This document shows positions 1 to 64,000 of a stretch of 64,000 nt of DNA, in pieces (position 1 is the stretch's first letter; every line of letters starts with the position of its first letter). A program made the translations under genes and the position numbers. The DNA lies in assembly GCF_023897065.1 (NCBI RefSeq), contig NZ_JAMHIV010000015.1, positions 154,268 through 218,267 on the forward strand, written 5' to 3'. The stretch is from Crossiella sp. SN42. GTDB lineage: Bacteria; Actinomycetota; Actinomycetes; Mycobacteriales; Pseudonocardiaceae. The notes under the pieces were generated by a model, which saw only the letters and a list, made by a program, of their open reading frames with translations, was not told where the DNA came from and did no database searches.

Positions 1-725
1 AGCCAGGCCAGCGCCACCTGCGCCGGGGTCGCGCCGAGCTCCGCGGCCACCGCGGCGACCGGGCTGTCCGGTTTGGTCAGGTCGCCGGTGGCGATCGGGA
101 ACCACGGGATGAAGGCGATGTTCTCCTTCTCCGCGTGGTCGAGCAGCTCCTCGCTGCCCCGGTCGATGAGGTTGTACCGGTTCTGCACGCTGACGATCGG
201 CGTGATCTGCCGCGCCTGCTCCAACTCGGCCACGCTCACCTCGGACAGCCCGATGTGCTTGACCTTGCCCGCCTCCCGCAGCTCCACGAACGCGCCCAGC
301 TGGTCGGCCAGCGGCACGGCCGGGTCGATGCGGTGCAGCTGGATCAGGTCGATGTGGTCCAGGCGCAGGTGCCGCAGGCTCAGCTCGACCTGCTGGGTCA
401 GGTACTCGGGACGGCCGCACACGGTCCACTGACCAGGCCCCTGCCGGGTGAATCCGGCCTTCGTGGCGATGATCAAATCTTCCCGGTACGGGTGCAGGGC
501 CTCGGCGATCAGCAGCTCGCTGACCAGCGGCCCGTAGGAGTCGGCGGTGTCGATGAAGGTGACGCCCAGTTCGACCGCCCGGCGCAGCACGGCCAGCGCA
601 CCAGCCCGGTCCGTCGGCCAGTCCCACACGCCGGGGCCGGTGATCTGCATGGCGCCGTAGCCGAGCCTGCCGATCGGCAGGTCGCCGCCCAGGTCGAACC
701 GGCCGCCGAGGAAGTTCTCTGTCAC
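1..725 (-). CDS. Aldo/keto reductase, C-terminus cut by window edge
   Basis: NAD(P)H-dependent oxidoreductase of the aldo/keto reductase superfamily; the 241 visible residues lack the C-terminal end, which lies beyond base 1. The GTG start at 725 has GGAG about 10 bases upstream and gives MTENFLGGRFDLGGDLPIGR. The catalytic tetrad is visible: Asp and Tyr in FIDTADSYGP, Lys in IATKAGF and His in IDLIQLHRIDP. The later stretch KVKHIGLSEVSVAELEQA is typical of the plant/bacterial AKR branch. The substrate cannot be read from sequence. No partner gene is visible, because the neighbouring GH92 gene is read in the same direction but ends about 100 bases away. Confidence 0.9.
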   Translation of the reverse strand, partial: MTENFLGGRFDLGGDLPIGRLGYGAMQITGPGVWDWPTDRAGALAVLRRAVELGVTFIDTADSYGPLVSELLIAEALHPYREDLIIATKAGFTRQGPGQWTVCGRPEYLTQQVELSLRHLRLDHIDLIQLHRIDPAVPLADQLGAFVELREAGKVKHIGLSEVSVAELEQARQITPIVSVQNRYNLIDRGSEELLDHAEKENIAFIPWFPIATGDLTKPDSPVAAVAAELGATPAQVALAW

Positions 726-823
726 TGCTGCGATCTCCCGCTGTTGGTTGGACTCGTATCCGGTGGTCACCGCCAACCAACGTCGACGAGCGGGTGTCTG
801 TTCCACCTCCGCCGGTTTTTCCG

Positions 824-3118
824 CTATCCGGGCACCATCGTCCGCCGCACGTGCAGGCTCCTGGGCAGTCCGCTGATCTTCCAGTCCCGGTGCGCGCGAC
901 CGTCCACGCTCACCGCCGAGGTGTACGGCCCCGCGCCGCTGGTGTCGATCAAGCTCGGCGTCCGCCCATCGGGTGAGATGAGCGCGCGCGGGAACAACGG
1001 GGTGGCCAGCAGGAGTTCCGCGCTGCCCGGGGTGCGCGGGAACAGGCCGAGCGCGCCGAAGACGTACCAGGCGGACATGGTGCCGAGGTCATCGTTGCCG
1101 GGCAGCCCGGCCGGGCCGGTGCGGTAGACGGTGTCCATCAGCCGCCGCACCGTCTCCTGGGTCTGCCACGGCTGACCGAGCTCGTTGTACAGCCAGGGCG
1201 CGTGGATGCCGGGTTCGTTGGCGGGGTCGTAGCGCAGCGGCCCGCCGCCGCCGAGGAAGAACTCGTCCAGCCGCCGGACCGCGTTCTCCTTGCCGCCCAT
1301 GGCTTCGGCCAGCCCACTGACGTCCTGCGGCACCATCCACACATAGGTCGCGGCACTGCCCTGCGCGAACCCCTGCTGACTGGCTGGGTCGAACGGCACG
1401 AGCCAGGAACCATCCAGCTTGCGCGCCTGGACGTACCCGGTGGCGGGGTTGAACACGTTGCGCCAGTACGTCCCCCGCTGCCGCAGCTCAGCGGATTCCT
1501 TGTCGCGCCCCAGTTCCTTGGCCCACCGGCCCAGCGCGTCATCGGCGACCGAGGCCTCCAGGGTCTCCGCCGCGCCGCCCCAGCAGTGGCAGACGTCGTG
1601 CGCGCTGTACCGGGACTGGAGGTACTGACCCAGGTTCGGCCGCTGCCCGACACACTGCCCGGGACAGCCCGCGTCCAGCAGCCCTTCCGGCCGGGGCACG
1701 GTGGCCTGCCGGTACAGCGAGTCGAACGCGCCCGCGACGTCGAAGTTCCGCACTCCCATGGCGTGGAAGGTGGCCAGGGTGGCCGCGGACGGGTCGCCGG
1801 TCATCACGTGGGTGGCGCCGTTGACGTGCACCCACCGGTCCCAGACCCCGTCGTTCTGCCGCGCGTAGTTGAGCAGCGACTGCGCGAAGTCCCCGGCCAG
1901 CCCCGGTTTCAGCAACGCCAGCAGCTGGATCTGCGCCCGGTACTGGTCCCACCCGGAAAAGTTCCCGTACTGCGCGCCCTGCCCCGCCCCGACCCGGTGC
2001 ACCCGCCGGTCCATGCCGGGATAACGACCGTCCACATCAGACACCAGGTTGGGCTGCTGCAAGGCGTGGTACAGCGCGGTGTAGAACACGGTCCGCTGCT
2101 CGGCACTGCCCCCAGCGACCCGAACCCGCCGAAGCTCTCGGTCCCAGGCCCGGAACCCGTCCCGCGCCACCCCCGCCACGGTGTCCGAACGCCGGATCTC
2201 CCGCCGCAGGTTCTCCTCCGCGCCAGCAAGGTCCACATAGGACATCCCGATCCGCATCCGCACCGCACTCCCCGGCGCGAAGCTGACGTACCCGCCGGAG
2301 CCACGCCCGGCCCGCTCCGCCCCGGTGGCGTAACCCTCCCCGCCGCTGACACTGGTGCCGCCGGGCGTGAGCGTGCCGTCCCGCCACACCCCGGTGCCGG
2401 TCACCGGCTGGTCGAACTCGGCGGTGAAGTGCAGCCGGTAGTAGCTCTTGCGGTTGTTCACCCCGCCGTTGGCCCGCCGCCCGCAGAACGCCCCGGTCAG
2501 CACCGACCCGGTGACCCGGCGTGCGGTGGGGTCGATCCGGATGTCGGCGTCCTCGCTGCCGTTGAGCGAGTTGGACGTGCGGAACAACAGGTTCGCGGCC
2601 TTCCCGGCGGGAAACCCGAACTCGGCGATCCCGGCCCGCTCGGTCACCGCGAGATCAACCCGTGCCCCGGAAGCCAGCCCCACCGAGTACCGTCCGGGCC
2701 GCGCGAGCTCGTCCTCGTGCGAGAAGTCGCTGGCGTACACGGCATCCGTGACATCCGCACTCGGCGAGCTGAGCACCTCGCCCACTTGCGGCATGATCGG
2801 CACATCCCCCGCCGCGCCAGGATTGCACCCCGCCCCGTTGACGTGGGTCAGCGAGAACCCCCGCACCCGGGTGACGTCGTAGGAGTACCCGTTCGCCGCC
2901 CCGGTCCCGGTCTGGTCACCACGCGTGCTGGTCGGACTCCACGCGATCATCCCGAACGGCCGCTGCGCGCCAGGAAAGGTGTTCCCATCCCGCGCCGACC
3001 CGATCAACGGATCAACGAACCCCGCGGGCTCACCCACCCACTGCTCCCGGGCCTCGGCCACACCCCCAGCCGCCAGAACCCCAACCAGCCCAACCCCAAC
3101 CACCCGCCACCACACCAC
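824..3118 (-). CDS. Secreted GH92 family glycosidase (alpha-mannosidase type)
   Basis: Predicted exported calcium-dependent exo-alpha-mannosidase of glycoside hydrolase family 92, of 764 residues. I place the start at GTG 3118 because the hydrophobic signal peptide (WWRVVGVGLVGVLAAGGVAEA) begins there; the frame stays open upstream to 3220 but has no leader character. The family hallmark FVDPLIGSARDGNTFPGAQRPFGM-like block follows the signal, and GYSYDVTRVRGFSLTHVNGAGC and the C-terminal GNDDLGTMSAWYVFGALGLFP are characteristic of the GH92 catalytic (alpha/alpha)6 domain. Length fits the family. It probably trims mannose from glycoproteins or fungal mannan outside the cell. It has no partner genes. 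Confidence 0.9.
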   Translation of the reverse strand: MVWWRVVGVGLVGVLAAGGVAEAREQWVGEPAGFVDPLIGSARDGNTFPGAQRPFGMIAWSPTSTRGDQTGTGAANGYSYDVTRVRGFSLTHVNGAGCNPGAAGDVPIMPQVGEVLSSPSADVTDAVYASDFSHEDELARPGRYSVGLASGARVDLAVTERAGIAEFGFPAGKAANLLFRTSNSLNGSEDADIRIDPTARRVTGSVLTGAFCGRRANGGVNNRKSYYRLHFTAEFDQPVTGTGVWRDGTLTPGGTSVSGGEGYATGAERAGRGSGGYVSFAPGSAVRMRIGMSYVDLAGAEENLRREIRRSDTVAGVARDGFRAWDRELRRVRVAGGSAEQRTVFYTALYHALQQPNLVSDVDGRYPGMDRRVHRVGAGQGAQYGNFSGWDQYRAQIQLLALLKPGLAGDFAQSLLNYARQNDGVWDRWVHVNGATHVMTGDPSAATLATFHAMGVRNFDVAGAFDSLYRQATVPRPEGLLDAGCPGQCVGQRPNLGQYLQSRYSAHDVCHCWGGAAETLEASVADDALGRWAKELGRDKESAELRQRGTYWRNVFNPATGYVQARKLDGSWLVPFDPASQQGFAQGSAATYVWMVPQDVSGLAEAMGGKENAVRRLDEFFLGGGGPLRYDPANEPGIHAPWLYNELGQPWQTQETVRRLMDTVYRTGPAGLPGNDDLGTMSAWYVFGALGLFPRTPGSAELLLATPLFPRALISPDGRTPSLIDTSGAGPYTSAVSVDGRAHRDWKISGLPRSLHVRRTMVPG

Positions 3119-3159
3119 CCCGCGACCCTGACACGCCCCGGGCAGTCGACCCCTGAACC

Positions 3160-3690
3160 TGTCCGAATTCGGCCAACCCGAGCGACAAGCGGCCAACACG
3201 GTGACAACAACGCCCAACACGCGCGCAGCTCGGCCACCGAGCCCGCCGAAGCGGATGGCGAACGGCTCGGCAACCAGCCTGGGGCGGGGCGAGCGATGTG
3301 CGGGTCAGGAAAGCCGCGTCCGACCGGGCGTCCGGCTCCGACCGGGCGCCGGCTTCCGCCCAGGCGTCTAGCTACCGGCCAGGCAGCCAGCGTCCGACCA
3401 GGCAGCCAGCGTCCGACCAGGCCGCGAGGGTGCGGGCTGCGCAGCGAAGGTGCGGGCCGCGCAGCGAAGGTGCGGGCCGCGCAGCTAACTTGCAGGCCAC
3501 GCAGTCAGGGGCAGGCCGCGCAGCCAGAGTCCGGGCCGGACGGCCAGGGCACGCGCCGGGCAGCCAACGTGCGGGACGGGTAGGCGGTGCGGGACGGGCA
3601 GCCAACGTGCGGGACGGGTGGGCGGTGCGGGACGGGGTGGGCGGTGCGCGACCGGAGCGGCGTGTTCGCGAAATCGGCCAACACTGCGCA
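3160..3690. repeat. Degenerate short-repeat region between GH92 and membrane protein
   Basis: This 650-base gene-free stretch holds several repeat families. A 19-20 base unit containing CAGCCAGCGTCCGACCAGG occurs twice near 3390-3422. GCGCAGCGAAGGTGCGGGCC recurs through 3430-3480. GCAGCCAACGTGCGGGACGGG alternates with GCGGTGCGGGACGGG at about 3555-3645. The stretch is flanked by two copies of a 14-mer, CGAATTCGGCCAAC at 3164-3177 and CGAAATCGGCCAAC at 3669-3682. The second lies in a dyad with GTGTT and AACAC ends. Open frames across it are Arg/Ala/Gly-rich on both strands and have no protein character. Confidence 0.6.
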
Positions 3691-3768
3691 AACGCGTGAT
3701 CGGCGAAACCCGGCGATAGACTGGATGCCGGGGGGCCGAGGGCCGCCCTCGAGCCTGCTGGGGGCGGC

Positions 3769-4146
3769 GTGGTGGCGGATGCGGCGGTGGCGCGGGCCGG
3801 CCGGGCGGCGGGTTTGGGCTGGTCGGTCGGGGTGGCGGTGAACCTGGCGCTCGGGGTGGCCGCGTACTTCCCGCTGTTGTTCACCCGCATGTTCTTCTCC
3901 GCGATCGCCTACCGGCTGGGTGATTTCTCCGCGTACCCGGCGCGCGACGGCATCGACATCCCGATCATGATGGCCGGGGTGTGCTGGTTGCTGTTCCTGC
4001 CGCTGTGGTTCCTGGCCAACCGGTTCATCGCCCGCTGGACCGCGGTGCCGAGGCGGCCGTACTGGCTGATCGCGGTGCTGTTGCCGGGTGTGCTGTTCTT
4101 CGCGGACGCGGTGTTCGCGCTGCGCCTGCTCCAGCTGGTGTTCTGA
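3769..4146 (+). CDS. Small integral membrane protein, unknown function
   Basis: A 125-residue protein with about three membrane segments: residues 20-38 (VGVAVNLALGVAAYFPLLF), 66-83 (MMAGVCWLLFLPLWFLAN) and 101-118 (LIAVLLPGVLFFADAVFAL). The amphipathic stretch between the first two carries RDGIDIPI. I recognise no family. The GTG at 3769 is one of two adjacent possible starts and neither has a strong ribosome-binding site. Codon third positions are strongly G/C, supporting a real gene. It is the only intact gene between the repeat region and the hydrolase pseudogene. Confidence 0.6.
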   Translation: MVADAAVARAGRAAGLGWSVGVAVNLALGVAAYFPLLFTRMFFSAIAYRLGDFSAYPARDGIDIPIMMAGVCWLLFLPLWFLANRFIARWTAVPRRPYWLIAVLLPGVLFFADAVFALRLLQLVF

Positions 4147-4149
4147 GAT

Positions 4150-4730
4150 ATCAGCCGTTCGCCGCCGGGATCGCCGCGGCGAGCACCTTGCAATGCGGAT
4201 CCGGGATGAACATGCCGAGCTCGGTGCTGCGGTCGACGGCCGCCGGCATCGGCGTGCACCACGACCCCATCGGTTTCGCGCCCCGCGTTGTCGCCGAAGG
4301 AGCGGGCGCGTTTGGTCGCCGAGCGGGACGGCCGCAACCACCAGCGGTGTGTTGCGGCCGATCCCGAGTTCACGCGCAATCTTTCCACTGCCAACATCGC
4401 GCGGGACATGGACCGGATCCGGCCGGCCCTGACGGCATCTTCTGGGGCACCTCGCTGGGCGCGCAGTACCGCACGCGGTTCGCCGACCTGATCACCTTCG
4501 CCCGCCGGGACTGGGCCAAGTCGGCCCGGCGGTGGGCCGGACTGGGCGAGGGCAGCCAGCGTGAGCCGGTCGCGCCACCGAGGGAGCCGACCATGCTGGG
4601 CTGGGACAGCGAGCAGGTCGGCTTCAGCCCGTTCCACCAGACCTCGTTGCTGTGCAACGACTCCGCGAGCACCCGCGACTTCGAGCAGATCTGGCGCAGC
4701 CGCCAGGAACTGGTCCCCGCGCGCGGCTGA
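4150..4730 (+). pseudogene. Remnant of TAP-like alpha/beta hydrolase
   Basis: Broken pieces of a tripeptidyl-aminopeptidase-like alpha/beta hydrolase (the secreted TAP family common in actinomycetes). One frame, about 4288-4431, reads LVAERDGRN then DPEFTRNLSTANIARDMDRI, the conserved block just before the nucleophile elbow. After RIRPAL the frame shifts, and the next frame continues GIFWGTSLGAQYRTRFADL, containing the elbow G-T-S-L-G. It then jumps to a C-terminal piece (LLCNDSASTRDFEQIWRSR) resembling the family's disulfide-containing C-terminal region. The start and roughly 200 or more central residues are missing. I infer one frameshift and a large internal deletion in a decaying gene. 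Confidence 0.65.
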
Positions 4731-5471
4731 TCAGCCCTGGACCCGCTTCATGATCTTCTCCAGCTCGGCCACCGTCCACTCCTCGATGGGTTCGGCGGTG
4801 ATGCCCAGCTCGGCGAGGGCCCGTGCGCCGGGTGAGTCCTGTTCGGCCAGCACGCCCAGCAGGATGTGTTCGGTGCCGATGTAGTTGTGGCCGAGGCGCA
4901 GCGCGGTGCGGCCGGTCAGTTCGAGCACTTTCACCGCGGCCGGGGTGAACGGGACCTGCACGGTCATCTCCGCCACCGGTTCCGGCAGCAGCGGGGTGAC
5001 CGCGTCGCGGACCTGGTCCAGGGTGACGCCCTGGGCCTGGATCGCCTTGGCCGCCAGGCCTTCCGACTGGTCCAGCAGGCCGAGGATCAGGTGTTCCGGG
5101 GTGCCCTTGCCGCTGCGCGCCTCGCGGGCCGCGTCCTGGGCGGCGACCACCACCTGGCGGGCGCGGTCGGTGAACCGGCTGAACAGGGTGAGGTCCAAGG
5201 TCTCGCCGCCTTCCTTGGGCACGAACCGCTTCTGCGCCGCCTGTTTGGTGACGCCCATGCTGCGGCCGATCTCGGTCCAGGACGCGCCGTTGCGGCGGGC
5301 TTGGTCGACGAAGTGGCCGATCAGGTGGTCGGCGAGTTCGCCGAGGCGTTCGCCGAGCACCACGGCGTCCTCCAGCTGGTGCAGGGCGTCGTGGTCGGGG
5401 TCCTGGTTGCGCAGGACCGACATGCGCCGTATCGCGGCGATGAGCTCGTCAAGTCGGGGTGCGTTGTCCAT
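4731..5471 (-). CDS. Clp N-terminal domain protein with N-terminal helix-turn-helix
   Basis: A 246-residue cytosolic protein. Residues 1-80 resemble a small DNA-binding region: GASWTEIGRSMGVTKQAAQKRF looks like a helix-turn-helix. Residues 85-240 hold two Clp-N (R) repeats: FTDRARQVVVAAQDAAREARSG with GTPEHLILGLL, then FTPAAVKVLELTGRTALRLG with IGTEHILLGVL. There is no ATPase module, so it is not a ClpC chaperone; it may bind the same protein or ligand partners as ClpC N-domains and regulate transcription. The ATG at 5471 sits directly behind the palindromic promoter at 5475-5520, so autoregulation is likely. Function is inferred. Confidence 0.8.
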   Translation of the reverse strand: MDNAPRLDELIAAIRRMSVLRNQDPDHDALHQLEDAVVLGERLGELADHLIGHFVDQARRNGASWTEIGRSMGVTKQAAQKRFVPKEGGETLDLTLFSRFTDRARQVVVAAQDAAREARSGKGTPEHLILGLLDQSEGLAAKAIQAQGVTLDQVRDAVTPLLPEPVAEMTVQVPFTPAAVKVLELTGRTALRLGHNYIGTEHILLGVLAEQDSPGARALAELGITAEPIEEWTVAELEKIMKRVQG

Positions 5472-5474
5472 GCC

Positions 5475-5520
5475 GTCAACTCTAGGTTGACGCAGCGACT
5501 GCCGTCAACCTTGGGTTGAC
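5475..5520 (-). promoter_or_regulatory. Double palindromic operator overlapping a leaderless promoter
   Basis: Two near-identical dyads, GTCAACTCTAGGTTGAC (5475-5491) and GTCAACCTTGGGTTGAC (5504-5520), lie immediately before the Clp-N gene. Read leftward they also form a promoter: -35 TTGACG (5508-5503), an 18-base spacer, -10 TAGAGT (5484-5479), then 7 bases to the ATG. The transcript would therefore start at or next to the start codon, so the mRNA would be leaderless. Binding of the HTH protein itself to the dyads is inference. Confidence 0.65.
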
Positions 5521-5556
5521 GTATCTAGCTACTGGCAAGATGGCCTGGTGGCTCAG

Positions 5557-5651
5557 GGAGGCGTATCCGGCCTGGTGACCGGCGCGGTCTTCAACACCGT
5601 TGAGCGGCAGCAGCTGTCGCTGGCGGGTTCGATTCCCGTCCGCCTCCGCCA
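5557..5651 (+). tRNA. selC: tRNA-Sec (UCA anticodon)
   Basis: A 95-nt selenocysteine tRNA. The acceptor GGAGGCG (5557-5563) pairs with CGCCTCC (5641-5647), followed by discriminator G and an encoded CCA (5649-5651). The anticodon loop CTTCAAC carries TCA at 5591-5593 within a five-pair stem (GCGGT/ACCGT). A long variable arm follows (GAGCGGCAGCAGCTGTCGCT region), then a T-arm with GGTTCGATTCC. The length, long variable arm and UCA anticodon are diagnostic of tRNA-Sec. The 3' end is 12 bases from the selA start, so it is probably cut from a selC-selA-selB transcript. Confidence 0.95.
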
Positions 5652-5663
5652 CCGGGGGCTCCG

Positions 5664-7001
5664 ATGACCGATCCGCGCGCCGACCAGCGTGGGCTCCCGC
5701 ACACCGACGCCCCACCGGCCGATCCCCGCAGGCAGATCCCCCGCACCGACGCCTTGCTGGCTGACCCGCGCCTGGCCGCGGCGGCCGCCACCCTCGGCCG
5801 CGACACGGTCAAGGCCGCCATCACCCGCTCCCAGAACCTGGCCCGCTCCGGTGAGATCGCGCCTGCCGAAGTGGCCGGGCACGCGCTGGCGGCGCTGCCC
5901 ACGGGGGCCAGCAGCCTGCGCCCGGTGCTCAACGCCACCGGTGTCCTGGTGCACACCAACCTCGGCCGCGCCCCGCTCTCCCCCGCCGCTGTGGCCGCCA
6001 TCGCCGCGGCCGCCGGGCCGACCGACGTGGAGTTCGACCTGGCCACCGGCGCCCGCGCCCGCCGGGGCCGGGACGCGCTGGCCGCGCTCGCCGAGGCGGT
6101 GCCGGCGGCCGGTGGCGTGCACGTGGTCAACAACAACGCCGCCGCCCTGCTGCTGTGCGCGCTGGCCATGGCCGCCGGGCGGGAGATCGTGATCAGCCGG
6201 GGCGAGCTGGTGGAGATCGGCGACGGCTTCCGCATCCCGGACCTGTTGCGCAGCACCGGCGCCCGCTTGCACGAGGTCGGCACCACCAACCGCGTGCACC
6301 TGCGCGACTACGCCGAGGCGGTCGGCCAGGACACCGGCTTCATCCTCAAGGTGCACCCGTCCAACTTCCAGGTCACCGGGTTCACCTCCACTGTGGACAC
6401 TGCCGAGCTGGCCGGCCTCGGGGTACCGGTGGTGGTGGACATCGGTTCCGGTCTGCTGCACCCGCATCCGCTGCTGCCGGACGAACCGGATGCCACCACG
6501 GCGCTGCGCGCGGGCGCGACCCTGGTCACCGCGAGCGGGGACAAGTTGCTCGGCGGCCCGCAGGCCGGGCTGCTGCTCGGCGAGGCGGAGTTGGTCGAGC
6601 GGCTGCGGCGGCATCCGGCGGCCCGGGCGCTGCGGGTGGACAAGCTCACCCTGGCCGCGCTGGAGGCGACCCTGCGCGGACCGGAAACCCCGGTGGCACA
6701 GGCACTTTCCGCTGACCAGGCCGAGCTGCTGGCCCGTGCCGAGCAGCTCGCGGCCGCGCTGGCCGGATCCGGTGTGGACGCGGTGGCGGTCCGGAGCATC
6801 GCCGCGGTCGGCGGTGGTGGCGCGCCGGGGGTGCCGCTGCCGAGTGCCGCGGTCAGCTTGCCCGAGCGCTACGCCGCCGCCCTGCGCGCGCTGGCCGTGG
6901 TCGGCCGGGTGGAGCGGGGGCGCTGCCTGCTCGACCTGCGCACTGTTGCCCCGCAACAGGACGATCAGCTGTGCGCGGCGGTGCTGGCGGTGCCGCGCTG
7001 A
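5664..7001 (+). CDS. selA: L-seryl-tRNA(Sec) selenium transferase
   Basis: PLP-dependent enzyme that converts seryl-tRNA-Sec to selenocysteyl-tRNA-Sec using selenophosphate; 445 residues, normal for bacterial SelA. Conserved blocks include LRPVLNATGVLVHTNLGRAPL near residue 90, VEFDLATGARARRG, VNNNAAALLL and the PLP-lysine motif SGDKLLGGPQAG with Lys about residue 294. ATG 5664 has GGGGGCT 6 bases upstream. It is the first protein gene after selC and its stop overlaps the selB start by one base (TGATG). The selenophosphate synthase gene selD is not in this window. Confidence 0.96.
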   Translation: MTDPRADQRGLPHTDAPPADPRRQIPRTDALLADPRLAAAAATLGRDTVKAAITRSQNLARSGEIAPAEVAGHALAALPTGASSLRPVLNATGVLVHTNLGRAPLSPAAVAAIAAAAGPTDVEFDLATGARARRGRDALAALAEAVPAAGGVHVVNNNAAALLLCALAMAAGREIVISRGELVEIGDGFRIPDLLRSTGARLHEVGTTNRVHLRDYAEAVGQDTGFILKVHPSNFQVTGFTSTVDTAELAGLGVPVVVDIGSGLLHPHPLLPDEPDATTALRAGATLVTASGDKLLGGPQAGLLLGEAELVERLRRHPAARALRVDKLTLAALEATLRGPETPVAQALSADQAELLARAEQLAAALAGSGVDAVAVRSIAAVGGGGAPGVPLPSAAVSLPERYAAALRALAVVGRVERGRCLLDLRTVAPQQDDQLCAAVLAVPR

Positions 7002-8698
7002 TGCGGGTGGTGGCCACCGCCGGGCACGTCGACCACGGCAAGTCCACCCTGGTCCGCCTGCTCACCGGGATGGAGCCGGACCGCTGGGCCGAGGAACGCC
7101 GCCGCGGCCTGACCATCGACCTCGGTTTCGCCTGGACCACGCTGTCCGGTCAGGAGATCGCCTTCGTCGATGTGCCGGGGCACCACCGGTTCGTGCCCAA
7201 CATGCTCGCCGGGATCGGGCCGGTGCCCGCGGTGCTGTTCGTGGTGGCCGCGGACGAGGGCTGGAAACCCCAGTCCGCCGAACACCTGGCCGCGATCCGC
7301 GCGCTCGGCGTCCGGCACCTGCTGCTGGTCATCACGCGCGCCGACCTCGCCGACCCGGAAACCGCGCTGCGCCAAGCGAAACAGCACTTGGGCCAGGTTC
7401 CGCACGTGGTGGTCAGCGCGACCACCGGGCAGGGACTGGACGAGCTGCGGGCCGCGATCCTCGCGCTGACCGACCGGTTGCCCGCGCCCGAGCCCGCGGC
7501 GGATGTGCGGCTGTGGCTGGATCGCTCGTTCACCGTGGGCGGCGCGGGCACCGTGGTCACCGGGACGCTCAGCGCGGGCACCATCGCCAAGGGCGAGGAG
7601 CTCCAGCTGGCCTCCACCGGGCAACTGCTCCGGGTGCGCGGCCTGCACACCTTGGGCCGTCAGTGCGACGCCGTGCCCGCGGTGGCCCGGATCGCGGTCA
7701 ACCTGCGCGGGGTCGACCGGGCCGAGCTGGTGCGCGGGGACGCGCTGCTCTCCCCCGGCCGCTGGCGCACCGCGACCGTCGTGGACGTCCTGGTTGCTGC
7801 CGAGCTGCCAACGGAACTGGTGGCGCACCTGGGATCGGTCGCGGTGCCCGTCCGGGTCCGTCCACTGGGGACGGTCGGGGCGCGGCTGCGGCTGGCCCGG
7901 CCGCTGCCGCTGCGGATCGGGGATCGGTTGCTGCTGCGCGATCCCGGCCGGGGCGAGGTGCTGGGCGGGGCGGAGGTCGTCGATCTCGACCCGCGCCCAC
8001 TGCGCCGGGGCGGCACTGCGGCCAGGGCGGTCGAGCTGACCACGAATCCGTTGACGATCCACTTGCGCACCAAGGGTTTCGCTCGGACCGACGAGCTGCG
8101 GGCCGCTGGGTTGCGTGCGCCGGAACCGGTTTTCGCGGACTGGCATGCCGATCCGGAGCACTGGGCCGCCGTGGTCCGGCGCGCGCCCGGGGAGGTCGAG
8201 TCGTGGCGGCAGGCGCACCCGCTGGAACCGGGGATGCCCGCCGAGGCCCTGCGGCAGCGGCTGGACCTGCCCGAGGTGGCGCTGATCGGGCCGCTGGCGA
8301 ACGCGGCGGGGCTGGCGGTGTCGGCAGGGCGGGTTGGCGGCGCGGTGCTGCCCGCGCGGATGGAGCAGGCGCTGGGCGCGCTCGCGGCGGAACTGGCCGG
8401 GAACCCTTTCGCCGCACCGGATTTGGCCCGGCTGGCCGAACTGGGGCTGGGTGGCAAGGAGGTGGCGGCGGCGGTGCGGGCTGGGCGGCTGCTGCGGGTC
8501 GCCGAGGGTGTGGTGCTGTTACCCGAGGCGGTGACTCAAGCCGCGAACGTGCTGGCCAGGCTCGCTGGCCCGTTCACGGTGAGTCAGGCCCGGCAGGCAC
8601 TGGGCACCAGCCGCCGGGTGGCGGTGCCGCTGCTGGAACTGCTGGACCGGCGCGGGATCACCGAACGGCTGGCGGACTCGTCCCGCCGCCTGCGCTGA
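7001..8698 (+). CDS. selB: Selenocysteine-specific elongation factor
   Basis: GTPase that delivers Sec-tRNA to UGA codons marked by a SECIS hairpin. It has 565 residues from ATG 7001, which overlaps the selA stop; GHVDHGKSTL (P-loop, residues 8-17) begins almost at once, as in other SelB proteins. The G3 motif is DVPGHH and the G4 motif is ITRAD. EF-Tu-like domains 2 and 3 follow, then winged-helix repeats to the C-terminus (PFTVSQARQALGTSRRVAVPLLELLDRRG) that bind the SECIS RNA in the known factor. A rare TTA leucine codon lies at 8519-8521. The gene ends in a 41-base convergent overlap with the MauE-like gene. Confidence 0.95.
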   Translation: MRVVATAGHVDHGKSTLVRLLTGMEPDRWAEERRRGLTIDLGFAWTTLSGQEIAFVDVPGHHRFVPNMLAGIGPVPAVLFVVAADEGWKPQSAEHLAAIRALGVRHLLLVITRADLADPETALRQAKQHLGQVPHVVVSATTGQGLDELRAAILALTDRLPAPEPAADVRLWLDRSFTVGGAGTVVTGTLSAGTIAKGEELQLASTGQLLRVRGLHTLGRQCDAVPAVARIAVNLRGVDRAELVRGDALLSPGRWRTATVVDVLVAAELPTELVAHLGSVAVPVRVRPLGTVGARLRLARPLPLRIGDRLLLRDPGRGEVLGGAEVVDLDPRPLRRGGTAARAVELTTNPLTIHLRTKGFARTDELRAAGLRAPEPVFADWHADPEHWAAVVRRAPGEVESWRQAHPLEPGMPAEALRQRLDLPEVALIGPLANAAGLAVSAGRVGGAVLPARMEQALGALAAELAGNPFAAPDLARLAELGLGGKEVAAAVRAGRLLRVAEGVVLLPEAVTQAANVLARLAGPFTVSQARQALGTSRRVAVPLLELLDRRGITERLADSSRRLR

Positions 8699-9203
8699 AC
8701 ACCGGGGCCAGCCAGGCGATCGCGGCGAGCACGAGACTTGCGGCCAGGGTGGGCAGCAGCCAACCTTCCGGCAGCGGCGGCGCAAACGTGGTCACCAGCG
8801 TTGCGGCCGCGGCGAGGACCGCGCGCGCCACCGTCGCCCAGGTGGCTGGGGAGCGGGAGTTGAAGCAGCCGCAAGGCGTGCCGGGCCTGGTGCGCACCAA
8901 GATGCCCAGGTACCCGGCGAAGGCCAGGTAGAGGGCAGTCTGTGGCAGCAGCAGAGCACGGGGCAGGGAGGGCAGCAGCACGGTGGCGGTGGTGAGGGCC
9001 GCGGCCAGAAGTTCGGTGGCAGGCGTGAGCAAGGACACGGGGCGGTGCAGGGCCGGGGGCAGCAGGCGTTGCGCACGGAGCGTGGCCAGGAAAAGTCGGC
9101 GTTCGCGCAGGTGGCCGAGTCCGGCTACCAACAGGAGCAGTGCGGCGCCGAGCGAACAGGCGTTGAGCACGGCGGAGAACACCCGATGAGGGTAGCCGGA
9201 CAC
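8658..9203 (-). CDS. MauE-like redox membrane protein
   Basis: A 181-residue membrane protein of the MauE/DoxX-like group, whose characterised member is needed for disulfide formation or maturation of methylamine dehydrogenase. About four hydrophobic segments are visible: residues 8-28, 57-78, 80-102 and 122-165. A Cys-Gly-Cys pair lies in RPGTPCGCFNSRS (about residues 113-121), the typical MauE location for a redox pair after the second membrane pair. GTG start at 9203. It is divergent from the four-gene operon starting at 9272, leaving 68 bases for a shared control region. A role with the exported six-Cys protein is inferred from context. Confidence 0.8.
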   Translation of the reverse strand: MSGYPHRVFSAVLNACSLGAALLLLVAGLGHLRERRLFLATLRAQRLLPPALHRPVSLLTPATELLAAALTTATVLLPSLPRALLLPQTALYLAFAGYLGILVRTRPGTPCGCFNSRSPATWATVARAVLAAAATLVTTFAPPLPEGWLLPTLAASLVLAAIAWLAPVFSAGGGTSPPAVR

Positions 9204-9271
9204 CCGAATGACGGCTGTTGATCGTCTCTTCGGCCGTGTTTCATGAACCAGCCCTGGCGAGAGGAAAGGTG

Positions 9272-9985
9272 ATGGCGACCCAGCAGTTGACGCTGACCGC
9301 GCCCAGCGGGCGCCGGGTGAGCGTCACGCTGCCCGCGCACACCCCGGTGTCCAGCGTGGCCGCCGGTGTCCGGTTCGCCGGTGGTGTGCACGGCACCGGC
9401 TTCCAGATCGGGTCGCGCGGCTACCACGAGTTCGCGGTCACCCAGGTCGCGCCGATGCGGCAGCGGGAGCGGTTCCTGGTGCACGGCAGGGAGGTCGTGG
9501 TCGCCGAGGCCACCGACGGGCAGTCCTCGCTGGCCACCCTGTTCGGGGTCTACCACGAGCTGATGACCGTCTACTCCGGACCCGCGCCGCACCGGGACGC
9601 GGTGTTCGCGCTGTTCAACTCGTTGCGGGTGCAGGACACCGTGGCCGGGATGGTGGTGCGGCCGCGGTCGGCGACCATGCTGGAGCTGATGAGCGAGCAG
9701 CTCGTCCTGGCCGTCCGGGACCACGGTTCGCTGTCCATTCCCGGTCCGCGCCAGGCCGCCGCGCTCACCCCGCGCTTCGCCGGGGCGCGCACCCGGCACG
9801 GCGAGGTGTGGAAAACTCCTTATCCTGGCGCGGAAGGGTCCTCGCGGGCCAGCGAGCACGCGTTTGTGCTGGGCTGCCCGGCAGGCACCGCCGAGGTGCA
9901 CCTGTGCGACACCGGCGCGACCACCGAACGGCAACGGCTGGACTGGCTGAACGAGATCAACGTGGTCTGGCACAAGGCGAACTGA
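9272..9985 (+). CDS. Unknown cytosolic protein, first gene of the MauD/MauA-like operon
   Basis: A 237-residue soluble protein with no signal peptide or membrane span. I choose ATG 9272 because GAGGAAAGG lies 6 bases upstream; the frame also stays open to GTG 9218. It reads MATQQLTLTAPSGRRVSVTL and contains FQIGSRGYHEFAVTQVAPMRQRERF, VYHELMTVYSGPAPHRDAVFALFNSL and a C-terminal HAFVLGCPAGTAEVHLCDTG with two cysteines. I recognise no family. Seven bases separate it from the next gene, so it is cotranscribed with the exported protein and its partners. It could be a chaperone or modifying factor, but that is a guess. Confidence 0.75.
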   Translation: MATQQLTLTAPSGRRVSVTLPAHTPVSSVAAGVRFAGGVHGTGFQIGSRGYHEFAVTQVAPMRQRERFLVHGREVVVAEATDGQSSLATLFGVYHELMTVYSGPAPHRDAVFALFNSLRVQDTVAGMVVRPRSATMLELMSEQLVLAVRDHGSLSIPGPRQAAALTPRFAGARTRHGEVWKTPYPGAEGSSRASEHAFVLGCPAGTAEVHLCDTGATTERQRLDWLNEINVVWHKAN

Positions 9986-9992
9986 GACGGAT

Positions 9993-10493
9993 ATGTCACC
10001 GGAAATGGCCTTCAACATCATCACCTGGGTGGCGATCCTGGTGCTGTTCCTCGGACTCGCCGCGGTGCTGCGGGAGATCCGCCTGCTGCGCAACGAGGTC
10101 CGGCGCAGCCCGGAGGCCTTCGCGGCCGCCCCGCCGGAGCTGCTGCTCGGCGCCCGGTTCGCCGGGCGGGGGCGGCGGATCGTGCTGGCCGCCGACTCCG
10201 GCTGCCCGCTCTGCCACGCCGTGCTGGACCGGCTGCTGGCCGTGGCGCCCGGCTCGGTGCTGCTGACGCACGAGCCGGAAGCGTTGTGGGCCAAGGTGTC
10301 CGGCCAGCTGGAGGTGGTCAGCGACGCCGAGGTGTGGCGCGCGGTCTCGCACCTGTCGCCGCCGGTGCTGATGCTGGTGGACGGTGCGGGCCGGGCCGAG
10401 CGGGTGCACCTGCCGGTGCGGGTGGCCGAGGTGGACACGGTGCTGGCCGAGTGGCAGCGGATCGTGGTGCGGGGGCACGCCGATGCCGCTTGA
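9993..10493 (+). CDS. MauD-like thioredoxin-fold membrane-anchored protein
   Basis: A 166-residue protein with one N-terminal membrane helix (residues 6-27, FNIITWVAILVLFLGLAAVL) followed by a thioredoxin-like region. The CxxC motif is CPLC in LAADSGCPLCHAVLDRLL (about residues 70-73), and PPVLMLVDGAGR resembles the cis-Pro strand of the fold. The layout of helix, RLLRNEV linker and CPxC is that of MauD, the disulfide-handling protein of methylamine dehydrogenase biogenesis. ATG 9993 follows the preceding stop by 7 bases, and the gene overlaps the next by 11 bases. It is likely to act in the periplasm-equivalent space on the exported Cys-rich protein. Confidence 0.75.
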   Translation: MSPEMAFNIITWVAILVLFLGLAAVLREIRLLRNEVRRSPEAFAAAPPELLLGARFAGRGRRIVLAADSGCPLCHAVLDRLLAVAPGSVLLTHEPEALWAKVSGQLEVVSDAEVWRAVSHLSPPVLMLVDGAGRAERVHLPVRVAEVDTVLAEWQRIVVRGHADAA

Positions 10494-11043
10494 CTTCACC
10501 GACATCCCGGACACCGACCAGGTCCCCGTGGACGCGCGGCCGACCACCGCGTTGCGCGAGCTGGACTTCACCGGCAGCCGCCGCACCCTGTTCAAGGCCC
10601 TCGCGCTGGGCGCGGTCACGGTGGGCGCGAGCGCGCTGAACCTGTTCGGCGCGCGCCCGGCCGGCGCGGAGCCCGGTCCGTACGCCCTGTCCGGCTGGGA
10701 CCGCAACGACTGCAAGGACGCCTACCCCAACGGCTACGCCGAGGTGGGCGACACCACCGGCGCGTACGTCAACACCTACGCGGCCTGCCTGTCCGGCACC
10801 TGGCGCGGCTCGGTGTACTGCGAGAACGGCTGGCACAAGTACGGGACCTATGAACACGGACCGGTGCAGAGCCAGCACGTGCCGATCTCCACCTCCTGCG
10901 GCACCTCCACCACCAAGAACGCGTGGAAGTGGACCACCCCGGACGGCAAGGTGTGGCGCTGTTCTGACGGCTACTCCACGTTCTGGGGTCCTGGCCACAG
11001 TGGACAGACGTACCTGACGATCTGCCGGGCCCCCGTGCTGTGA
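10483..11043 (+). CDS. Tat-exported six-cysteine protein, MauA-like
   Basis: A 186-residue precursor. A twin-arginine signal, SRRTLFKALALGAVTVGASAL, starts about residue 26 after a charged N-region and is followed by a likely cleavage site near AGAEPG. The mature part has six Cys (DCKDAY, AACLSG, VYCENG, TSCGTS, WRCSDG, TICRAP), enough for three disulfides, and several Trp. A C-terminal W-x-C then TYLTICRAPV arrangement recalls the light chain of methylamine dehydrogenase, which also uses a Tat signal and the MauD/MauE helpers. The similarity is weak and the light chain has more cysteines, so the tryptophylquinone cofactor is a hypothesis. The stop overlaps the next gene (GTGA). Confidence 0.75.
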   Translation: MPLDFTDIPDTDQVPVDARPTTALRELDFTGSRRTLFKALALGAVTVGASALNLFGARPAGAEPGPYALSGWDRNDCKDAYPNGYAEVGDTTGAYVNTYAACLSGTWRGSVYCENGWHKYGTYEHGPVQSQHVPISTSCGTSTTKNAWKWTTPDGKVWRCSDGYSTFWGPGHSGQTYLTICRAPVL

Positions 11044-11780
11044 CCAGGCTGCACTGGCATCCGCTGGCCGGAGCCGCCGTGGTGCTCGCGCTCGCCGCCG
11101 CCGCGACGGGTTTGCCCGTGCCGGCCGGGTGGCTGGCGATGGGCGCGGCCTCGGGGTTCGCCACCAGCGGCTCCACCTGAAGCCGGAACTCGGCCCTGGT
11201 GCTGAGCTCGCCGGTCTGGCGAGGCACTCCGGCGGTGGCCTTCTGCCTGGGACTGCTGGGCGGCGGCCTGGTCACCGCGACCGTACTGGTGGTCCTCGGC
11301 TCGCTGCTGCGCGCCCCGCTGCCCGCGCCGGTGCCCTGGCTGCTGGTCGGGCTGATGCTCATCGTGGTGCTGGGCAAGGAGATCGGCTGGCTGCGGATCC
11401 GGCTGCCGGAGAACCGGCGGCTGGTGCCGGAGACGGTGTTCCGGCTGGGGCGGCACGCCGGGCCGTTCCAGTTCGGGCTGGAGATGGGCACCGGGGCGCG
11501 CACCTACCTGCCCAGCGGGCTGCCGTACGTGGCCGCGGTCGCGGTGCTGTTCCTGGCCTCCGTCCCGGCCGCGCTGTGCGCCGGGCTGGGTTTTGGCCTG
11601 GGGCGGGCGCTGATGACCACGGCGAACCTGCGCTTCGGCGAGAGCGGGGCGTGGGACGCGGCGTGGACCCGCCACCGCCGCGTCCTCGCCCTGTTGGTGG
11701 GGCTCGCGTTCCTGTTGGCGCTGCTGGTGTTGCTGCTCAGTGATCCGACAGTCCGTATGCCCGGTGCACGGTCTGGCTGA
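11040..11780 (+). CDS. Candidate selenoprotein: membrane protein with in-frame UGA at codon 47
   Basis: From GTG 11040 (GTGA overlap with the previous stop) the frame runs 46 codons, meets TGA at 11178-11180, and then stays open in the same frame to 11780, giving 246 residues if UGA is read as selenocysteine. The context is GFATSGST-U-SRNSALVLSS. Both sides have the same G/C-rich third positions and membrane character: one helix about residues 8-30 before the UGA, and four after it (about 62-90, 100-118, 155-185 and 218-236). No Cys lies close to residue 47. selC, selA and selB are 2.3-5.5 kb upstream. I recognise no family. Alternatives are a 46-residue peptide plus a separate gene starting at GTG 11199, or a nonsense mutation. 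The 3' end overlaps the S8 protease gene by 44 bases. Confidence 0.7.
11182..11215 (+). promoter_or_regulatory. Hairpin directly after the in-frame UGA, possible bacterial SECIS
   Basis: The upper stem CTCGGC (11189-11194) pairs with GCTGAG (11201-11206) around the loop CCTGGT. A lower stem GCCGG (11182-11186) pairs with CCGGT (11211-11215) across an AA/CTCG internal loop. It begins one base after the UGA, where bacterial SECIS elements sit, and the loop contains GGT. The loop starts about 14 bases after the UGA, close to but not clearly within the described spacing, so the assignment is tentative. Confidence 0.4.
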
Positions 11781-14700
11781 CCGAGTTGCCGTCGGCGTCG
11801 GCCGCGGTGAGCCGGAGCGCGGCGAAACCGTTGCCGCGCGGGTGGTTCAGCAGCGTGTAGCCGTTGGCGCCGAAGCGCAGCACCGGGCTGCGGGTCCAGC
11901 TCTGGCCCTCGTCGTAGGAGACCTCGGCGGTCAGCGCGGTGATCGGGGCGGTGGGTGCGCCCGGCTGGTGGTGCGCGGATAGGTTCAGCAGGTAGGGCGC
12001 TCCGGCGCGGGCGCGGTTGTGCTCGTCGACCTGGCCGGTGGCGCGGATGGCCAGCACCGGCAACGGTTTCCCGTCGCCCGCGTCGCGGAAGGTCCAGCTG
12101 ACCTCGGCGCGGCTGCCCAGGTCGGACCAGGGCACAGCGCGGGTGGCGCTGGCGTGCACGGTGTAGCGACCGCCGGTGGTCGGCACGGTGAACACGCCGG
12201 AGCCTGGGGTGTCGGCCGCGCCGATTTGCTGGCCGTCGCGGGAGAGCGTGGTGCGGCCGGTCATGCCGACCGGCGGTGGCTCGGTGACCAGCGCGGGATC
12301 GTTGCCGGACAACAGCGGCACGCCGAACTGGAGGGTCTCGCCGGTGCGGTGCGCGCCCCAGCCGCGTTCCGGGTCGCCGAAGGCCGGGCCGAGCGGGGCG
12401 CGGTTCCAGGCGGTGGCGGACCGGCCGGGGCGCAGGGTGCGCACGGACCAGTGCAGTTCGGCGTCGGACTCATCCGGCGGGCGGAGCACCAGGAGCTGCT
12501 GCCAGGTGACGTCGGGGTGCGCGGTGAAGTACTCCACCCGCTGGGCGGGCAGGGCGAGCGGGTAGGAGATCAGCATGCCGTTGGTGGTGCCGGGCACCGG
12601 CAGCCGGGCGTAGTCGGCGCGCAGGCCGGTGGCCGGGTGACCCTGGTCGTGGTAGCGACTGTCCACTGTGGCCAGTTCGTGGTCCCGGACGCGGCGGTCC
12701 AGGGTGGCCGGGATGCGGCCGCGTTCCAGGAAGGCCAGGTGGTAGAGGTAGGGGACCGGGCCGGTGGCCGGGTGCGCCGGGCCGAGGGTGGCGCGCTGGA
12801 AGTAGGCGTAGGTGTGGTCGGTGACCTGGCCGGGGGTGGCGACGGCGAAGAGCTGCTGACCGAGGCCGGAGGTCCAGGACAGGGTGGAGGTGCGCACGCC
12901 GGACTTCTCGCCGGAGACCAGGCCGAACTCGCCGTACTGGTGCCGCGCGCCGGGCCGGTCCACGGTGGCGCGGACCGGTTTCGCGGTGGTCGCGTCCAGG
13001 GTCAGCTCGGTGTCGCGGGTCAGGCTGAGTCCGGTGCGGGACAACAGGGTCACCACGGTGGACTGCTCGGCCAGGTCGAGGGCGTTGATGTCGTAGCGGC
13101 CCTTGGGCAGCCGGAGGACCGCGGTGCCGGCGGCGTTGAAGCGGGGTCCGGTGGCCGCGCCGGTGCTGGTGTCCACGGCCTGGGCGAGGGCGGCGCTGAA
13201 CTTGCCGCCACGGCTGCGGATCTTCAAGGTCAGCTGGTAGCTCTCCGGCTCCAGGACCGCGCCGAGGGCGGTGCGCACGGAGATACCTGGCGCGGTGGCG
13301 GTGAGCCGGATGCCCTGCGGCCCGGCCGTTCCGGTGGAACGGGCGGTGACCGCGACCTCGGCACTGCCCCCGGCGGGCACGGTGACCTGGTTGGCGGACA
13401 AGGCAAAGGCCGGGTTCTGGTCCAGGGCCAGGTTCAGCGTGACCGGGGCCGGTCCGTCGTTGTGGTAGCGGACGGTCTTGGTGGCGGACTGCCGGTAGGG
13501 TAAGAACCCGAAGCTGACACTGCCGCTGTCGCGCACGGACTGGCTGATCGCGCGGGCCACGTCCACCCGCCCCGCGCCCTGGTCGAAGACGCCGGCGGTC
13601 GGGGTGGCCGAGCTCATCAGCTGCGGCTTGAGCCGATCTACTGTCCACTGTGGATTCTGTTGCAGCAGCAGGGCGGCCGCGCCGGTGACGTGCGGGGCGG
13701 CCATCGAGGTGCCGCTGGCCCTGCTGTGCCGCTGGTCCACCGGGTCGGCGTCGCCGGTGGGGGTGCCGGGCACGCGGGCGGAGACGATGCCGCTGCCGGG
13801 CGCGGCGAGGTCGGGTTTGACCGCGTGGTCACCCAGGCGCGGGCCGTGGCTGGTGAACGGGCTGGGCGTGTCCTCGGCGGTGACGCTGCCGACGGCGAGT
13901 GCGGCGTCGGCCGAGGCGGGTGCGGTGACCCCGGCCAGCGGGTCCGGCGGGTCGATGCTGCGGTCGTTGCCCGCGGAGACCACGAACAGCGTGCCGTGCT
14001 TGGCGCTCAACGTGTTCAGCGCGGTGGACACCGGGTCGGCGCCGTCGGTGGTGTCGCCGCCGAGGCTGAGGTTGACCACCTTGGCGCGCGGCGCGATCCA
14101 CTCCAGCCCGGCGATGACCATCGAGTCCGGGCAGCCGAAGGCCACGCACACCTTGCCGCTGACCAGCTTCACATCCGGGGCGACCCCGCGGTACTCGCGG
14201 CCGGCCGAGGCGATGATGCCGGCCACGTGCGTGCCGTGCCCGAGGTCGTCGCCGCCCTGCGGCAGGGTGCCGGTGAAGTCCTGCTGGACCAGCAGTTTCC
14301 CGGCCAGGTCGGGGTGGCCGCCGTCGATGCCGGAGTCCAGCACGCCGACGGTGACCCCGCTGCCGGTGAGCCCGCTCTGCCAGGCGGCGGCCGTGCCGAT
14401 CTGCGGCACGCTGGTGGCCAGGGTGGGTTGGGCGGTCCCGTCCAGCCACACCTTGCCGAGTCCGGCCGGGCGGGTGCGCACCCAGTCCCAGAACTCGGCG
14501 CCCTTGGCGCGCACGGCCGCGCCGTTGATCGCGGGCAGCGCGCGGACCGTGCGGCCGCCGACCACCCCGGCGGCGCGGGCGCCGGTGTAGGTCAGGATGA
14601 CCGGGGTGTCCCCGGCGGGCTGCCGGGCCAGGGTGGTGACGTCGAACAGGCGCGGGTCCAGGCGGCCCTCGGCCAGCAGCGGCACCGCGTCCGCGGGCAC

Positions 14701-14949
14701 CACCCGGTGGTGGACGCCGTCCTTGCCGGTGGTGGTCTCGCGCAGGAAGCCGAGTTTCTCCCGGCCGGGCGCGGGTTCCACCAGCAGGGTGACCGTGCGG
14801 TCGGGGGCGGTGGCCAGGCGCACCCGGTCGCCGGTGACCAGGGTCACGGTCCGATTGTCCTTTGTGGCAGCCGGAATGGCCGGGGCAGGGTTGGCCGCGG
14901 CCGGTTCTCCTACCGGCAGCAGGGCGGCTACCAGGACCAGCGCAGCCAT
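11737..14949 (-). CDS. Large secreted subtilisin-family (S8) serine protease
   Basis: Exported serine endopeptidase of 1,070 residues. I start at ATG 14949 because the signal peptide (MAALVLVAALLPVGEPAAA) begins there; the frame is open a further 52 codons. A propeptide-like region (RTVTLVTGDRVRL) is followed by the catalytic domain with Asp in VGVLDSGIDGGHPDL (about 204), His in LGHGTHVAGI (about 241) and Ser in SGTSMAAPHVTGAAALLL (about 413). The remaining 600 residues are beta-rich, with Fn3-like stretches (APVTLNLALDQNP). This matches the long actinomycete extracellular subtilases. The gene stands alone and converges on the candidate selenoprotein gene. Confidence 0.93.
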   Translation of the reverse strand: MAALVLVAALLPVGEPAAANPAPAIPAATKDNRTVTLVTGDRVRLATAPDRTVTLLVEPAPGREKLGFLRETTTGKDGVHHRVVPADAVPLLAEGRLDPRLFDVTTLARQPAGDTPVILTYTGARAAGVVGGRTVRALPAINGAAVRAKGAEFWDWVRTRPAGLGKVWLDGTAQPTLATSVPQIGTAAAWQSGLTGSGVTVGVLDSGIDGGHPDLAGKLLVQQDFTGTLPQGGDDLGHGTHVAGIIASAGREYRGVAPDVKLVSGKVCVAFGCPDSMVIAGLEWIAPRAKVVNLSLGGDTTDGADPVSTALNTLSAKHGTLFVVSAGNDRSIDPPDPLAGVTAPASADAALAVGSVTAEDTPSPFTSHGPRLGDHAVKPDLAAPGSGIVSARVPGTPTGDADPVDQRHSRASGTSMAAPHVTGAAALLLQQNPQWTVDRLKPQLMSSATPTAGVFDQGAGRVDVARAISQSVRDSGSVSFGFLPYRQSATKTVRYHNDGPAPVTLNLALDQNPAFALSANQVTVPAGGSAEVAVTARSTGTAGPQGIRLTATAPGISVRTALGAVLEPESYQLTLKIRSRGGKFSAALAQAVDTSTGAATGPRFNAAGTAVLRLPKGRYDINALDLAEQSTVVTLLSRTGLSLTRDTELTLDATTAKPVRATVDRPGARHQYGEFGLVSGEKSGVRTSTLSWTSGLGQQLFAVATPGQVTDHTYAYFQRATLGPAHPATGPVPYLYHLAFLERGRIPATLDRRVRDHELATVDSRYHDQGHPATGLRADYARLPVPGTTNGMLISYPLALPAQRVEYFTAHPDVTWQQLLVLRPPDESDAELHWSVRTLRPGRSATAWNRAPLGPAFGDPERGWGAHRTGETLQFGVPLLSGNDPALVTEPPPVGMTGRTTLSRDGQQIGAADTPGSGVFTVPTTGGRYTVHASATRAVPWSDLGSRAEVSWTFRDAGDGKPLPVLAIRATGQVDEHNRARAGAPYLLNLSAHHQPGAPTAPITALTAEVSYDEGQSWTRSPVLRFGANGYTLLNHPRGNGFAALRLTAADADGNSVSQTVHRAYGLSDH

Positions 14950-15070
14950 TCGGACGAAGTGGACACCACCTGATTGGCGGTCGGCATTCCGGGACACCGC
15001 CGGAGTATCACCGGGTTGGCGCAATGGGTGTAGCCGCCAGGCAGGTGACGGCCTCACCCGGTTGGCGGGT

Positions 15071-16666
15071 TCAGCCCAGATCGCGCCGCCGCAGCCCGAG
15101 CACACCGGTTCCGGCCAGCGCCAACGTCACCGCGGTCAGCGCCAGCAGCGGCAGTGTGGTGAACTCGCCGCCGGAAAGCACCTTGGGTATGTGGTGGAAC
15201 GGCACGATCTGGTTGGCCAGCCAGTAGTCCACGCCGAGCACCGGGCCGAGCTGTTCGCCGAGCAGGTTGCACAGCAGCCACACCGACCAGGAGATCGCCG
15301 CGGCGGCCCTGGGCAGGAACCCGAAGGCGAGCACCGCGACCGCGCCGATCGTCCAGGCCGCCGGGACCTGCACCAGCGCGCCCAGCAGCACCCGGCCGAG
15401 CTGAGTCGAGTCCGAAGTGGACAGTGCGTGCACGGCGCCCGCGGCCAGGCCGCCCGCGCCCAGCATCACTGCGGTGCCCAGCAGCGCGAAGGCGAGGTGG
15501 CTGAGCGCCCAGCGGGTCCGGCCGACGGTGGTGGACAGGGTCAGCTCGGCCCGGCCGTCGGCCTCCTCGGCGCGCAGGCGCAGTGCCACCAGCATCGGGT
15601 ACAGCGCGGCCACGCCGCCGAGGCTGAGCAGGACCAGCCACAGGTAGGTGTCGGCGATCCCGGCCTCCGGACTGGCGGCGTACCGGCGGAAGAACTCCTG
15701 GATGGCCGGGCCGCCGCGACCGGCGATCTCCGGCATGCCCGTGGCCACCGTCGCGGTGGCCGCCCCGGCGACCGCGAACCCGGCGGTCCAGCCGAGCAGC
15801 TGCCCACGGTGCAGCCGCCAGGCCAGGCCGAAGGCCGACCGCAGCCGCATGGCGGTCGCGGGTCCGGGCCGGGTGGGCAGCACGCCGGCGCCGTGGTCGC
15901 GGCGCGCCACCAGCAGGACGGCCAGCGCGGTCAGCGACACCGTGGCCAGCAACGGAAGCAGCAGCACCGCCCAGCGCGGGTCGCCGGTGGGTTCGAGCAA
16001 GTGACTCCAGCCGGTGGGGCTGAGCCAGCGCAGCCAGAGCAGGCCGCTGCCGTCGGCCAGGAAGCGCAGCAGGTAGGCCAGGCCGAAGCCGGTGGCGGCC
16101 AGCGCGGTGGCGGTGCGGGCGCGCGGGGTCAGCTGCGCGGTGACCGCGGCCAGCGCGCCGAACACCAGGCCGGGCGCGGCCACCGCGAGCCCGAGGGCGA
16201 GCGCGTTGACGGCGGGGAATCCCATGGCGGGCAAGCCGATCGCGACCAGCGTGCCGGCGCCGAGGGCGGCGATCCAGGTGAGCAGCAGGGCGGCGGCGAG
16301 CCCGGCGTGGCGGCCGATCGCGCCCGCGCCCAGCAGTTCGGCGCGGCCGGACTCCTCCTCGGCGCGGGTGTGCCGCACGGTGATCAGCACGGCCATCAGC
16401 GAGACCAGCGCGTAGGCGATGTCGCCGATCTTCCAGGCGGTCAGCGCGGGCAGCCCGGCGCCGTGCACCTGGCCGGTGAAGGCGCTCAGCGCGGTGTTGC
16501 CGGTGACCTCGGCCAGGAACGCCTGCCGCAGCTCGGCGGTGGGGAACAGGCGCGCGTACTGGGCGGCGGTGCCCAGCACCAGCAGCGTGACCAGGCCGAC
16601 CCAGGCGGGCAGCAGCAGCCGGTCGCGGCGCAGGAACAGGCGGAACAGCAACCCGGCGCCGGTCAT
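15071..16666 (-). CDS. ABC transporter permease, exporter type
   Basis: A 531-residue membrane protein with about twelve hydrophobic segments in two similar halves ([18 protein letters not shown] and [16 protein letters not shown] mark the starts). This is the layout of the large permeases paired with a single ATPase in actinomycete antibiotic exporters of the TnrB/multidrug type. The repeated [10 protein letters not shown] and [13 protein letters not shown] motifs in cytoplasmic loops are typical of this group. Its ATG overlaps the stop of the ATPase gene (ATGA), so the two are translated together. The substrate is unknown; no biosynthetic genes are adjacent. Confidence 0.88.
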
Positions 16667-17541
16667 CGGCTCGCCTCGTAGTGCCGGCGGAACAGCTCCT
16701 CCAGGGTCGGCGGATGGCTGGCCAGCGAGCTGATCCCGGCCCCGGACAAGGCTTTCAGCACCGGCGCGAGCTGCTCGGGCTCAACCTGGCAGCGCACCCG
16801 GTTGCCGTCCACGGCCAGCTCGTGCACCCCGGTCAGCGCGGGCACCGGCCCGGTCAGCTCGGCGGTGATCGAGGTGCGGGTGAGGTGCCGCAGCTCGGCC
16901 AGCGTGCCGGTCTCCACGGTGCGCCCGGCGCGGATGATGCTGACCCGGTCGCACAGCGCCTCCACCTCGGAGAGGATGTGGCTGGACAACAGGATCGTGC
17001 GCCCCCGGTCGCGCTCCTCGGCCACGCACTGCTGGAACACCGCCTCCATCAACGGGTCCAGCCCCGAGGTCGGCTCGTCCAGGATGAGCAGTTCCACGTC
17101 GGCGGCGAACGCGGCGACCAGCGCGACCTTCTGCCGGTTGCCCTTGGAGTAGGCGCGCCCGCGCACCCGGGGGTCCAGCTCGAACCGGGCCAGCAGCTCG
17201 GCCCGGCGCGCGGGGTCCAGACCACCGCGCAGCCTGCCGAGCAGGTCGATCGCCTCGCCGCCGGTGAGGCCGGGCCACAGGTTCACATCGCCCGGCACGT
17301 AGGCCAGCCGCCGGTGCAGCGTGGTCGCCTCCCGCCACGGATCGCCGCCGAGCAGCCGGGCCCGCCCCGCGTCGGCGCGGATCAGCCCGAGCAGCACCCG
17401 GATGGCCGTCGACTTGCCCGCCCCGTTCGGCCCGAGAAAGCCGTGCACCTCCCCCGCCGCCACAGCGAGGTCAAGCCCGTCAAGGGCGCGGGTCCGGCCA
17501 TAGCTCTTGACCAGGCCGGACACCTCGATCACTGGAGTCAC
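16663..17541 (-). CDS. ABC transporter ATP-binding protein
   Basis: A 292-residue ATPase driving the adjacent permease. Walker A is GPNGAGKST (about residues 37-45), the signature is [11 protein letters not shown] in place of LSGGQ, Walker B with catalytic Glu is [12 protein letters not shown], and the H-loop is [13 protein letters not shown]. The C-terminal 80 residues form the extra domain common to drug-export ATPases. The GTG start at 17541 lies 7 bases behind a good -10 element, so the message appears leaderless. Divergent from the PlsC-type acyltransferase gene. Confidence 0.92.
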
Positions 17542-17577
17542 ACCGATGAATCTACAGAGATTTCATAAACTTGTGAA
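17539..17577 (-). promoter_or_regulatory. Leaderless promoter of the ABC exporter operon
   Basis: Read leftward: -35 TTCACA (17577-17572), a 17-base spacer, -10 TAGATT (17554-17549), then 7 bases to the GTG start at 17541. The A/T-rich stretch stands out in this G+C-rich window. There is no room for a ribosome-binding site, so a leaderless mRNA is expected. The same geometry occurs before the Clp-N gene at 5475-5520. Confidence 0.6.
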
Positions 17578-17719
17578 CGTACGAAACGCGTAAAGACGCG
17601 GAGATCACCCCACGGTGATGTGCTCCAGCACGTCCTCCGTCGCCGATCTGGACCCACGGAGGTATGGCACAGACTGCATTCGCAGGTGTTTGCCCGATCA
17701 AGCCACCTACTGTGGTGAC

Positions 17720-18421
17720 ATGAAGCGCAGGGAACGCGGCGGGTTCTGGGTCGGACTGACCGCCACCATCTTGTACCCGGTGACCTGGCTGCTGGCCCGG
17801 CGCCGCACCGCGGGCGGCACGATCCCCGCCGAAGGCCCGGCACTGCTGATCATGAACCACCCCTCGCACCTGGACCCGGTGCTGGACGCGGTGTTCGTGC
17901 ACCAGCAGCGGCGGGTGCCGCGGTTCTTCGCCAAGCACAGCCTGTGGCGGGTGCTGGTGGTGGGCAGCGTGTTCCGGGCCACCGGCCAGATCCCGGTCTA
18001 CCGCGGCACCTCCGCCGCCGGGGACAGCCTGCGCGCCGGGGACACCGCCCTGGAGGAGGGCAAGGTCGTGGTGATCTACCCGGAGGGCACGCTCACCCAC
18101 GACGAGGACGGCTGGCCGGTGCTCGGCCGCACCGGCGCGGCCCGGCTCGCGCTGGCGCACGACGTGCCGATCATCCCGGTCGTGCGCTGGGGCACCAAGG
18201 CCATCCTGGACGCCCCGCGCAAGCGGTTCCGCCCGTTGCCGCGCAAGACGGTGGACTTCCTGATCGGCGAGCCCCTCGACCTGTCCGCCTTCCGCTCCCG
18301 GCCGGTGGACCGCGAACTGCTGCAGGAGGTCACCGACCTGATCCTGCTGCGGCTCCAGGAACTGCTGGGCACCCTGCGCGGCGAGACCCCGCCGGGCCTG
18401 CGGCCGGGGCAGGCGGCCTGA
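17720..18421 (+). CDS. PlsC-family 1-acylglycerol-3-phosphate acyltransferase
   Basis: A 233-residue membrane-associated acyltransferase that would transfer an acyl chain to a lysophospholipid or similar acceptor. Motif I is NHPSHLD (H-x4-D, about residues 50-56), followed by FFAKHSLWRVLVVGSVFRATGQIPVYRG (motif II region), and motif III is YPEGTL. An N-terminal hydrophobic helix (GLTATILYPVTWLLA) anchors it. ATG 17720 is preferred: the frame extends upstream to 17615 but only with non-conserved residues. It is a second, unlinked PlsC homologue besides the one at 41716-42675. Confidence 0.88.
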   Translation: MKRRERGGFWVGLTATILYPVTWLLARRRTAGGTIPAEGPALLIMNHPSHLDPVLDAVFVHQQRRVPRFFAKHSLWRVLVVGSVFRATGQIPVYRGTSAAGDSLRAGDTALEEGKVVVIYPEGTLTHDEDGWPVLGRTGAARLALAHDVPIIPVVRWGTKAILDAPRKRFRPLPRKTVDFLIGEPLDLSAFRSRPVDRELLQEVTDLILLRLQELLGTLRGETPPGLRPGQAA

Positions 18422-18495
18422 CCGCGGAAAGTTCCGGGTTCCCTTAAGGGCAGGGTGATCCTCTCCAGCGCCGGGGTTTCGGTATACCTGGAAGC

Positions 18496-18535
18496 GGGCG
18501 GTGTTCGTCGCAGGGGGCGACGGGAGTCACCGCCC
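18496..18535 (+). promoter_or_regulatory. Strong hairpin in the 5' leader of the 18550 gene
   Basis: Outer stem GGGCGGTG (18496-18503) pairs perfectly with CACCGCCC (18528-18535), and inside it GTCGC (18507-18511) pairs with GCGAC (18517-18521). The structure ends two bases before the GGGGGAA ribosome-binding site of the gene starting at 18550. It could modulate translation or be a cis-regulatory RNA. I match it to no known riboswitch class. Confidence 0.45.
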
Positions 18536-18549
18536 ATGGGGGAAACACC

Positions 18550-19965
18550 ATGAGCGACAACGTCATTGTGGGCGCCATCGCCCAGCCCGAACCCGGTCAC
18601 CGCCTGGCGGAGCTGTACGCGGACAAGCCGGTGCAGCGCATCCTGTGCTACACCGACTCCGTCCGCGACGTGCAGCTGAACAACGTGGCGGCCTTCGGCG
18701 TCGGGCTGCTGCGCGACCTGACCGAGCGGAACGCGCCGTTCCACACCGACTTCCGGCTGGACCTGGTGCAGCGCCACGGGAACGGGCACGCCAGCGACAA
18801 GCTGACCGCCGAGCTGCTCGGCAAGTACGACCAGGTCTGGTTCTTCGGCATCCAGCCCTGCGACCTGCCGGAGCAGGACCAGCCGGAGAACGAGCTGACC
18901 GGTCCCGAGGTGGCCGCGCTGCGGGCCTGGATGGACGCCGGTGGCGGGGTGCTGGTCACCGGCGACCACTCCAACCCGAAGCCGCCCGGCGCGGACCCGG
19001 CCCTGGACGAGCTGCTGAACCTGGGCCGGGCCATCGCGCACCGGGTGCCCAGGGCCGGCGAGCTGCGGGTGTGGGAGGGACTGCCGGACTCCAGCATCGA
19101 GTTCAGCCACAACACCCACCAGCCCGACGACCGGGGCAGCGACATCAACAACCCGATCCCGATGGACGCCGACCACCACCCGCAGCAGCTGATCCTCAAG
19201 CGGTACCTGCCCTCCGGCCGGCCGCACTCGCTCTTCAGCGGCAAACGCGGGCCGATCACCGTGTTCCCGGACCACATGCACGAGGGGCAGCTGCGCATCC
19301 CGGACAGCTATCCCGCCGAGGTCTGGCCCAGCGGTCCGTTCGGCCAGCCGAAGCCGGAGATCGTGGCCCGCGGCACCGACAAGCGCAACGGCTCGGTCTA
19401 CGGCGTGGTCAGCACCTACGACGGCCACGCGGCCGGGGTGGGCCGCATCGTGGCCGACTCCACCTGGCACCACTACTTCAACATCAACCTGTTCGGCTTC
19501 CTGACCGAACCAGCGGTAGCGGCCAAGCTGGGCGAGTACTACGTCAACCTGGCGCTGTGGCTGGCCCCGCCCCGCGCGCGGCAGCAGGCGCGGGCCAGGA
19601 TGCTGTGGTGGCTGGTCAACCACCCGGTGGTGCGGATGGCCTTCGGCAACCCGGCCGCCGACGTGGGCCGCACCGCGCTGGGCCTACTCGCCTCGGTGAC
19701 CAACCCGGCCACCGCGCACGACCTGGCCTGGCCGCTGCCCACCGCCACCGACCTGCCCGCCGAGCTCGCGCTGGGCGGCCAGCTGGTGGCGTACTGGCAG
19801 GAGCTGAACTCGACCGCCGACACCGTGCCCAGCCCCGCCGAGCTCATCGACCGGGGCCTGCGCGCGGCGGCCGAGGAACACGCCGCGAAACTCCGCGAAT
19901 CCCTTGCCCGCACGGAGAACCTGAGCGAGAGCATCGAGTCGGGCCTGCGCCTGACCGCGAGCTGA
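18550..19965 (+). CDS. Unknown 471-residue protein
   Basis: Soluble protein without a signal peptide or membrane span. The first 250 residues look like an alpha/beta domain: QRILCYTDSVRDVQLNNVAAFGVGLLRDL, then DQVWFFGIQPCDLP, and WMDAGGGVLVTGDHS. The order of a strand, a partner-finding loop and a glycine-rich turn loosely recalls ThuA/glutamine-amidotransferase-like folds, but I see no catalytic Cys-His pair and would not assign it. Middle motifs are GSDINNPIPMDADHHPQQL and STWHHYFNINLFGF with clustered His. The C-terminal 150 residues are helical. ATG 18550 has GGGGGAA 6 bases upstream behind the leader hairpin. No operon partner. Confidence 0.75.
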   Translation: MSDNVIVGAIAQPEPGHRLAELYADKPVQRILCYTDSVRDVQLNNVAAFGVGLLRDLTERNAPFHTDFRLDLVQRHGNGHASDKLTAELLGKYDQVWFFGIQPCDLPEQDQPENELTGPEVAALRAWMDAGGGVLVTGDHSNPKPPGADPALDELLNLGRAIAHRVPRAGELRVWEGLPDSSIEFSHNTHQPDDRGSDINNPIPMDADHHPQQLILKRYLPSGRPHSLFSGKRGPITVFPDHMHEGQLRIPDSYPAEVWPSGPFGQPKPEIVARGTDKRNGSVYGVVSTYDGHAAGVGRIVADSTWHHYFNINLFGFLTEPAVAAKLGEYYVNLALWLAPPRARQQARARMLWWLVNHPVVRMAFGNPAADVGRTALGLLASVTNPATAHDLAWPLPTATDLPAELALGGQLVAYWQELNSTADTVPSPAELIDRGLRAAAEEHAAKLRESLARTENLSESIESGLRLTAS

Positions 19966-19989
19966 GGCCGGTCGGGGCGCCCCGGCGAC

Positions 19990-21228
19990 TCAGCCGGGGC
20001 GCACCCCGAACTCGTACCGCTTCAACGGACTCCGGTGCCCAGCCTGGTCGATGCTGTAGACCTCGATCCACAGCGGCCTGGACCGCGACGGCTTGTACAC
20101 CACGGACGCGGTGCCATCCGGCCCCGCGGGCACCCGGCCGCCCTCACCGGTCAACGCCTGCCAGTCGTAGGCCACCACATCGGTGACCCCGTTGGGGGAG
20201 AACACGAACGTGCCCGGCTTCGGCGGACCCGGCTGCCACTCGCCTTCCGGGTACTCCGCGGAGCTCACCAGCGGCGCCACCCGCGGCGGCTCGGCGTCGA
20301 CCCGGACACCGCACCACCCCGACCACGCCCCGGTGGCCATCCGGTCCTTCGCCCGGACCCGCCAGGAGAACACCGACTCATGCGCGAACACCCCTCGGGG
20401 CACCGTGACCTGCGCCGCGCTACCGTCTGGGATCGTGGTGGCGACCGCCCCGCCGACCCGGGAACCGCCGGCCCACCACTCGAACTCGGCGTCCATCACG
20501 TCACCGTCCACATCGGACAGTGTCGCCCGCAGCACCGGCGCGGGGGTGAACAGGACCAGCTCGGCCGGGGACGGCGGGCAGTCCATGATCTCCACCTGTT
20601 GCCGCCCGGGAGTCCCGGGCGCCGAGTTGTAGTCGACGGTCAGCCGCGGCGCGGTGCCGAAGGACTTCCACGACCCGCGGTTCCACTCCTGCTCCGCGCG
20701 CAGGCCCAGGGTGAGCCGCCCGCTGTCGGCCGCCTGGGCCACCGCCGCCGTGGCGTTCAACGCGACCGGCTGGGCCGGGCACCCGGCCGCGCCTGAGGAC
20801 GCCGGTTTGCTGTCTACTTTGGACAGCCAGGCCGGTTGCCGGTCCCAGCTGGTGTCCTGCTCCACCGGGCCGGTGCGCCACAGCTCGACCGCGCTCGGGC
20901 GGCAGCTGCCGGTCCCGGTCTGGTCGAGGTAGAGCCGCGCGTCCAGGATCTGCTTACCGCGCAACCGGCTCAGGTCGAAGCCGAAGAACGAGCGGGTGAC
21001 CTCCCAGCGCTCGCCATCGAGTCCCACGGTCACCGGAGCGTCCCGGTTGTGGTCCGGCAGCTTCGGGGTCCGGCTGGACACCACGGCCCACTCCCGCGGC
21101 CGGACCGTGGTCAGGTGCTCGGCCGCGCCCGCGCTCGCCTCGTCCAGCGCGGCCGCGGGCAGCGCGGTCACCCCCGAGGCGGCCAGCAGCACCGCGATGA
21201 GCAGCAACCGACGGGCAGCACAAAACAT
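19990..21228 (-). CDS. Secreted DNRLRE-domain protein
   Basis: A 412-residue exported protein. The signal peptide is residues 1-28 (RRLLLIAVLLAASGVTALPAAA). Residues 40-200 form a DNRLRE-type beta-sandwich (SFFGFDLSRLRGKQILDARLYLDQTGTGSCRP, then NRGSWKSFGTAPRLTVDYN), a module common in actinomycete extracellular wall or RHS-type proteins. The second half (ATLSDVDGDVMDAEFEWW, VFSWRVRAKDRMATGAWSGWCGVRVD) is Fn3/Ig-like. There is no catalytic domain, so it may be a surface or matrix protein. The ATG is preceded by GGGGGGAA. It stands alone. Confidence 0.82.
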   Translation of the reverse strand: MFCAARRLLLIAVLLAASGVTALPAAALDEASAGAAEHLTTVRPREWAVVSSRTPKLPDHNRDAPVTVGLDGERWEVTRSFFGFDLSRLRGKQILDARLYLDQTGTGSCRPSAVELWRTGPVEQDTSWDRQPAWLSKVDSKPASSGAAGCPAQPVALNATAAVAQAADSGRLTLGLRAEQEWNRGSWKSFGTAPRLTVDYNSAPGTPGRQQVEIMDCPPSPAELVLFTPAPVLRATLSDVDGDVMDAEFEWWAGGSRVGGAVATTIPDGSAAQVTVPRGVFAHESVFSWRVRAKDRMATGAWSGWCGVRVDAEPPRVAPLVSSAEYPEGEWQPGPPKPGTFVFSPNGVTDVVAYDWQALTGEGGRVPAGPDGTASVVYKPSRSRPLWIEVYSIDQAGHRSPLKRYEFGVRPG

Positions 21229-21280
21229 GGTTCCCCCCTTGAGTCCCTGCCGGAACCCTACGAGCGCGGACCGGCCCCCG

Positions 21281-21706
21281 CTATCGGCCAGTCGGCCCAG
21301 TCGCCGCGCCGCGGCCCGCGTCCGGCCGCACCGTGCTCGGCCCGGTCACCGCCGCCCCCAGCGCCAGCACCCGCTCCCGCAACCCGCGATCCGCCGTCAC
21401 CACCAGGCAGGGCCGCTGCTCCGCGCGCACCAGGTCCACGATCGCGTCATCCCCCGACCCGCGCGCCGCGACCACCCGCACCGCGCCGGTCGCCGCCACC
21501 CGGGACGCCTTGCCCTCCACCACCAGCACGACCTCCACCGGCCCGAGCGCCCACTCCGGCACCCCGCTCACCGGCGGCAACCCGTTGCCCGGCAACGCGT
21601 TCAACGTCTCCAGCAGCCGTGCGGTGGCGCCTGCCCGGTCCCGCCACCAGCCGTCGGGCACCGAGCCGACCACGTTGGCCGCGTCCACGATCACCAGGCC
21701 GGTCAA
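21281..21706 (-). CDS. NYN/PIN-like nuclease domain protein
   Basis: A 141-residue protein matching the compact NYN/PIN-like fold: the first acidic strand IVDAANVVG, the central ARGSGDDAIVDLV and the last VVTADRGLRERVLALG place three clusters of acidic residues where the metal site lies in such RNases. The likely start is TTG 21706, whose bases overlap the stop of the GGDEF gene (TTGA), which implies translational coupling. GTG codons just inside are alternatives. Target RNA unknown. The tight link to a cyclic-di-GMP-type protein suggests a shared signalling role, but this is inference. Confidence 0.7.
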   Translation of the reverse strand: MTGLVIVDAANVVGSVPDGWWRDRAGATARLLETLNALPGNGLPPVSGVPEWALGPVEVVLVVEGKASRVAATGAVRVVAARGSGDDAIVDLVRAEQRPCLVVTADRGLRERVLALGAAVTGPSTVRPDAGRGAATGPTGR

Positions 21707-23805
21707 GGGAAACTCCGCGCCAGCACCGCCGACATGGTCGCGGGCGGTCCCGGCGAGCCGAAGAACGAGCCCTGGGCCAGGTCGGCGCCGAGGTCGCGGC
21801 AGCGGCGGGCGTGTTCGGCGGTACCGACACCGTCCATCAGCACCGCGGCCTCCAGCCGGTGCACCATGGGCAGCAGGGTCTCCACCGCGTCGGCGAGCAG
21901 GCCCGGCGGGGCGGGCTGGCCGAGCCGGTGCACCAGGCGCGGGGACAGCCGGACCGAGCTGACCGCCAGCTCGTCCAGCAGGGTCAGCTCGTCGGTGCCG
22001 CAGCAGAACTCGTCCAGCAGCACCGGAACCGCCATGTCCGCCAAGGTTTCCACGTTGTCCTCGATCTCGCCGAACCCGGCCAGCAGCGCGGCCGCCGGCA
22101 CGCCCAGCCACAGCTGGTCCGGCGCGATCGCGAAGCCGTCGAGCACCTTGCGCACATCGCCGACCAGGTCCGGATCGGCCGCCTGGCTGCGGCCCAGCCG
22201 CAGGCCGATCGGCGGCATCCGGATCTGGAACTCCTGCTGCCACAACGCGAGCTGCTCACAGGCCGCGCGCAGCATCCACTGTCCGATGAGGATGGTCAGG
22301 CCGGTCTCCTCGGCCAGCCGCACGCACTCGTCGTGCCGGATCTCACCGAGGTCGGGGTGCGCCCAGTGCAGCAGCACCTCCACCCCGGCCAGCCGGTCGT
22401 CGGCGAGCTGGCGGACCGGTTGGTACAGCAGGCGCAGCTGGCCGTTCTCCCAGGCGCCGGGCATGGTCGCGGCCAGCGCGAACCGCTCCCGGTCCCGCCG
22501 GTCGGCGTCCTGGTCGTGCAGGCCCCACTGGCGGCGGCCGGAGGCCTTGACCCGGCGCAGCGTGGCCGCCGCGGCGCGCAGCAGCTCCACCGGTTTGATC
22601 CGCCCGGCCTGCTGCTGCACCACGCCGATGCTGGCCGAGACCGCCACCCCGCGCTCGTTCAGGTAGACCGGCTCGCTCAGCTCCTCGTTGATCCGGGCGG
22701 CCATGGTGGCCACATCCGGGGTGCTCGCGGTGTGCTCGATCAGGATCGCGAACTCGTCCCCGCCGAACCGGGCGACCAGGGCCTTCTCGTTGTCCACCAG
22801 CGCGCGCAGCTTGTCCGCGACCAACCGCAGCACCTGGTCGCCGACCTCGTGCCCGAGCCCGCTGTTGATCATCCCGAAGCCGTCGATGTCCAGGTGGTAC
22901 AGGCTCATCCCGGTGGCCGGGTCGATCCGGCCGAGCACCGACTCCAAGCGGGACAGGAAGAACTGCCGGTTCGCCAGCCCGGTCAGCCGGTCGTGCAAGG
23001 CCTGGTGGTGCAGGCGGTCCTGCACCAGCTTCAGCTCGGTGACGTCCTCCACCATGGTCACGCAGCCGGTCGGCTCGCCCTGCTCGTCGCGCAGCAGCGA
23101 CACCGCGAGGTAGGCGAACCCGGTCTCCTCATCGCCCTTGCGCAGCCTGGCCATCACCCGGAACCGGTCCAGCCGCCCGGCGAAGAGCGCGTCGTAGGCG
23201 CGGGTGACCTCGGCGGCGGTGTCGGCGTGCACGAAGTCCATCAGCCGCCTGCCGCGCAGGTCCGCCGGGTCCTGGCCGAGGATCCCGCACAGCGCCTGGT
23301 TGAAGTGGACGAACGTGCCGTCCAGCTCGGTGATCGCGATGCCCACCACCGAGCTGGTGAACACCTCGCGCAGCCGCGCCTCGCTGCCGCGCAGGGCCCG
23401 CTCGGCGTTGTCCTTGGCCCGCAACAGCGCCTGCTTGACGTCCTCCTGCTGCTCGAAGGTGCGCTGCCGCGTCGCCTCGGCGTACCCGGCGGAGACCGCG
23501 CCCAGCGCCAGCACCACCCGCTGCACCAGCTCAGGCGCCCCGGCCAGCTCGGCCAGCCTCGGCAGCCCCGAGCCCAGCACCTTCATCGTGCACAGCAGGC
23601 TTTCCGCCGGGGTGAACTGCCCGGCCACCAGGCGCTTGCCCACCTCGCCCGCCCGCGCCAGCCCGCCCGCGGGCGCCAGCAGCTCCTCGACCAGCTCGTC
23701 GAGCAGCTCGCGCAGGAACGCGGCGATCTCCGCCTGGGACCGCGGCACGTACACGGTCCGGCTGATCTCGTGCAGCCACTGCCCCGCCAGCTCGGCCCGG
23801 TTCAC
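21703..23805 (-). CDS. PAS-GGDEF-EAL protein with degraded EAL domain
   Basis: A 700-residue cytosolic signalling protein; GTG 23805 has GAGGTG 8 bases upstream. After about 150 helical residues comes a PAS domain (REVFTSSVVGIAITELDGTFVHFNQALCGILG), then a GGDEF domain with intact RFGGDEFAIL (about residue 345), so diguanylate cyclase activity is plausible. The C-terminal EAL domain starts with EVLLHW in place of EALLRW and lacks other metal ligands: the N of the NVS motif is replaced (GLRLGRS), DDFGTG has become DEFCCG, and the K-x-D strand reads VRLSP. It is therefore probably inactive as a phosphodiesterase. Confidence 0.88.
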   Translation of the reverse strand: MNRAELAGQWLHEISRTVYVPRSQAEIAAFLRELLDELVEELLAPAGGLARAGEVGKRLVAGQFTPAESLLCTMKVLGSGLPRLAELAGAPELVQRVVLALGAVSAGYAEATRQRTFEQQEDVKQALLRAKDNAERALRGSEARLREVFTSSVVGIAITELDGTFVHFNQALCGILGQDPADLRGRRLMDFVHADTAAEVTRAYDALFAGRLDRFRVMARLRKGDEETGFAYLAVSLLRDEQGEPTGCVTMVEDVTELKLVQDRLHHQALHDRLTGLANRQFFLSRLESVLGRIDPATGMSLYHLDIDGFGMINSGLGHEVGDQVLRLVADKLRALVDNEKALVARFGGDEFAILIEHTASTPDVATMAARINEELSEPVYLNERGVAVSASIGVVQQQAGRIKPVELLRAAAATLRRVKASGRRQWGLHDQDADRRDRERFALAATMPGAWENGQLRLLYQPVRQLADDRLAGVEVLLHWAHPDLGEIRHDECVRLAEETGLTILIGQWMLRAACEQLALWQQEFQIRMPPIGLRLGRSQAADPDLVGDVRKVLDGFAIAPDQLWLGVPAAALLAGFGEIEDNVETLADMAVPVLLDEFCCGTDELTLLDELAVSSVRLSPRLVHRLGQPAPPGLLADAVETLLPMVHRLEAAVLMDGVGTAEHARRCRDLGADLAQGSFFGSPGPPATMSAVLARSFP

Positions 23806-24062
23806 CGCGGCACCTCGCCCAGCACGGCACGCCACGGGGCGGCCGGACACGGCAGCGGCACGGCGAACACCTCATCGCGGTCTCGAGACGGTGGCGGGAC
23901 TCGGGCGGAACACGCGATCCGAATCCCACCACCATATTCCGCCGATCCGCCCCCGGGCGGGGACCGATACCCGGGGGCGCCTGGATCGTCGCCCGATCGG
24001 TACCCGGATGGCCCAGTGCCTCACCCGGGCGGCTGGATTCCGATGAGCGGTCGCCGGGATAC

Positions 24063-24869
24063 CTAGACCTTGCGGCCCACCGCGGCGAACAGGTTGGAGT
24101 GGCGCACGTCCTCCTCGGCCACCTCGCCGGTCTCCGGCCGCCAGTTCGGCGTGTAGACCAGGCCGGGCTCGACCAGCTCGAAGCCATCGGCGAAGCGCAG
24201 GATGTCCGCCCTGGTGCGCGGGTGGATCGGCTCCTGGGTGTTCTTGAAGACCTCCACCGCCTTGGTCATCGCCTCCCGGTTGCCGTCCCAGGTGAAGGCG
24301 GAGAAGGCCAGGTAGCTGCCCTCGGGCAGGGCTGCCCGGTAGCGCTGGATGACTGCCCACGGGTCGTCGGCGTCCGGGATGAACTGCAGCACGCCGACCA
24401 TCAGCAGCGCGACCGGCTGGGTGAAGTCCAGCAGCCGCCTGGTCTCCTGGTGGTTCAGGATCGTCTCGGGGTCGCGCAGGTCGGCCTGGATCGCCCCGGC
24501 GTTCGGGTTGTCCCGCAGCAGCAGCTCGCTGTGCGCCACCGCGACCGGCTCGATGTCGACGTAGACCACCTTGGACTCCGGCGCGGCGGCCTGCGCCACC
24601 TCGTGCACGTTGCCCACCGTCGGCACGCCCGAGCCGAGGTCCAGGAACTGGCGGATGCCTTGGCCCACCAGGTACTGCACCGCGCGGCCGAGGAAGGCTC
24701 GGTTGAGCCGGGCCATGTCCCTGGCCGGCACCACGGTCAGCAGCCGGTCGGCCAGCGTCCGGTCCATCTCGAAGTTGTGGCCACCGCCGAGCAGGTAGTC
24801 GTAGATGCGGGCCGAACTCGGCAGCTCCATGTTGACCCCTTCGGGCACCCAGCTCAGTTCGTTCGACAC
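24063..24869 (-). CDS. SAM-dependent methyltransferase, PF04672 (DUF574) type
   Basis: A 268-residue protein of the actinomycete-specific PF04672 methyltransferase family: SSARIYDYLLGGGHNFEMDRTLAD near residue 20, the SAM-binding FLDLGSGVPTVGNVHEVAQ, and VVYVDIEPVAVAHSELLL. GTG 24869 begins one base after the stop of the next paralogue upstream, so the two form an operon. It shares the whole length with that neighbour, which indicates an old tandem duplication. Such genes are numerous in actinomycetes and their substrates are unknown. Confidence 0.88.
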   Translation of the reverse strand: MSNELSWVPEGVNMELPSSARIYDYLLGGGHNFEMDRTLADRLLTVVPARDMARLNRAFLGRAVQYLVGQGIRQFLDLGSGVPTVGNVHEVAQAAAPESKVVYVDIEPVAVAHSELLLRDNPNAGAIQADLRDPETILNHQETRRLLDFTQPVALLMVGVLQFIPDADDPWAVIQRYRAALPEGSYLAFSAFTWDGNREAMTKAVEVFKNTQEPIHPRTRADILRFADGFELVEPGLVYTPNWRPETGEVAEEDVRHSNLFAAVGRKV

Positions 24870-24870
24870 G

Positions 24871-25674
24871 TCACGCTGTCCCTTCGGTGGAGGATGACTT
24901 GCGGCCGACACCGGCGAAGGACCACTCGCCGACGGCGCCGGGACCGGGGCGCACCGGGTTGCGCCACTGCCCCGGATGTACCAGTCCCGGCGCGACCAGG
25001 TCGAAACCGGTGAAGAAGCCCTCGATCCGGTCCCGGCCGCGTGGGTGCACCGGGTCACTGTCGACCATCCAGCCCTGCGCCTGCTTCACCGGTTCGGGTG
25101 ATACGTCGAAGGTGGCGTGGCTCAGCGCCAGGAAACTGCCCACGGCCAGCCGGTTCGCGTAGCCGGTGAGCATCCCCTCGGGATCTCGCTCGTTGGGCAC
25201 GTAGTGCAGCAGGGCTATCGCGAGCAGGCCGATCGGGGCCGTGAAGTCGAGCATCCGGCGGACCTCGGGCGCGGTCAGCACCGCGCGCGGGTCGGCCGCG
25301 TCCGCGCGCAGCACGGTGGCCCGCTCGTCGCCGTCGAGCAGCAGTTCGGCGTGCGCCACCGCCAGCTCGTCGTGGTCGACGTAGACCACCCTGGTCTCCG
25401 GCGCGGCCTGCCTGGCGACCAGGTGCACCGGGTCCACGCCGGGGATGCCGCAGCCCAGGTCCAGGAACTGGCGCACCCCGGCGGAGAGCATGAAGTGCAC
25501 CACCCGGCGCACGAACGCCCGGTTGACCACCGCCGAGTGCGCCACCCACGGCATCTCGGCGACCATCCGGTCGGCGAACTCGCGGTCCACGGCGAAGTTG
25601 TGGCCGCCGCCGAGCAGGTAGTCATAGACCCGGGCGGACCTGGGCCCTGCCCAGTCGCGCTGCGCTCCGGTCAC
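24871..25674 (-). CDS. SAM-dependent methyltransferase, PF04672 (DUF574) type, paralogue
   Basis: A 267-residue paralogue of the following gene: SARVYDYLLGGGHNFAVDREFADRMV near residue 15, FLDLGCGIPGVDPVHLVARQ as the SAM loop, and VVYVDHDELAVAHAELLL. It is the first gene of the pair. The two copies differ most in their C-termini (PGQWRNPVRPGPGAVGEWSFAGVGRK here). The 205 bases before it separate it from the divergent ROK regulator. Substrate unknown. Confidence 0.88.
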   Translation of the reverse strand: MTGAQRDWAGPRSARVYDYLLGGGHNFAVDREFADRMVAEMPWVAHSAVVNRAFVRRVVHFMLSAGVRQFLDLGCGIPGVDPVHLVARQAAPETRVVYVDHDELAVAHAELLLDGDERATVLRADAADPRAVLTAPEVRRMLDFTAPIGLLAIALLHYVPNERDPEGMLTGYANRLAVGSFLALSHATFDVSPEPVKQAQGWMVDSDPVHPRGRDRIEGFFTGFDLVAPGLVHPGQWRNPVRPGPGAVGEWSFAGVGRKSSSTEGTA

Positions 25675-25879
25675 GGCACACCTCGGGGATGTCGGCGGGT
25701 GGCGAACACACTACTGAGGGTGGCCAGTCCCCCAGTAGCACCCCGTTGCGCGACGGCTCGCGCCGATATGCCGGACCGGACCCGGAGGAGGTCCTACGAT
25801 TCGGCGGGCACCCGCGCTCGGGTGACACCTGGATGGCCGTATCCGGTGACACGTCCAGTTACGTACGTGTGAAGGGGGA

Positions 25880-27094
25880 GTGGTGGTGCGAGCCGGAAGT
25901 CCGCGTCTGCTGCGGGAGATCAACGATCGGGCGGCCATCGAGATCCTCCTGGCCAACGGGGCGATGACCCGTTCCGAGCTGGAGACCGCGATCGGCCTGT
26001 CCAAACCGGCCACCGCGCAGCTGCTGGCGCGGCTGGAGGAGGACGACGTGGTGCGCCGGGAGGGGCTGCGCGGCGGCGCGCGCGGGCCGAGGGCGCAACT
26101 GTGGGCGGTCAACGGGGCGCTGTGCCACGTGGCCGCGGTGGACCTGACCGCGGCGTCGGTGGACATCGCGGTCGCGGACATCTCCGGCAGGCTGCTGGCC
26201 GAGCACCGCGCGGTGATGCCCGCCGGGCCGACCGAGGCGGTGCTGGCCGCCTTCACCACGGCGCTGGGCGCGGCGGTGCGGCTGGCCGGGCTGCCCGAGG
26301 ACGGGCTGCGGCACGTGGTGGTGGGCAGTCCCGGCGCGGTGGACCGGGCCACCGGACAGCTCGGGTTCGCCCCGCACCTGCCCGGCTGGGAGGGCTTCGA
26401 CCTGCCGGGGCGGCTCAGCGAGCTGCTCAACGCCACGGTCACGGTGGAGAACGACGTGAACCTGGTCGCGCTGGAGGAGATGGTCTCCGGCAAGGCCGTC
26501 GACGTGCGGGACATGGTGCTGGTCTGGCCCGCGGACGCGGTGGGCAGCGCGGTGGTGGTCAACCGGGTGCTGCTGCGCGGGGCCACCGGCGGCGCTGGCG
26601 AGATCGACTGGATGCGGGTGCCGGACCGGGCCCAGGCCGGCAGCGAGGTCGGCCGGGAGGGGATCCGCTTCGGCGACCTGGTCAGCTCGGCCTCGATCAC
26701 CGGCCTGGCCGCGGCGCACGGGGTGGTGGCCGAGACCGGGATCGAGGCGGTGCGCGCCGCGGTGGCCGACCCCGAGCTGGGCCTGCCGTTCCTGACCGAC
26801 CTGGCCCGCCGGATCGCCACCGGGGTGGCCAACCTGGTCTCGGTGCTCGATCCGGAGCTGGTGCTGCTCTCCGGGGAGACCGCGGAGACCGGCGGGCAGC
26901 TGCTGTGCGAGCTGGTGCAGACCGAGCTGCACCAGCTGGTGATCCCGAAGACGCCGGTGGAGCTGGCCTCGGTGACCGGCAACGCGGTGCGGGCCGGCGC
27001 GCTGCACGCGGCCTACGCGATCGCCCGCGAGGAGATCTTCGGGCTGCCCGCCGCGGACTTCATGAAGCCGGCGGGGTCACGGTCGCACCGGTAG
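25880..27094 (+). CDS. ROK-family transcriptional regulator
   Basis: A 404-residue repressor-type protein. Residues 10-75 form a winged helix (AIEILLANGAMTRSELETAIGLSKPATAQLLARLEEDDVVRREG), followed by a ROK/sugar-kinase-like domain (VAAVDLTAASVDIAVADISG, LRHVVVGSPGAVDRATGQL, NDVNLVALEEM, GGAGEIDWM). The kinase zinc-site cysteines of the sugar kinases are not evident, so it is a sensor rather than an enzyme. Three consecutive GTG codons start the frame at 25880, 25883 and 25886; with AGGGGGAG at 25873-25880 the third is best placed. No sugar genes are adjacent and the target is unknown. Ends in an 18-base convergent overlap with the methyltransferase. Confidence 0.85.
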   Translation: MVVRAGSPRLLREINDRAAIEILLANGAMTRSELETAIGLSKPATAQLLARLEEDDVVRREGLRGGARGPRAQLWAVNGALCHVAAVDLTAASVDIAVADISGRLLAEHRAVMPAGPTEAVLAAFTTALGAAVRLAGLPEDGLRHVVVGSPGAVDRATGQLGFAPHLPGWEGFDLPGRLSELLNATVTVENDVNLVALEEMVSGKAVDVRDMVLVWPADAVGSAVVVNRVLLRGATGGAGEIDWMRVPDRAQAGSEVGREGIRFGDLVSSASITGLAAAHGVVAETGIEAVRAAVADPELGLPFLTDLARRIATGVANLVSVLDPELVLLSGETAETGGQLLCELVQTELHQLVIPKTPVELASVTGNAVRAGALHAAYAIAREEIFGLPAADFMKPAGSRSHR

Positions 27095-27787
27095 CTGGTC
27101 GATCTCCCACATGCCCAGCGCCTTGTCGGCGAAGGCGCCGTCCTGCTCGGTGCAGTTCTCCACCAGCACGGCGACCGGGTCGGGCAGGCGGAACGGGGCG
27201 CGCTGCAGGTTGAGCGGGCGCCAGTCGCCGGTGGCGATGTCCTCGTTGTGCTCCAGTTCGAGGAAGGTGGTGGCGAGCAGGTAGCGGGAGCCGCTGCGGC
27301 GCAGGTTGTCCAGCGCGTCCCAGACCTGCTCGAAGCTCAGGTGCACCAGGCAGTCCCGGCAGAGCACCGCGTCGGTGCGCGGCAGCGGGTCCCTGGTGAG
27401 GTCGAGGGTGTAGAAGCGGCGGTTGCCGCCGTGCCGGAAGTACTTGGCCAGGTTGGCCGCGATCAGCTCCTCCACGATGTCCGCGCCCAGGTAGGTCTCC
27501 AGGCCGAGGTCGCAGCCGGCCAGCCAGCCGAAGTCGCCGCACGGGATGTCCAGCAGGCTGCGGATGCCGAAGCGGCGCAACAGCTTCGGCAGCTCGGTGC
27601 GCAGCACGGCGGTCTGCTCCAGCGCGGAGCCGCAGCCGGAGACCGAGTCCGCGCTGCCCCACATGTTGCTGTGGAAGATGTGCGCGAACACCTCCCTGGT
27701 GCTCAGCCCGGTCAGTTCGTCGGCCTTGGCGAGGTAGTTCAGGTGCGCGGGCACCGGTGGGCGGGGGCTGTGGTTCACGGGTCTCAT
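27077..27787 (-). CDS. Class I SAM-dependent methyltransferase
   Basis: A 236-residue methyltransferase with the SAM-binding strand-loop LLDIPCGDFGWLAGCDLG and TYLGADIVEELIAANLAKY, then DAVLCRDCLVHLSFEQVWDALDNL and ATTFLELEHNEDIATGDWRPLNL. This pattern is typical of class I methyltransferases that act on sugars or small molecules. ATG 27787 is preferred over an upstream in-frame start because conservation begins near NYLAKADEL. Substrate and partner genes are unknown. Confidence 0.82.
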   Translation of the reverse strand: MRPVNHSPRPPVPAHLNYLAKADELTGLSTREVFAHIFHSNMWGSADSVSGCGSALEQTAVLRTELPKLLRRFGIRSLLDIPCGDFGWLAGCDLGLETYLGADIVEELIAANLAKYFRHGGNRRFYTLDLTRDPLPRTDAVLCRDCLVHLSFEQVWDALDNLRRSGSRYLLATTFLELEHNEDIATGDWRPLNLQRAPFRLPDPVAVLVENCTEQDGAFADKALGMWEIDQLPVRP

Positions 27788-27959
27788 TGTGTGCGGCGGA
27801 AAACACGGATCGGCCACGGAACGCCGACGACCCGGCACCTGACCCCCTCAAGCACACATCGAGTGATGCCCGTTCGCCCCCAGCGGAATCACCCGATCGC
27901 ACCCCTGCCCACCCGGCAGTCTGAACCCACCACACCACCGCCACCCTGGGGAGAGAAAG

Positions 27960-29111
27960 GTGCTTCGAACCCGCTTCACCGCCCTGCTCACCGCGTTCCT
28001 CCTGCTGCTGACCACCGTGCTGTCCACCGCCACCGCGGCGGCCAAGCCCACCCTGGACCTGCCGGCCACCGGCGGCCCGTTCCCGGTCGGCACCACCAAC
28101 CTGCACCTGGTCGACCACGCCCGGCCTGACCCGCGGGCGCCCGCGCCAGGACCACGCGAGCTGATGGTCCAGCTCTGGTACCCGGCCGTGCCGGTGGGCG
28201 CCCGCGCCCGCTACGGCGATCCCTCGGTCGACCGGCACTACGCCGACCTGATCACCGCGCTCGGCCTCGGCCGCGGCGAGCCGTTCCTGGACCGGGTGCG
28301 CCCCACCGCCCGCCTGGACGCGCCGGTGCTGCCGGGCAGGTGGCCGCTGCTGCTGCACAGCCACGGCCGAGGCTTGATGCGCAGCACCACCACCGCGATC
28401 GCCGAGGGCCTGGCCGCCAATGGCTACGTGGTGGCCGCCGTGGACCACACCTACGACGCCGCCGCGGTCCGCTTCCCGGACGGCCGCACCGCCACCGCCA
28501 ACCGCCCGGCCAAGCCCACCGAGCCCGTACTCTCCGCCGAGGTCCAGGTCCGGGTCGCCGACCTGCGCTTCACCCTCGACCAGCTCAGCACCACCGCCAC
28601 CCCGCTCCGCCACCGCCTCGACCCGCGCCGGACCGGCGTCTTCGGCCACTCCATCGGCGGAGACACCGCGGCCGAGGCCATGCGCGCCGACCGCCGCTTC
28701 CGAGTCGGCGCGAACCTCGACGGCGCCTTCTGGGGCGAGGTCAGGGACAAGGGCACCCCCGGCCCGTTCGCCCTGTTCAGCGCGGGCACAGTCGACCACC
28801 CCAGCTTCGCCAGCTGGCGCGCGAACCAGCGGTCCTGGGGCCGCCACTTCACCCTGCCCGCCGGCGTGCACAGCACCCCCACCGACATCTCCCTGTTCCC
28901 GGAAGTCTCCGGCCTCCGCGACCTCCTCAAGGACCACCCAGACCTGTACCGCCAGCTCTTCGGCACCCTGGACGGCGTCCGCACCACCCAGCTGTACCGC
29001 GCCTACCTCACCGCCCTGTTCGACCACCACCTCACCGGCCGCCCAGCCCCGTTACTGGACCAGAACTCCCCACACTGGCCAGAACACAACCTCCTCTGGT
29101 CCCACCCCTGA
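27960..29111 (+). CDS. Secreted alpha/beta hydrolase, PAF-acetylhydrolase-like (copy 1)
   Basis: A 383-residue exported esterase-like protein. The signal peptide is residues 1-27 (LTAFLLLLTTVLSTATAAA). The oxyanion/entry region WPLLLHSHGRGLMRS and nucleophile elbow GHSIGGDTAAEAMR are those of the platelet-activating-factor acetylhydrolase-like alpha/beta hydrolases; VVAAVDHTYDAAAVRFPDGR is a second shared block. GTG 27960 follows GGAGAGAAAG by 3 bases. A rare TTA codon lies at 29052-29054. It is a tandem paralogue of the gene at 29611, with the same start region, motifs and ending (WSHP). Confidence 0.87.
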   Translation: MLRTRFTALLTAFLLLLTTVLSTATAAAKPTLDLPATGGPFPVGTTNLHLVDHARPDPRAPAPGPRELMVQLWYPAVPVGARARYGDPSVDRHYADLITALGLGRGEPFLDRVRPTARLDAPVLPGRWPLLLHSHGRGLMRSTTTAIAEGLAANGYVVAAVDHTYDAAAVRFPDGRTATANRPAKPTEPVLSAEVQVRVADLRFTLDQLSTTATPLRHRLDPRRTGVFGHSIGGDTAAEAMRADRRFRVGANLDGAFWGEVRDKGTPGPFALFSAGTVDHPSFASWRANQRSWGRHFTLPAGVHSTPTDISLFPEVSGLRDLLKDHPDLYRQLFGTLDGVRTTQLYRAYLTALFDHHLTGRPAPLLDQNSPHWPEHNLLWSHP

Positions 29112-29610
29112 CCCCGCAACGGCGACCACCGCCGTAGCTCCCGCCCGGCGAGCACGCCGCACTACCGCCGGCCCACCCGCACTTGCCGACGCAAGACTCG
29201 ACGTGACCGCAACCGAGCACCCGCTGCTCGCCGCGGCCCCGCCACTGCTCAGCACCGCCTTCCTCGACCTCACCCCGCATGCCGCCCGCCAACTCGGCAC
29301 GGACACCGTGGCCGACCGTCGAAGCCCGCTGGCGCCGGCCGCCGACGCTGAACCGGCCAAGCCCAAAAACCTGGCCGCCAGCCAACGCCGGCCATCCACC
29401 GCTCGCAGGCGTCCCAGCAGGCCAGCCCACCGAACTCCGCAGCCAGGCCCGCGGCCCGGATCGAATACGCGCGCCCGCGAACCGCGCCACCACTTCGGCA
29501 GCTGAGAATCCTGAGAGCCCCAAAGGGCAGACCCCGCCCGCCAACGATCATCACCCCATTTCCGCTGGCAGGGTGAAAGGACGGTGAACCACCACTCCAG
29601 AGGGGACTCC
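29112..29610. other. Gene-free spacer between the two hydrolase copies
   Basis: About 500 bases with no supportable gene. Open frames on the plus strand (for example the one running through from the hydrolase) are Pro/Ala/Arg-rich and lack conservation signals. Just before the second copy are an A-rich stretch and the ribosome-binding site AGAGGGGA. No clear promoter hexamers, hairpin or repeat were found. Confidence 0.5.
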
Positions 29611-30762
29611 ATGCGTTCAACACGGCTGCTGGCCGTGCTGCTGACCCTGGCCGCCGGCACCGCCACCGCCCTGCCCGCGGCGGCCGCGCCCGCGCGCACG
29701 CAGCACCTGGACCTGCCCACGCCCACCGGCCGCCTGGCCGTGGGCGTCACCGACCTGCACCTGACCGACCCGTCCCGCCCCGATCCCTGGTCCCCAGCCC
29801 CGGCGGCCCGCGAGCTGATGGTCCGCGCCTGGTACCCCGCGATCGCGGTGACCCCAAGAGCCCGCTACACCGACGACACCATCAGCACCACCGTGGCCGC
29901 CCACCTCAACGGCGTCATCGGCGGCGGGGTCAGCCCGTTCCTGGACCGGGTGCGCCCGCACGCGCGCCAGGACGCCCCGGTGTTCGGCGCGGGCTGGCCG
30001 GTGCTGCTGTACAGCCAGGGCCGCGGCGGCATGCGCGTCCTGTCCACCTCACTGGCCGAGGACCTGGCCAGCCACGGCTACGTGGTGCTGTCGGTGGACC
30101 ACACCTACGACGCCGCCGCGGTCCGCTTCCCGGACGGCCGCGTGGTCAGGGGAAACCGCCCCGAGATCCCCACCGAGGAACAACGGGCCGAAGAGCTCCG
30201 CGTCCGGGTCGCCGACCTGCGCACCACCCTCGACCAGGCCGTCACCACCCCCCGCTTCCGCGGCCGCCTGGACGTGACCAAGATCGGCGCCTTGGGCCAC
30301 TCCATGGGCGGCGCCACCGCCGCCGAGACCATGCGCGCCGACCCCCGCTTCCGCGCGGGCCTCAACCTGGACGGCGGCTTCTGGAACGGAGCCGCCAACC
30401 ACGGCGTCCCCGGCCCCTTCCTCCTGCTCAGCACAGCCGCCCCCGACTACCCCACCTTCACCGCCTGGAAGGCCAACCACCGAGCCTGGGGCCGCCACTT
30501 CGCCCTGACCGGCGCCTCCCACTACTCCGCCACCGACCTGTCCCTGTTCCCCGACATCTCCGGCGCCCGCGCCCTGCTGCACGACCGCCCAGCCGTCTTC
30601 ACCGCCCTGTTCGGCGACCTGTTCGGCCCCAGGGCGACCCAGATCAACCGCACCTACAGCCGAGCCTTCTTCCACCAACACCTGCACGGCATCCCCAGCC
30701 CCCTGCTCAACGCCCCATCCCCCGACTACCCAGAACAAACCCTCCGCTGGTCCCACCCATGA
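29611..30762 (+). CDS. Secreted alpha/beta hydrolase, PAF-acetylhydrolase-like (copy 2)
   Basis: A 383-residue exported hydrolase paralogous to the gene at 27960. I choose ATG 29611 (AGAGGGG 7 bases upstream; signal peptide RSTRLLAVLLTLAAGTATALPAAAA) over the in-frame GTG at 29584. The entry motif WPVLLYSQGRGGMRV, elbow GHSMGGATAAETMR and block VVLSVDHTYDAAAVRFPDGR match copy 1 almost position by position. Both probably cleave short acyl esters outside the cell. The spacer between the copies is long enough for independent promoters. Confidence 0.87.
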   Translation: MRSTRLLAVLLTLAAGTATALPAAAAPARTQHLDLPTPTGRLAVGVTDLHLTDPSRPDPWSPAPAARELMVRAWYPAIAVTPRARYTDDTISTTVAAHLNGVIGGGVSPFLDRVRPHARQDAPVFGAGWPVLLYSQGRGGMRVLSTSLAEDLASHGYVVLSVDHTYDAAAVRFPDGRVVRGNRPEIPTEEQRAEELRVRVADLRTTLDQAVTTPRFRGRLDVTKIGALGHSMGGATAAETMRADPRFRAGLNLDGGFWNGAANHGVPGPFLLLSTAAPDYPTFTAWKANHRAWGRHFALTGASHYSATDLSLFPDISGARALLHDRPAVFTALFGDLFGPRATQINRTYSRAFFHQHLHGIPSPLLNAPSPDYPEQTLRWSHP

Positions 30763-31380
30763 CGAACCCCGGGCAGCGGCCCCACCCCGCCGCTGCCCGG
30801 CCAGCCCCGCCACAACAGCCCCGCCTTGCCCGCCGCACCCGGCCCACCGCCGCCCACCACCGCCGCTCGCACAATCCACCTGCCCCGGCCAACCGCACGC
30901 AGCCCTGCGCCGCTGCCCGCCGCGCCCCGACCTTGCCCGCCGCACCCGGCCCTACTGCCGTTGCCCGCCCGATCCGACCGGACCCACCGCTGCCGCCAAC
31001 CCCGCCCCGCGCAGCCCGACACAGCCCACCGCTGCCGCCCGACACTCCGCCTGCCCGGCCCCGCCTCGCCTAGCCCGCCGCGGGCGGCCCATCGCCGCCC
31101 ACCCACTCCGCCCACCCGACCCGGTCCACCGCGCGCAGTTCTGCGTCGCCACCCGCGCAATCTGCCTGCCCAGCCCCTGCCCGCCCCGCATGGCCCACCG
31201 CTGCCACCCGACACTCCGCCTGCCCGGCCCGGTCCACCCCGCGCCGCCCGCGCTGCCACCCGCGCCGCCCGCGCTGCCACCCGCGCCGCCCGCCCAACCC
31301 CTCGCTCGCAGCCCCGCGCCGCTGCCGACCCGCCCCAGCCCACCCCACCCGACCCCGCCTGCCCTGCCCCTCCCCCATTT
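30763..31380. repeat. Extreme C-rich low-complexity spacer
   Basis: The plus strand is strikingly C-rich and G-poor for about 600 bases, built from degenerate GCCGCCCGC and CCCGCCGCACCCGGCC units. The clearest tandem is GCCCGCGCTGCCACCCGCGCC, repeated around 31245-31300. All frames translate to Pro/Ala/Arg strings on one strand and Gly/Arg strings on the other, so none is supportable as a gene. The strand bias could form G-quadruplex-prone sequence on the minus strand. Confidence 0.55.
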
Positions 31381-31411
31381 GTTGTTTCTCCCCCAAAATC
31401 CCGCCCAATCG

Positions 31412-31440
31412 TTGACAACACCCCCTGAGAGCGCTCTCAT
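31412..31440 (+). promoter_or_regulatory. Promoter with LacI-type operator upstream of GH16 gene
   Basis: A consensus -35 TTGACA (31412-31417) is followed by the perfect 14-base palindrome TGAGAGCGCTCTCA (31426-31439) in the spacer and -10 region. The central GAGAGCGCTCTC resembles the operator used by CebR/CelR LacI-family repressors of actinomycete glucan degradation (TGGGAGCGCTCCCA). Repression of the glucanase until the sugar inducer appears is the expected logic. The -10 hexamer is not clear and no LacI gene is in the window. Confidence 0.65.
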
Positions 31441-31534
31441 CAACCCACGGCAACGCGGCCGGAGACGCACCGACCGTGGCCCGCACCCCTTCCCCCTGCT
31501 GTGCCGCCGCCACGGACCGAGGAGGCGCTCGCCC

Positions 31535-32950
31535 ATGTCCACCGCCAGTCCCCCCATTCGCCGATCTCGTTCCCGTCGCTGGGCGATCGGCGCCGCCGTG
31601 GCCGCCGCGGCCACGGTCGTCCCCCTCTCCCTGTTCGCTCCGGCAGGCGCCGCCGTTCCGCCGCCCCCGCCTGGCTGGTCCCAGGTCTGGGCCGATGACT
31701 TCAACGGGCCCTCCGGCTCGCTGCCCTCGGGCAACAACTGGATCTTCGACATCGGTCACGGCTATCCCGGCGGGCCCGCCAACTGGGGCACCGGGGAGAT
31801 CGCCTACCACACCAACAGCCCGAACAACGTCAGCCTGGACGGTGGCGGCAACCTGCGGATCACGCCGCTGCGGGACGGTGCCGGGAAGTGGACCTCGGCC
31901 CGGATCGAGACCCACCGCGGTGACTTCCAGGCGCCCGCGGGCGGGGTGCTGGCCATCGAGGGCCGGATCCAGATGCCCAACGTCACCGGCACCGCGGCGC
32001 TTGGGTACTGGCCCGCGTTCTGGGCGCTGGGCACGCCGTATCGCGGGAACTACTGGAACTGGCCTGGTATCGGCGAGTTCGACATCATGGAGAACGTCAA
32101 CGGGGTCAACTCGGTCTGGGGCGTGCTGCACTGCGGGGTCAACCCCGGCGGCCCGTGCAACGAGACCGACGGCCTCGGCGCCAGCCGGGCCTGCCCCGGC
32201 GCGAGCTGCCAGTCGGCCTTCCACACCTACCGGTTCGAGTGGGACCGCTCGGTCTCGCCCAACCAACTCCGCTGGTACGTCGACGGCCAGCAGTTCCACA
32301 GCGTGCGCCAGGACCAGTTCGACGCGGGCACCTGGAACAACATGACCAACCACGGCTACTTCATCATCCTCAACGTGGCCATCGGCGGCGCCTTCCCCAA
32401 CGGCGTGCACGGCGGCACCACTCCGGTGGCGGCCACCGTGCCGGGGCGGCCGATGCTGGTCGACTACGTCGCGGTCTTCCAGCGCGGCGGTGGTGGCGGC
32501 AACCCGACCACGACCAGCGCGCCGCCGCCCGCGGGTGGCAGCGCGTACAGCCGGTGGGAGGCCGAGCGGTTCGCCGCGCAGTCCGGGGTGCGCACCGAGT
32601 CCACTTCGGACAGTGGGGGCGGCTCGAACATCAGCGGCGTCGGCAACGGCGACTGGGTGCAGTACCGGGGCGTGGACTTCGGTTCCGGGGGTGCGCGGCA
32701 GGTGCAGGCCAGGGTCGCCTCCGGCGTGGGTGGCGGGGCCAGCGGGCTGGTCGAGGTGCGGCTGGACAGCCGGACCGGTCCGGTGATCGGGTCCTTCTCG
32801 GTGGGCAACACCGGCGGCTGGCAGAGCTGGCGGACCGTGCCGGCCAACCTCAGCCACACCACCGGGGTGCACGACGTCTACCTGACCTTCGCCAGCGGGC
32901 AGCCCGCCGACTTCGTCAACGTCAACTGGTTCACCTTCGCCGCCAGTTAG
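31535..32950 (+). CDS. Secreted GH16 endo-beta-glucanase with CBM6
   Basis: A 471-residue exported glucanase; ATG 31535 has GAGGAGG 9 bases upstream. A Tat-like signal (RRSRSRRWAIGAAVAAAATVVPLSLFAPAGA) precedes the GH16 domain with catalytic IGEFDIMENV (E-x-D-x-x-E, about residue 185) and WPAFWALG. Then come a Gly/Thr/Pro linker (GGGGGNPTTTSAPPPAGG) and a C-terminal CBM6 (YSRWEAERFAAQSGVRTES, GDWVQYRGVDFG, VHDVYLTFASG). The likely substrate is beta-1,3-glucan, for example fungal wall laminarin-type glucan, which fits a CBM6. A LacI-type operator lies about 100 bases upstream. Confidence 0.92.
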   Translation: MSTASPPIRRSRSRRWAIGAAVAAAATVVPLSLFAPAGAAVPPPPPGWSQVWADDFNGPSGSLPSGNNWIFDIGHGYPGGPANWGTGEIAYHTNSPNNVSLDGGGNLRITPLRDGAGKWTSARIETHRGDFQAPAGGVLAIEGRIQMPNVTGTAALGYWPAFWALGTPYRGNYWNWPGIGEFDIMENVNGVNSVWGVLHCGVNPGGPCNETDGLGASRACPGASCQSAFHTYRFEWDRSVSPNQLRWYVDGQQFHSVRQDQFDAGTWNNMTNHGYFIILNVAIGGAFPNGVHGGTTPVAATVPGRPMLVDYVAVFQRGGGGGNPTTTSAPPPAGGSAYSRWEAERFAAQSGVRTESTSDSGGGSNISGVGNGDWVQYRGVDFGSGGARQVQARVASGVGGGASGLVEVRLDSRTGPVIGSFSVGNTGGWQSWRTVPANLSHTTGVHDVYLTFASGQPADFVNVNWFTFAAS

Positions 32951-33107
32951 CCAGACCCGCGGCCGGCCGGTGGAGACGGCGGCGACCCACCGGCCGGCCG
33001 CACCCCAAACTGACCGCACCGAATGTGACCTGGTTTACACACGTAGTCACCGGCCCGGGTTAGTTTGCCCCCTTGACCGAGGTCTCTCGGCGCAAGGGGG
33101 CTGGGCG

Positions 33108-33923
33108 ATGGGCGGCGAACCGCACGCGATGACCACGATGGTGCTGACCGCGACCGAGTTCGAGGTGGTGTGGGCGCGGCTCTCGCTCGGCGAGCCGCCG
33201 CTGGCGCTGGAGCTGCCCAGCTTCGGCGCCACCGACTCCGAGCGCCGGATGCTGACCGCGCTGGCCATGGAGTCGCTGCGGCAGCGCGGCCTGGCCGACC
33301 GGGTCGGGCCGACCTCCTGGCTCACCGACGCCTGCCTCGGCCTGGCCGAGTACACCTGGTCCCTGGACGCCCGGCTGTGGACCGGCGAGCTGCTGCGCGC
33401 CTTCGGCGCCGCCCGCGGTGAGAGCGGCACGCTGGCGGTGCGCATCGGCGACACCGTGCACCTGACCCGCCTGCCCGACTACCTGCTGCCCACCGACCTG
33501 GCCACGCTGGCCGGCGGCACCCCCAGCGGTCCCGGCGAGGCGCTGAGCGTGCGCGGTGACTCCCTGGACGCCGCCGCCCGGGCCGCGGGTTCGGACCCGG
33601 TGGCCTTCGCCGAGGTGCTCGCCGCGCGCGGCGAGACCCCGCAGGCCGCCCGCGAGCTGGCCCGGCGCTGCGCCGGATCGGGCTGGTGGGGCCAGTTCGG
33701 CTGCACGGTGCGGGACCGGTTCGGCGCGACCAGGCGGGGCAGCCGGGTGGTGGCCTTCCACGACGTTCCCGGGCGCGGCCGGTACCTGGTGCTGCGCCGG
33801 GTGGAGAACGGCGGCGTGGTGTGGGTGACCGTGCTGCCCGGCGGCAGCAGGCAGCTGGTCGCGCAGCTGATCGCGCTGCGGGATGAGACCACCGCGGTGC
33901 ACGGGGCCAACGGCAGGCGCTAG
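33108..33923 (+). CDS. EspG-like ESX secretion-associated protein
   Basis: A 271-residue cytosolic protein of the EspG family, chaperones that keep PE/PPE or WXG-type substrates soluble for type VII secretion. The N-terminal pattern TATEFEVVWARLSLGEPPLALELPS followed by LTDACLGLAEYTWSLDARLW is characteristic. ATG 33108 has AAGGGGG 9 bases upstream. No ESX core genes (EccC, EsxA/B) or substrate are nearby, so it is an orphan whose partners lie elsewhere, or it has another role. Confidence 0.82.
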   Translation: MGGEPHAMTTMVLTATEFEVVWARLSLGEPPLALELPSFGATDSERRMLTALAMESLRQRGLADRVGPTSWLTDACLGLAEYTWSLDARLWTGELLRAFGAARGESGTLAVRIGDTVHLTRLPDYLLPTDLATLAGGTPSGPGEALSVRGDSLDAAARAAGSDPVAFAEVLAARGETPQAARELARRCAGSGWWGQFGCTVRDRFGATRRGSRVVAFHDVPGRGRYLVLRRVENGGVVWVTVLPGGSRQLVAQLIALRDETTAVHGANGRR

Positions 33924-33955
33924 CCCCGGCGGCAGGCGCTGACCCCGCTCACCGC

Positions 33956-35257
33956 TCACCGCTCACCGCTCCCCCGGCGTCCGCACCAGCGACCCCGCCG
34001 CGCCCGCCCGCTCTCCGAGGGCATCCCCCTCGGCGTCTCCGTCTCCCCCGGCGAGGGCCGCGGCGAGCCCACCGCGGACTGCCGGTCCAGCTCCGCGGTC
34101 CACTGCCGCATCCCGCGCGGGCTGTCCCAGGCCGCCACGCCCACCAGCCAGCCGCGCCGCACGTACCCGCAGACCTGGTGGCCCAGCGAGCGCGCCCCGG
34201 CCAGCGCGATGGTGTCCCCGGCCAGCGCGGGCGCGCCCGCGGCCTGGATCCGCACGCCGTGCTGGGCCGACCAGAACCGCGGCAGCGGGGTGAACGGGCG
34301 GGCGCCCGGGCCGGCCAGCAGGCTGTCCGCGGCGGCCCGGCCCATCTCCACCGCGTTGATCCAGTGCTCCACCCGGCGCGGGACCTCGTCGAAGCGCAGG
34401 TTGGGCCAGCGGGCCAGGTCACCGGCGACCACCACGTCCCTGGCGCCGACGGCGTGGCAGGTCGCCTCGCACAGCACGCCGTCCTCCAGCACCAGGCCGG
34501 AGCCGCGCAGCCAGTAGCTGGCCGGGACCGCGCCGACGGCGAGCACCACGCAGCGGGCGGAGACCAGCTGGCCGTCGGTGAGCTGCACCGCGATCCCGCC
34601 GGGATAGGGCGCGAACCGCCACACCGTGGCGCCCAGGGCCAGCCGGACCCCGGCGTCGCGGTGCAGGCGGGTGACCGCGGCGCCCATCCGCTCGCCCAGC
34701 ACGTCGCCGAGCAGGTCGCCACCGCGGTCGACCAGCAGCACCGGGATGTCCATGGCACGCAGGCTGGCGGCCAGCTCACAGCCCAGGAACCCGCCGCCGA
34801 CGATCACCACCGGCCCGCTGCCGGTGGTCACGTTCCGGTGCAGGGCAAGGCCATCGCTCATGGTGCGCAGCACCTGCACCCGCCGGTCGTGCCGGGGCGC
34901 GCCGGGCAGGTGCCGGGCCTGCGACCCGGTGGCCACCACCAGGCCGTCGTAGCGCAGCTCCTCCCCACGCGGCAACAGCAGCAACCTGCGGTCCACGTCC
35001 AGCGCGGCGGCCCGGGATCCCAGCCGCCACACCACATCCAGCTCCGGCAGTCCGGGCAACGTCAGCTCCTCCGGCCCGGCCTGCCCCAGCAACAGCTGCT
35101 GCGCAAGGGCCGGACGGTGGTAAGGCAGCCGCGGTTCCTCACCCACCACCAGCAGCTCACCGGAGAAACCCTGCTCCCGCAAGCGTTCCGCCGCGTTCAG
35201 TCCGGCCGGACCCGTGCCGACGACCACGATCCGTTCGGCCCGCCCGGTCAGGGCCAT
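33956..35257 (-). CDS. FAD/NAD(P)-dependent oxidoreductase, ferredoxin-reductase type
   Basis: A 433-residue flavoprotein. The FAD-binding motif VVGTGPAGLNAAERL is at residues 12-26, the NAD(P)-binding motif VVIVGGGFLGCELAASL is near residue 150, and RDVVVAGDLARWPN resembles the C-terminal GD motif. It resembles ferredoxin reductases of P450 and dioxygenase systems. An Arg/Ser/Gly-rich tail of about 35 residues is not part of the fold. It follows the haem membrane protein gene by one base, so the two are likely partners: this enzyme would pass electrons from NAD(P)H to the membrane protein. A physical link is inferred. Confidence 0.87.
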   Translation of the reverse strand: MALTGRAERIVVVGTGPAGLNAAERLREQGFSGELLVVGEEPRLPYHRPALAQQLLLGQAGPEELTLPGLPELDVVWRLGSRAAALDVDRRLLLLPRGEELRYDGLVVATGSQARHLPGAPRHDRRVQVLRTMSDGLALHRNVTTGSGPVVIVGGGFLGCELAASLRAMDIPVLLVDRGGDLLGDVLGERMGAAVTRLHRDAGVRLALGATVWRFAPYPGGIAVQLTDGQLVSARCVVLAVGAVPASYWLRGSGLVLEDGVLCEATCHAVGARDVVVAGDLARWPNLRFDEVPRRVEHWINAVEMGRAAADSLLAGPGARPFTPLPRFWSAQHGVRIQAAGAPALAGDTIALAGARSLGHQVCGYVRRGWLVGVAAWDSPRGMRQWTAELDRQSAVGSPRPSPGETETPRGMPSESGRARRGRWCGRRGSGER

Positions 35258-35258
35258 C

Positions 35259-35855
35259 TCACGGCGCCTCCTCGATGATCCGGGCGGAGACCAGCACCCG
35301 CGCGGGCAGGAAACGCAGCACCGCCAAGGTCAGCACCGGCACCACCAAGGTCACCCCGGCCAGCCACAGCAACGCGATCCGGCCACCGGCGAGGGCGCCC
35401 AGCAGCACGTGCGCCACCCCGAGCAGCGCGGCTGGATAGGCCAACCGGTGCAACCACAGCCATCTCCGGTAGCCCAGCAGCCGGCGCAGCGCCACCGAGA
35501 GCGCGACCACGAGCATCAGCTCGAAGGCCAGCGCGCCCAGCGCCTGCCGCAGCGGCGCGCCCGCCGCGGCCGGGAACAGCAGGTTGACCAGCCCGAAACG
35601 CTCCTCCCGCAAGGACAACAGGGTCAGCACGTGGCTGAGCACGAAGGCCAGCGTGACCGTGGCCAGCAGCAGGTGCCCAGACCGCACGGTCTGCCTGCCG
35701 GTGGCCCTGCGCACCCAGCCAGCGCTGGTGAACACGCCCCAGCACAGGGTCAGGCACAGCAGGCCGTAGGCCAGCCAGCCCGACAGCGCGGCCGCCGCGC
35801 GCACCCCCTCGTCCTGGGTGCTGGCGGCGAGTTGCAGGACCGGATGGTGCGGCAT
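35259..35855 (-). CDS. Ferric-reductase-like haem membrane protein
   Basis: A 198-residue membrane protein with about six hydrophobic segments: residues 21-43, 54-78, 88-122, 132-150 and 156-182 are visible. Two pairs of His (SGHLLLA/LSHVLTL and LWLHRLAYP/GVAHVLLG) are spaced as haem ligands in the ferric-reductase-like transmembrane fold, giving two b-type haems. ATG 35855 is preferred because the frame upstream is Arg/Ala-rich. Cotranscribed with the flavoprotein, which supplies the missing NAD(P)H and FAD modules. The electron acceptor is unknown. Confidence 0.8.
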   Translation of the reverse strand: MPHHPVLQLAASTQDEGVRAAAALSGWLAYGLLCLTLCWGVFTSAGWVRRATGRQTVRSGHLLLATVTLAFVLSHVLTLLSLREERFGLVNLLFPAAAGAPLRQALGALAFELMLVVALSVALRRLLGYRRWLWLHRLAYPAALLGVAHVLLGALAGGRIALLWLAGVTLVVPVLTLAVLRFLPARVLVSARIIEEAP

Positions 35856-35981
35856 GGGCGCCTCCGGGGCGGCACGGGCGAGGAGGAACCCGGGTAGGCC
35901 AGGGGGTGCGGCCCGGCCTACCCGGGCTTTTCCGGTGATCCGGGAGGGAAAACCGGAAGCTCTGCGGACGATGACCTCATG

Positions 35982-35996
35982 TGTCCATAGTGGACA
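35982..35996. promoter_or_regulatory. Inverted repeat between divergent redox genes and sigma factor
   Basis: TGTCCATAGTGGACA: six-base arms TGTCCA and TGGACA around TAG, in the 279-base space between the haem protein (start 35855) and the sigma factor (start 36135). It could be an operator for either gene. It also belongs to the wider family of TCCACWGTGGA-like dyads found inside several genes here, so it may not be specific. Confidence 0.4.
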
Positions 35997-36134
35997 GTCC
36001 CTTCGTGACGACGCGCCAACGATTACGGATCCCCGGCCGCGGTGGTTCAACCTCGCCGCAAAATCAGTCCAAATCCGTCGCGGACACAAAAAGATCGGCC
36101 GCAGCCCTGTACGAAACCCGTTGCTGGGGACAGG

Positions 36135-36695
36135 ATGTGCGCCGTGGGCCGACATCGGGTCACCAGAGCAGAGTCAACCGGCACCGCCGAGGTTTCCGGC
36201 CGGGACGACGATCTGGTCAGGGCGCTCTACCGCGAATACGGCGGGGCGCTGTTCGGGCACGCGTGCAAGCTCACCGGCAACGACCGCCAGTGGGCAGAGG
36301 ACGTGGTGCAGGAAACCTTGTTCCGGGCCTGGCGCAATGCCGAGAAGCTGGACCGGGAGCCCGGGCTGATGCGGGCCTGGTTGTTCACCGTCGCGAGGCG
36401 GATCGTGATCGACGGAAGGCGCAGCCGCAGTGCGCGGCCGCACGAGGTCGAGGCGAGCCCCTTGGAGTCCGTGCCGGTGCCTGACAGCGCCGACGCGACC
36501 CTGTCCGCGCTGGTGATCACCGAGGCGTTGCAGCAGCTGAGCGAGGAGCACAGGGAGGCGATCACCCAGACCTACCTACGAGACCGCACCATCAACGAAG
36601 CGGCCGCCGTACTGGGCGTGCCACCGGGTACCGTCAAGTCCAGGGTGTACTACGCGTTGCGCGCCCTGAGACGGTCACTCCAGGATCGGGGGTGA
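36135..36695 (+). CDS. ECF-type RNA polymerase sigma factor
   Basis: A 186-residue group IV sigma factor. Region 2 is LVRALYREYGGALFGHACKLTGNDRQWAEDVVQETLFRAWRN (promoter melting and -10 binding) and region 4 has the helix-turn-helix LSEEHREAITQTYLRDRTINEAAAVLGVPPGTVKSRVYYALRAL. I start at ATG 36135 (GGGGACAGG upstream); GTG 36145 is out of frame. The anti-sigma gene follows after 6 bases. It is typical of SigL/SigM-like oxidative or envelope stress regulators; its own promoter was not identified. Confidence 0.93.
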   Translation: MCAVGRHRVTRAESTGTAEVSGRDDDLVRALYREYGGALFGHACKLTGNDRQWAEDVVQETLFRAWRNAEKLDREPGLMRAWLFTVARRIVIDGRRSRSARPHEVEASPLESVPVPDSADATLSALVITEALQQLSEEHREAITQTYLRDRTINEAAAVLGVPPGTVKSRVYYALRALRRSLQDRG

Positions 36696-36701
36696 GCGGG
36701 G

Positions 36702-37700
36702 ATGTCATCCCCACCTGACCACTCCGACGTCGGCGCCTACCTGCTCGGCGTGCTCAACGAGGCGGACACCATCGCCTTCGAGGAGCACCTGACCCACTGC
36801 GTCCGCTGTCAGGACGAGCTGCAGGAGATGCTGGACCTGCCGGATCTGCTGGACGTCGCCCGCGCGCTGGAACAGCAGCGCGGGACGGTGGACCAGCGGC
36901 GCAACGGCACGCCGCCAGGACAGGCCGGCACCCCGCCGGGCCGTCCGCTGCGCAGTGTGCCGCCACCGGGCAGACCGCGGCCGGTCACCCCGGCCCAGCG
37001 CGTCGGCTCGGCCCTGCCGCGCGGCGCGGTCGCACCGCAACCGAGGGGCACGCTCGGGCCGCCGCCGCGGCCCCAGCCGCACCGCGGCGCCGAACCCGCG
37101 CCGGACGGTCCGGGCGACCGGGTGCTGGCCCAGTTGCTCGACCAGGTCGGCGCGCGCAAGCGGTCCAGGAAGAAGGTGGTGCTGTGGTCGCTGGCCGCGG
37201 CCGCCTGCCTGGCCCTGGTGCTGACCCCGCTGGTGGTCTCCGCGACCACCGGAGCGGGCCAGGGCGGCGTGGCGCTGCCCAGTCCGATCCTGAGCCTGCC
37301 CGGCCGGCCGCCGACCACCGGCCAGTCCGTCCCCAGCGGTCCGGTCACCCCGAGCGTGGACGCGAACACCCTCACCGAGGAGACGCTGACCGGCAGCAAC
37401 CCGGCGAACAACGTCTCGGCGACCCTGGGGCTGACCGAGAAGGGCTCCGGCGTGCAGGTGCGGATGGAGCTCAAGGGCATCTCCGGGCCGCGGCGCTGCC
37501 AGCTGGTGGCCATCGGCAAGGCCGGGGAGACCTTCCCGGTGAACAGCTGGGTGGTGCCGGAGAAGGGCTACGGCGTGGCGGGCTCGCCCGACCCGCTGCA
37601 GCAGAACGGCAACGTGGCGCTCTCCCGCACGGAGATCGCCAGCTTCGAGGTGCGCACCATGGACGGGATCGGACTGCTGTCCATCCCGGCCGGGAGTTAG
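36702..37700 (+). CDS. Anti-sigma factor with zinc-binding N-domain, membrane-anchored
   Basis: A 332-residue protein partner of the sigma factor. The zf-HC2/ZAS motif EEHLTHCVRCQDEL (H-x3-C-x2-C, about residues 28-38) binds zinc and sigma in related proteins. Residues 60-140 are Pro/Arg-rich, then come RKRSRKKV and a single membrane helix (about 161-183, VVLWSLAAAACLALVLTPLVVSA). The outer C-terminal half is a small beta-rich domain (LKGISGPRRCQLVAIGKAGETFP), so it may sense an extracytoplasmic signal. Six bases after sigma: an operon. Confidence 0.9.
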   Translation: MSSPPDHSDVGAYLLGVLNEADTIAFEEHLTHCVRCQDELQEMLDLPDLLDVARALEQQRGTVDQRRNGTPPGQAGTPPGRPLRSVPPPGRPRPVTPAQRVGSALPRGAVAPQPRGTLGPPPRPQPHRGAEPAPDGPGDRVLAQLLDQVGARKRSRKKVVLWSLAAAACLALVLTPLVVSATTGAGQGGVALPSPILSLPGRPPTTGQSVPSGPVTPSVDANTLTEETLTGSNPANNVSATLGLTEKGSGVQVRMELKGISGPRRCQLVAIGKAGETFPVNSWVVPEKGYGVAGSPDPLQQNGNVALSRTEIASFEVRTMDGIGLLSIPAGS

Positions 37701-37743
37701 CAGCGGGCACAAGGGCAGCGGTAACGGCTACCGGGGTGAACCT

Positions 37744-37763
37744 AGTGGTCTAGACCCTTGACA
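37744..37763 (+). promoter_or_regulatory. DasR-type dre site and -35 element of the hexosaminidase gene
   Basis: AGTGGTCTAGACCCTT (37744-37759) matches the DasR binding consensus ACTGGTCTAGACCACT at 13 of 16 positions. A consensus -35 TTGACA (37758-37763) overlaps its end. DasR is the GntR-family N-acetylglucosamine regulator of actinomycetes and controls chitobiase-type genes in Streptomyces, which fits the GH20 gene 113 bases downstream. Whether this organism uses DasR is inference. Confidence 0.7.
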
Positions 37764-37875
37764 GGCGGAGTGCCGCCAGATTCGATGGCTGCACACCGCC
37801 TTTCCGGTATGTCCGTATGCCGGGTCACCGCCGCCGCTTGTGCACGCCTGTCCGAACTCTCCGGGAGGACACCCC

Positions 37876-39687
37876 GTGAAAACCCTCAGCACGCGGCCAC
37901 TGCGGTCGCGGTTGGCCGGCGGCCTGGCCGCCCTCGTCGTGCTCGGCGGCGCTGCCACGGGCTGGGCCTCGGTCCAGCACGACGCGGCCGCTCAGGAGGC
38001 CGCGAGCCCGTTGCGGAGCATCGTCCCCGCGCCCGCCTCGGTGACCCCCGCCGCCGGCGTCACCTTCACCCTGGGCAGCGGCTCCCGCATCCAGGTGCAG
38101 GCCGGTTCGCCGGAGGCCACCCAGGTGGCCGAGTACCTGGCCGGCATCCTGCGCCGTTCCACCGGCTACCCGCTGCCGATCGTGCCCGCCGCCGGTGACC
38201 CCGAGGGCATCGTCTTGCTGCTGGGCGGCGCGCCCGCCGGCGTCGGCCAGGAGGGCTACCAGCTCGACGTCACCGCCAAGGCGGCCACCGTGCGCGCGAA
38301 CCGGGCGGCCGGGCTGTTCAACGCGGTGCAGACGCTGCGCCAGCTGCTGCCCGCGGCGATCGAGTCCAGCTCGGTCAAGCCCGGCCCGTGGACGGTGCCC
38401 GGCGGCACGATCGTGGACCAGCCGCGCTTCGGCTACCGCGGCGCGCACCTGGACTCCGCGCGGCACTTCTTCACCGTGGACACGGTCAAGCGCTACATCG
38501 ACCAGCTGGCCCTGTACAAGGTCAACAAGTTCCACTGGCACCTGACCGACGACCAGGGCTGGCGGATCCAGATCGACAGCTGGCCGAACCTGACCAAGCA
38601 CGGCGGCAGCACCCAGGTCGGCGGCGGCCCCGGCGGCTTCTACACCAAGGCGCAGTACACCGACGTGGTGAACTACGCCAAGGCCAGGCACATCGAGGTG
38701 ATCCCCGAGTTCGACATGCCCGGCCACACCAACGCCGCGCTGTCCTCCTACGCCGAGCTCAACTGCAACGGGGTGGCCCCGCCGCTGCGCACCGACACCG
38801 AGGTCGGCTACAGCTCGCTGTGCATCACCAAGGAGATCACCTACAAGTTCGTCGAGGACGTCATCAAGGAGATCGCCGCGATCACCCCCGGCGAGTACTT
38901 CCACCTCGGCGGCGACGAGGCGCACGCCACCAGCGACGCCGACTACAACAAGTTCATGCAGCGGGTCATGCCGCTGGTCGGCAAGTACGGCAAGAAGATC
39001 ATGGGCTGGCACGAGTTCGTCAAGGCCAGCCCGGCCCCGCCGACCTCGGCCGTGCCGCAGTTCTGGGGCACCACCACCTCCGATGCCAACGTGGCCGCGC
39101 ACGCGGGCCGTGGCGGCAAGGTGCTGCTGTCCCCGGCCAACAAGGCCTACCTGGACATGAAGTACAACCCCAGCACCCCGCTGGGCCTGAGCTGGGCCGG
39201 GTACATCGAGGTGCAGGACGCCTACAACTGGAACCCCGGCGGCTACCTCTCCGGCGTGGCCGAGAACGCGGTGCTGGGCGTGGAGGCCCCGCTGTGGTCG
39301 GAGACGCTGACCAAGACCGCCGACATCGAGTTCATGGCCTTCCCGCGGCTGCCCGCGCTGGCCGAGCTGGGCTGGTCGCCGAGGTCCACGCACAACTGGG
39401 ACGCCTTCAAGCAGCGCCTGGCCGCCCAGGGCCCGCGCTGGGACGTCATGGGGATCAACTACTACAAGTCCCCGCAGGTCCCGTGGCCGACCACCAACCC
39501 GACCAGCACCACGACCACCTCCGGCGGCGCGTGCAACGCCCCGGCCTGGAAGAGCACCGACACCTACGTCAAGGACAGCAAGGTCTCGCACAAGGGCAAG
39601 GTCTGGACCGCGAAGTGGTGGACCCGCGGCGAGGAGCCCGGCACCACCGGCCAGTGGGGCGTCTGGCAGGACAGCGGCCCCTGCTGA
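37876..39687 (+). CDS. Secreted GH20 beta-N-acetylhexosaminidase with CBM5/12
   Basis: A 603-residue exported exo-enzyme that releases N-acetylglucosamine from chitin oligomers. GTG 37876 has GGGAGGA 7 bases upstream. The signal peptide (SRLAGGLAALVVLGGAATGWA) is followed by the GH20 N-terminal beta domain, then the TIM barrel with FGYRGAHLDSARHFF, HWHLTDDQGWRI, FDMPGHTNA and the catalytic pair in HLGGDEAH (about residue 350). The C-terminal CNAPAWKSTDTYVKDSKVSH with WTAKWWTRGEEPG is a chitin-binding CBM5/12 bounded by Cys. The dre site upstream suggests control by amino-sugars. Confidence 0.94.
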   Translation: MKTLSTRPLRSRLAGGLAALVVLGGAATGWASVQHDAAAQEAASPLRSIVPAPASVTPAAGVTFTLGSGSRIQVQAGSPEATQVAEYLAGILRRSTGYPLPIVPAAGDPEGIVLLLGGAPAGVGQEGYQLDVTAKAATVRANRAAGLFNAVQTLRQLLPAAIESSSVKPGPWTVPGGTIVDQPRFGYRGAHLDSARHFFTVDTVKRYIDQLALYKVNKFHWHLTDDQGWRIQIDSWPNLTKHGGSTQVGGGPGGFYTKAQYTDVVNYAKARHIEVIPEFDMPGHTNAALSSYAELNCNGVAPPLRTDTEVGYSSLCITKEITYKFVEDVIKEIAAITPGEYFHLGGDEAHATSDADYNKFMQRVMPLVGKYGKKIMGWHEFVKASPAPPTSAVPQFWGTTTSDANVAAHAGRGGKVLLSPANKAYLDMKYNPSTPLGLSWAGYIEVQDAYNWNPGGYLSGVAENAVLGVEAPLWSETLTKTADIEFMAFPRLPALAELGWSPRSTHNWDAFKQRLAAQGPRWDVMGINYYKSPQVPWPTTNPTSTTTTSGGACNAPAWKSTDTYVKDSKVSHKGKVWTAKWWTRGEEPGTTGQWGVWQDSGPC

Positions 39688-39701
39688 CCCGCTGAGCACG
39701 C

Positions 39702-39739
39702 ACGGCCCCGGTTGGACCAGCTGGCCCAACCGGGGCCGT
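39702..39739 (+). terminator. Intrinsic-type terminator after the GH20 gene
   Basis: ACGGCCCCGGTTGG (39702-39715) pairs with CCAACCGGGGCCGT (39726-39739) around a ten-base loop, a 14-pair stem 15 bases after the stop. No U-run follows, as usual in high-G+C actinomycetes. Confidence 0.75.
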
Positions 39740-40002
39740 TGCCGTCTTTCCGGTCCCGAGCGCAAGGCGTTGGCCGTTTTTACCGGCTCGCGTCCATTCA
39801 ACTTCTCTGTGCCTGACCGCGGCCCCGGGGTAGCGTCATGGCCGCTCGCGCCTATACCCGGACGGTGAATGGGTGACCACTTAGTACAACAAATCGAAAG
39901 TTCCTCACCCCTTCGGCCCTTATGAGTTCCGGAACCAGCTCTTACCGTCGACTGACCCACTTCTCTGGGGTTCCCTGCCCCCAAGACGAGGGAGTCGTCG
40001 TC
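39740..40002. other. A/T-richer regulatory space before the amidase gene
   Basis: About 260 bases between the GH20 terminator and the amidase start, less G+C-rich than the rest (for example CTTAGTACAACAAATCGAAAGTT near 39880-39902). Such leaders often precede cell-wall hydrolase genes and sometimes carry the ydaO (cyclic-di-AMP) riboswitch, but I could not match its conserved elements here. It probably contains the amidase promoter. Confidence 0.4.
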
Positions 40003-41103
40003 ATGTCGAACCCTGCACGCAATCCGATCGGCCGCCGCGCTTTCTTACGCGGCGGCCTCACCGTGACCGCGGCCGGCGCACTCGGGCTGGCCGATCCCCT
40101 GCTGGCCGGCGCGACCGAGTCCGGCGCGCTGGCACCGGCCATCCACGGCACCGGCGTCTGGGGCGCCCGGCCGGCCAAGGGCGCCATCTCGGTGCTCAAC
40201 AGCAGGCCGGTCAAGATCATCGTCCATCACACGGCCACCGCGAACGTCACCGACTACTCACTGGCCCGCGCGTTCGCGCTGTCCAGGTCGATCCAGAACT
40301 ACCACATGGACTCCAACGGCTGGATCGACACCGGGCAGCACTTCACCAACAGCCGCGGCGGGCACATCACCGAGGGCCGCCACCGCAGCCTGGCCGCGCT
40401 CAACGGCGGCACCCAGCACGTGGTCAGCGCGCACACCTCGGGCCAGAACAACGTGGCACTGGGCATCGAGAACGAGGGCCTCTACACCAGTGTCGGCCCG
40501 ACCACCGCGCAGTGGAACTCGCTGGTGGCGCTGTGCCGCTACATGTGCCAGCAGTACCGGATCGCGGCCAGCCAGATCTACGGCCACCGCGACTACAACA
40601 ACACCGCCTGCCCCGGCAACGTGCTCTACGGCCGCCTGCCGGAGCTGCGGCGCGCGGTCGCCGCGGCCATGGGCGAGCGGGAACGGATCGTCGACCCGGT
40701 GACCTGGCCGCTGCTGCAGCCGGGCGACCGGGGGGAGAAGGTCCTTGTCGCACAACGCCTGCTGCACCACGCGGGCGAGCGCGGCGTGCCGCTGGACGGG
40801 GTGTTCGACCCGCGCACCGATGAGGCGGCGCGCAGGCTGGAGACCAGGATCGGCGTCGCCGAGACCGGTTTGGTCGGCGCGGAGTCCTGGCCCGCGCTGA
40901 TCCCGGCCGCCCTGCGCAAGGGCGATCGGGGCGACGCGGTGCACGCCGTGCAGCTGCTGCTGGTGGCCAATGGGCTGCGCACCCCGGCCGACGGCGAGTA
41001 CACCGGCGCCACCGAGACCGCGGTGCGGGAGTTCCAGACGGGCCACCAGCTCCCCGCCACCGGGGTGGCTGACCAGCTCACCTGGCAGTACCTGCTTCGC
41101 TGA
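40003..41103 (+). CDS. Tat-exported N-acetylmuramoyl-L-alanine amidase with PG-binding repeats
   Basis: A 366-residue cell-wall hydrolase. The Tat signal is GRRAFLRGGLTVTAAGALG; a rare TTA codon (40045-40047) lies inside it. Residues 55-215 are an amidase-2/PGRP-like zinc domain: KIIVHHTATANVT (zinc His), GHRDYNNTACPGN (second zinc His and Cys), and HVVSAHTSGQNNVALGIENEG. Two peptidoglycan-binding repeats follow (LQPGDRGEKVLVAQRLL, and LRKGDRGDAVHAVQLLLVANGLRTPADGEYTG). ATG 40003 is chosen by the signal peptide; the frame is open upstream. Ends in a 26-base convergent overlap with DedA. Confidence 0.92.
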   Translation: MSNPARNPIGRRAFLRGGLTVTAAGALGLADPLLAGATESGALAPAIHGTGVWGARPAKGAISVLNSRPVKIIVHHTATANVTDYSLARAFALSRSIQNYHMDSNGWIDTGQHFTNSRGGHITEGRHRSLAALNGGTQHVVSAHTSGQNNVALGIENEGLYTSVGPTTAQWNSLVALCRYMCQQYRIAASQIYGHRDYNNTACPGNVLYGRLPELRRAVAAAMGERERIVDPVTWPLLQPGDRGEKVLVAQRLLHHAGERGVPLDGVFDPRTDEAARRLETRIGVAETGLVGAESWPALIPAALRKGDRGDAVHAVQLLLVANGLRTPADGEYTGATETAVREFQTGHQLPATGVADQLTWQYLLR

Positions 41104-41716
41104 GCCCGGCCAGCTCTGGCCGGGGTGTGTCGCGACGCCGCCGCGACAGCGCGCGCACCCCGGCCACGGCCCCGGCCACCGCCGCCGCGATGCCGAGGGC
41201 CAATACCAGTCCCAGCAACGGGTTCTGCTCGAAGGCCCGGCCGCCGAGGTAGCCGAGGGACACGCAGGCCACCGCCCAGATGGTGCCGGCCACGGTGTCC
41301 CACAACAGGAACCGCCCGCGCGGGTAGCGCACCGCGCCCGCGGCCAGCATGCTGGCCAGCCGCCCGGCCGGGACGTAGCGGGCCACCACGATCACCCACG
41401 GCCCTCGCCGCTCCATCGACCGCCGAGCCCAGTCGTAGACCTGCTTTCCCTTGGCACTGCGGGAGATCCGCCGCTCCAGCCCCGGGCCGGCACCACGCCC
41501 GGCGAGGTAGGTGGCGTAGTCGCCGAGCAGCACCCCGGCCACCGCGGCGAGCAGCACCAGCCAGATCGAGGGCGGTCCGGTGGCCGCGGCCACGCTGATC
41601 GCGATCACCGTGCTGTCGCTGGGGGTGAACGGCAGGAAGGCGTCCAGCGCGGCCAAGGCGAGCACCACCGCGTACAGCCAGGGCGAGGCGAGCAGCGCCT
41701 GCAAGAACTCGGGCAT
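41078..41716 (-). CDS. DedA-family membrane protein
   Basis: A 212-residue membrane protein of the DedA/SNARE-associated family, thought to flip lipids or sustain membrane homeostasis. Hydrophobic segments are at residues 12-28, 45-65, 95-115 (WVIVVARYVPAGRLASMLAAG) and 135-180. FLPFTPSDS and the F/R-x-x-P-x-x-R pattern RYVPAGR are family hallmarks. ATG 41716 overlaps the acyltransferase stop by one base (TGATG). It ends the candidate lipid operon. Confidence 0.88.
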   Translation of the reverse strand: MPEFLQALLASPWLYAVVLALAALDAFLPFTPSDSTVIAISVAAATGPPSIWLVLLAAVAGVLLGDYATYLAGRGAGPGLERRISRSAKGKQVYDWARRSMERRGPWVIVVARYVPAGRLASMLAAGAVRYPRGRFLLWDTVAGTIWAVACVSLGYLGGRAFEQNPLLGLVLALGIAAAVAGAVAGVRALSRRRRDTPRPELAGLSEAGTAR

Positions 41717-42675
41717 CAGGCCGCCACCCGCAGCTCCGGCGCGGAAACCACTGGCACGCCAAGGATTTCCGCCTGCGCGCGAGCCGCCAGTTCCCGCCGC
41801 TCCCGCCCTGCCTGGGCACGGGCCGCCAACTCCCCCGCCTGAGCGCGAGCCGCTGACTCCCGCCGCTCCCGCGCAGGACCGGCCAACCCGCCCCGCTCGC
41901 CCGCCGCCTGCCCCGATCCCGCCCCGGGCCACAGCGTCCGCCCCTCCCGCACGTGCACCGACAGCCCCCTGGCCCGGATCACCCGGCGCAGCGAGTCCAG
42001 CACCTCTTCCTCCCCCAGGAAAGCCGCCGACGCCGCGACCCGGCCACCCGGCCCCCGGTACTCCACCCGCACCGGCCGCACCGCCACCCCGGCCTCCACC
42101 GCGGCCTGGAAACTGGCCGGGCGCAACACCGTTCCGGCCACCGCGCACCGGGTGGTGCCCTCCGGGAACACCGCCACCGAGGTCCCGCTCGCCAGCCGCG
42201 CGCGCATCTCCGCGACCGTGCCCGGCAGCGTGGACAACCGGTCCCGCTCGATGAACACCGTGCCTGCCCGCACGGCCAGCGCGCCGAAGACCGGGATGTC
42301 CCTGATCTCCGACTTGGCCACCTGGTGCAGCGGTTCCCTGGCCAGCAGCACCAGCCCGTCCAGCCAGGAGATGTGGTTGCCCACCACCAGCGCCGGACCG
42401 GGCCGTGGCGGATCCGCCACCACCCGCACGCCCAGCGCGCGCAGGATCCCGCGCGCCCCGCTGCTGGCCAGCCGCCCGCGAACTCCCTTGGGCAGCAACG
42501 GAAACACCCAGGACACCGGCACCGCGAGCGCGAACACCCCGGCCAGCGCGAGCCAGCGCCGCAGCTGAACCCCCAGCGGCACAACGGGTTCGGCGTCCCG
42601 GCCCGGCACGCAGCTGTCGTCGCACGGGGTCGACGGGGTCCAGCGGAAGGCCCCCGCCCGCCCGGCCGCGGTCAC
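41716..42675 (-). CDS. PlsC-family O-acyltransferase, candidate OlsA-like
   Basis: A 319-residue acyltransferase. A hydrophobic anchor (GVFALAVPVSWVFPLL) precedes motif I NHISWLD (H-x4-D), the next-block GTVFIERDRL, and motif III FPEGTT. The C-terminal 80 residues are an Ala/Arg/Gln-rich repeat tail (ERRESAARAQAGELAARAQAG) not found in the core family. GTG 42675 overlaps the GNAT stop (GTGA). Paired with an OlsB-like N-acyltransferase, it is well placed to acylate the hydroxyl of lyso-ornithine lipid, but an ordinary lysophosphatidate acyltransferase is possible. Confidence 0.85.
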   Translation of the reverse strand: MTAAGRAGAFRWTPSTPCDDSCVPGRDAEPVVPLGVQLRRWLALAGVFALAVPVSWVFPLLPKGVRGRLASSGARGILRALGVRVVADPPRPGPALVVGNHISWLDGLVLLAREPLHQVAKSEIRDIPVFGALAVRAGTVFIERDRLSTLPGTVAEMRARLASGTSVAVFPEGTTRCAVAGTVLRPASFQAAVEAGVAVRPVRVEYRGPGGRVAASAAFLGEEEVLDSLRRVIRARGLSVHVREGRTLWPGAGSGQAAGERGGLAGPARERRESAARAQAGELAARAQAGRERRELAARAQAEILGVPVVSAPELRVAA

Positions 42676-43442
42676 CGGAACCGCCGCAGGTACCGGGGAT
42701 CCATCCGCTGGGTGTCCAGCAGCAGGAAGAAGTCCGCGCAGCCGAAGTCCGCGTCGTAGGCCGGTTCGCCGCAGACCCACGCGCCCAGCCGCAGGTAGCC
42801 CTGCATCAGCGGCGGCAGCGCCACCCGCCCGGCCGGTCGCGGCACTTCCTGGTGCGCCCACGGGATCCGCGGCCGCACCCGATGCTCATCGGGTGCGAGG
42901 TGCCGGGTGAGCACCCGGTCCCGGACCGCGGCGGCCAGGTGCCCGCCGTCGGCCAGCGGCACCGAGCCGCAGCCGGCGACCCAGCGCCCGCCGACCAGGT
43001 CCACGTACCTGGCCAGCCCGGCCCACATCAGCCCGATCACGCTGCCGTTGCGGTGCTCGGGGGCGACGCAGGAGCGGCCGACCTCCACCAGCGTGGCGCG
43101 CAGCCCGGCCAGCGCGTCCAGCTCGAACTCGCCGTCGGAGTACAGCGCGCCGCGCCGGGCCGCCGCGCCGGGCGGCAGGATGCGGTAGGTGCCCACCACC
43201 TCGCCGGTGCGCTCCTCGGTGATCAGCAGGTGCTCGCAGTGCGCGTCCAGCTCGTCGGCGTCCACCCCGGACGGCCCGGCCAGCGCCGCGCCCAGCTCAC
43301 CGGCGAAGACCCGGTGCCGGAGCCGTTGCGCGGCAAGGACTTCCGCCTCGGTGTCGGCGATGACCATGCGGTACCCGGGGCTGTGCTCGGTGGCGGCCCG
43401 CGCGAGGAGCTTGGGCAACGGCCTGGCCAGTTCGGCGATCAT
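42672..43442 (-). CDS. OlsB-like GNAT N-acyltransferase
   Basis: A 256-residue protein of the ornithine-acyl-ACP N-acyltransferase type (PF13444-like GNAT). The pattern YRMVIADTEAEVLAAQRLRHRVF, DADELDAHCEHLLI, VVGTYRIL, and VEVGRSCVAPEHRNGSVIGLMWAGL fits OlsB and its mycobacterial relatives. ATG 43442 is the first plausible start; AGGAGG farther upstream at about 43484-43489 is not in a usable frame. It is first in the GNAT-PlsC-DedA operon, so a membrane amino-lipid product is likely. The amino-acid substrate is inferred. Confidence 0.82.
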   Translation of the reverse strand: MIAELARPLPKLLARAATEHSPGYRMVIADTEAEVLAAQRLRHRVFAGELGAALAGPSGVDADELDAHCEHLLITEERTGEVVGTYRILPPGAAARRGALYSDGEFELDALAGLRATLVEVGRSCVAPEHRNGSVIGLMWAGLARYVDLVGGRWVAGCGSVPLADGGHLAAAVRDRVLTRHLAPDEHRVRPRIPWAHQEVPRPAGRVALPPLMQGYLRLGAWVCGEPAYDADFGCADFFLLLDTQRMDPRYLRRFR

Positions 43443-43598
43443 GGCTTCAGCCTGGTCCGGATCGGCCGCCGCGTCGCCAGGGTTACCTCCTGAAATGACC
43501 GGGGTGCTAGCACGGGGGTGGATCCCCGTGCAGACACGGTGGCCCCCTAGGGGACGCGCTCCTACGCTGGGGTGGCCACCGTCCGAAAAGGAGCGTCG

Positions 43599-44954
43599 AT
43601 GACCTGGCCGAGCCCGCGGCAGAACCTGCTGCGCGACGTGGTCGCCAAGCGCACCTGGCTGAGCACGGTGCTGCTGCTGATCGGCCCGTTCTGGAGCCTG
43701 CTGCCGCTGGCGGTGATCGTGCTCGCGATCGTCGGCAGCCTGTTCCCGCTGTTCGCGGTGCTGCTCTCGCAGAAGATCTACCTCGCGGTGCCGTTCCTGC
43801 CCACCCTGCTGGCCAGCCCGCTGATCGTGTGGCTGGCCGTCTGGCTGCTCTACGGCTTCGGCCGCCTGGAGGCCTGGCAGCTGCGCGTGGTGACCGGCGA
43901 GTCGGTGACCCCGGCGCTGTCCCCGCCGCAGCGCCGCAACCCCTACCGGGGGACGGTGCAGCTGGTGGTCAACCCGACGCTGTGGCGCGGCATCGGCTAC
44001 TGGGCCGCCCGCGGCGCGCTGTCCGTGGTGACCGGCCTGCTCACCTTCTTCACCTGGTTCGGGCCGATCTGGCTGATCTTCGTGGCGATCATGGAGTCCT
44101 TCCACCCGCACCAGACGATGGTGCCCAGGCCGGGCTTCCTGCACTCCTACAGCGGGCTGGTGTTCTTCAGCCAGCCGGGCTGGCAGTTCTGGGTGATGGC
44201 CTTCCTGCTCGGCGGCATGCTGCTGCTGCCGCTGGCGCCGATCCTGGTGCGCGCCATGACCAGCGTGCACCTCGGCCTGACCCGCACCATGCTGGAGCCC
44301 AAGTCCGTGGCCGACCTGGCCGAGCGGGTGCAGCAGGTGGAGGAGCGGCGCTCGGTGGCGATGCAGGCGGCCGAGGCGGAGCGGCAGCGGATCGAGCGCG
44401 ACCTGCACGACGGGGCGCAGCAGCAGCTGGTGGCGCTGGCGATGAAGCTGGGCCGGGCCCGCGGCAAGCACGGCCAGGACCCCGACGGCGCGCTGCGGCT
44501 GATCGAGGAGGCGCACCAGGAGGCCAAGGAGGCCATCGACCAGCTGCGCAGCCTCACCCGCGGCCTGCACCCGCCGGTGCTGGAGGACCGCGGCCTGGAC
44601 GCGGCGCTGTCCGCGCTGTCCGCGCGCAGCCCGGTGCCGGTGCGCATCCGCTACTACGTGCAGCAGCGGCCGGCCCCGACCATCGAGGCCATCGCCTACT
44701 TCATGATCTCCGAGGCGCTGACCAACATCGCCAAGCACGCGCACGCCACCAAGGCCTCGGTCGACGTGCGCCGCACCGGCGACCGGCTCAAGATCGTGGT
44801 CACCGACGACGGGGTCGGCGGCGCCAAGGCCGGTCCGGGCTCGGGCCTGTCGGGGCTGGCCGACCGCGCGGGCGGGGTGGATGGCACGCTGACGGTGTAC
44901 AGCCCCGAGGGCGGGCCGACCATCCTGACCATGGAGCTGCCGTGCGAGTCGTGA
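43599..44954 (+). CDS. Sensor histidine kinase, HisKA_3 (NarL-type) family
   Basis: A 451-residue membrane sensor kinase; ATG 43599 has AAAAGGAG 7 bases upstream. Membrane segments are at about residues 20-45, 52-85, 140-165 and 190-220. The dimerisation and phosphoacceptor helix is AEAERQRIERDLHDGAQQQLVALAMKLG, with the phosphorylated His in RDLHDG (about 268). The ATPase domain has VVTDDGVGGAKAG and SGLSGLADRAGGVDG. It overlaps the response regulator gene by 13 bases, so the pair is cotranslated. The signal is unknown. Confidence 0.92.
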   Translation: MTWPSPRQNLLRDVVAKRTWLSTVLLLIGPFWSLLPLAVIVLAIVGSLFPLFAVLLSQKIYLAVPFLPTLLASPLIVWLAVWLLYGFGRLEAWQLRVVTGESVTPALSPPQRRNPYRGTVQLVVNPTLWRGIGYWAARGALSVVTGLLTFFTWFGPIWLIFVAIMESFHPHQTMVPRPGFLHSYSGLVFFSQPGWQFWVMAFLLGGMLLLPLAPILVRAMTSVHLGLTRTMLEPKSVADLAERVQQVEERRSVAMQAAEAERQRIERDLHDGAQQQLVALAMKLGRARGKHGQDPDGALRLIEEAHQEAKEAIDQLRSLTRGLHPPVLEDRGLDAALSALSARSPVPVRIRYYVQQRPAPTIEAIAYFMISEALTNIAKHAHATKASVDVRRTGDRLKIVVTDDGVGGAKAGPGSGLSGLADRAGGVDGTLTVYSPEGGPTILTMELPCES

Positions 44955-45586
44955 TCGCCGAGGACGCGGTGCTGCTGCGCCAGGGCCTGATGCTGCTGCT
45001 GGCCGAGAGCGGGCACGAGGTGCTGGAGGCGGTCGGCGACGCCGAGCAGCTGCTGCGCGCGGTCGGCAGGCACCGGCCGGACATCGCCGTGGTCGACGTG
45101 CGGATGCCGCCGGCGCACCGGGACGAGGGCCTGCGCGCGGCACTGGTCATCCGCCGCGAGTGGCCGGAGACCAAGATCCTCATCCTGTCCCAGTACGTGG
45201 AGGAGCGCTACGCGGTCGACCTGCTCAGCAACGAGCTCAGCGGCATCGGCTACCTGCTCAAGGACCGGGTCGCCGACGTGGAGGACTTCCTGCGCGCCCT
45301 GCACCAGGTCGCCGACGGCGGCACCGTCTTCGACCCCGAGGTGGTCGCCCAGCTGCTGGCCCGCAGCCGCCGCCAGGACCCGCTGGCCACCCTGACCCCG
45401 CGCGAGCGCGAGGTGCTGGGCCTGATGGCCGAGGGCCGCTCCAACGCCGGCATCGGCGAGGCGCTGACCATCACCGAACGCGCGGTGGAGAAGTACGTGG
45501 GCAGCATCTTCACCAAGCTCGGCCTGCCCATCGCGGGCAACGACCACCGCCGGGTCCTCGCCGTGCTGCGCTACCTGGACAACTAG
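44942..45586 (+). CDS. Response regulator, NarL/LuxR family
   Basis: A 214-residue two-component regulator paired with the kinase. The receiver has the acidic IAEDAV, the phosphoaccepting Asp in IAVVDVRMPP (about residue 45) and the LLKDRV lysine. The DNA-binding HTH is LTPREREVLGLMAEGRSNAGIGEALTITERAVEKYVGSIFTKL. GTG 44942 lies inside the kinase gene and directly precedes RVVIAED. Ends in a 4-base convergent overlap with rluB. Confidence 0.93.
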   Translation: MRVVIAEDAVLLRQGLMLLLAESGHEVLEAVGDAEQLLRAVGRHRPDIAVVDVRMPPAHRDEGLRAALVIRREWPETKILILSQYVEERYAVDLLSNELSGIGYLLKDRVADVEDFLRALHQVADGGTVFDPEVVAQLLARSRRQDPLATLTPREREVLGLMAEGRSNAGIGEALTITERAVEKYVGSIFTKLGLPIAGNDHRRVLAVLRYLDN

Positions 45587-46323
45587 AGCCCGACGTTCTT
45601 GTACAGCGCACCCACCTCGGCCCTGGTCAGCGGGCGTAGGGTGCCGGGGCGCAGACCGGCCAGGCGGACCTCGCCGACCGCGGTGCGCACCAGGCGCAGC
45701 ACCGGGTGCCCGACCGAGTCGAACAGCCGCCGCACGATCCGGTTGCGCCCCTCGTGCAGCACCACCTCGATCAGCACCCGGCCGCCGTTGGCGTCCTTGA
45801 CGTGGTACTTGTCCAGCCGCACCGGCCCGTCGTCCAGCTCCACCCCGGCCAGCAGCCTGCGGCCCAGGTCCCGGTGCACCGGACCGGCCACCTCGACCAG
45901 GTAGGTCTTGTAGACGTTGTAGGAGGGGTGCATCAGCCGGTGCGCCAGCTCGCCGTCGTTGGTCAGCAGCAGCAGGCCCTCGGTCTCGGCGTCCAGGCGG
46001 CCGACGTGGAACAGGCGCTCCTCGTGGTCGGCCACGTAGTCGCCGACGCAGGGCCGGCCGCGGTCGTCGGACATGGTGGTGTGCACGCCGCGCGGCTTGT
46101 TCAGCGCCAGGTGCACCAGGTTGCCGGTGACCATCACCCGCAGCCCGTCCACGTGGATCACCGCCTGCTCCGGGTCGACCCGGCGGCCCTGTTCGGTGAC
46201 GATCTCGCCGTCCACGGCCACCCGGCCCTCGGCGATCATGTCCTCCGCCACCCGCCGGGAGGCGATCCCGGCCTTGGACAGCACCTTCTGCAACCGCACA
46301 CCCTGCGGGTCGTTCTCAGACAT
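45583..46323 (-). CDS. rluB: 23S rRNA pseudouridine synthase (RluB/RsuA family)
   Basis: A 246-residue rRNA-modifying enzyme. An S4 RNA-binding domain (RLQKVLSKAGIASRRVAEDMIAEGRVAVDG, about residues 10-40) is followed by the catalytic domain with the Asp in GRLDAETEGLLLLTNDG and LNKPRGV. LHEGRNRIVRRLFDSVGHPVLRL is a further conserved block. It isomerises a uridine in 23S rRNA helix 90 region by family knowledge. It is the last gene of the scp block and overlaps scpB by 8 bases. Confidence 0.93.
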   Translation of the reverse strand: MSENDPQGVRLQKVLSKAGIASRRVAEDMIAEGRVAVDGEIVTEQGRRVDPEQAVIHVDGLRVMVTGNLVHLALNKPRGVHTTMSDDRGRPCVGDYVADHEERLFHVGRLDAETEGLLLLTNDGELAHRLMHPSYNVYKTYLVEVAGPVHRDLGRRLLAGVELDDGPVRLDKYHVKDANGGRVLIEVVLHEGRNRIVRRLFDSVGHPVLRLVRTAVGEVRLAGLRPGTLRPLTRAEVGALYKNVGL

Positions 46324-47044
46324 CGTCGATCGAGTCCACTTCCGGCAACAACGGCGCGAGCGGGGGCAGTTCCTTCACCGAGGACAACCCCAATCGCTCC
46401 AGGAACAGCTCTGTGGTGCGGTACAGGAGTCCGTTGGTGTCCGGATCCGCACCTGTCTCCTCAATCAGACCACGAGCGAGCAGACTGCGGATAACCCCGT
46501 CCACATTCACCCCGCGCACCGCGGCCACCCGGGCCCTGGTGACCGGCTGACGGTAGGCGATCACCGCGAGGGTCTCCAGCGCGGCACGGGTCAGCTTGGC
46601 CCGCTGCCCGTTGAGCAGCAGCCGCTCCACGAACGGCGCGTGCACGTCCCTGGTGTAGAACCGCCAGCCGTCGCTGACCCGGCGCAGGTCGATGCCACTG
46701 CCGGCCTCGGTGTACCCGGCGGCGAGCCTGCGCAGCGCCTCGGTGGCCCGCGCCACCGGCACGTCCAGCGCGTCGGCCAGCACCTCCTCGGGCGCGGGCG
46801 CGTCCACCACCAGCAGCACCGACTCCAGGGCCGCGTCCAAGGCGGCGTCCTCGGTGAGGTCGGGCAGGCCGCCAACCACGACCGCGTCCTCGTCCTCCGC
46901 CTCGGGGACGTCGATCCCGTCCGCCAGCACCGGCGCCGCGGCGGCGTCGGTCCCGTCGGCGAGCACCGCCACCGGCTCGCCTGCCTGTGGCGCGACCGGA
47001 TCCAGCTCGGCCTCGGGCGCCACCGGCGTGCCGTTCTCGGTCAC
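46316..47044 (-). CDS. scpB: Segregation and condensation protein B
   Basis: A 242-residue kleisin-associated protein of the SMC-ScpA-ScpB condensin. Two winged-helix domains: VLADALDVPVARATEALRRLAAGY and ALETLAVIAYRQPVTRARVAAVRGVNVDGVIRSLLARGLI. An acidic N-terminal extension of about 70 residues (VAVLADGTDAAAAPVLADGIDVPEAEDEDAVV) is typical of actinomycete ScpB. GTG 47044 overlaps the scpA stop (GTGA). Acts on the nucleoid in the cytosol. Confidence 0.93.
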   Translation of the reverse strand: MTENGTPVAPEAELDPVAPQAGEPVAVLADGTDAAAAPVLADGIDVPEAEDEDAVVVGGLPDLTEDAALDAALESVLLVVDAPAPEEVLADALDVPVARATEALRRLAAGYTEAGSGIDLRRVSDGWRFYTRDVHAPFVERLLLNGQRAKLTRAALETLAVIAYRQPVTRARVAAVRGVNVDGVIRSLLARGLIEETGADPDTNGLLYRTTELFLERLGLSSVKELPPLAPLLPEVDSIDDV

Positions 47045-47895
47045 CCGTACTCCTCCTCCTCGCTCGCGGCCAGTGCGGCCGCGGCGGCTTCTTCCGCCTG
47101 CTCCTTGCTCCCGCCGACCCAGCGCACCAGCAGCTCGCCCAGCGGCTCCTCCTGCTGGAAGAGCACCACCGTCTCCCGGTACAGCTCCAGCAGCCCCAGG
47201 AACCGGGCCACGAACTCCACCGTCTCGGTGCAGTCCTCGGTCAGCTGCCCGAAGGTCGCCTCGCCCAGCTCGGCCAGCCGCACCCGCATGATGGCCGCGT
47301 GCTCGCGCACCGACACCGGGTGCATGTGCAGGTGGGCCAGGCCCACCACCGGCGGCGGCTTGGGCCGGAACACCGAGGCGGCCAGCTCGGCGAAGCGCTG
47401 CGGGTCGACGCCGAGCATCACCTCGGGCATCAGCTCGACGAACCGGTCCTCCATGGCCACCGAACGCGGGTACCGGCGCAGCGCGGTGGCCTCCAGCTCG
47501 CCGAAGAGCGCGGCGACCTGCTTGTACGCCCGGTACTGCAACAGCCTGGCGAACAACAGGTCCCTGGCCTCCAGCAGCGCCAGGTCGTCCTCGTCCTCCA
47601 CGTCGGCGGCCGGCAGCAACCGGGCCGCCTTCAGGTCCAGCAGGGTGGCCGCGATGACCAGGAACTCGGTGGTCTCATCCAGGTCCCAGGCGTCGCCGAG
47701 CACCCGGATGTGCGCGATGAAGTCCTCGGTGACCTGGTGCAGCGCCACCTCGGTGACGTCCATCTGGTGCTGGGAGATCAGTTGCAGCAGCAGGTCGAAC
47801 GGACCGGTGAAGTTGGCCAGCCGCACGGTGAACCGGCCGCCTGGCGCGTCCTGCTCGGTGGGCTGTGCGGGATCCGGGGTGTCCACTGTGGTCAC
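47041..47895 (-). CDS. scpA: Segregation and condensation protein A (kleisin)
   Basis: A 284-residue kleisin bridging the SMC heads. FTGPFDLLLQLISQHQMDVTEVALHQVTEDF (about residues 28-58) is the family start, DLDETTEFLVIAATLLDLKAARLLP follows, and the C-terminal winged helix is FGQLTEDCTETVEFVARFLGLLELYRETVVLFQQ. Starts at GTG 47895; the dyad TCCACTGTGGTCAC overlaps that start. Works with ScpB in the next gene and with an SMC encoded elsewhere. Confidence 0.94.
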   Translation of the reverse strand: MTTVDTPDPAQPTEQDAPGGRFTVRLANFTGPFDLLLQLISQHQMDVTEVALHQVTEDFIAHIRVLGDAWDLDETTEFLVIAATLLDLKAARLLPAADVEDEDDLALLEARDLLFARLLQYRAYKQVAALFGELEATALRRYPRSVAMEDRFVELMPEVMLGVDPQRFAELAASVFRPKPPPVVGLAHLHMHPVSVREHAAIMRVRLAELGEATFGQLTEDCTETVEFVARFLGLLELYRETVVLFQQEEPLGELLVRWVGGSKEQAEEAAAAALAASEEEEYG

Positions 47896-47938
47896 TCGGC
47901 CGGCTCCGCGGGCAGTCCGCGCCCGCGAACGAGGCGAC

Positions 47939-48880
47939 TCACCTGGCGATCACCTCGCGGGCCAGCGCCCGGTAGGCCTTCGCCCCGCCGGAGCGGGGGG
48001 CCCACCGGGTGATCGGCTCGCCGGCGACGGTGGTCTCGGGGAACCGCACGGTGCGGTTGATCACGGTGTCGTACACGATGTCCCCGAACGCCTCCACTAC
48101 CCGGGCCATGACTTCTCGGGAGTGCAGCGTACGCGGGTCGTACATGGTGGCCAGAATCCCGGATATCTCCAGCTTCGGGTTGAGCCGTTCACGCACCTTC
48201 TCGATGGTGTCGATGAGCAGCGCCACCCCGCGCAGGCTGAAGAACTCGCACTCCAGCGGAATGATCAGCCCGTCCGCGGCGGCCAGCGCGTTCACCGTGA
48301 GCAGGCCGAGGGAGGGCTGGCAGTCGATGAGGATGTAGTCGTAGTGGTCCAGCACCGGCCGCAGCGCCCGCTGCAGGGTGTGCTCGCGGCCGACCTCGGA
48401 GACCAGCTGCACCTCGGCCGCGGACAGGTCTATGTTGCTGGGCAACAGGTCCATGTCCTCGACGCAGGTGCGCAGCACGGTCTCCTCGATGGTGGCCGAG
48501 CGCTCCATGATCACGTTGTAGATGGTCCGGTCCAGGTGGTGCGGCTGCACACCAAGGCCCACCGAGCACGCGCCCTGCGGGTCGAAGTCCACCAGCAGCA
48601 CCCGGCGCCCGTACTCGGCCAGCGCCGCGCCCAGGTTGATGGTCGAGGTGGTCTTGCCCACCCCGCCCTTCTGGTTGCACATCGCGAGCACCTTCGCCGG
48701 CCCGTGCCCGGCCAGCAGCGAGGGCTCTGGCACGTGCCGCAGCGGCCGTCCGGTGGGGCCCATCTCGCCCACCACGACCTCGGGCACGTGCTCCTCGGTC
48801 AGGTCAGCGGGCTTGGGCGCCAGGCTGAGGTCAGCCACCTCTCCGCGGGGCCGCCCGTAGGCAGGCTGCGGTGTGGACAT
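47939..48880 (-). CDS. ParA-family ATPase (Soj-like)
   Basis: A 313-residue chromosome-partition-type ATPase. The deviant Walker A is CNQKGGVGKTTSTINLG (about residues 69-85), then VLLVDFDPQGACSVGLG and YILIDCQPSLGLLTVNAL. An N-terminal extension of about 60 residues precedes the ATPase core. There is no ParB gene beside it; in this actinobacterial block a ParA homologue next to scpA is usual and the main parAB pair lies near the origin. Probably an orphan ParA for chromosome or polar organisation. Confidence 0.9.
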   Translation of the reverse strand: MSTPQPAYGRPRGEVADLSLAPKPADLTEEHVPEVVVGEMGPTGRPLRHVPEPSLLAGHGPAKVLAMCNQKGGVGKTTSTINLGAALAEYGRRVLLVDFDPQGACSVGLGVQPHHLDRTIYNVIMERSATIEETVLRTCVEDMDLLPSNIDLSAAEVQLVSEVGREHTLQRALRPVLDHYDYILIDCQPSLGLLTVNALAAADGLIIPLECEFFSLRGVALLIDTIEKVRERLNPKLEISGILATMYDPRTLHSREVMARVVEAFGDIVYDTVINRTVRFPETTVAGEPITRWAPRSGGAKAYRALAREVIAR

Positions 48881-49023
48881 CTGACCTGACTCCTCGTGTC
48901 GGCGAATACACCCTGTTGGCGAGCGTAGGCTTCGCGGCGCACAGCGGCAACGCGCCTCGCCGGGGCACGTCCGACCTGGTCACCAAGGCCCCAGCACGCA
49001 TTTGGAGCAGTCGCGCGCGCCGG

Positions 49024-49953
49024 TCAGCCCTGGGCGCGGGGGTGCGCGGTGGCGAAGACCTCACGCAGGGTGTTCACCGTGACCAGGGTGTAGACCTGGG
49101 TGGTGGTCACCGAGGCGTGCCCGAGCAGCTCCTGCACCACCCGGACGTCGGCCCCGCCCTCGATGAGGTGGGTGGCGAAGGAGTGCCGCAGCGTGTGCGG
49201 CGAGACGTCCCCGGTGACCCCGGCCCGCTCGGCCGAGTCCTTGAGCGTCTGCCAGGCGCTCTGCCGGGACAGCCGCCCGCCGCGGGCGTTGAGGAACACC
49301 GCCGCGCTGCCCCGCCCCTTGGCCGCCAGCACCGGCCGGGCCCGCACCAGGTAGGCCTCCAGCGCGGCCAGTGCCGGCCTGCCCACCGGCACCAGGCGCT
49401 GCTTGCCGCCCTTGCCGTCGAGCAGCACGGTGCGCTCGGTGGCGTCCACGTCGTCCACGTCCAGCCCGACCGCCTCGGAGATCCGCGCCCCGGTGGAGTA
49501 CAGCAGCTCCAGCAGCGCCCGGTCCCGCAGCCCGCGCGGGTCCTCGCTGCCCGCCCCGTCCAGCAGCCGCAGCACCTCGGCCACCGGCAGCGCCTTGGGC
49601 AGCCTGCGCGGCGGGGTCGGCGGATGCACCCCGCTGGCCACGTCGGCGGGCAGCAGGCCCTCGCGGTAGCCGAAGCGGTGCAGGCTGCGCACCGCGACCA
49701 CCGCGCGCGCCGCGGAGGAGGCGGCCAGCGGCGGCCGCTGCCCGTCACCCTCGCGCAGGCAGGCCAGGAACTCGGCCACGTGCCGCTCGGTGACCTCCGG
49801 CAGCGAGCCCACCCCGGCCGCGGCCAGGTGCTCGGTGTAGCGGCGCAGGTCCCTGGCGTAGGAGTCCAGCGTGTTGCGGGCGGTGCCGCGTTCCACCACG
49901 AGGTGGTCCAGGTACCGGTTGACGGCGGCCGAGAGCGCGGCGGGAACCGCCAC
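49024..49953 (-). CDS. xerD: Tyrosine site-specific recombinase XerD
   Basis: A 309-residue recombinase that resolves chromosome dimers at dif with XerC. SAM-like N-domain ([29 protein letters not shown]), and catalytic residues in [14 protein letters not shown] (Arg), [19 protein letters not shown] (His-x-x-Arg) and [13 protein letters not shown] (His and Tyr). GTG 49953 has GAGGA upstream. Its position next to parA/scpAB is the normal one in actinobacteria; there are no signs of an integrated element, so it is housekeeping. Confidence 0.93.
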
Positions 49954-50015
49954 GGGGCTGGAGTCCTCGTTCAGTGCGCCGGTCCCTCCGCCGCTGGCGA
50001 GTGGTCAGGGGCGCA

Positions 50016-51131
50016 TCATGCCAGTGCCTCGGCCAGTTCGACGTGCGGCAGCCCGTGCGCCGCGGCGACCTCCGCCAGCACCACCTGACCGCCGAGCACG
50101 TTGACCCCCTTGGCCAGCGTGTGGTCCTCCCGCACCGCGCCGCGCAAACCTTTGTCCGCCAAGGCCACCGCGTACGGCAGGGTCACGTTGGTCAGCGCCC
50201 AGGTGGAGGTGTGCGGCACCGCGCCCGGCATGTTGGCCACGCAGTAGAACACCGAGTTGTGCACGCCGAAGACCGGGTCGGCGTGCGTGGTCGGCCGCGA
50301 GTCCTCGAAACAGCCGCCCTGGTCGATGGCGATGTCCACCAGCACCGAACCGGGCCGCATCCTGGCCACCAGGTCGTTGCTGATCAGCGTGGGCGCCTTG
50401 GCCCCTGGCACCAGCACCGCGCCGATCACCAGGTCCGCCCACAGGCAGGCCCGCTCGATCTCGTAGGCGTTGCTGGCGATGGTCTGCAGGTGGCCGCGGT
50501 AGACGAAGTCGATCTGCCGCAACCGGTTGATGTTGTTGTCCAGCACCACCACCTCGGCCTGCAAGCCCAGCGCGATGGTGGCCGCGTTCATCCCGGACAC
50601 CCCGGCCCCGATCACCGCGACCTTGCCGGCCGGCACCCCGGACACCCCGCCCAGCAGCACCCCGCGCCCACCGGCGGCGCGTTCCAGGGTGTGCGCGCCG
50701 ACCTGCGGGGCCATCCGCCCGGCCACCTCGCTCATCGGCGCCAGCAGCGGCAGCGCGCCGTCGGGCAGCTGCACCGTCTCGTAGGCCACCGCGTCGATCC
50801 CGGCGTCCACGATGGCCTGGGTGCACTCCTGGCTGGCGGCCAGGTGCAGGTAGGTGAACAGGGTCTGCCCGCGCCGCATCCGGTGATATTCCTCGGCGAT
50901 CGGCTCCTTGACCTTGAGCACCAGGTCCGCCTCGCCCCACACCTCGTCGGCCGAGCCGAGGATCTTCGCCCCGGCCGCGAGGTAGTCGGAGTCGGGGAAG
51001 GAGGAGCCGAGGCCGGCCTCCCGTTCGATCAGGACCTGGTGGCCGCGGCGCACCAGCTCCACCACGCCCGCCGGGGTGATGGCCACCCGGTACTCGTGGT
51101 TCTTGACCTCACGAGGGACACCGACCCGCAC
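50016..51131 (-). CDS. ald: Alanine dehydrogenase
   Basis: A 371-residue NAD-dependent enzyme that deaminates L-alanine to pyruvate or runs the reverse. GTG 51131 has GGAGGA 6 bases upstream and begins [20 protein letters not shown], the family N-terminus with the substrate Arg. Lys in VLKVKEP and His in LHLAAS are catalytic in known Ald. The NAD fold shows [28 protein letters not shown]. Full length. Transcribed with the leftward block. Confidence 0.95.
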
Positions 51132-51159
51132 GTCGACTCCTCCTTCGCCTTGCGCCTGC

Positions 51160-51812
51160 TCAGCCGCTCCGGCGCTGTCCTGACTGGCGCTGAGCGAACC
51201 GGTGCGGCCTGGACTCCCACGGGGCGTCGACCGGGCGGGTCTGCGCCGCGCCGGAGAGCACCGCGTGCGCGGCCAGCACCCCGGAAACCGTGGCCGCGTT
51301 GATGATGGCACCGCTGAGCACCATCCGCACGGCCTCGCTCAGCGGCACCCGCCGCACCACCAGGTCGGCCTCCTCGTCACCGGTGTCCGCCAGCTGGTCC
51401 ACAGTGGACAGACCGCGGGCCAGGTAGACCCGGATGACCTCGTCCATGAACCCGGGCGAGCCGGAGACGTCGACCAGCACCGACCAGTCCGCGGCGGCCA
51501 GCCCGACCTCCTCGGCCAGCTCCCGCGCGGCGGTGACCGCGGGGTCCTCGCCCTCGGCGTCGAGCAGACCGGCGGGCAGCTCCCACAGCCGCTGCCCGAC
51601 CGGGTGCCGGTACTGGTGGATGAGCACCACGTTGTCGTTCTCGTCCAGCGCGACCACGCCGACCGCGCCGGGGTGCTCGATGACCTCGCGGGTGGCCACC
51701 TTGCCGCCGGGCATCACCACGTCGTCCACCCGCAGCGCCATCACCCGCCCGGCGTAGACGTCCTGGCTCTTGGCCACGCTGAACTCGTGCGCGCCGCGCT
51801 CCACCGTGCCCA

Positions 51813-51813
<1 letters not shown>
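51160..51813 (-). CDS. NUDIX hydrolase, ADP-ribose pyrophosphatase type
   Basis: A 217-residue hydrolase of nucleoside-diphosphate-X compounds. The Nudix box GLLDAEGEDPAVTAARELAEEVGL (about residues 85-107) has the expected G-x5-E-x7-REUxEExGU form; LIHQYRHPVGQRLWELPAGLLD upstream is typical of ADP-ribose pyrophosphatases. ATG 51813 overlaps the pyrG stop by one base. In actinobacteria this gene sits between pyrG and xerD/ald, as here. Confidence 0.9.
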
Positions 51814-53516
<1,703 letters not shown>

Positions 53517-53688
53517 CAAGGGGTACTCCCGTGAATCAACTCAACGCCGTCGCTGGTCGGGTGTGGTTTCGGGGCTCCCGACCGGCGCGAGCGCCCCCTC
53601 GATCCACGGGAGGCGACCGTAACACGTCGCCTCCCCGCTACCGCACCCCCACCTCCGTCGTCGGCCTCCGAACGGGTGATGTATGGAG

Positions 53689-54627
53689 CTATGCCAGCCC
53701 CTGCGGTGCCGGAGCCTGCGCGTTGCCCGCGGTGCCGTACCGCCCGGACCGCCCGTCGAGCTGTTCCCGCAGCGCCAGCACGGTGACCACCCGCCCGGCG
53801 GCGGTGTCGATGTTGTCCACGGTGGTCAGGATCGAGGTCGCCGAGGTGTCCGCGCGCACGATCCCCAGCGGCCCGTTGCCGTCGGCGGAACCGGATCGCC
53901 CGGCGAGCACCGCGCCGGTGCCGGAGCGGTCCAGCTGGGTGGCGAACCGGGCCAGGATGGCCGAGCGGTCACCGGGATCCTCACCGCCGGCCGAGCCGCC
54001 GGTGAGCACCACCGCGAGCTGCGCCGGCGTGATCCCGCGGCCGAGCCGGACGAAGCCGCCGTTGGCCAGCCCGCTCATCGCCGCCGAGGCCTCCTCGCCG
54101 CTGGCCTGCGGCTTGTTCTGGCTGTTGAGCAGCAGCAGCGGGCCGAGCAGGCCACCGGCCAGGGTGCCCGGATCGGTGGCCGCGGTCGGCAGCTGCACCC
54201 CCGCGGGCACCAGCCTCGGCACCAGGTCGCGCAGCTGGTCGGCCTTGGCCGGGTCGGCGAAGGTGTCGGTGAGCTGGAGCTCGCCGGTGACGCTGCCGCC
54301 GGAGGCCTTGATCAGCTCGGTCAGCGCGTCCCGGTCGGCGGGGTTGGCGTCGTGCGTGCTGATCAGCACCACGGTCCGCTTGTCCAGCTGCCCGCGCACC
54401 GCCAGCGGCCCGACCACGGTGCCGAAGCGGTCCGCGTCGGACAGCCGCGCGTTCAGCGCGTTGCGCTCGGACTGCAAGTCGGAGACCTTCTGCCCGAGCG
54501 AGTCCTTCTCCCCGGTCAGCCCGGAGAGCAGCCGGTCGCTGATCACCGTGGAGCCCAGCATGATGCCGAGGGCGAGGGCGAGGAACACCGCCGCGATGGA
54601 GACGACGTGGTACCGCAGAGTGATCAC
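53689..54627 (-). CDS. steB: SteB/MctB-like membrane-anchored protein
   Basis: A 312-residue protein of the actinobacterial MctB/copper transporter family, called SteB where it partners SteA in septum formation. One N-terminal membrane helix (VVSIAAVFLALALGIMLGS, about residues 8-26) is followed by a coiled coil (SLGQKVSDLQSERNALNARLSDADRF) and an extracytoplasmic alpha/beta domain. ATG 54627 overlaps the steA stop (ATGA). Partnership with SteA at the division site is by analogy to corynebacteria. Confidence 0.85.
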   Translation of the reverse strand: MITLRYHVVSIAAVFLALALGIMLGSTVISDRLLSGLTGEKDSLGQKVSDLQSERNALNARLSDADRFGTVVGPLAVRGQLDKRTVVLISTHDANPADRDALTELIKASGGSVTGELQLTDTFADPAKADQLRDLVPRLVPAGVQLPTAATDPGTLAGGLLGPLLLLNSQNKPQASGEEASAAMSGLANGGFVRLGRGITPAQLAVVLTGGSAGGEDPGDRSAILARFATQLDRSGTGAVLAGRSGSADGNGPLGIVRADTSATSILTTVDNIDTAAGRVVTVLALREQLDGRSGRYGTAGNAQAPAPQGLA

Positions 54628-55808
54628 GAGAAGAGCCCCTTGAGCCAGGTGAGGAAGTCGTTCCAGTAGTCCACGCCGATGTCGACGTAGGCGCTGCCCA
54701 CGCTGGTCACCGCGACCGCGGCGATCAGCACCGCGACCGCGGAGACGACCAGCAGCAGGACGGAGAGCACGGAGACCCGGCTGCGGTAGAGGCTGACCAC
54801 GGCGTGGCCGTCGACGACCTTGCTGCCCAGGCGCAGCCGGGTGAGGAAGGTGGAGGGGTTGGAGCCGGAGCGGCCCCGGTCCAGGAACTCGTGCAGGGTG
54901 GCCTGGAAGCCGATGGTGACCACCAGGTCGGCCCCGTGCGCCTCGGCCAGCAGCAGCGCCAGGTCCTCCGGGTTGCCGGAGGCGGGGAAGGTGACCGCGC
55001 CGATGCCGAGGTCCTGGATGCGTTCCAGGCCGGGCGCGTGCCCGTCCATCTGCGCCGGCAGCACCACTTCCGCGCCCGCTTTGAGGGTGGCGGTGCTGAT
55101 GCCGTCCGGGTCGCCGACGATCACGTCCAGCTTGTACCCGGCCTCGTGCAGGGTGTCCGCCGCGCCTTCCACGCCGATCACCACCGGCCGGTACTCGCGG
55201 ATGTAGCGCTTGAGCTTGCGCAGGTCGTCGCGGTGCCCGTAGCCGGGCGCGATGATCAGCACCTGTCGGCCCTTGACCGGCACGAACAGCTCGGGCACGC
55301 CGACTCCGTCCAGGATCAGCGTGCGCTCCCTGCGCAGGAACTCGATGGTGTTCGCGGAGAAGGCCTCCAGCTGCGCGGCCATGCCCGCCTTGGCCTCGAT
55401 GAGCTGGTCGGCCACCGAGTCCGCGGTCTGCTCGGTGCCCCGCCCCAGCTCGGTCTCACCCTGGAAGATGCCGCCCTCGAACAGCCGGATCCGGGCGCCG
55501 TCCTTGACCTTGCGCAGCAGCTCGGGGCCGACCGCGTCGATCAGCGGGATGCCCGCGCTGATCAGGATCTCCGGCCCCAGGTTGGGGAACCGGCCGGAGA
55601 TGGAGGCCGAGGCGTTGACCACCCCGGCGACCTCGGCGGCGACCAGGGCGTCCGCGGTGCGGCGGTCCAGGTCGAGCTGGTCGAGCACGGCGATGTCGCC
55701 TGGTCCGAGCCGCCGGAGCAGGTCGCCGGAACGACGGTCCACCCTGGCCGGCCCGTGGACTCCAGGCAGCGACTGACTGGTGCGGTTGAGCAGGCCCGTG
55801 AGCTTCAT
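54624..55808 (-). CDS. steA: Cytokinetic-ring protein SteA
   Basis: A 394-residue protein of the SteA family (thiamin-pyrophosphokinase-like fold with C-terminal helix). ATG 55808 starts MKLTGLLNRTSQSLPGV, as in homologues. VVIGVEGAADTLHEAGYKLDVIVGDPDGIST carries the nucleotide-binding-like acidic loop, and the C-terminal hydrophobic stretch (VLSVLLLVVSAVAVLIAAVAVTSVG) anchors it. It acts with SteB in cell division in related bacteria. Located between recN and pyrG as in other actinobacteria. Confidence 0.88.
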   Translation of the reverse strand: MKLTGLLNRTSQSLPGVHGPARVDRRSGDLLRRLGPGDIAVLDQLDLDRRTADALVAAEVAGVVNASASISGRFPNLGPEILISAGIPLIDAVGPELLRKVKDGARIRLFEGGIFQGETELGRGTEQTADSVADQLIEAKAGMAAQLEAFSANTIEFLRRERTLILDGVGVPELFVPVKGRQVLIIAPGYGHRDDLRKLKRYIREYRPVVIGVEGAADTLHEAGYKLDVIVGDPDGISTATLKAGAEVVLPAQMDGHAPGLERIQDLGIGAVTFPASGNPEDLALLLAEAHGADLVVTIGFQATLHEFLDRGRSGSNPSTFLTRLRLGSKVVDGHAVVSLYRSRVSVLSVLLLVVSAVAVLIAAVAVTSVGSAYVDIGVDYWNDFLTWLKGLFS

Positions 55809-55892
55809 GTGCGGATGGTGACAAAACCGCGGCGTGTCTGTGCCTAGGCACGCCGGGAAGTCACCGCACGTCAACCCTTGGGGGACACCTGC

Positions 55893-57671
55893 CTATGGGC
55901 GCAGCGCCTGGGTGTAGGCCTCCGCGGTGGCCAGCAGCTCCTCGGCGTGCGCCCGGCCGGACTCGGTGGACTCCATCCCGGCCAGCATCCTGGCCAGCTC
56001 CACCACCCGCTGGTTGTGGTTGAGCACCCGCACCCCGGACTTGGTCAGCCCCTCGGCGCCGATGTTCTTGTCCACCAGCAGGTGCCGGTCGGCGTAGGCG
56101 GCCACCTGCGCCAGGTGCGTGACCACGATGACCTGGTGGCTGCGGGCCAGCTTGGCCAGCCGCCGCCCGATCTCCACCGCGGCCCGGCCGCCGACCCCGG
56201 CGTCGACCTCGTCGAAGACCAGCGTGGGCACCGGGTCGGTGTGCGCGAGCACCACCTCGATGGCCAGCATCACCCTGGACAGCTCACCGCCGGAGGCGCC
56301 CTTGTGCACCGGCAGCGCGGGCGCGCCGGGGTGCGCGACGAGCAGCAGCTCGACCTCGTCCACCCCGTCCGGCCCGGCCTGCAACAGTTCGTTGCCGACC
56401 TTGAGCGCCTGCTCGTCGCCCTCGGCGGCGGGCTTGGGCTGCACGGTCAGCTCGATCCGGGCGTGCGCCATGGCCAGCCCGGCCAGCTCCTCGGTGACCG
56501 CCTTGGCCAGCTGTTCGGCCGCGGTGCGCCGGATCGAGGTGACCGTGCGGGCGACCTTGGCCAGCTGCTTGGCCAGCGCGTCCCGCTTCTTGGCCAGCTC
56601 GGCCAGGGTCTCCTCGGAGGTGTCCAGGGTGGCCAGCCTGGCCTGCGCGTCGGCGGCCCAGGCCAGCACGCCGTCGACGTCCGCGGCGTACTTGCGGGTC
56701 AGCTGCTTGAGCTCGGCCTGCCGGGCCAGCACCCGTTCCAGCTCGGCCGGGTCGGCGTCGAGCTGCTCCAGGTAGCCGGTCAGCTCGGTGCCCACGTCGG
56801 TGAGCAGCGCGGCGGCCTCGACCAGCCGCGGCTCCATCTCGCGCAGCGCCGGGTCCTCGGCCGCGGCCAGCCTGCGCCGGGCCTCGCCGATCAGTCCGAG
56901 CGCGCCGGGTGAGTCGGGGTCGCCATCCGCGGCGCCGGCCACGGCGTGCGCGGCCCCGGCCGCGGTCTCCCGCAGCTGGTCGGCGTCGGCCAGCCGGCGG
57001 GCCCGGTCGACCAGCTGGGTGTCCTCGCCGGGCTGCGGGGCCACGGCCTCGATCTCGCCGAGCCCGTGCCGCAGCATGTCGGCCTCGCGGGCCATCTCGC
57101 GAGCGCGCTCGGTGCGCTCGGTCAGCTCCTTGGCCACCGCGAGCCACTGCCCGCGGATCTTCCGGTACTCGGCCAGCGGTTCGGCGATGCCCGCGCCAGC
57201 GAACCGGTCCAGCACGGCCCGCTGCTCACCGGTGCGCATCAGGCGCAGCTGGTCGTTCTGCCCGTGCACGGCGAGCAGCTGTTCGGTCAGCTCGGAGAGC
57301 AGCCCGACCGGCACGGCCCGCCCACCGAGGTGGGCCTTGGACCGCCCGTCGGCGTTCACCGAGCGCACGGCGATCAGGCTGCCGTCCTCGTCGACCCCGG
57401 CGCCCGCCTCGGTCGCCACCTCAAGCGCGGCGGCGGCCCCGGCGCGCGCGTCGTCGCCGGTGAGCTGGAAGGATCCCTCGACCACAGCCCGGTCCGCCCC
57501 GGTCCGCACCCTGGAGGCCTCGGCACGGCCACCGGAGAGCAGGTGGAGCCCGGTCACCACCATGGTCTTGCCCGCACCCGTCTCACCGGTGACCACGGTG
57601 AGACCCGGATGCAGTTCGAGGGTGGCGTCGGCAATCACGCCGAGGCTCTGGATGCGCATCTCGGCCAGCAC
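55893..57671 (-). CDS. recN: DNA repair protein RecN
   Basis: A 592-residue SMC-like ATPase for double-strand-break repair. It starts RIQSLGVIADATLELHPGLTVVTGETGAGKTMV, with the P-loop about residues 29-36 (GETGAGKT). Long coiled coils flank the middle (LEQLDADPAELERVLARQAELKQLTRKYAADVD), and the C-terminal ABC signature and Walker B are KGASGGELSRVMLAIEVVLA and TLVFDEVDAGVGGRAAVEIG. GTG 57671 is preferred because it gives the usual MLAEMRIQ start; ATG 57659 is an alternative. Confidence 0.94.
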   Translation of the reverse strand: MLAEMRIQSLGVIADATLELHPGLTVVTGETGAGKTMVVTGLHLLSGGRAEASRVRTGADRAVVEGSFQLTGDDARAGAAAALEVATEAGAGVDEDGSLIAVRSVNADGRSKAHLGGRAVPVGLLSELTEQLLAVHGQNDQLRLMRTGEQRAVLDRFAGAGIAEPLAEYRKIRGQWLAVAKELTERTERAREMAREADMLRHGLGEIEAVAPQPGEDTQLVDRARRLADADQLRETAAGAAHAVAGAADGDPDSPGALGLIGEARRRLAAAEDPALREMEPRLVEAAALLTDVGTELTGYLEQLDADPAELERVLARQAELKQLTRKYAADVDGVLAWAADAQARLATLDTSEETLAELAKKRDALAKQLAKVARTVTSIRRTAAEQLAKAVTEELAGLAMAHARIELTVQPKPAAEGDEQALKVGNELLQAGPDGVDEVELLLVAHPGAPALPVHKGASGGELSRVMLAIEVVLAHTDPVPTLVFDEVDAGVGGRAAVEIGRRLAKLARSHQVIVVTHLAQVAAYADRHLLVDKNIGAEGLTKSGVRVLNHNQRVVELARMLAGMESTESGRAHAEELLATAEAYTQALRP

Positions 57672-57716
57672 AGCCCAGACACTACTGGGCCGCGCCGACA
57701 TTCGCGCCGGGGGTGC

Positions 57717-58616
57717 CTACCGGTTGGGGATAACCGGCCCGCGCCAGCCCTGGACCGGCAGCGAGAACTTACGCACCAGCCGGTCGGCGAAGGGCTCGCG
57801 CTTGAGCCGGACCAGGTTCACCGGCACCTTCCCGCCCGCGACCTCCACCCTGGCCCCCGGCGGCAGCTCCACCGTGCGCTGCCCGTCACAGCACAGCACC
57901 GCGGGATGCCCACCGGGCGCGACCTCCACCGCGACCAGCGAGGACGGTGAGACCACCAATGGACGGGCGAACAGCGCGTGCGCGTTGCTGGGCACCACCA
58001 GCAGCGCCTCCACCTCGGGCCAGATCACCGGCCCGCCGGCGGAGAAGGCGTAGGCGGTGGACCCGGTCGGCGTGGCGACCAGCACCCCGTCGCAGCCGAA
58101 CCCGGAGACCGGCCGCTCGTCGACCTCCAGCACCGCGTCCAGGATCCGTTCCCGGCTGGACTTCTCCACACTGGCCTCGTTGAGCGCCCAGGTGCGGGCC
58201 AGCACGGTGCCGTTGAGCCGGACGATCACGTCCAGGGTCATCCGCTGCTCGACGTGGTAAGTGCGATCCACGATCGCGGCCACCACCTCGTGCAGCTCCT
58301 CGGAGTCGGCCTCGGCCAGGAACCCGACCCGCCCCAAATTAACCCCCAGCACCGGCACCCCGGCCGGCCTGGCCAGCTCGGCCGCGCGCAGCAGCGTGCC
58401 GTCGCCGCCGAGCACCAGCACCAGCTCGGTGCCCTCGGCGGCCTCGTCGGTGTGCGCGACGATGGTGTCGTAGCAGGAGGAGCTGATGTCGGGGGACTCC
58501 TCGACCAGCACCCGCAGCTTCAGCCCGGCCTGCCGTAGCTTCCCGGCCACGTACTCGGTCGTGCGACGGTTCTCCGGCCGGCCGGTGTGCACCACGAGCA
58601 GGAGCTCACGGGTCAT
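57717..58616 (-). CDS. nadK: NAD kinase
   Basis: A 299-residue ATP-NAD kinase making NADP. The GGDGT motif in LVLVLGGDGTLLRAAELARP (about residues 69-73) and the conserved SGFGCDGVLVATPTGSTAYAFSAGGPVI are present. ATG 58616 is a good start. It lies between tlyA and recN, the conserved order, and shares their transcript. Confidence 0.94.
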   Translation of the reverse strand: MTRELLLVVHTGRPENRRTTEYVAGKLRQAGLKLRVLVEESPDISSSCYDTIVAHTDEAAEGTELVLVLGGDGTLLRAAELARPAGVPVLGVNLGRVGFLAEADSEELHEVVAAIVDRTYHVEQRMTLDVIVRLNGTVLARTWALNEASVEKSSRERILDAVLEVDERPVSGFGCDGVLVATPTGSTAYAFSAGGPVIWPEVEALLVVPSNAHALFARPLVVSPSSLVAVEVAPGGHPAVLCCDGQRTVELPPGARVEVAGGKVPVNLVRLKREPFADRLVRKFSLPVQGWRGPVIPNR

Positions 58617-58636
58617 GAACGGTCTACCTCCAGTGC

Positions 58637-59452
58637 CTACTGCGGGCCCGCGGCGACCGCGGCCCGGACCAGCTGCTCAGCCTCGGTCTCGGCCAATGGC
58701 ACGCCCCGGCGAAGCCAGAGAAAGTACTCGACGTTGCCCGAGGGTCCGGGCAGCGGGCTCGCGGTCACCCCGCGCAGGGTCAGCCCGGCCTCCGCGGCGG
58801 AGGCCACCACCCCGGTGACGGCCTCGATCCGCAGCTCGGGATCCCGCACCACCCCACCGGAGGGCAGCCGTTCCTTGCCCACCTCGAACTGCGGTTTCAC
58901 CATCGGCACCAGGTCCGCGCCCTCGCCCATGCAGGCGGCCATCGCGGGCAGCACCAGCCGCAGGTAGATGAAGGAAAGATCGGCGACAACCAGGTCGACC
59001 GTCCCACCGATCTGCTCGGGCGTCAGGTTCCGCACGTTGGTCCGGTCGTGCACGATCACGCGGTCGTCGGTCTGCAGCTTCCACACCAGCTGCCCGTACC
59101 CGACATCCACCGCGACCACCTCGCGTGCCCCGCCCCGCAGCAGCACATCGGTGAACCCACCGGTGGAAGCCCCCGCGTCCAGGCACCGCCGCCCAGCCAC
59201 GCTCAACCCCTGCGGCCCAAAAACTTCCAGCGCGCCAAGCAGCTTGTGCGCCCCCCGCGAAGCCCACCCGGCGTCGTCGGCGTCTTCCCGCACCACCACG
59301 GGCGCGTCGGTCTCCACCGCGGTCGCCGGCTTGCCCGCGACCGTGCCGCGCACGGTGACCCGGCCCGCGTTCACCAGCTCCACGGCGTGTTCCCGGGAGC
59401 GGGCGAGCCCGCGGCGCACCAGTTCGGCGTCCAGCCGTACCCGCCGAGGCAC
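58637..59452 (-). CDS. tlyA: rRNA 2'-O-methyltransferase TlyA
   Basis: A 271-residue methyltransferase that in mycobacteria modifies 16S C1409 and 23S C1920. The S4-like N-domain is RLDAELVRRGLARSREHAVELVNAGRVTVRG (residues 5-35), followed by the Rossmann methyltransferase with DAGASTGGFTDVLLRGGAREVVAVDVGYGQL. GTG 59452 begins MPRRVRLDAEL. Loss gives capreomycin resistance in mycobacteria by family knowledge. Three bases separate it from the small gene. Confidence 0.92.
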   Translation of the reverse strand: MPRRVRLDAELVRRGLARSREHAVELVNAGRVTVRGTVAGKPATAVETDAPVVVREDADDAGWASRGAHKLLGALEVFGPQGLSVAGRRCLDAGASTGGFTDVLLRGGAREVVAVDVGYGQLVWKLQTDDRVIVHDRTNVRNLTPEQIGGTVDLVVADLSFIYLRLVLPAMAACMGEGADLVPMVKPQFEVGKERLPSGGVVRDPELRIEAVTGVVASAAEAGLTLRGVTASPLPGPSGNVEYFLWLRRGVPLAETEAEQLVRAAVAAGPQ

Positions 59453-59455
59453 GGC

Positions 59456-59605
59456 TCAGACCTGGTCGATCGTGGCCAGCGCCGAGGTCAGCGCGGTGTG
59501 CACGGCATCGAACCTGGCCACGTGCTCAGGCAGCGGCACGGCGTCCAGGTTCTCCAGACCGGCCAGCGCCGCGTCGATCTCCGCGACCGGCTGTTCGGGC
59601 GTCAT
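59456..59605 (-). CDS. Small conserved protein, unknown function
   Basis: A 49-residue acidic, helical protein (MTPEQPVAEIDAALAGLENL, then HVARFDAVHTALTSALATID). ATG 59605 overlaps the upstream HAD stop (ATGA), and its stop is 3 bases before tlyA, so it is translated within the operon. Small proteins in this position are common in actinobacteria. I can assign no function; a helical adaptor is conceivable. Confidence 0.75.
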   Translation of the reverse strand: MTPEQPVAEIDAALAGLENLDAVPLPEHVARFDAVHTALTSALATIDQV

Positions 59606-60612
59606 GCGCTCCACGCTATACCCAGTTTCCGCAACGCCGCCGCAGCCGCGTCCCCATCCGCCACCACCGACGGCACCCCGCCACCGGCGCCCCACCACAC
59701 CGAGCACAACGACCGCAGCGCCGACAACGGTTCCCCGCTCTCGTCAGCACCCCCAAGCCGAACCCGGTCACCGTCAACTTCCACCAGCCACCCCGGCCGC
59801 ACGCCCACCTCAACGTGCGCCACCGGCGCGACCAGCCCACCAAGATCCTCAGCCACAAACCGGCACCGCTGCTCAGGAACGGCCGCCAGCAACCCCTCCG
59901 GCGTGGCCACCCCCGTCAGCACCACCAACGCGGGCAACCCGGCCGCGTTCGCCCCAGCGATATCGGTGTCCAGCCGATCCCCGACCACCAGCGCCGAAGA
60001 CGCCCCGGCCGACTCCGCGGCCAGCACCAACTGCGTCGGCTCCGGCTTCCCCGCCACCTCCGGCGACTGCCCGGTGGCGGTCCGCAACGCGGCCACCATC
60101 GACCCGTTCCCCGGCAACAGCCCGCGCTCGGTGGGCAGGGTGGCATCCACATTGGACGCGAGCCAGTAAGCCCCACCCCGGATGGCAATGCAGGCTTCCG
60201 CCAGCTGAGCCCACCCGGTCTCCGGCGAATGTCCCTGCACCACTGCCACAGGTTCGTCAGCCGCGGACTTCACCACCCGAAGCCCCACCGCCCGAACCTC
60301 AGCCCGCAACGCCTCGGCCCCCACCACCAGCACCGGAGCCCCAGCCGCCAGTTTCGCGGCCAGCACCGCCGCCGCGGCCTGGGAACTGGTACTCACCTCG
60401 CGGACGTCGGCCGGAAACCCCAGCTCCCGAAGGTGCTGAGCCACCGCCTCCGGCGCCCGCGAGGCGTTGTTGGTGACGTACCGGAGCGCACGCCCACGCC
60501 GCTTGGCCTCAGCAACCGCCTCCGGCGCCCCGGGCACCGCGGTCCCACCGCGGTACACGGTGCCGTCGAGATCCAAGAGCAACGCGTCGTACGCATCCAG
60601 CAACGTCATCAT
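59602..60612 (-). CDS. HAD-IIA family phosphatase (NagD-like)
   Basis: A 336-residue haloacid-dehalogenase-type hydrolase. DxD motif I is LLLDLDGTVYRG (about residues 13-24), motif II LRYVTNNAS, motif III with Lys in AGKPEPTQLVLA, and motif IV LVVGDRLDTDIAGANAAG. The C2-type cap between II and III identifies subclass IIA (NagD/p-nitrophenyl phosphatases). ATG 60612 overlaps the stop of the upstream gene by one base. A sugar-phosphate or nucleotide substrate is likely but unknown. Confidence 0.9.
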   Translation of the reverse strand: MMTLLDAYDALLLDLDGTVYRGGTAVPGAPEAVAEAKRRGRALRYVTNNASRAPEAVAQHLRELGFPADVREVSTSSQAAAAVLAAKLAAGAPVLVVGAEALRAEVRAVGLRVVKSAADEPVAVVQGHSPETGWAQLAEACIAIRGGAYWLASNVDATLPTERGLLPGNGSMVAALRTATGQSPEVAGKPEPTQLVLAAESAGASSALVVGDRLDTDIAGANAAGLPALVVLTGVATPEGLLAAVPEQRCRFVAEDLGGLVAPVAHVEVGVRPGWLVEVDGDRVRLGGADESGEPLSALRSLCSVWWGAGGGVPSVVADGDAAAAALRKLGIAWSA

Positions 60613-63600
60613 CAGTTGTCCCGACCCACCCCATCAGTGGACTCACCGTTCACAGCCTTGCCAGCCTCAGCCGCCTGAGTCCCGGCCTCAGCCGCAACCA
60701 CGTCAGCATCCGCCGCCACTACCGCATCCGCCTCAACCGAAGCCCCCGGCTCAACCGATTCCCCGGCCAGCACGGTCTCCTCAGCCTCCCCGGCTTCCGC
60801 AGCAGTCCCAGCCTCGCCAGCGTCCGCAGCCTTGTCAGCCGTTCCGGCGTCCGCAGCCTTGTCAGCTACCTCAGCCTCGCCAGCCTCCACGACCTTGTCA
60901 GCTTCCTCAGCCTCGGCAACCGTTCCGGCCTCCGCAGCCTTGTCAGCTACTTCAGCCTCGCCAGCTTCCGCAGGTTCGTCAGCCGTCCCGACTTCGGCAA
61001 CCGTCCCGGCCTCCGCAGCGTCCCCAGCCCCGTCACCAGAGCCCGAACCCTGCGCACCGTCCCGGTCGTCCGAGACCCCGTCCTCGTCCCCATCCACGTC
61101 CTCGACGTCAACGGGCACCACGGGCCCCGCCCCGAGCTCGATGGCCCGCTCAGCGGCGTCGGTCTCACCGTCGTCATCCACCTCGGCAGCCGAGATGAAC
61201 CACTGGATCGCCTCGTCGTTGCGCCCAGCCGCGGCCAGGTTGTCCGCGTAGGCGTAGAACAGCCGCGCACTCCACGGATCCCGCCGCTTCACGTCGAGAT
61301 CGGGTCCCTGCAACGCCACCACCGCGGCGTCCAGCTCACCCAGGTCCCGGCGTGCTCCGGCAGCCACGATCCGCAGCTCCACGGCCTCTTCCGCGCTCAG
61401 CGCCTTGGCCTCGGTCGACCGCGCCAGCTCCAGCGCCCGCTCCGGCCGGCCCAGCGCCCGCTCGCAGTCGGCCATGACGGCCAGGTGCGCGGAGCTACCG
61501 GTCATCCGCCGCGCGGCCCGCAGCTCGGCAAGCGCCTCAGACCACTCACCAGCGTGGTAAGCGGCCAACCCGGTCGCCTCCCGCACCAGCCCGATCCGCG
61601 AAGCCTTCCGCCGAGCGAACCGAGCGTGCGCCAACGCCCGCTCCGGCTCCTCGTCGATCAGACGCCCCGTCATGACCAGGTGCTTGGCCACCAGCTCAGC
61701 CAGACTCTTGGACAACGTCCGCAGGTCAGAACGAACCCCAGCGTCGAGATCACCGGGCTCGACATCCATCGGAAGCTCCGGCTCCACCAGCTCCTCGAGC
61801 TGATCCCGCCGCAACTCACCAGCGTCGAACCGGTCATCACGTCCACGAGGACGCTCTTCCCGCCCCGGGTACCGGCGCTCCTCACCAGCCGAGTCTGCCC
61901 GACCGTGCCGGACCTCCCGAGCAGGCCGATCCTCCCGGTTCCCATAAGCAGGCTTCTCGTACCGAGGCCGATCCCCAGCCCCGCCCGAACGCTCCCGAGA
62001 ATCCCGCCCGGCCCCACGCTCACCCTGGAACCCACGCCGGTCACCCCGGTCATCCCGCCGGAACCCACCGCGGTCGCCCCGATCGCCACCGCTGTCCCCG
62101 CGGTACCCACCTCGGTCGCCACCGCTGTCTCCGCGATAGCCAGCACGATCGCCGCCGCTGGTCCCGCGGTACCCGCCACGGTCACCACCGCTGTCCCCGC
62201 GATAGCCACCCCGGTCGCCACGGTCGTTCCCGCGGTACCCACCACGGTCATCGCCCCGGCCACCCCGGTCGTCCCGCCGGAAGCCACCCTGGCCCCCACG
62301 GTCCTCCCGCTGGTACCCACCACGATCCTCGCGCGGCCCCTGCTCGTCCTGCCGAGAGCCACCCGCGTCACCACGGTCGGCCCCCTGGACATCGCCCCGG
62401 TCGCCCTGACCCTCGCTCAGCCCGCCAAGGTCCTGACTGTCCTGGTCCCGGCCACCACGGTCCTGGTCGCCACGGTCCTGGCCGCCACGGTCCTGGTCAG
62501 CCCGTCCCAGCTCAGCACGGTCCGGTTCGGCACCGCCCTGGCTGTCCCGCTCGCCGCCACCGTCGTCCTTGCGGACCTCAGCACGGTCGCCCTGCTCGGC
62601 CGCCGGGGAGAAGCCCCCGGTCTCCGAACGCTCCGCGTCCTGGACACCGCCGGTCTCCTCGACCGAACGCCCATCCCGGAACCCGGGCTTGCCATCCCGA
62701 CGAGGCCGGTCATCCCGCTTCTGGTAGCGGGGACGGTCCTCCCCATCAGTCCGAGGCTTGTCGAACTTCGGCTTGTCATACCGAGGCTTGTCCCCGTACG
62801 GCCGGTCCTGACGAGGCCGGTCATCCCGGCGGAACCCGCCCTGACCACCACGGTCATCGCGCCGGAACCCACCACGGTCGTCCTTCCGGAACCCACCGCG
62901 GTCACCCCGGTCGTCCCCGCGGTATCCACCACGGTCATCGCCCCGGCCGGCACCACGATCGTCCTTGCGGAAGCCACTCTGGCCCCCACGCTCGCCCTTG
63001 TCCCGGAAGTCACTCCGGTCATCCCGGCGGAACCCGCTCTGACCACCACGGTCATCACGCCCGCGGTACCCGCCCTGGCCGCCACGGTCATCGCGCCCAC
63101 GGAAACCACCCTGACCAGCCCGGTCGTCCCGGCTGCGGTATCCGCCCTGGCCACCACGGTCGTTACCGCGGAAGCCGCTCCGGTCACCCCGGTCATCACG
63201 ACGGAAACCGCCCTGACCGCCACGATCATCGCGCCGAGGGCCACCCTGGTCGTCCTTCCGGAACCCACCGCGGTCGCCGCGGTCGTTCCCGCGGTATCCA
63301 CCACGGTCCTCGCTCCGGCTACCGCCACGGTCATCCCGCTGGAAGCCACCCTGGCCACCACGGTCGTCCCGGCCCCGGAAACCACTCTGGCCACCGCGAT
63401 CGTCGCGGCCGCGGTATCCGCCCTGGCCAGCGCGATCATTGCCGCGGAAGCCGCTCCGGTCACCCCGGTCATCACGACGGAACCCGCCCTGACCACCACG
63501 GTCGTCGCCACGGCTGTCCTGCCAACGCGGCCGGTCCCCCTGCGAGGAACGGTCGTCGCGGCCGGCACGCTGCGGCCGATCACGATCCTGGTCAAAACGA

Positions 63601-63923
63601 CGCGGCCGATCATCGCGCTGGCCATAGCCACCACGCGAGCCGCCGTCGCTGCGCCCGCCTCTAGGCGAGTCACCGCCGAAGTTCCGGTCCTGACGGTCAC
63701 CGCTCCGGCCCGAACTGGTACCGCCGCGCTCACGCCGGTCGCCCGACTGCGCGTCGCGATATCCACCCTGCCTGCGATTGTCGCCAGATCCTGAACGATC
63801 ACCGCTCCACGAACTACCGGACCGGCCGAAGGGTGGCTTGTCGCCACGCGGCCTGCCCGCTCCACCGGAGCGTCGAGGAGCACCGTCTCCGCGGTCCTCA
63901 CTGGGCCGCCTGTCTGAAACCAC
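60612..63923 (-). CDS. RGG/DDRG-repeat protein with C-terminal helical repeat domain
   Basis: A 1,103-residue protein; GTG 63923 has GGGAGGA 5 bases upstream. Residues 1 to about 700 are a low-complexity Arg/Gly/Asp domain of repeats such as DDRGGQGGFRRDDRGD and RGGYRGNDRGDRGG. A middle helical part (about 715-960: EPELPMDVEPGDLDAGVRSDLRTLS, LARSTEAKALSAEEAVELRI) has tetratricopeptide-like repeats, and the last 140 residues are Ala/Glu/Asp repeats (AEAGEAEVADKAAEAGT). Genes of similar plan precede the HAD/tlyA block in other actinomycetes. RNA binding or phase separation by the RGG part is inference. It heads the leftward operon. Confidence 0.88.
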   Translation of the reverse strand: MVSDRRPSEDRGDGAPRRSGGAGRPRGDKPPFGRSGSSWSGDRSGSGDNRRQGGYRDAQSGDRRERGGTSSGRSGDRQDRNFGGDSPRGGRSDGGSRGGYGQRDDRPRRFDQDRDRPQRAGRDDRSSQGDRPRWQDSRGDDRGGQGGFRRDDRGDRSGFRGNDRAGQGGYRGRDDRGGQSGFRGRDDRGGQGGFQRDDRGGSRSEDRGGYRGNDRGDRGGFRKDDQGGPRRDDRGGQGGFRRDDRGDRSGFRGNDRGGQGGYRSRDDRAGQGGFRGRDDRGGQGGYRGRDDRGGQSGFRRDDRSDFRDKGERGGQSGFRKDDRGAGRGDDRGGYRGDDRGDRGGFRKDDRGGFRRDDRGGQGGFRRDDRPRQDRPYGDKPRYDKPKFDKPRTDGEDRPRYQKRDDRPRRDGKPGFRDGRSVEETGGVQDAERSETGGFSPAAEQGDRAEVRKDDGGGERDSQGGAEPDRAELGRADQDRGGQDRGDQDRGGRDQDSQDLGGLSEGQGDRGDVQGADRGDAGGSRQDEQGPREDRGGYQREDRGGQGGFRRDDRGGRGDDRGGYRGNDRGDRGGYRGDSGGDRGGYRGTSGGDRAGYRGDSGGDRGGYRGDSGGDRGDRGGFRRDDRGDRRGFQGERGAGRDSRERSGGAGDRPRYEKPAYGNREDRPAREVRHGRADSAGEERRYPGREERPRGRDDRFDAGELRRDQLEELVEPELPMDVEPGDLDAGVRSDLRTLSKSLAELVAKHLVMTGRLIDEEPERALAHARFARRKASRIGLVREATGLAAYHAGEWSEALAELRAARRMTGSSAHLAVMADCERALGRPERALELARSTEAKALSAEEAVELRIVAAGARRDLGELDAAVVALQGPDLDVKRRDPWSARLFYAYADNLAAAGRNDEAIQWFISAAEVDDDGETDAAERAIELGAGPVVPVDVEDVDGDEDGVSDDRDGAQGSGSGDGAGDAAEAGTVAEVGTADEPAEAGEAEVADKAAEAGTVAEAEEADKVVEAGEAEVADKAADAGTADKAADAGEAGTAAEAGEAEETVLAGESVEPGASVEADAVVAADADVVAAEAGTQAAEAGKAVNGESTDGVGRDN

Positions 63924-63950
63924 CAAATCCTCCCGAACAACCAACAACGC

Positions 63951-63992
63951 GAGAAGGGGCCTGTCCACCTTACCGGCGGACAAGCCCCTCTC
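63951..63992 (-). terminator. Strong hairpin upstream of the RGG gene, probable terminator
   Basis: GAGAAGGGGCCTGTCC (63951-63966) pairs with GGACAAGCCCCTCTC (63978-63992) with one bulge and one mismatch around an eleven-base loop. Read leftward it is followed by GTTGTTGGTTGTT, a T-rich tail. It fits the end of a gene beyond the window (tyrS would be expected there), or a leader structure of the RGG gene. Confidence 0.6.
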
Positions 63993-64000
63993 GAATGATT

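Follow-up and report, generated by a model that had tools for sequence, protein, structure and literature searches.

Does an in-frame TGA in a gene of Crossiella sp. SN42 encode selenocysteine (Sec)? The window, the whole stretch of 64,000 nucleotides that was analysed, contains a reading frame that opens with the GTG at 11040, meets a single TGA at 11178-11180 and continues in phase to 11780. A sequence-only reading had described this frame and suggested that it may encode a new selenoprotein. On rereading, the frame is as described: the preceding gene (10483-11043) ends four nucleotides inside its start (GTGA), and selC, selA and selB were found 2.3-5.5 kb upstream. The features of the region are collected in the table. 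Altogether, conservation of the UGA, co-occurrence with SelA, a downstream hairpin and UGA/Cys exchange in a sister family give this suggestion computational support, and we are highly confident that gene 11040-11780 represents a new selenoprotein family in which UGA codon 47 is read as the predicted Sec.

Features of the selenoprotein region, with positions in the window.
Feature	Position	Strand	Remarks
tRNA-Sec (selC)	5557..5651	+	
selA	5664..7001	+	PF03841, 3.2e-99
selB ORF	6971..8698	+	GTP_EFTU and SelB winged-helix domains
MauE-family membrane protein, divergent from the operon	8658..9203	-	PF07291, 4.6e-20
First operon gene, of a family without recognised relatives	9218..9985	+	Pfam single-member hits only, best 0.007
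Membrane-anchored thioredoxin-like protein, CPLC	9993..10493	+	MauD/TlpA-like by resemblance
Cys-rich protein, twin-arginine N-terminus	10483..11043	+	tblastn relatives in 59/91 loci
Predicted membrane selenoprotein gene	11040..11780	+	246 residues; GTG start; TGA stop 11778-11780
In-frame TGA, predicted Sec codon 47	11178..11180	+	TGA at 79/79 listed loci; aligned with the sister-family Sec/Cys column
Predicted SECIS hairpin	11207..11223	+	6 bp stem; loop GGTCT 11213-11217; -9.4 kcal/mol

Homologues were found in six of the 60 genomes searched, counting the window's own, and the in-frame TGA is present in orthologues from two congeners as well as in paralogues, which occur in the window's genome and in those of three congeners. 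A scan of 84,980 species, each represented by one genome, with a 9-row alignment gave 121 relatives. All 79 loci listed among them have TGA at the site (78 read by script, L030 by eye), and none of the 79 has TAA, TAG or a sense codon there. These loci come from 24 named genera plus metagenome-assembled genomes (MAGs) and share the motif SGS-x-U-[ST]-x-N-S around the site. Since all 79 keep the TGA in frame, its conservation is more than chance. One of the two search patterns required Cys at the site, so that Cys forms could be found; in the window's own subfamily they occur in 0 of the 79 listed loci and 0 of the 120 listed database relatives. The window's own genome contains the gene twice; the other copy (G000 contig 31, 57270-57974; L008 and L112) also has this in-frame TGA and is accompanied by its own Tat, CxxC and first-gene neighbours.

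Homologues that lack the first 46 residues, which the sequence-only reading had named as grounds against Sec, do exist as database entries: the protein database holds 196 relatives, and all 120 listed start 3′ of the TGA. The upstream frame and the TGA are nevertheless conserved in the DNA of the 79 listed loci, and the database starts are therefore truncated annotation. In five groups of relatives, pN/pS of the 20 codons 5′ of the TGA is 0.11-0.54, and the six codons from the TGA to the GTG at 11199 show 0-0.094 nonsynonymous changes per site.

When 396 genomes of the phylum were searched, a distant sister family came up as well; the four matches from SelA-negative genomes in this first search all have Cys. 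The same 396 genomes, searched with the sister alignment, gave 79 matches in 72 positive genomes; 73 of the matches were fetched; the others are two from the window's genome, the second one from G477 and the partial ones G336:C174, G406 and G295. One of the 73 had no hit and three were short of the column, which left 69 rows to be read. In SelA-positive genomes the column is UGA in 59 rows and Cys in three, one of the latter being a CcdA-type protein, and in SelA-negative genomes it is Cys in seven of seven. On a tree of 67 of the 69 rows two Sec/Cys switches suffice; the rows thus represent two events, not sixty-nine, and the exact-test p value of 1e-7 overstates the exchange. Among the 120 database relatives listed for the sister family, 111 carry Cys. 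When profiles of 54 main-family and 15 sister rows were compared, the Sec column fell on the Sec/Cys column (probability 99.4). Where residue 47 is readable in the family and its sister family, it is UGA or Cys only, in agreement with what had been anticipated for a selenoprotein. The expectation that Cys or Sec at this residue would follow the Sec machinery is borne out by the exchange in the sister family but has no counterpart in the window's subfamily; because this subfamily has no Cys form, the case for Sec/Cys exchange rests on the sister family.

Several further members of the sister family were observed. The SelA-positive genome G206 has both a Cys and a UGA form (L164, L202). Very remote members with an in-frame TGA, L198 and L201 (TLP-U-GPN) and L193 and L202 (SG-U-G), are possibly further selenoprotein families. 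The Cys forms L127 (7735-9163) and L119, from two SelA-negative genomes, have a long C-terminal extension that is perhaps a repeat or propeller domain; the L127 protein matched no Pfam family.

The 79 listed main-family loci represent 74 genomes, 73 of which have SelA (50 of 50 plus 23 of 24); the sole host without it is the MAG of L075. The window's genome has one SelA copy, which is the one at the window. Amycolatopsis vancoresmycina DSM 44592 is listed with an orphan SelD in PMC5029168, and the record of this species among our loci, L014 (NRRL B-24208), has the gene and SelA. A tRNA-Sec match was dropped as a presence test: all 46 genomes examined have a match at E<=0.001, and the test is uninformative because other tRNAs cross-match. 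The best scores of the seven SelA-negative genomes (42.6-50.9 bits) are within the background (up to 52.8), while 38 other genomes score at least 56.5 bits and the SelA-positive G487 only 44.2.

A Sec codon in bacteria is accompanied by a bSECIS hairpin, and the model given in the cited part of the 2026 catalogue places the loop 16-37 nt downstream, with a G within the first two loop positions and an energy of at most -7.5 (PMC13188914). The window hairpin agrees with this model, as its loop, GGUCU, begins 32 nt past the TGA and its energy is -9.4 kcal/mol. We aligned 73 distinct rows of the UGA plus 51 nt, out of 89 main-family UGA places; 10 rows were dropped as identical and four loci as repeats of others, L058 and L069 (the latter one codon shorter) were also omitted, and for L027 and L058 the row used is a second copy within the same locus. 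L058 in full length, outside the 73-row alignment, passes the hairpin scan at -11.1. With no structure supplied, RNAalifold returned one hairpin for the 73 rows (columns 30-46, loop 36-40). With the loop pair N1-N2 included, 98.6% of the cells are paired versus 89.6% in shuffles, and none of 500 shuffles was as high; the covariation score and the count of two-sided cells were likewise not reached by any of the 500. For the remaining two of the five pair measures, 19 and 70 of the 500 shuffles came up to the observed value.

The commonest two-sided stem change makes up 20 of the 32 such cells and is one event on the tree. Stem TCG/GCG covaries with CGA,CGG/CGC (51 and 20 of the 73 rows, with one TCG-CGT and one other), and the p value for this covariation was set aside, as it reflects a single change on a tree of 63 rows. 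Better evidence comes from the changes in the loop pair (GC 61, CG 6, AU 4) and from the differently built stems of the sister family. A bSECIS-type hairpin was found in 74 of 82 main-family rows versus 122 of 492 control windows lying farther 3′ in these genes; in the sister family the numbers are 51 of 58 for UGA rows, one of nine for Cys rows and 76 of 268 for control windows. Main-family rows have a spacing of 32 in 72 and the loop GGUCU in 66 of the 82 cases, and eight of the 82 miss the energy threshold, seven of which keep the hairpin at -5.1 to -7.3. Synonymous change per site is lower in the hairpin codons (0-0.113) than downstream (0.136-0.357) in all five groups of relatives. A hairpin further upstream, in columns 12-29, was rejected as a separate structure: it is 87.9% paired versus a shuffled mean of 86.8%, with 5 of 500 shuffles as high.

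The full-length product was modelled with AlphaFold2 (pLDDT 92.7, pTM 0.90), and in the model the N-terminus is ordered and helices 8-24 and 27-41 precede the Sec. The product is predicted to be a multi-helix membrane protein that is ordered from its first residues. A structure search of this model against the PDB gave no clear match and no DsbD/CcdA protein among the rows shown, and the window protein had no NCBIfam hit at E up to 1. The sister family resembles DsbD/CcdA proteins (PF02683, PF13386) weakly: at E up to 1, DsbD_2 was found in eight of 15 members (best 2.1e-6) and DsbD_TM in four of 15 (best 3.8e-6), sister member L103 lies below the Pfam cut-offs (20.9 and 16.6 bits versus 24.9 and 27.1), and the database member P0241 carries PF13386. 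Comparison of the sister family with a CcdA-type protein (hhalign, 92.8) aligned WSPC with LSPC, so that the Sec/Cys falls on the cysteine of SPC, which is the first catalytic cysteine of DsbD/CcdA. Two Cys members of the sister family scanned alone matched no DsbD model at E up to 0.1.

The window's subfamily differs from DsbD/CcdA in lacking a direct match (with E up to 1 as the limit, none for the window protein or the 53 relatives aligned with it), in having Sec in place of Cys and in having no second conserved Cys; apart from the Sec/Cys column, neither alignment has a column in which Cys or Sec reaches 25% of the rows. Via the sister family we infer that the window family may be a remote DsbD/CcdA branch with Sec at the SPC cysteine and the second cysteine gone. 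Because the sister family matches weakly, the window's subfamily does not match directly and the second Cys is absent, the sequences suggest a family that may work like a DsbD/CcdA protein, though it is not classed as one.

The surroundings of the gene were compared across 91 loci, of which three repeat others, many are incomplete, six are sister or remote loci and 86 match the window gene. Relatives were found for the first operon gene in 62 loci, for the Tat-signal protein in 59, for the CxxC protein in 33, for MauE in 20 and for SelA and SelB in 17 each. The relatives of the first gene are situated upstream in the same orientation in 60 of 62 cases, those of the Tat-signal protein in 59 of 59 and those of the CxxC protein in 33 of 33, and the four-gene order is kept in all 27 loci in which all four were found. 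In the Tat-signal protein Arg33-Arg34 and Cys102, 113, 139 and 160 are invariant (25 rows), as are Cys71 and Cys74 in the CxxC protein (13 rows). The CxxC protein has no Pfam hit, and its thioredoxin-fold matches in the PDB are weak (best E 0.033). For the Tat-signal protein nothing significant was found in Pfam (three of 25 members weakly match TAT_signal, the others have single hits); its model (pLDDT 78.4) has no clear relative among solved structures, and the rows listed for it include no methylamine dehydrogenase chain. A subtilase gene (11737-15105, - strand) is convergent with the selenoprotein gene, whose 3′ end it overlaps; it is in the same place at nine Amycolatopsis loci and was matched somewhere in 13 of the 91 loci.

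The gene order around the Cys form in L127 is similar: first a MauE-domain protein that has CRVC, next a Cys-rich protein with RR, and then the membrane protein itself. The surroundings of sister genes include a Cys-rich protein with an RR-type N-terminus, followed by FCC and often GWW motifs; the FCC protein is found in L114, L116, L117, L118, L121, L122, L123, L125, L126 and L128. No light-chain family in Pfam was matched by the L122 (only FG-GAP repeats), L126 or L127 protein, and the Cys-rich protein of L126 has no solved relative.

Might the TGA be a true stop, separating a short upstream peptide from a protein that begins near 11199? The starts of all 120 listed database relatives and the GTG at 11199, a possible start codon, would fit, but TAA and TAG are absent from the 79 listed loci, the six codons leading to this GTG are conserved in amino acids, the column is read as Cys within one frame in the sister family and the predicted model is ordered from its first residues, all of which makes a stop very improbable. 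Near-cognate tRNAs misread UGA in some bacteria, and UGA could accordingly be decoded as Trp, Arg or Cys by such a tRNA or by a suppressor; we give this very little credence, given SelA in 73 of 74 hosts, the bSECIS-type hairpin, and Cys, not Trp or Arg, in the seven SelA-negative relatives. A sequencing error at 11178, which the sequence-only reading had itself considered, is contradicted by two independent genomes from this genus in which the TGA recurs at 87-90% identity. Together with the 79 listed loci and the purifying selection on the gene, this makes an error or a pseudogene extremely improbable.

Under the selenoprotein reading, codon 47 would be read as Sec by the products of selC-selA-selB, directed by the hairpin at 11207-11223. 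The lone selenol and the CxxC thioredoxin-like protein, whose gene lies two genes upstream, would be joined in a mixed selenenylsulfide, and both proteins would carry reducing equivalents across the membrane. Disulfides of the Tat-signal Cys-rich protein, the putative client of the redox system, would be reduced, isomerised or formed, and electrons might flow either way. Taken as a whole, Sec insertion by this machinery and the predicted hairpin combined with a presumed disulfide-handling role is a likely explanation. That the protein passes electrons or disulfides for an exported protein is, as a role, a tentative proposal, and it is likewise conceivable, though we would not insist on it, that a lone intramembrane Sec replaces the DsbD cysteine pair and serves the folding of the exported Cys-rich protein in a selenium-dependent system. 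A selenoprotein whose Sec does not exchange disulfides but serves in the membrane to bind metal or to reduce peroxide or methionine sulfoxide seems unlikely, since the sister family is DsbD-like at the Sec residue and the operon encodes a CxxC protein and a Cys-rich exported protein.

The surroundings of the proposed disulfide-handling selenoprotein resemble the mau maturation genes in the MauE-family gene beside the operon, the membrane-anchored CxxC protein and the Cys-rich exported protein; they differ in that the Cys-rich protein of the window has no significant Pfam or solved-structure match. In the cited part of PMC7794033, MauE is speculated to make disulfides in the methylamine dehydrogenase beta subunit, and candidate families from Streptomyces are described that include mauE and in one case mauD as well; their precursors have at least eight Cys each and are proposed to be peptide natural products. 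The Streptomyces mauE/mauD clusters may be the same kind of operon.

The sequence-only reading had recognised no known selenoprotein family in the residue context, which holds for the catalogue of 2026: none of the 119 prokaryotic selenoprotein families and subfamilies in its Table 1, for which deep-Sep (PMC12013277) is one source, fits by motif or description (PMC13188914). Neither SGSxU(S/T)xNS nor WSPUG occurs in Table 1, nor does a comparable description; the motif that comes closest by its letters is SxSUG of DUF523, and DUF523 is not listed for any of the 15 sister or 54 main members. TsoB (NF045694) is likewise a selenoprotein named for a DsbD-like part (rhodanese/DsbD fusion-like), but according to Table 1 it has two Sec in UxxxxU, whereas the window family has one (PMC13188914). 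The model NF045694 matched one of 54 subfamily members, at E 0.061, and did not match the window protein. YeeE/YedE and SO_0444 efflux proteins are families that sit in the membrane. With the catalogued families the new one shares the UGA, a downstream bSECIS and Cys homologues, and YeeE/YedE and SO_0444 efflux are among the families listed there (PMC13188914). None of the titles and abstract openings listed by the literature searches describes this membrane selenoprotein family.

If the selenoprotein reading is true, an integral-membrane family joins the known selenoproteins in actinobacteria. It has perhaps been missed so far as none of the close relatives read has Cys at the site, and searches for Sec/Cys pairs would therefore pass over the narrow family; a second cause of this blind spot is that the listed database entries begin after the UGA. 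The gene is a candidate purpose of the Sec machinery in the window's genome, where formate dehydrogenase, the other selenoprotein sought, gave no match to TIGR01553 above the cut-off and none with an internal TGA. Together with the sister clades, the family would be a widespread reason for actinobacteria to retain the selenocysteine machinery. If it is related to DsbD and has a single selenol, the way in which a membrane thiol conduit functions without a second cysteine becomes a testable question.
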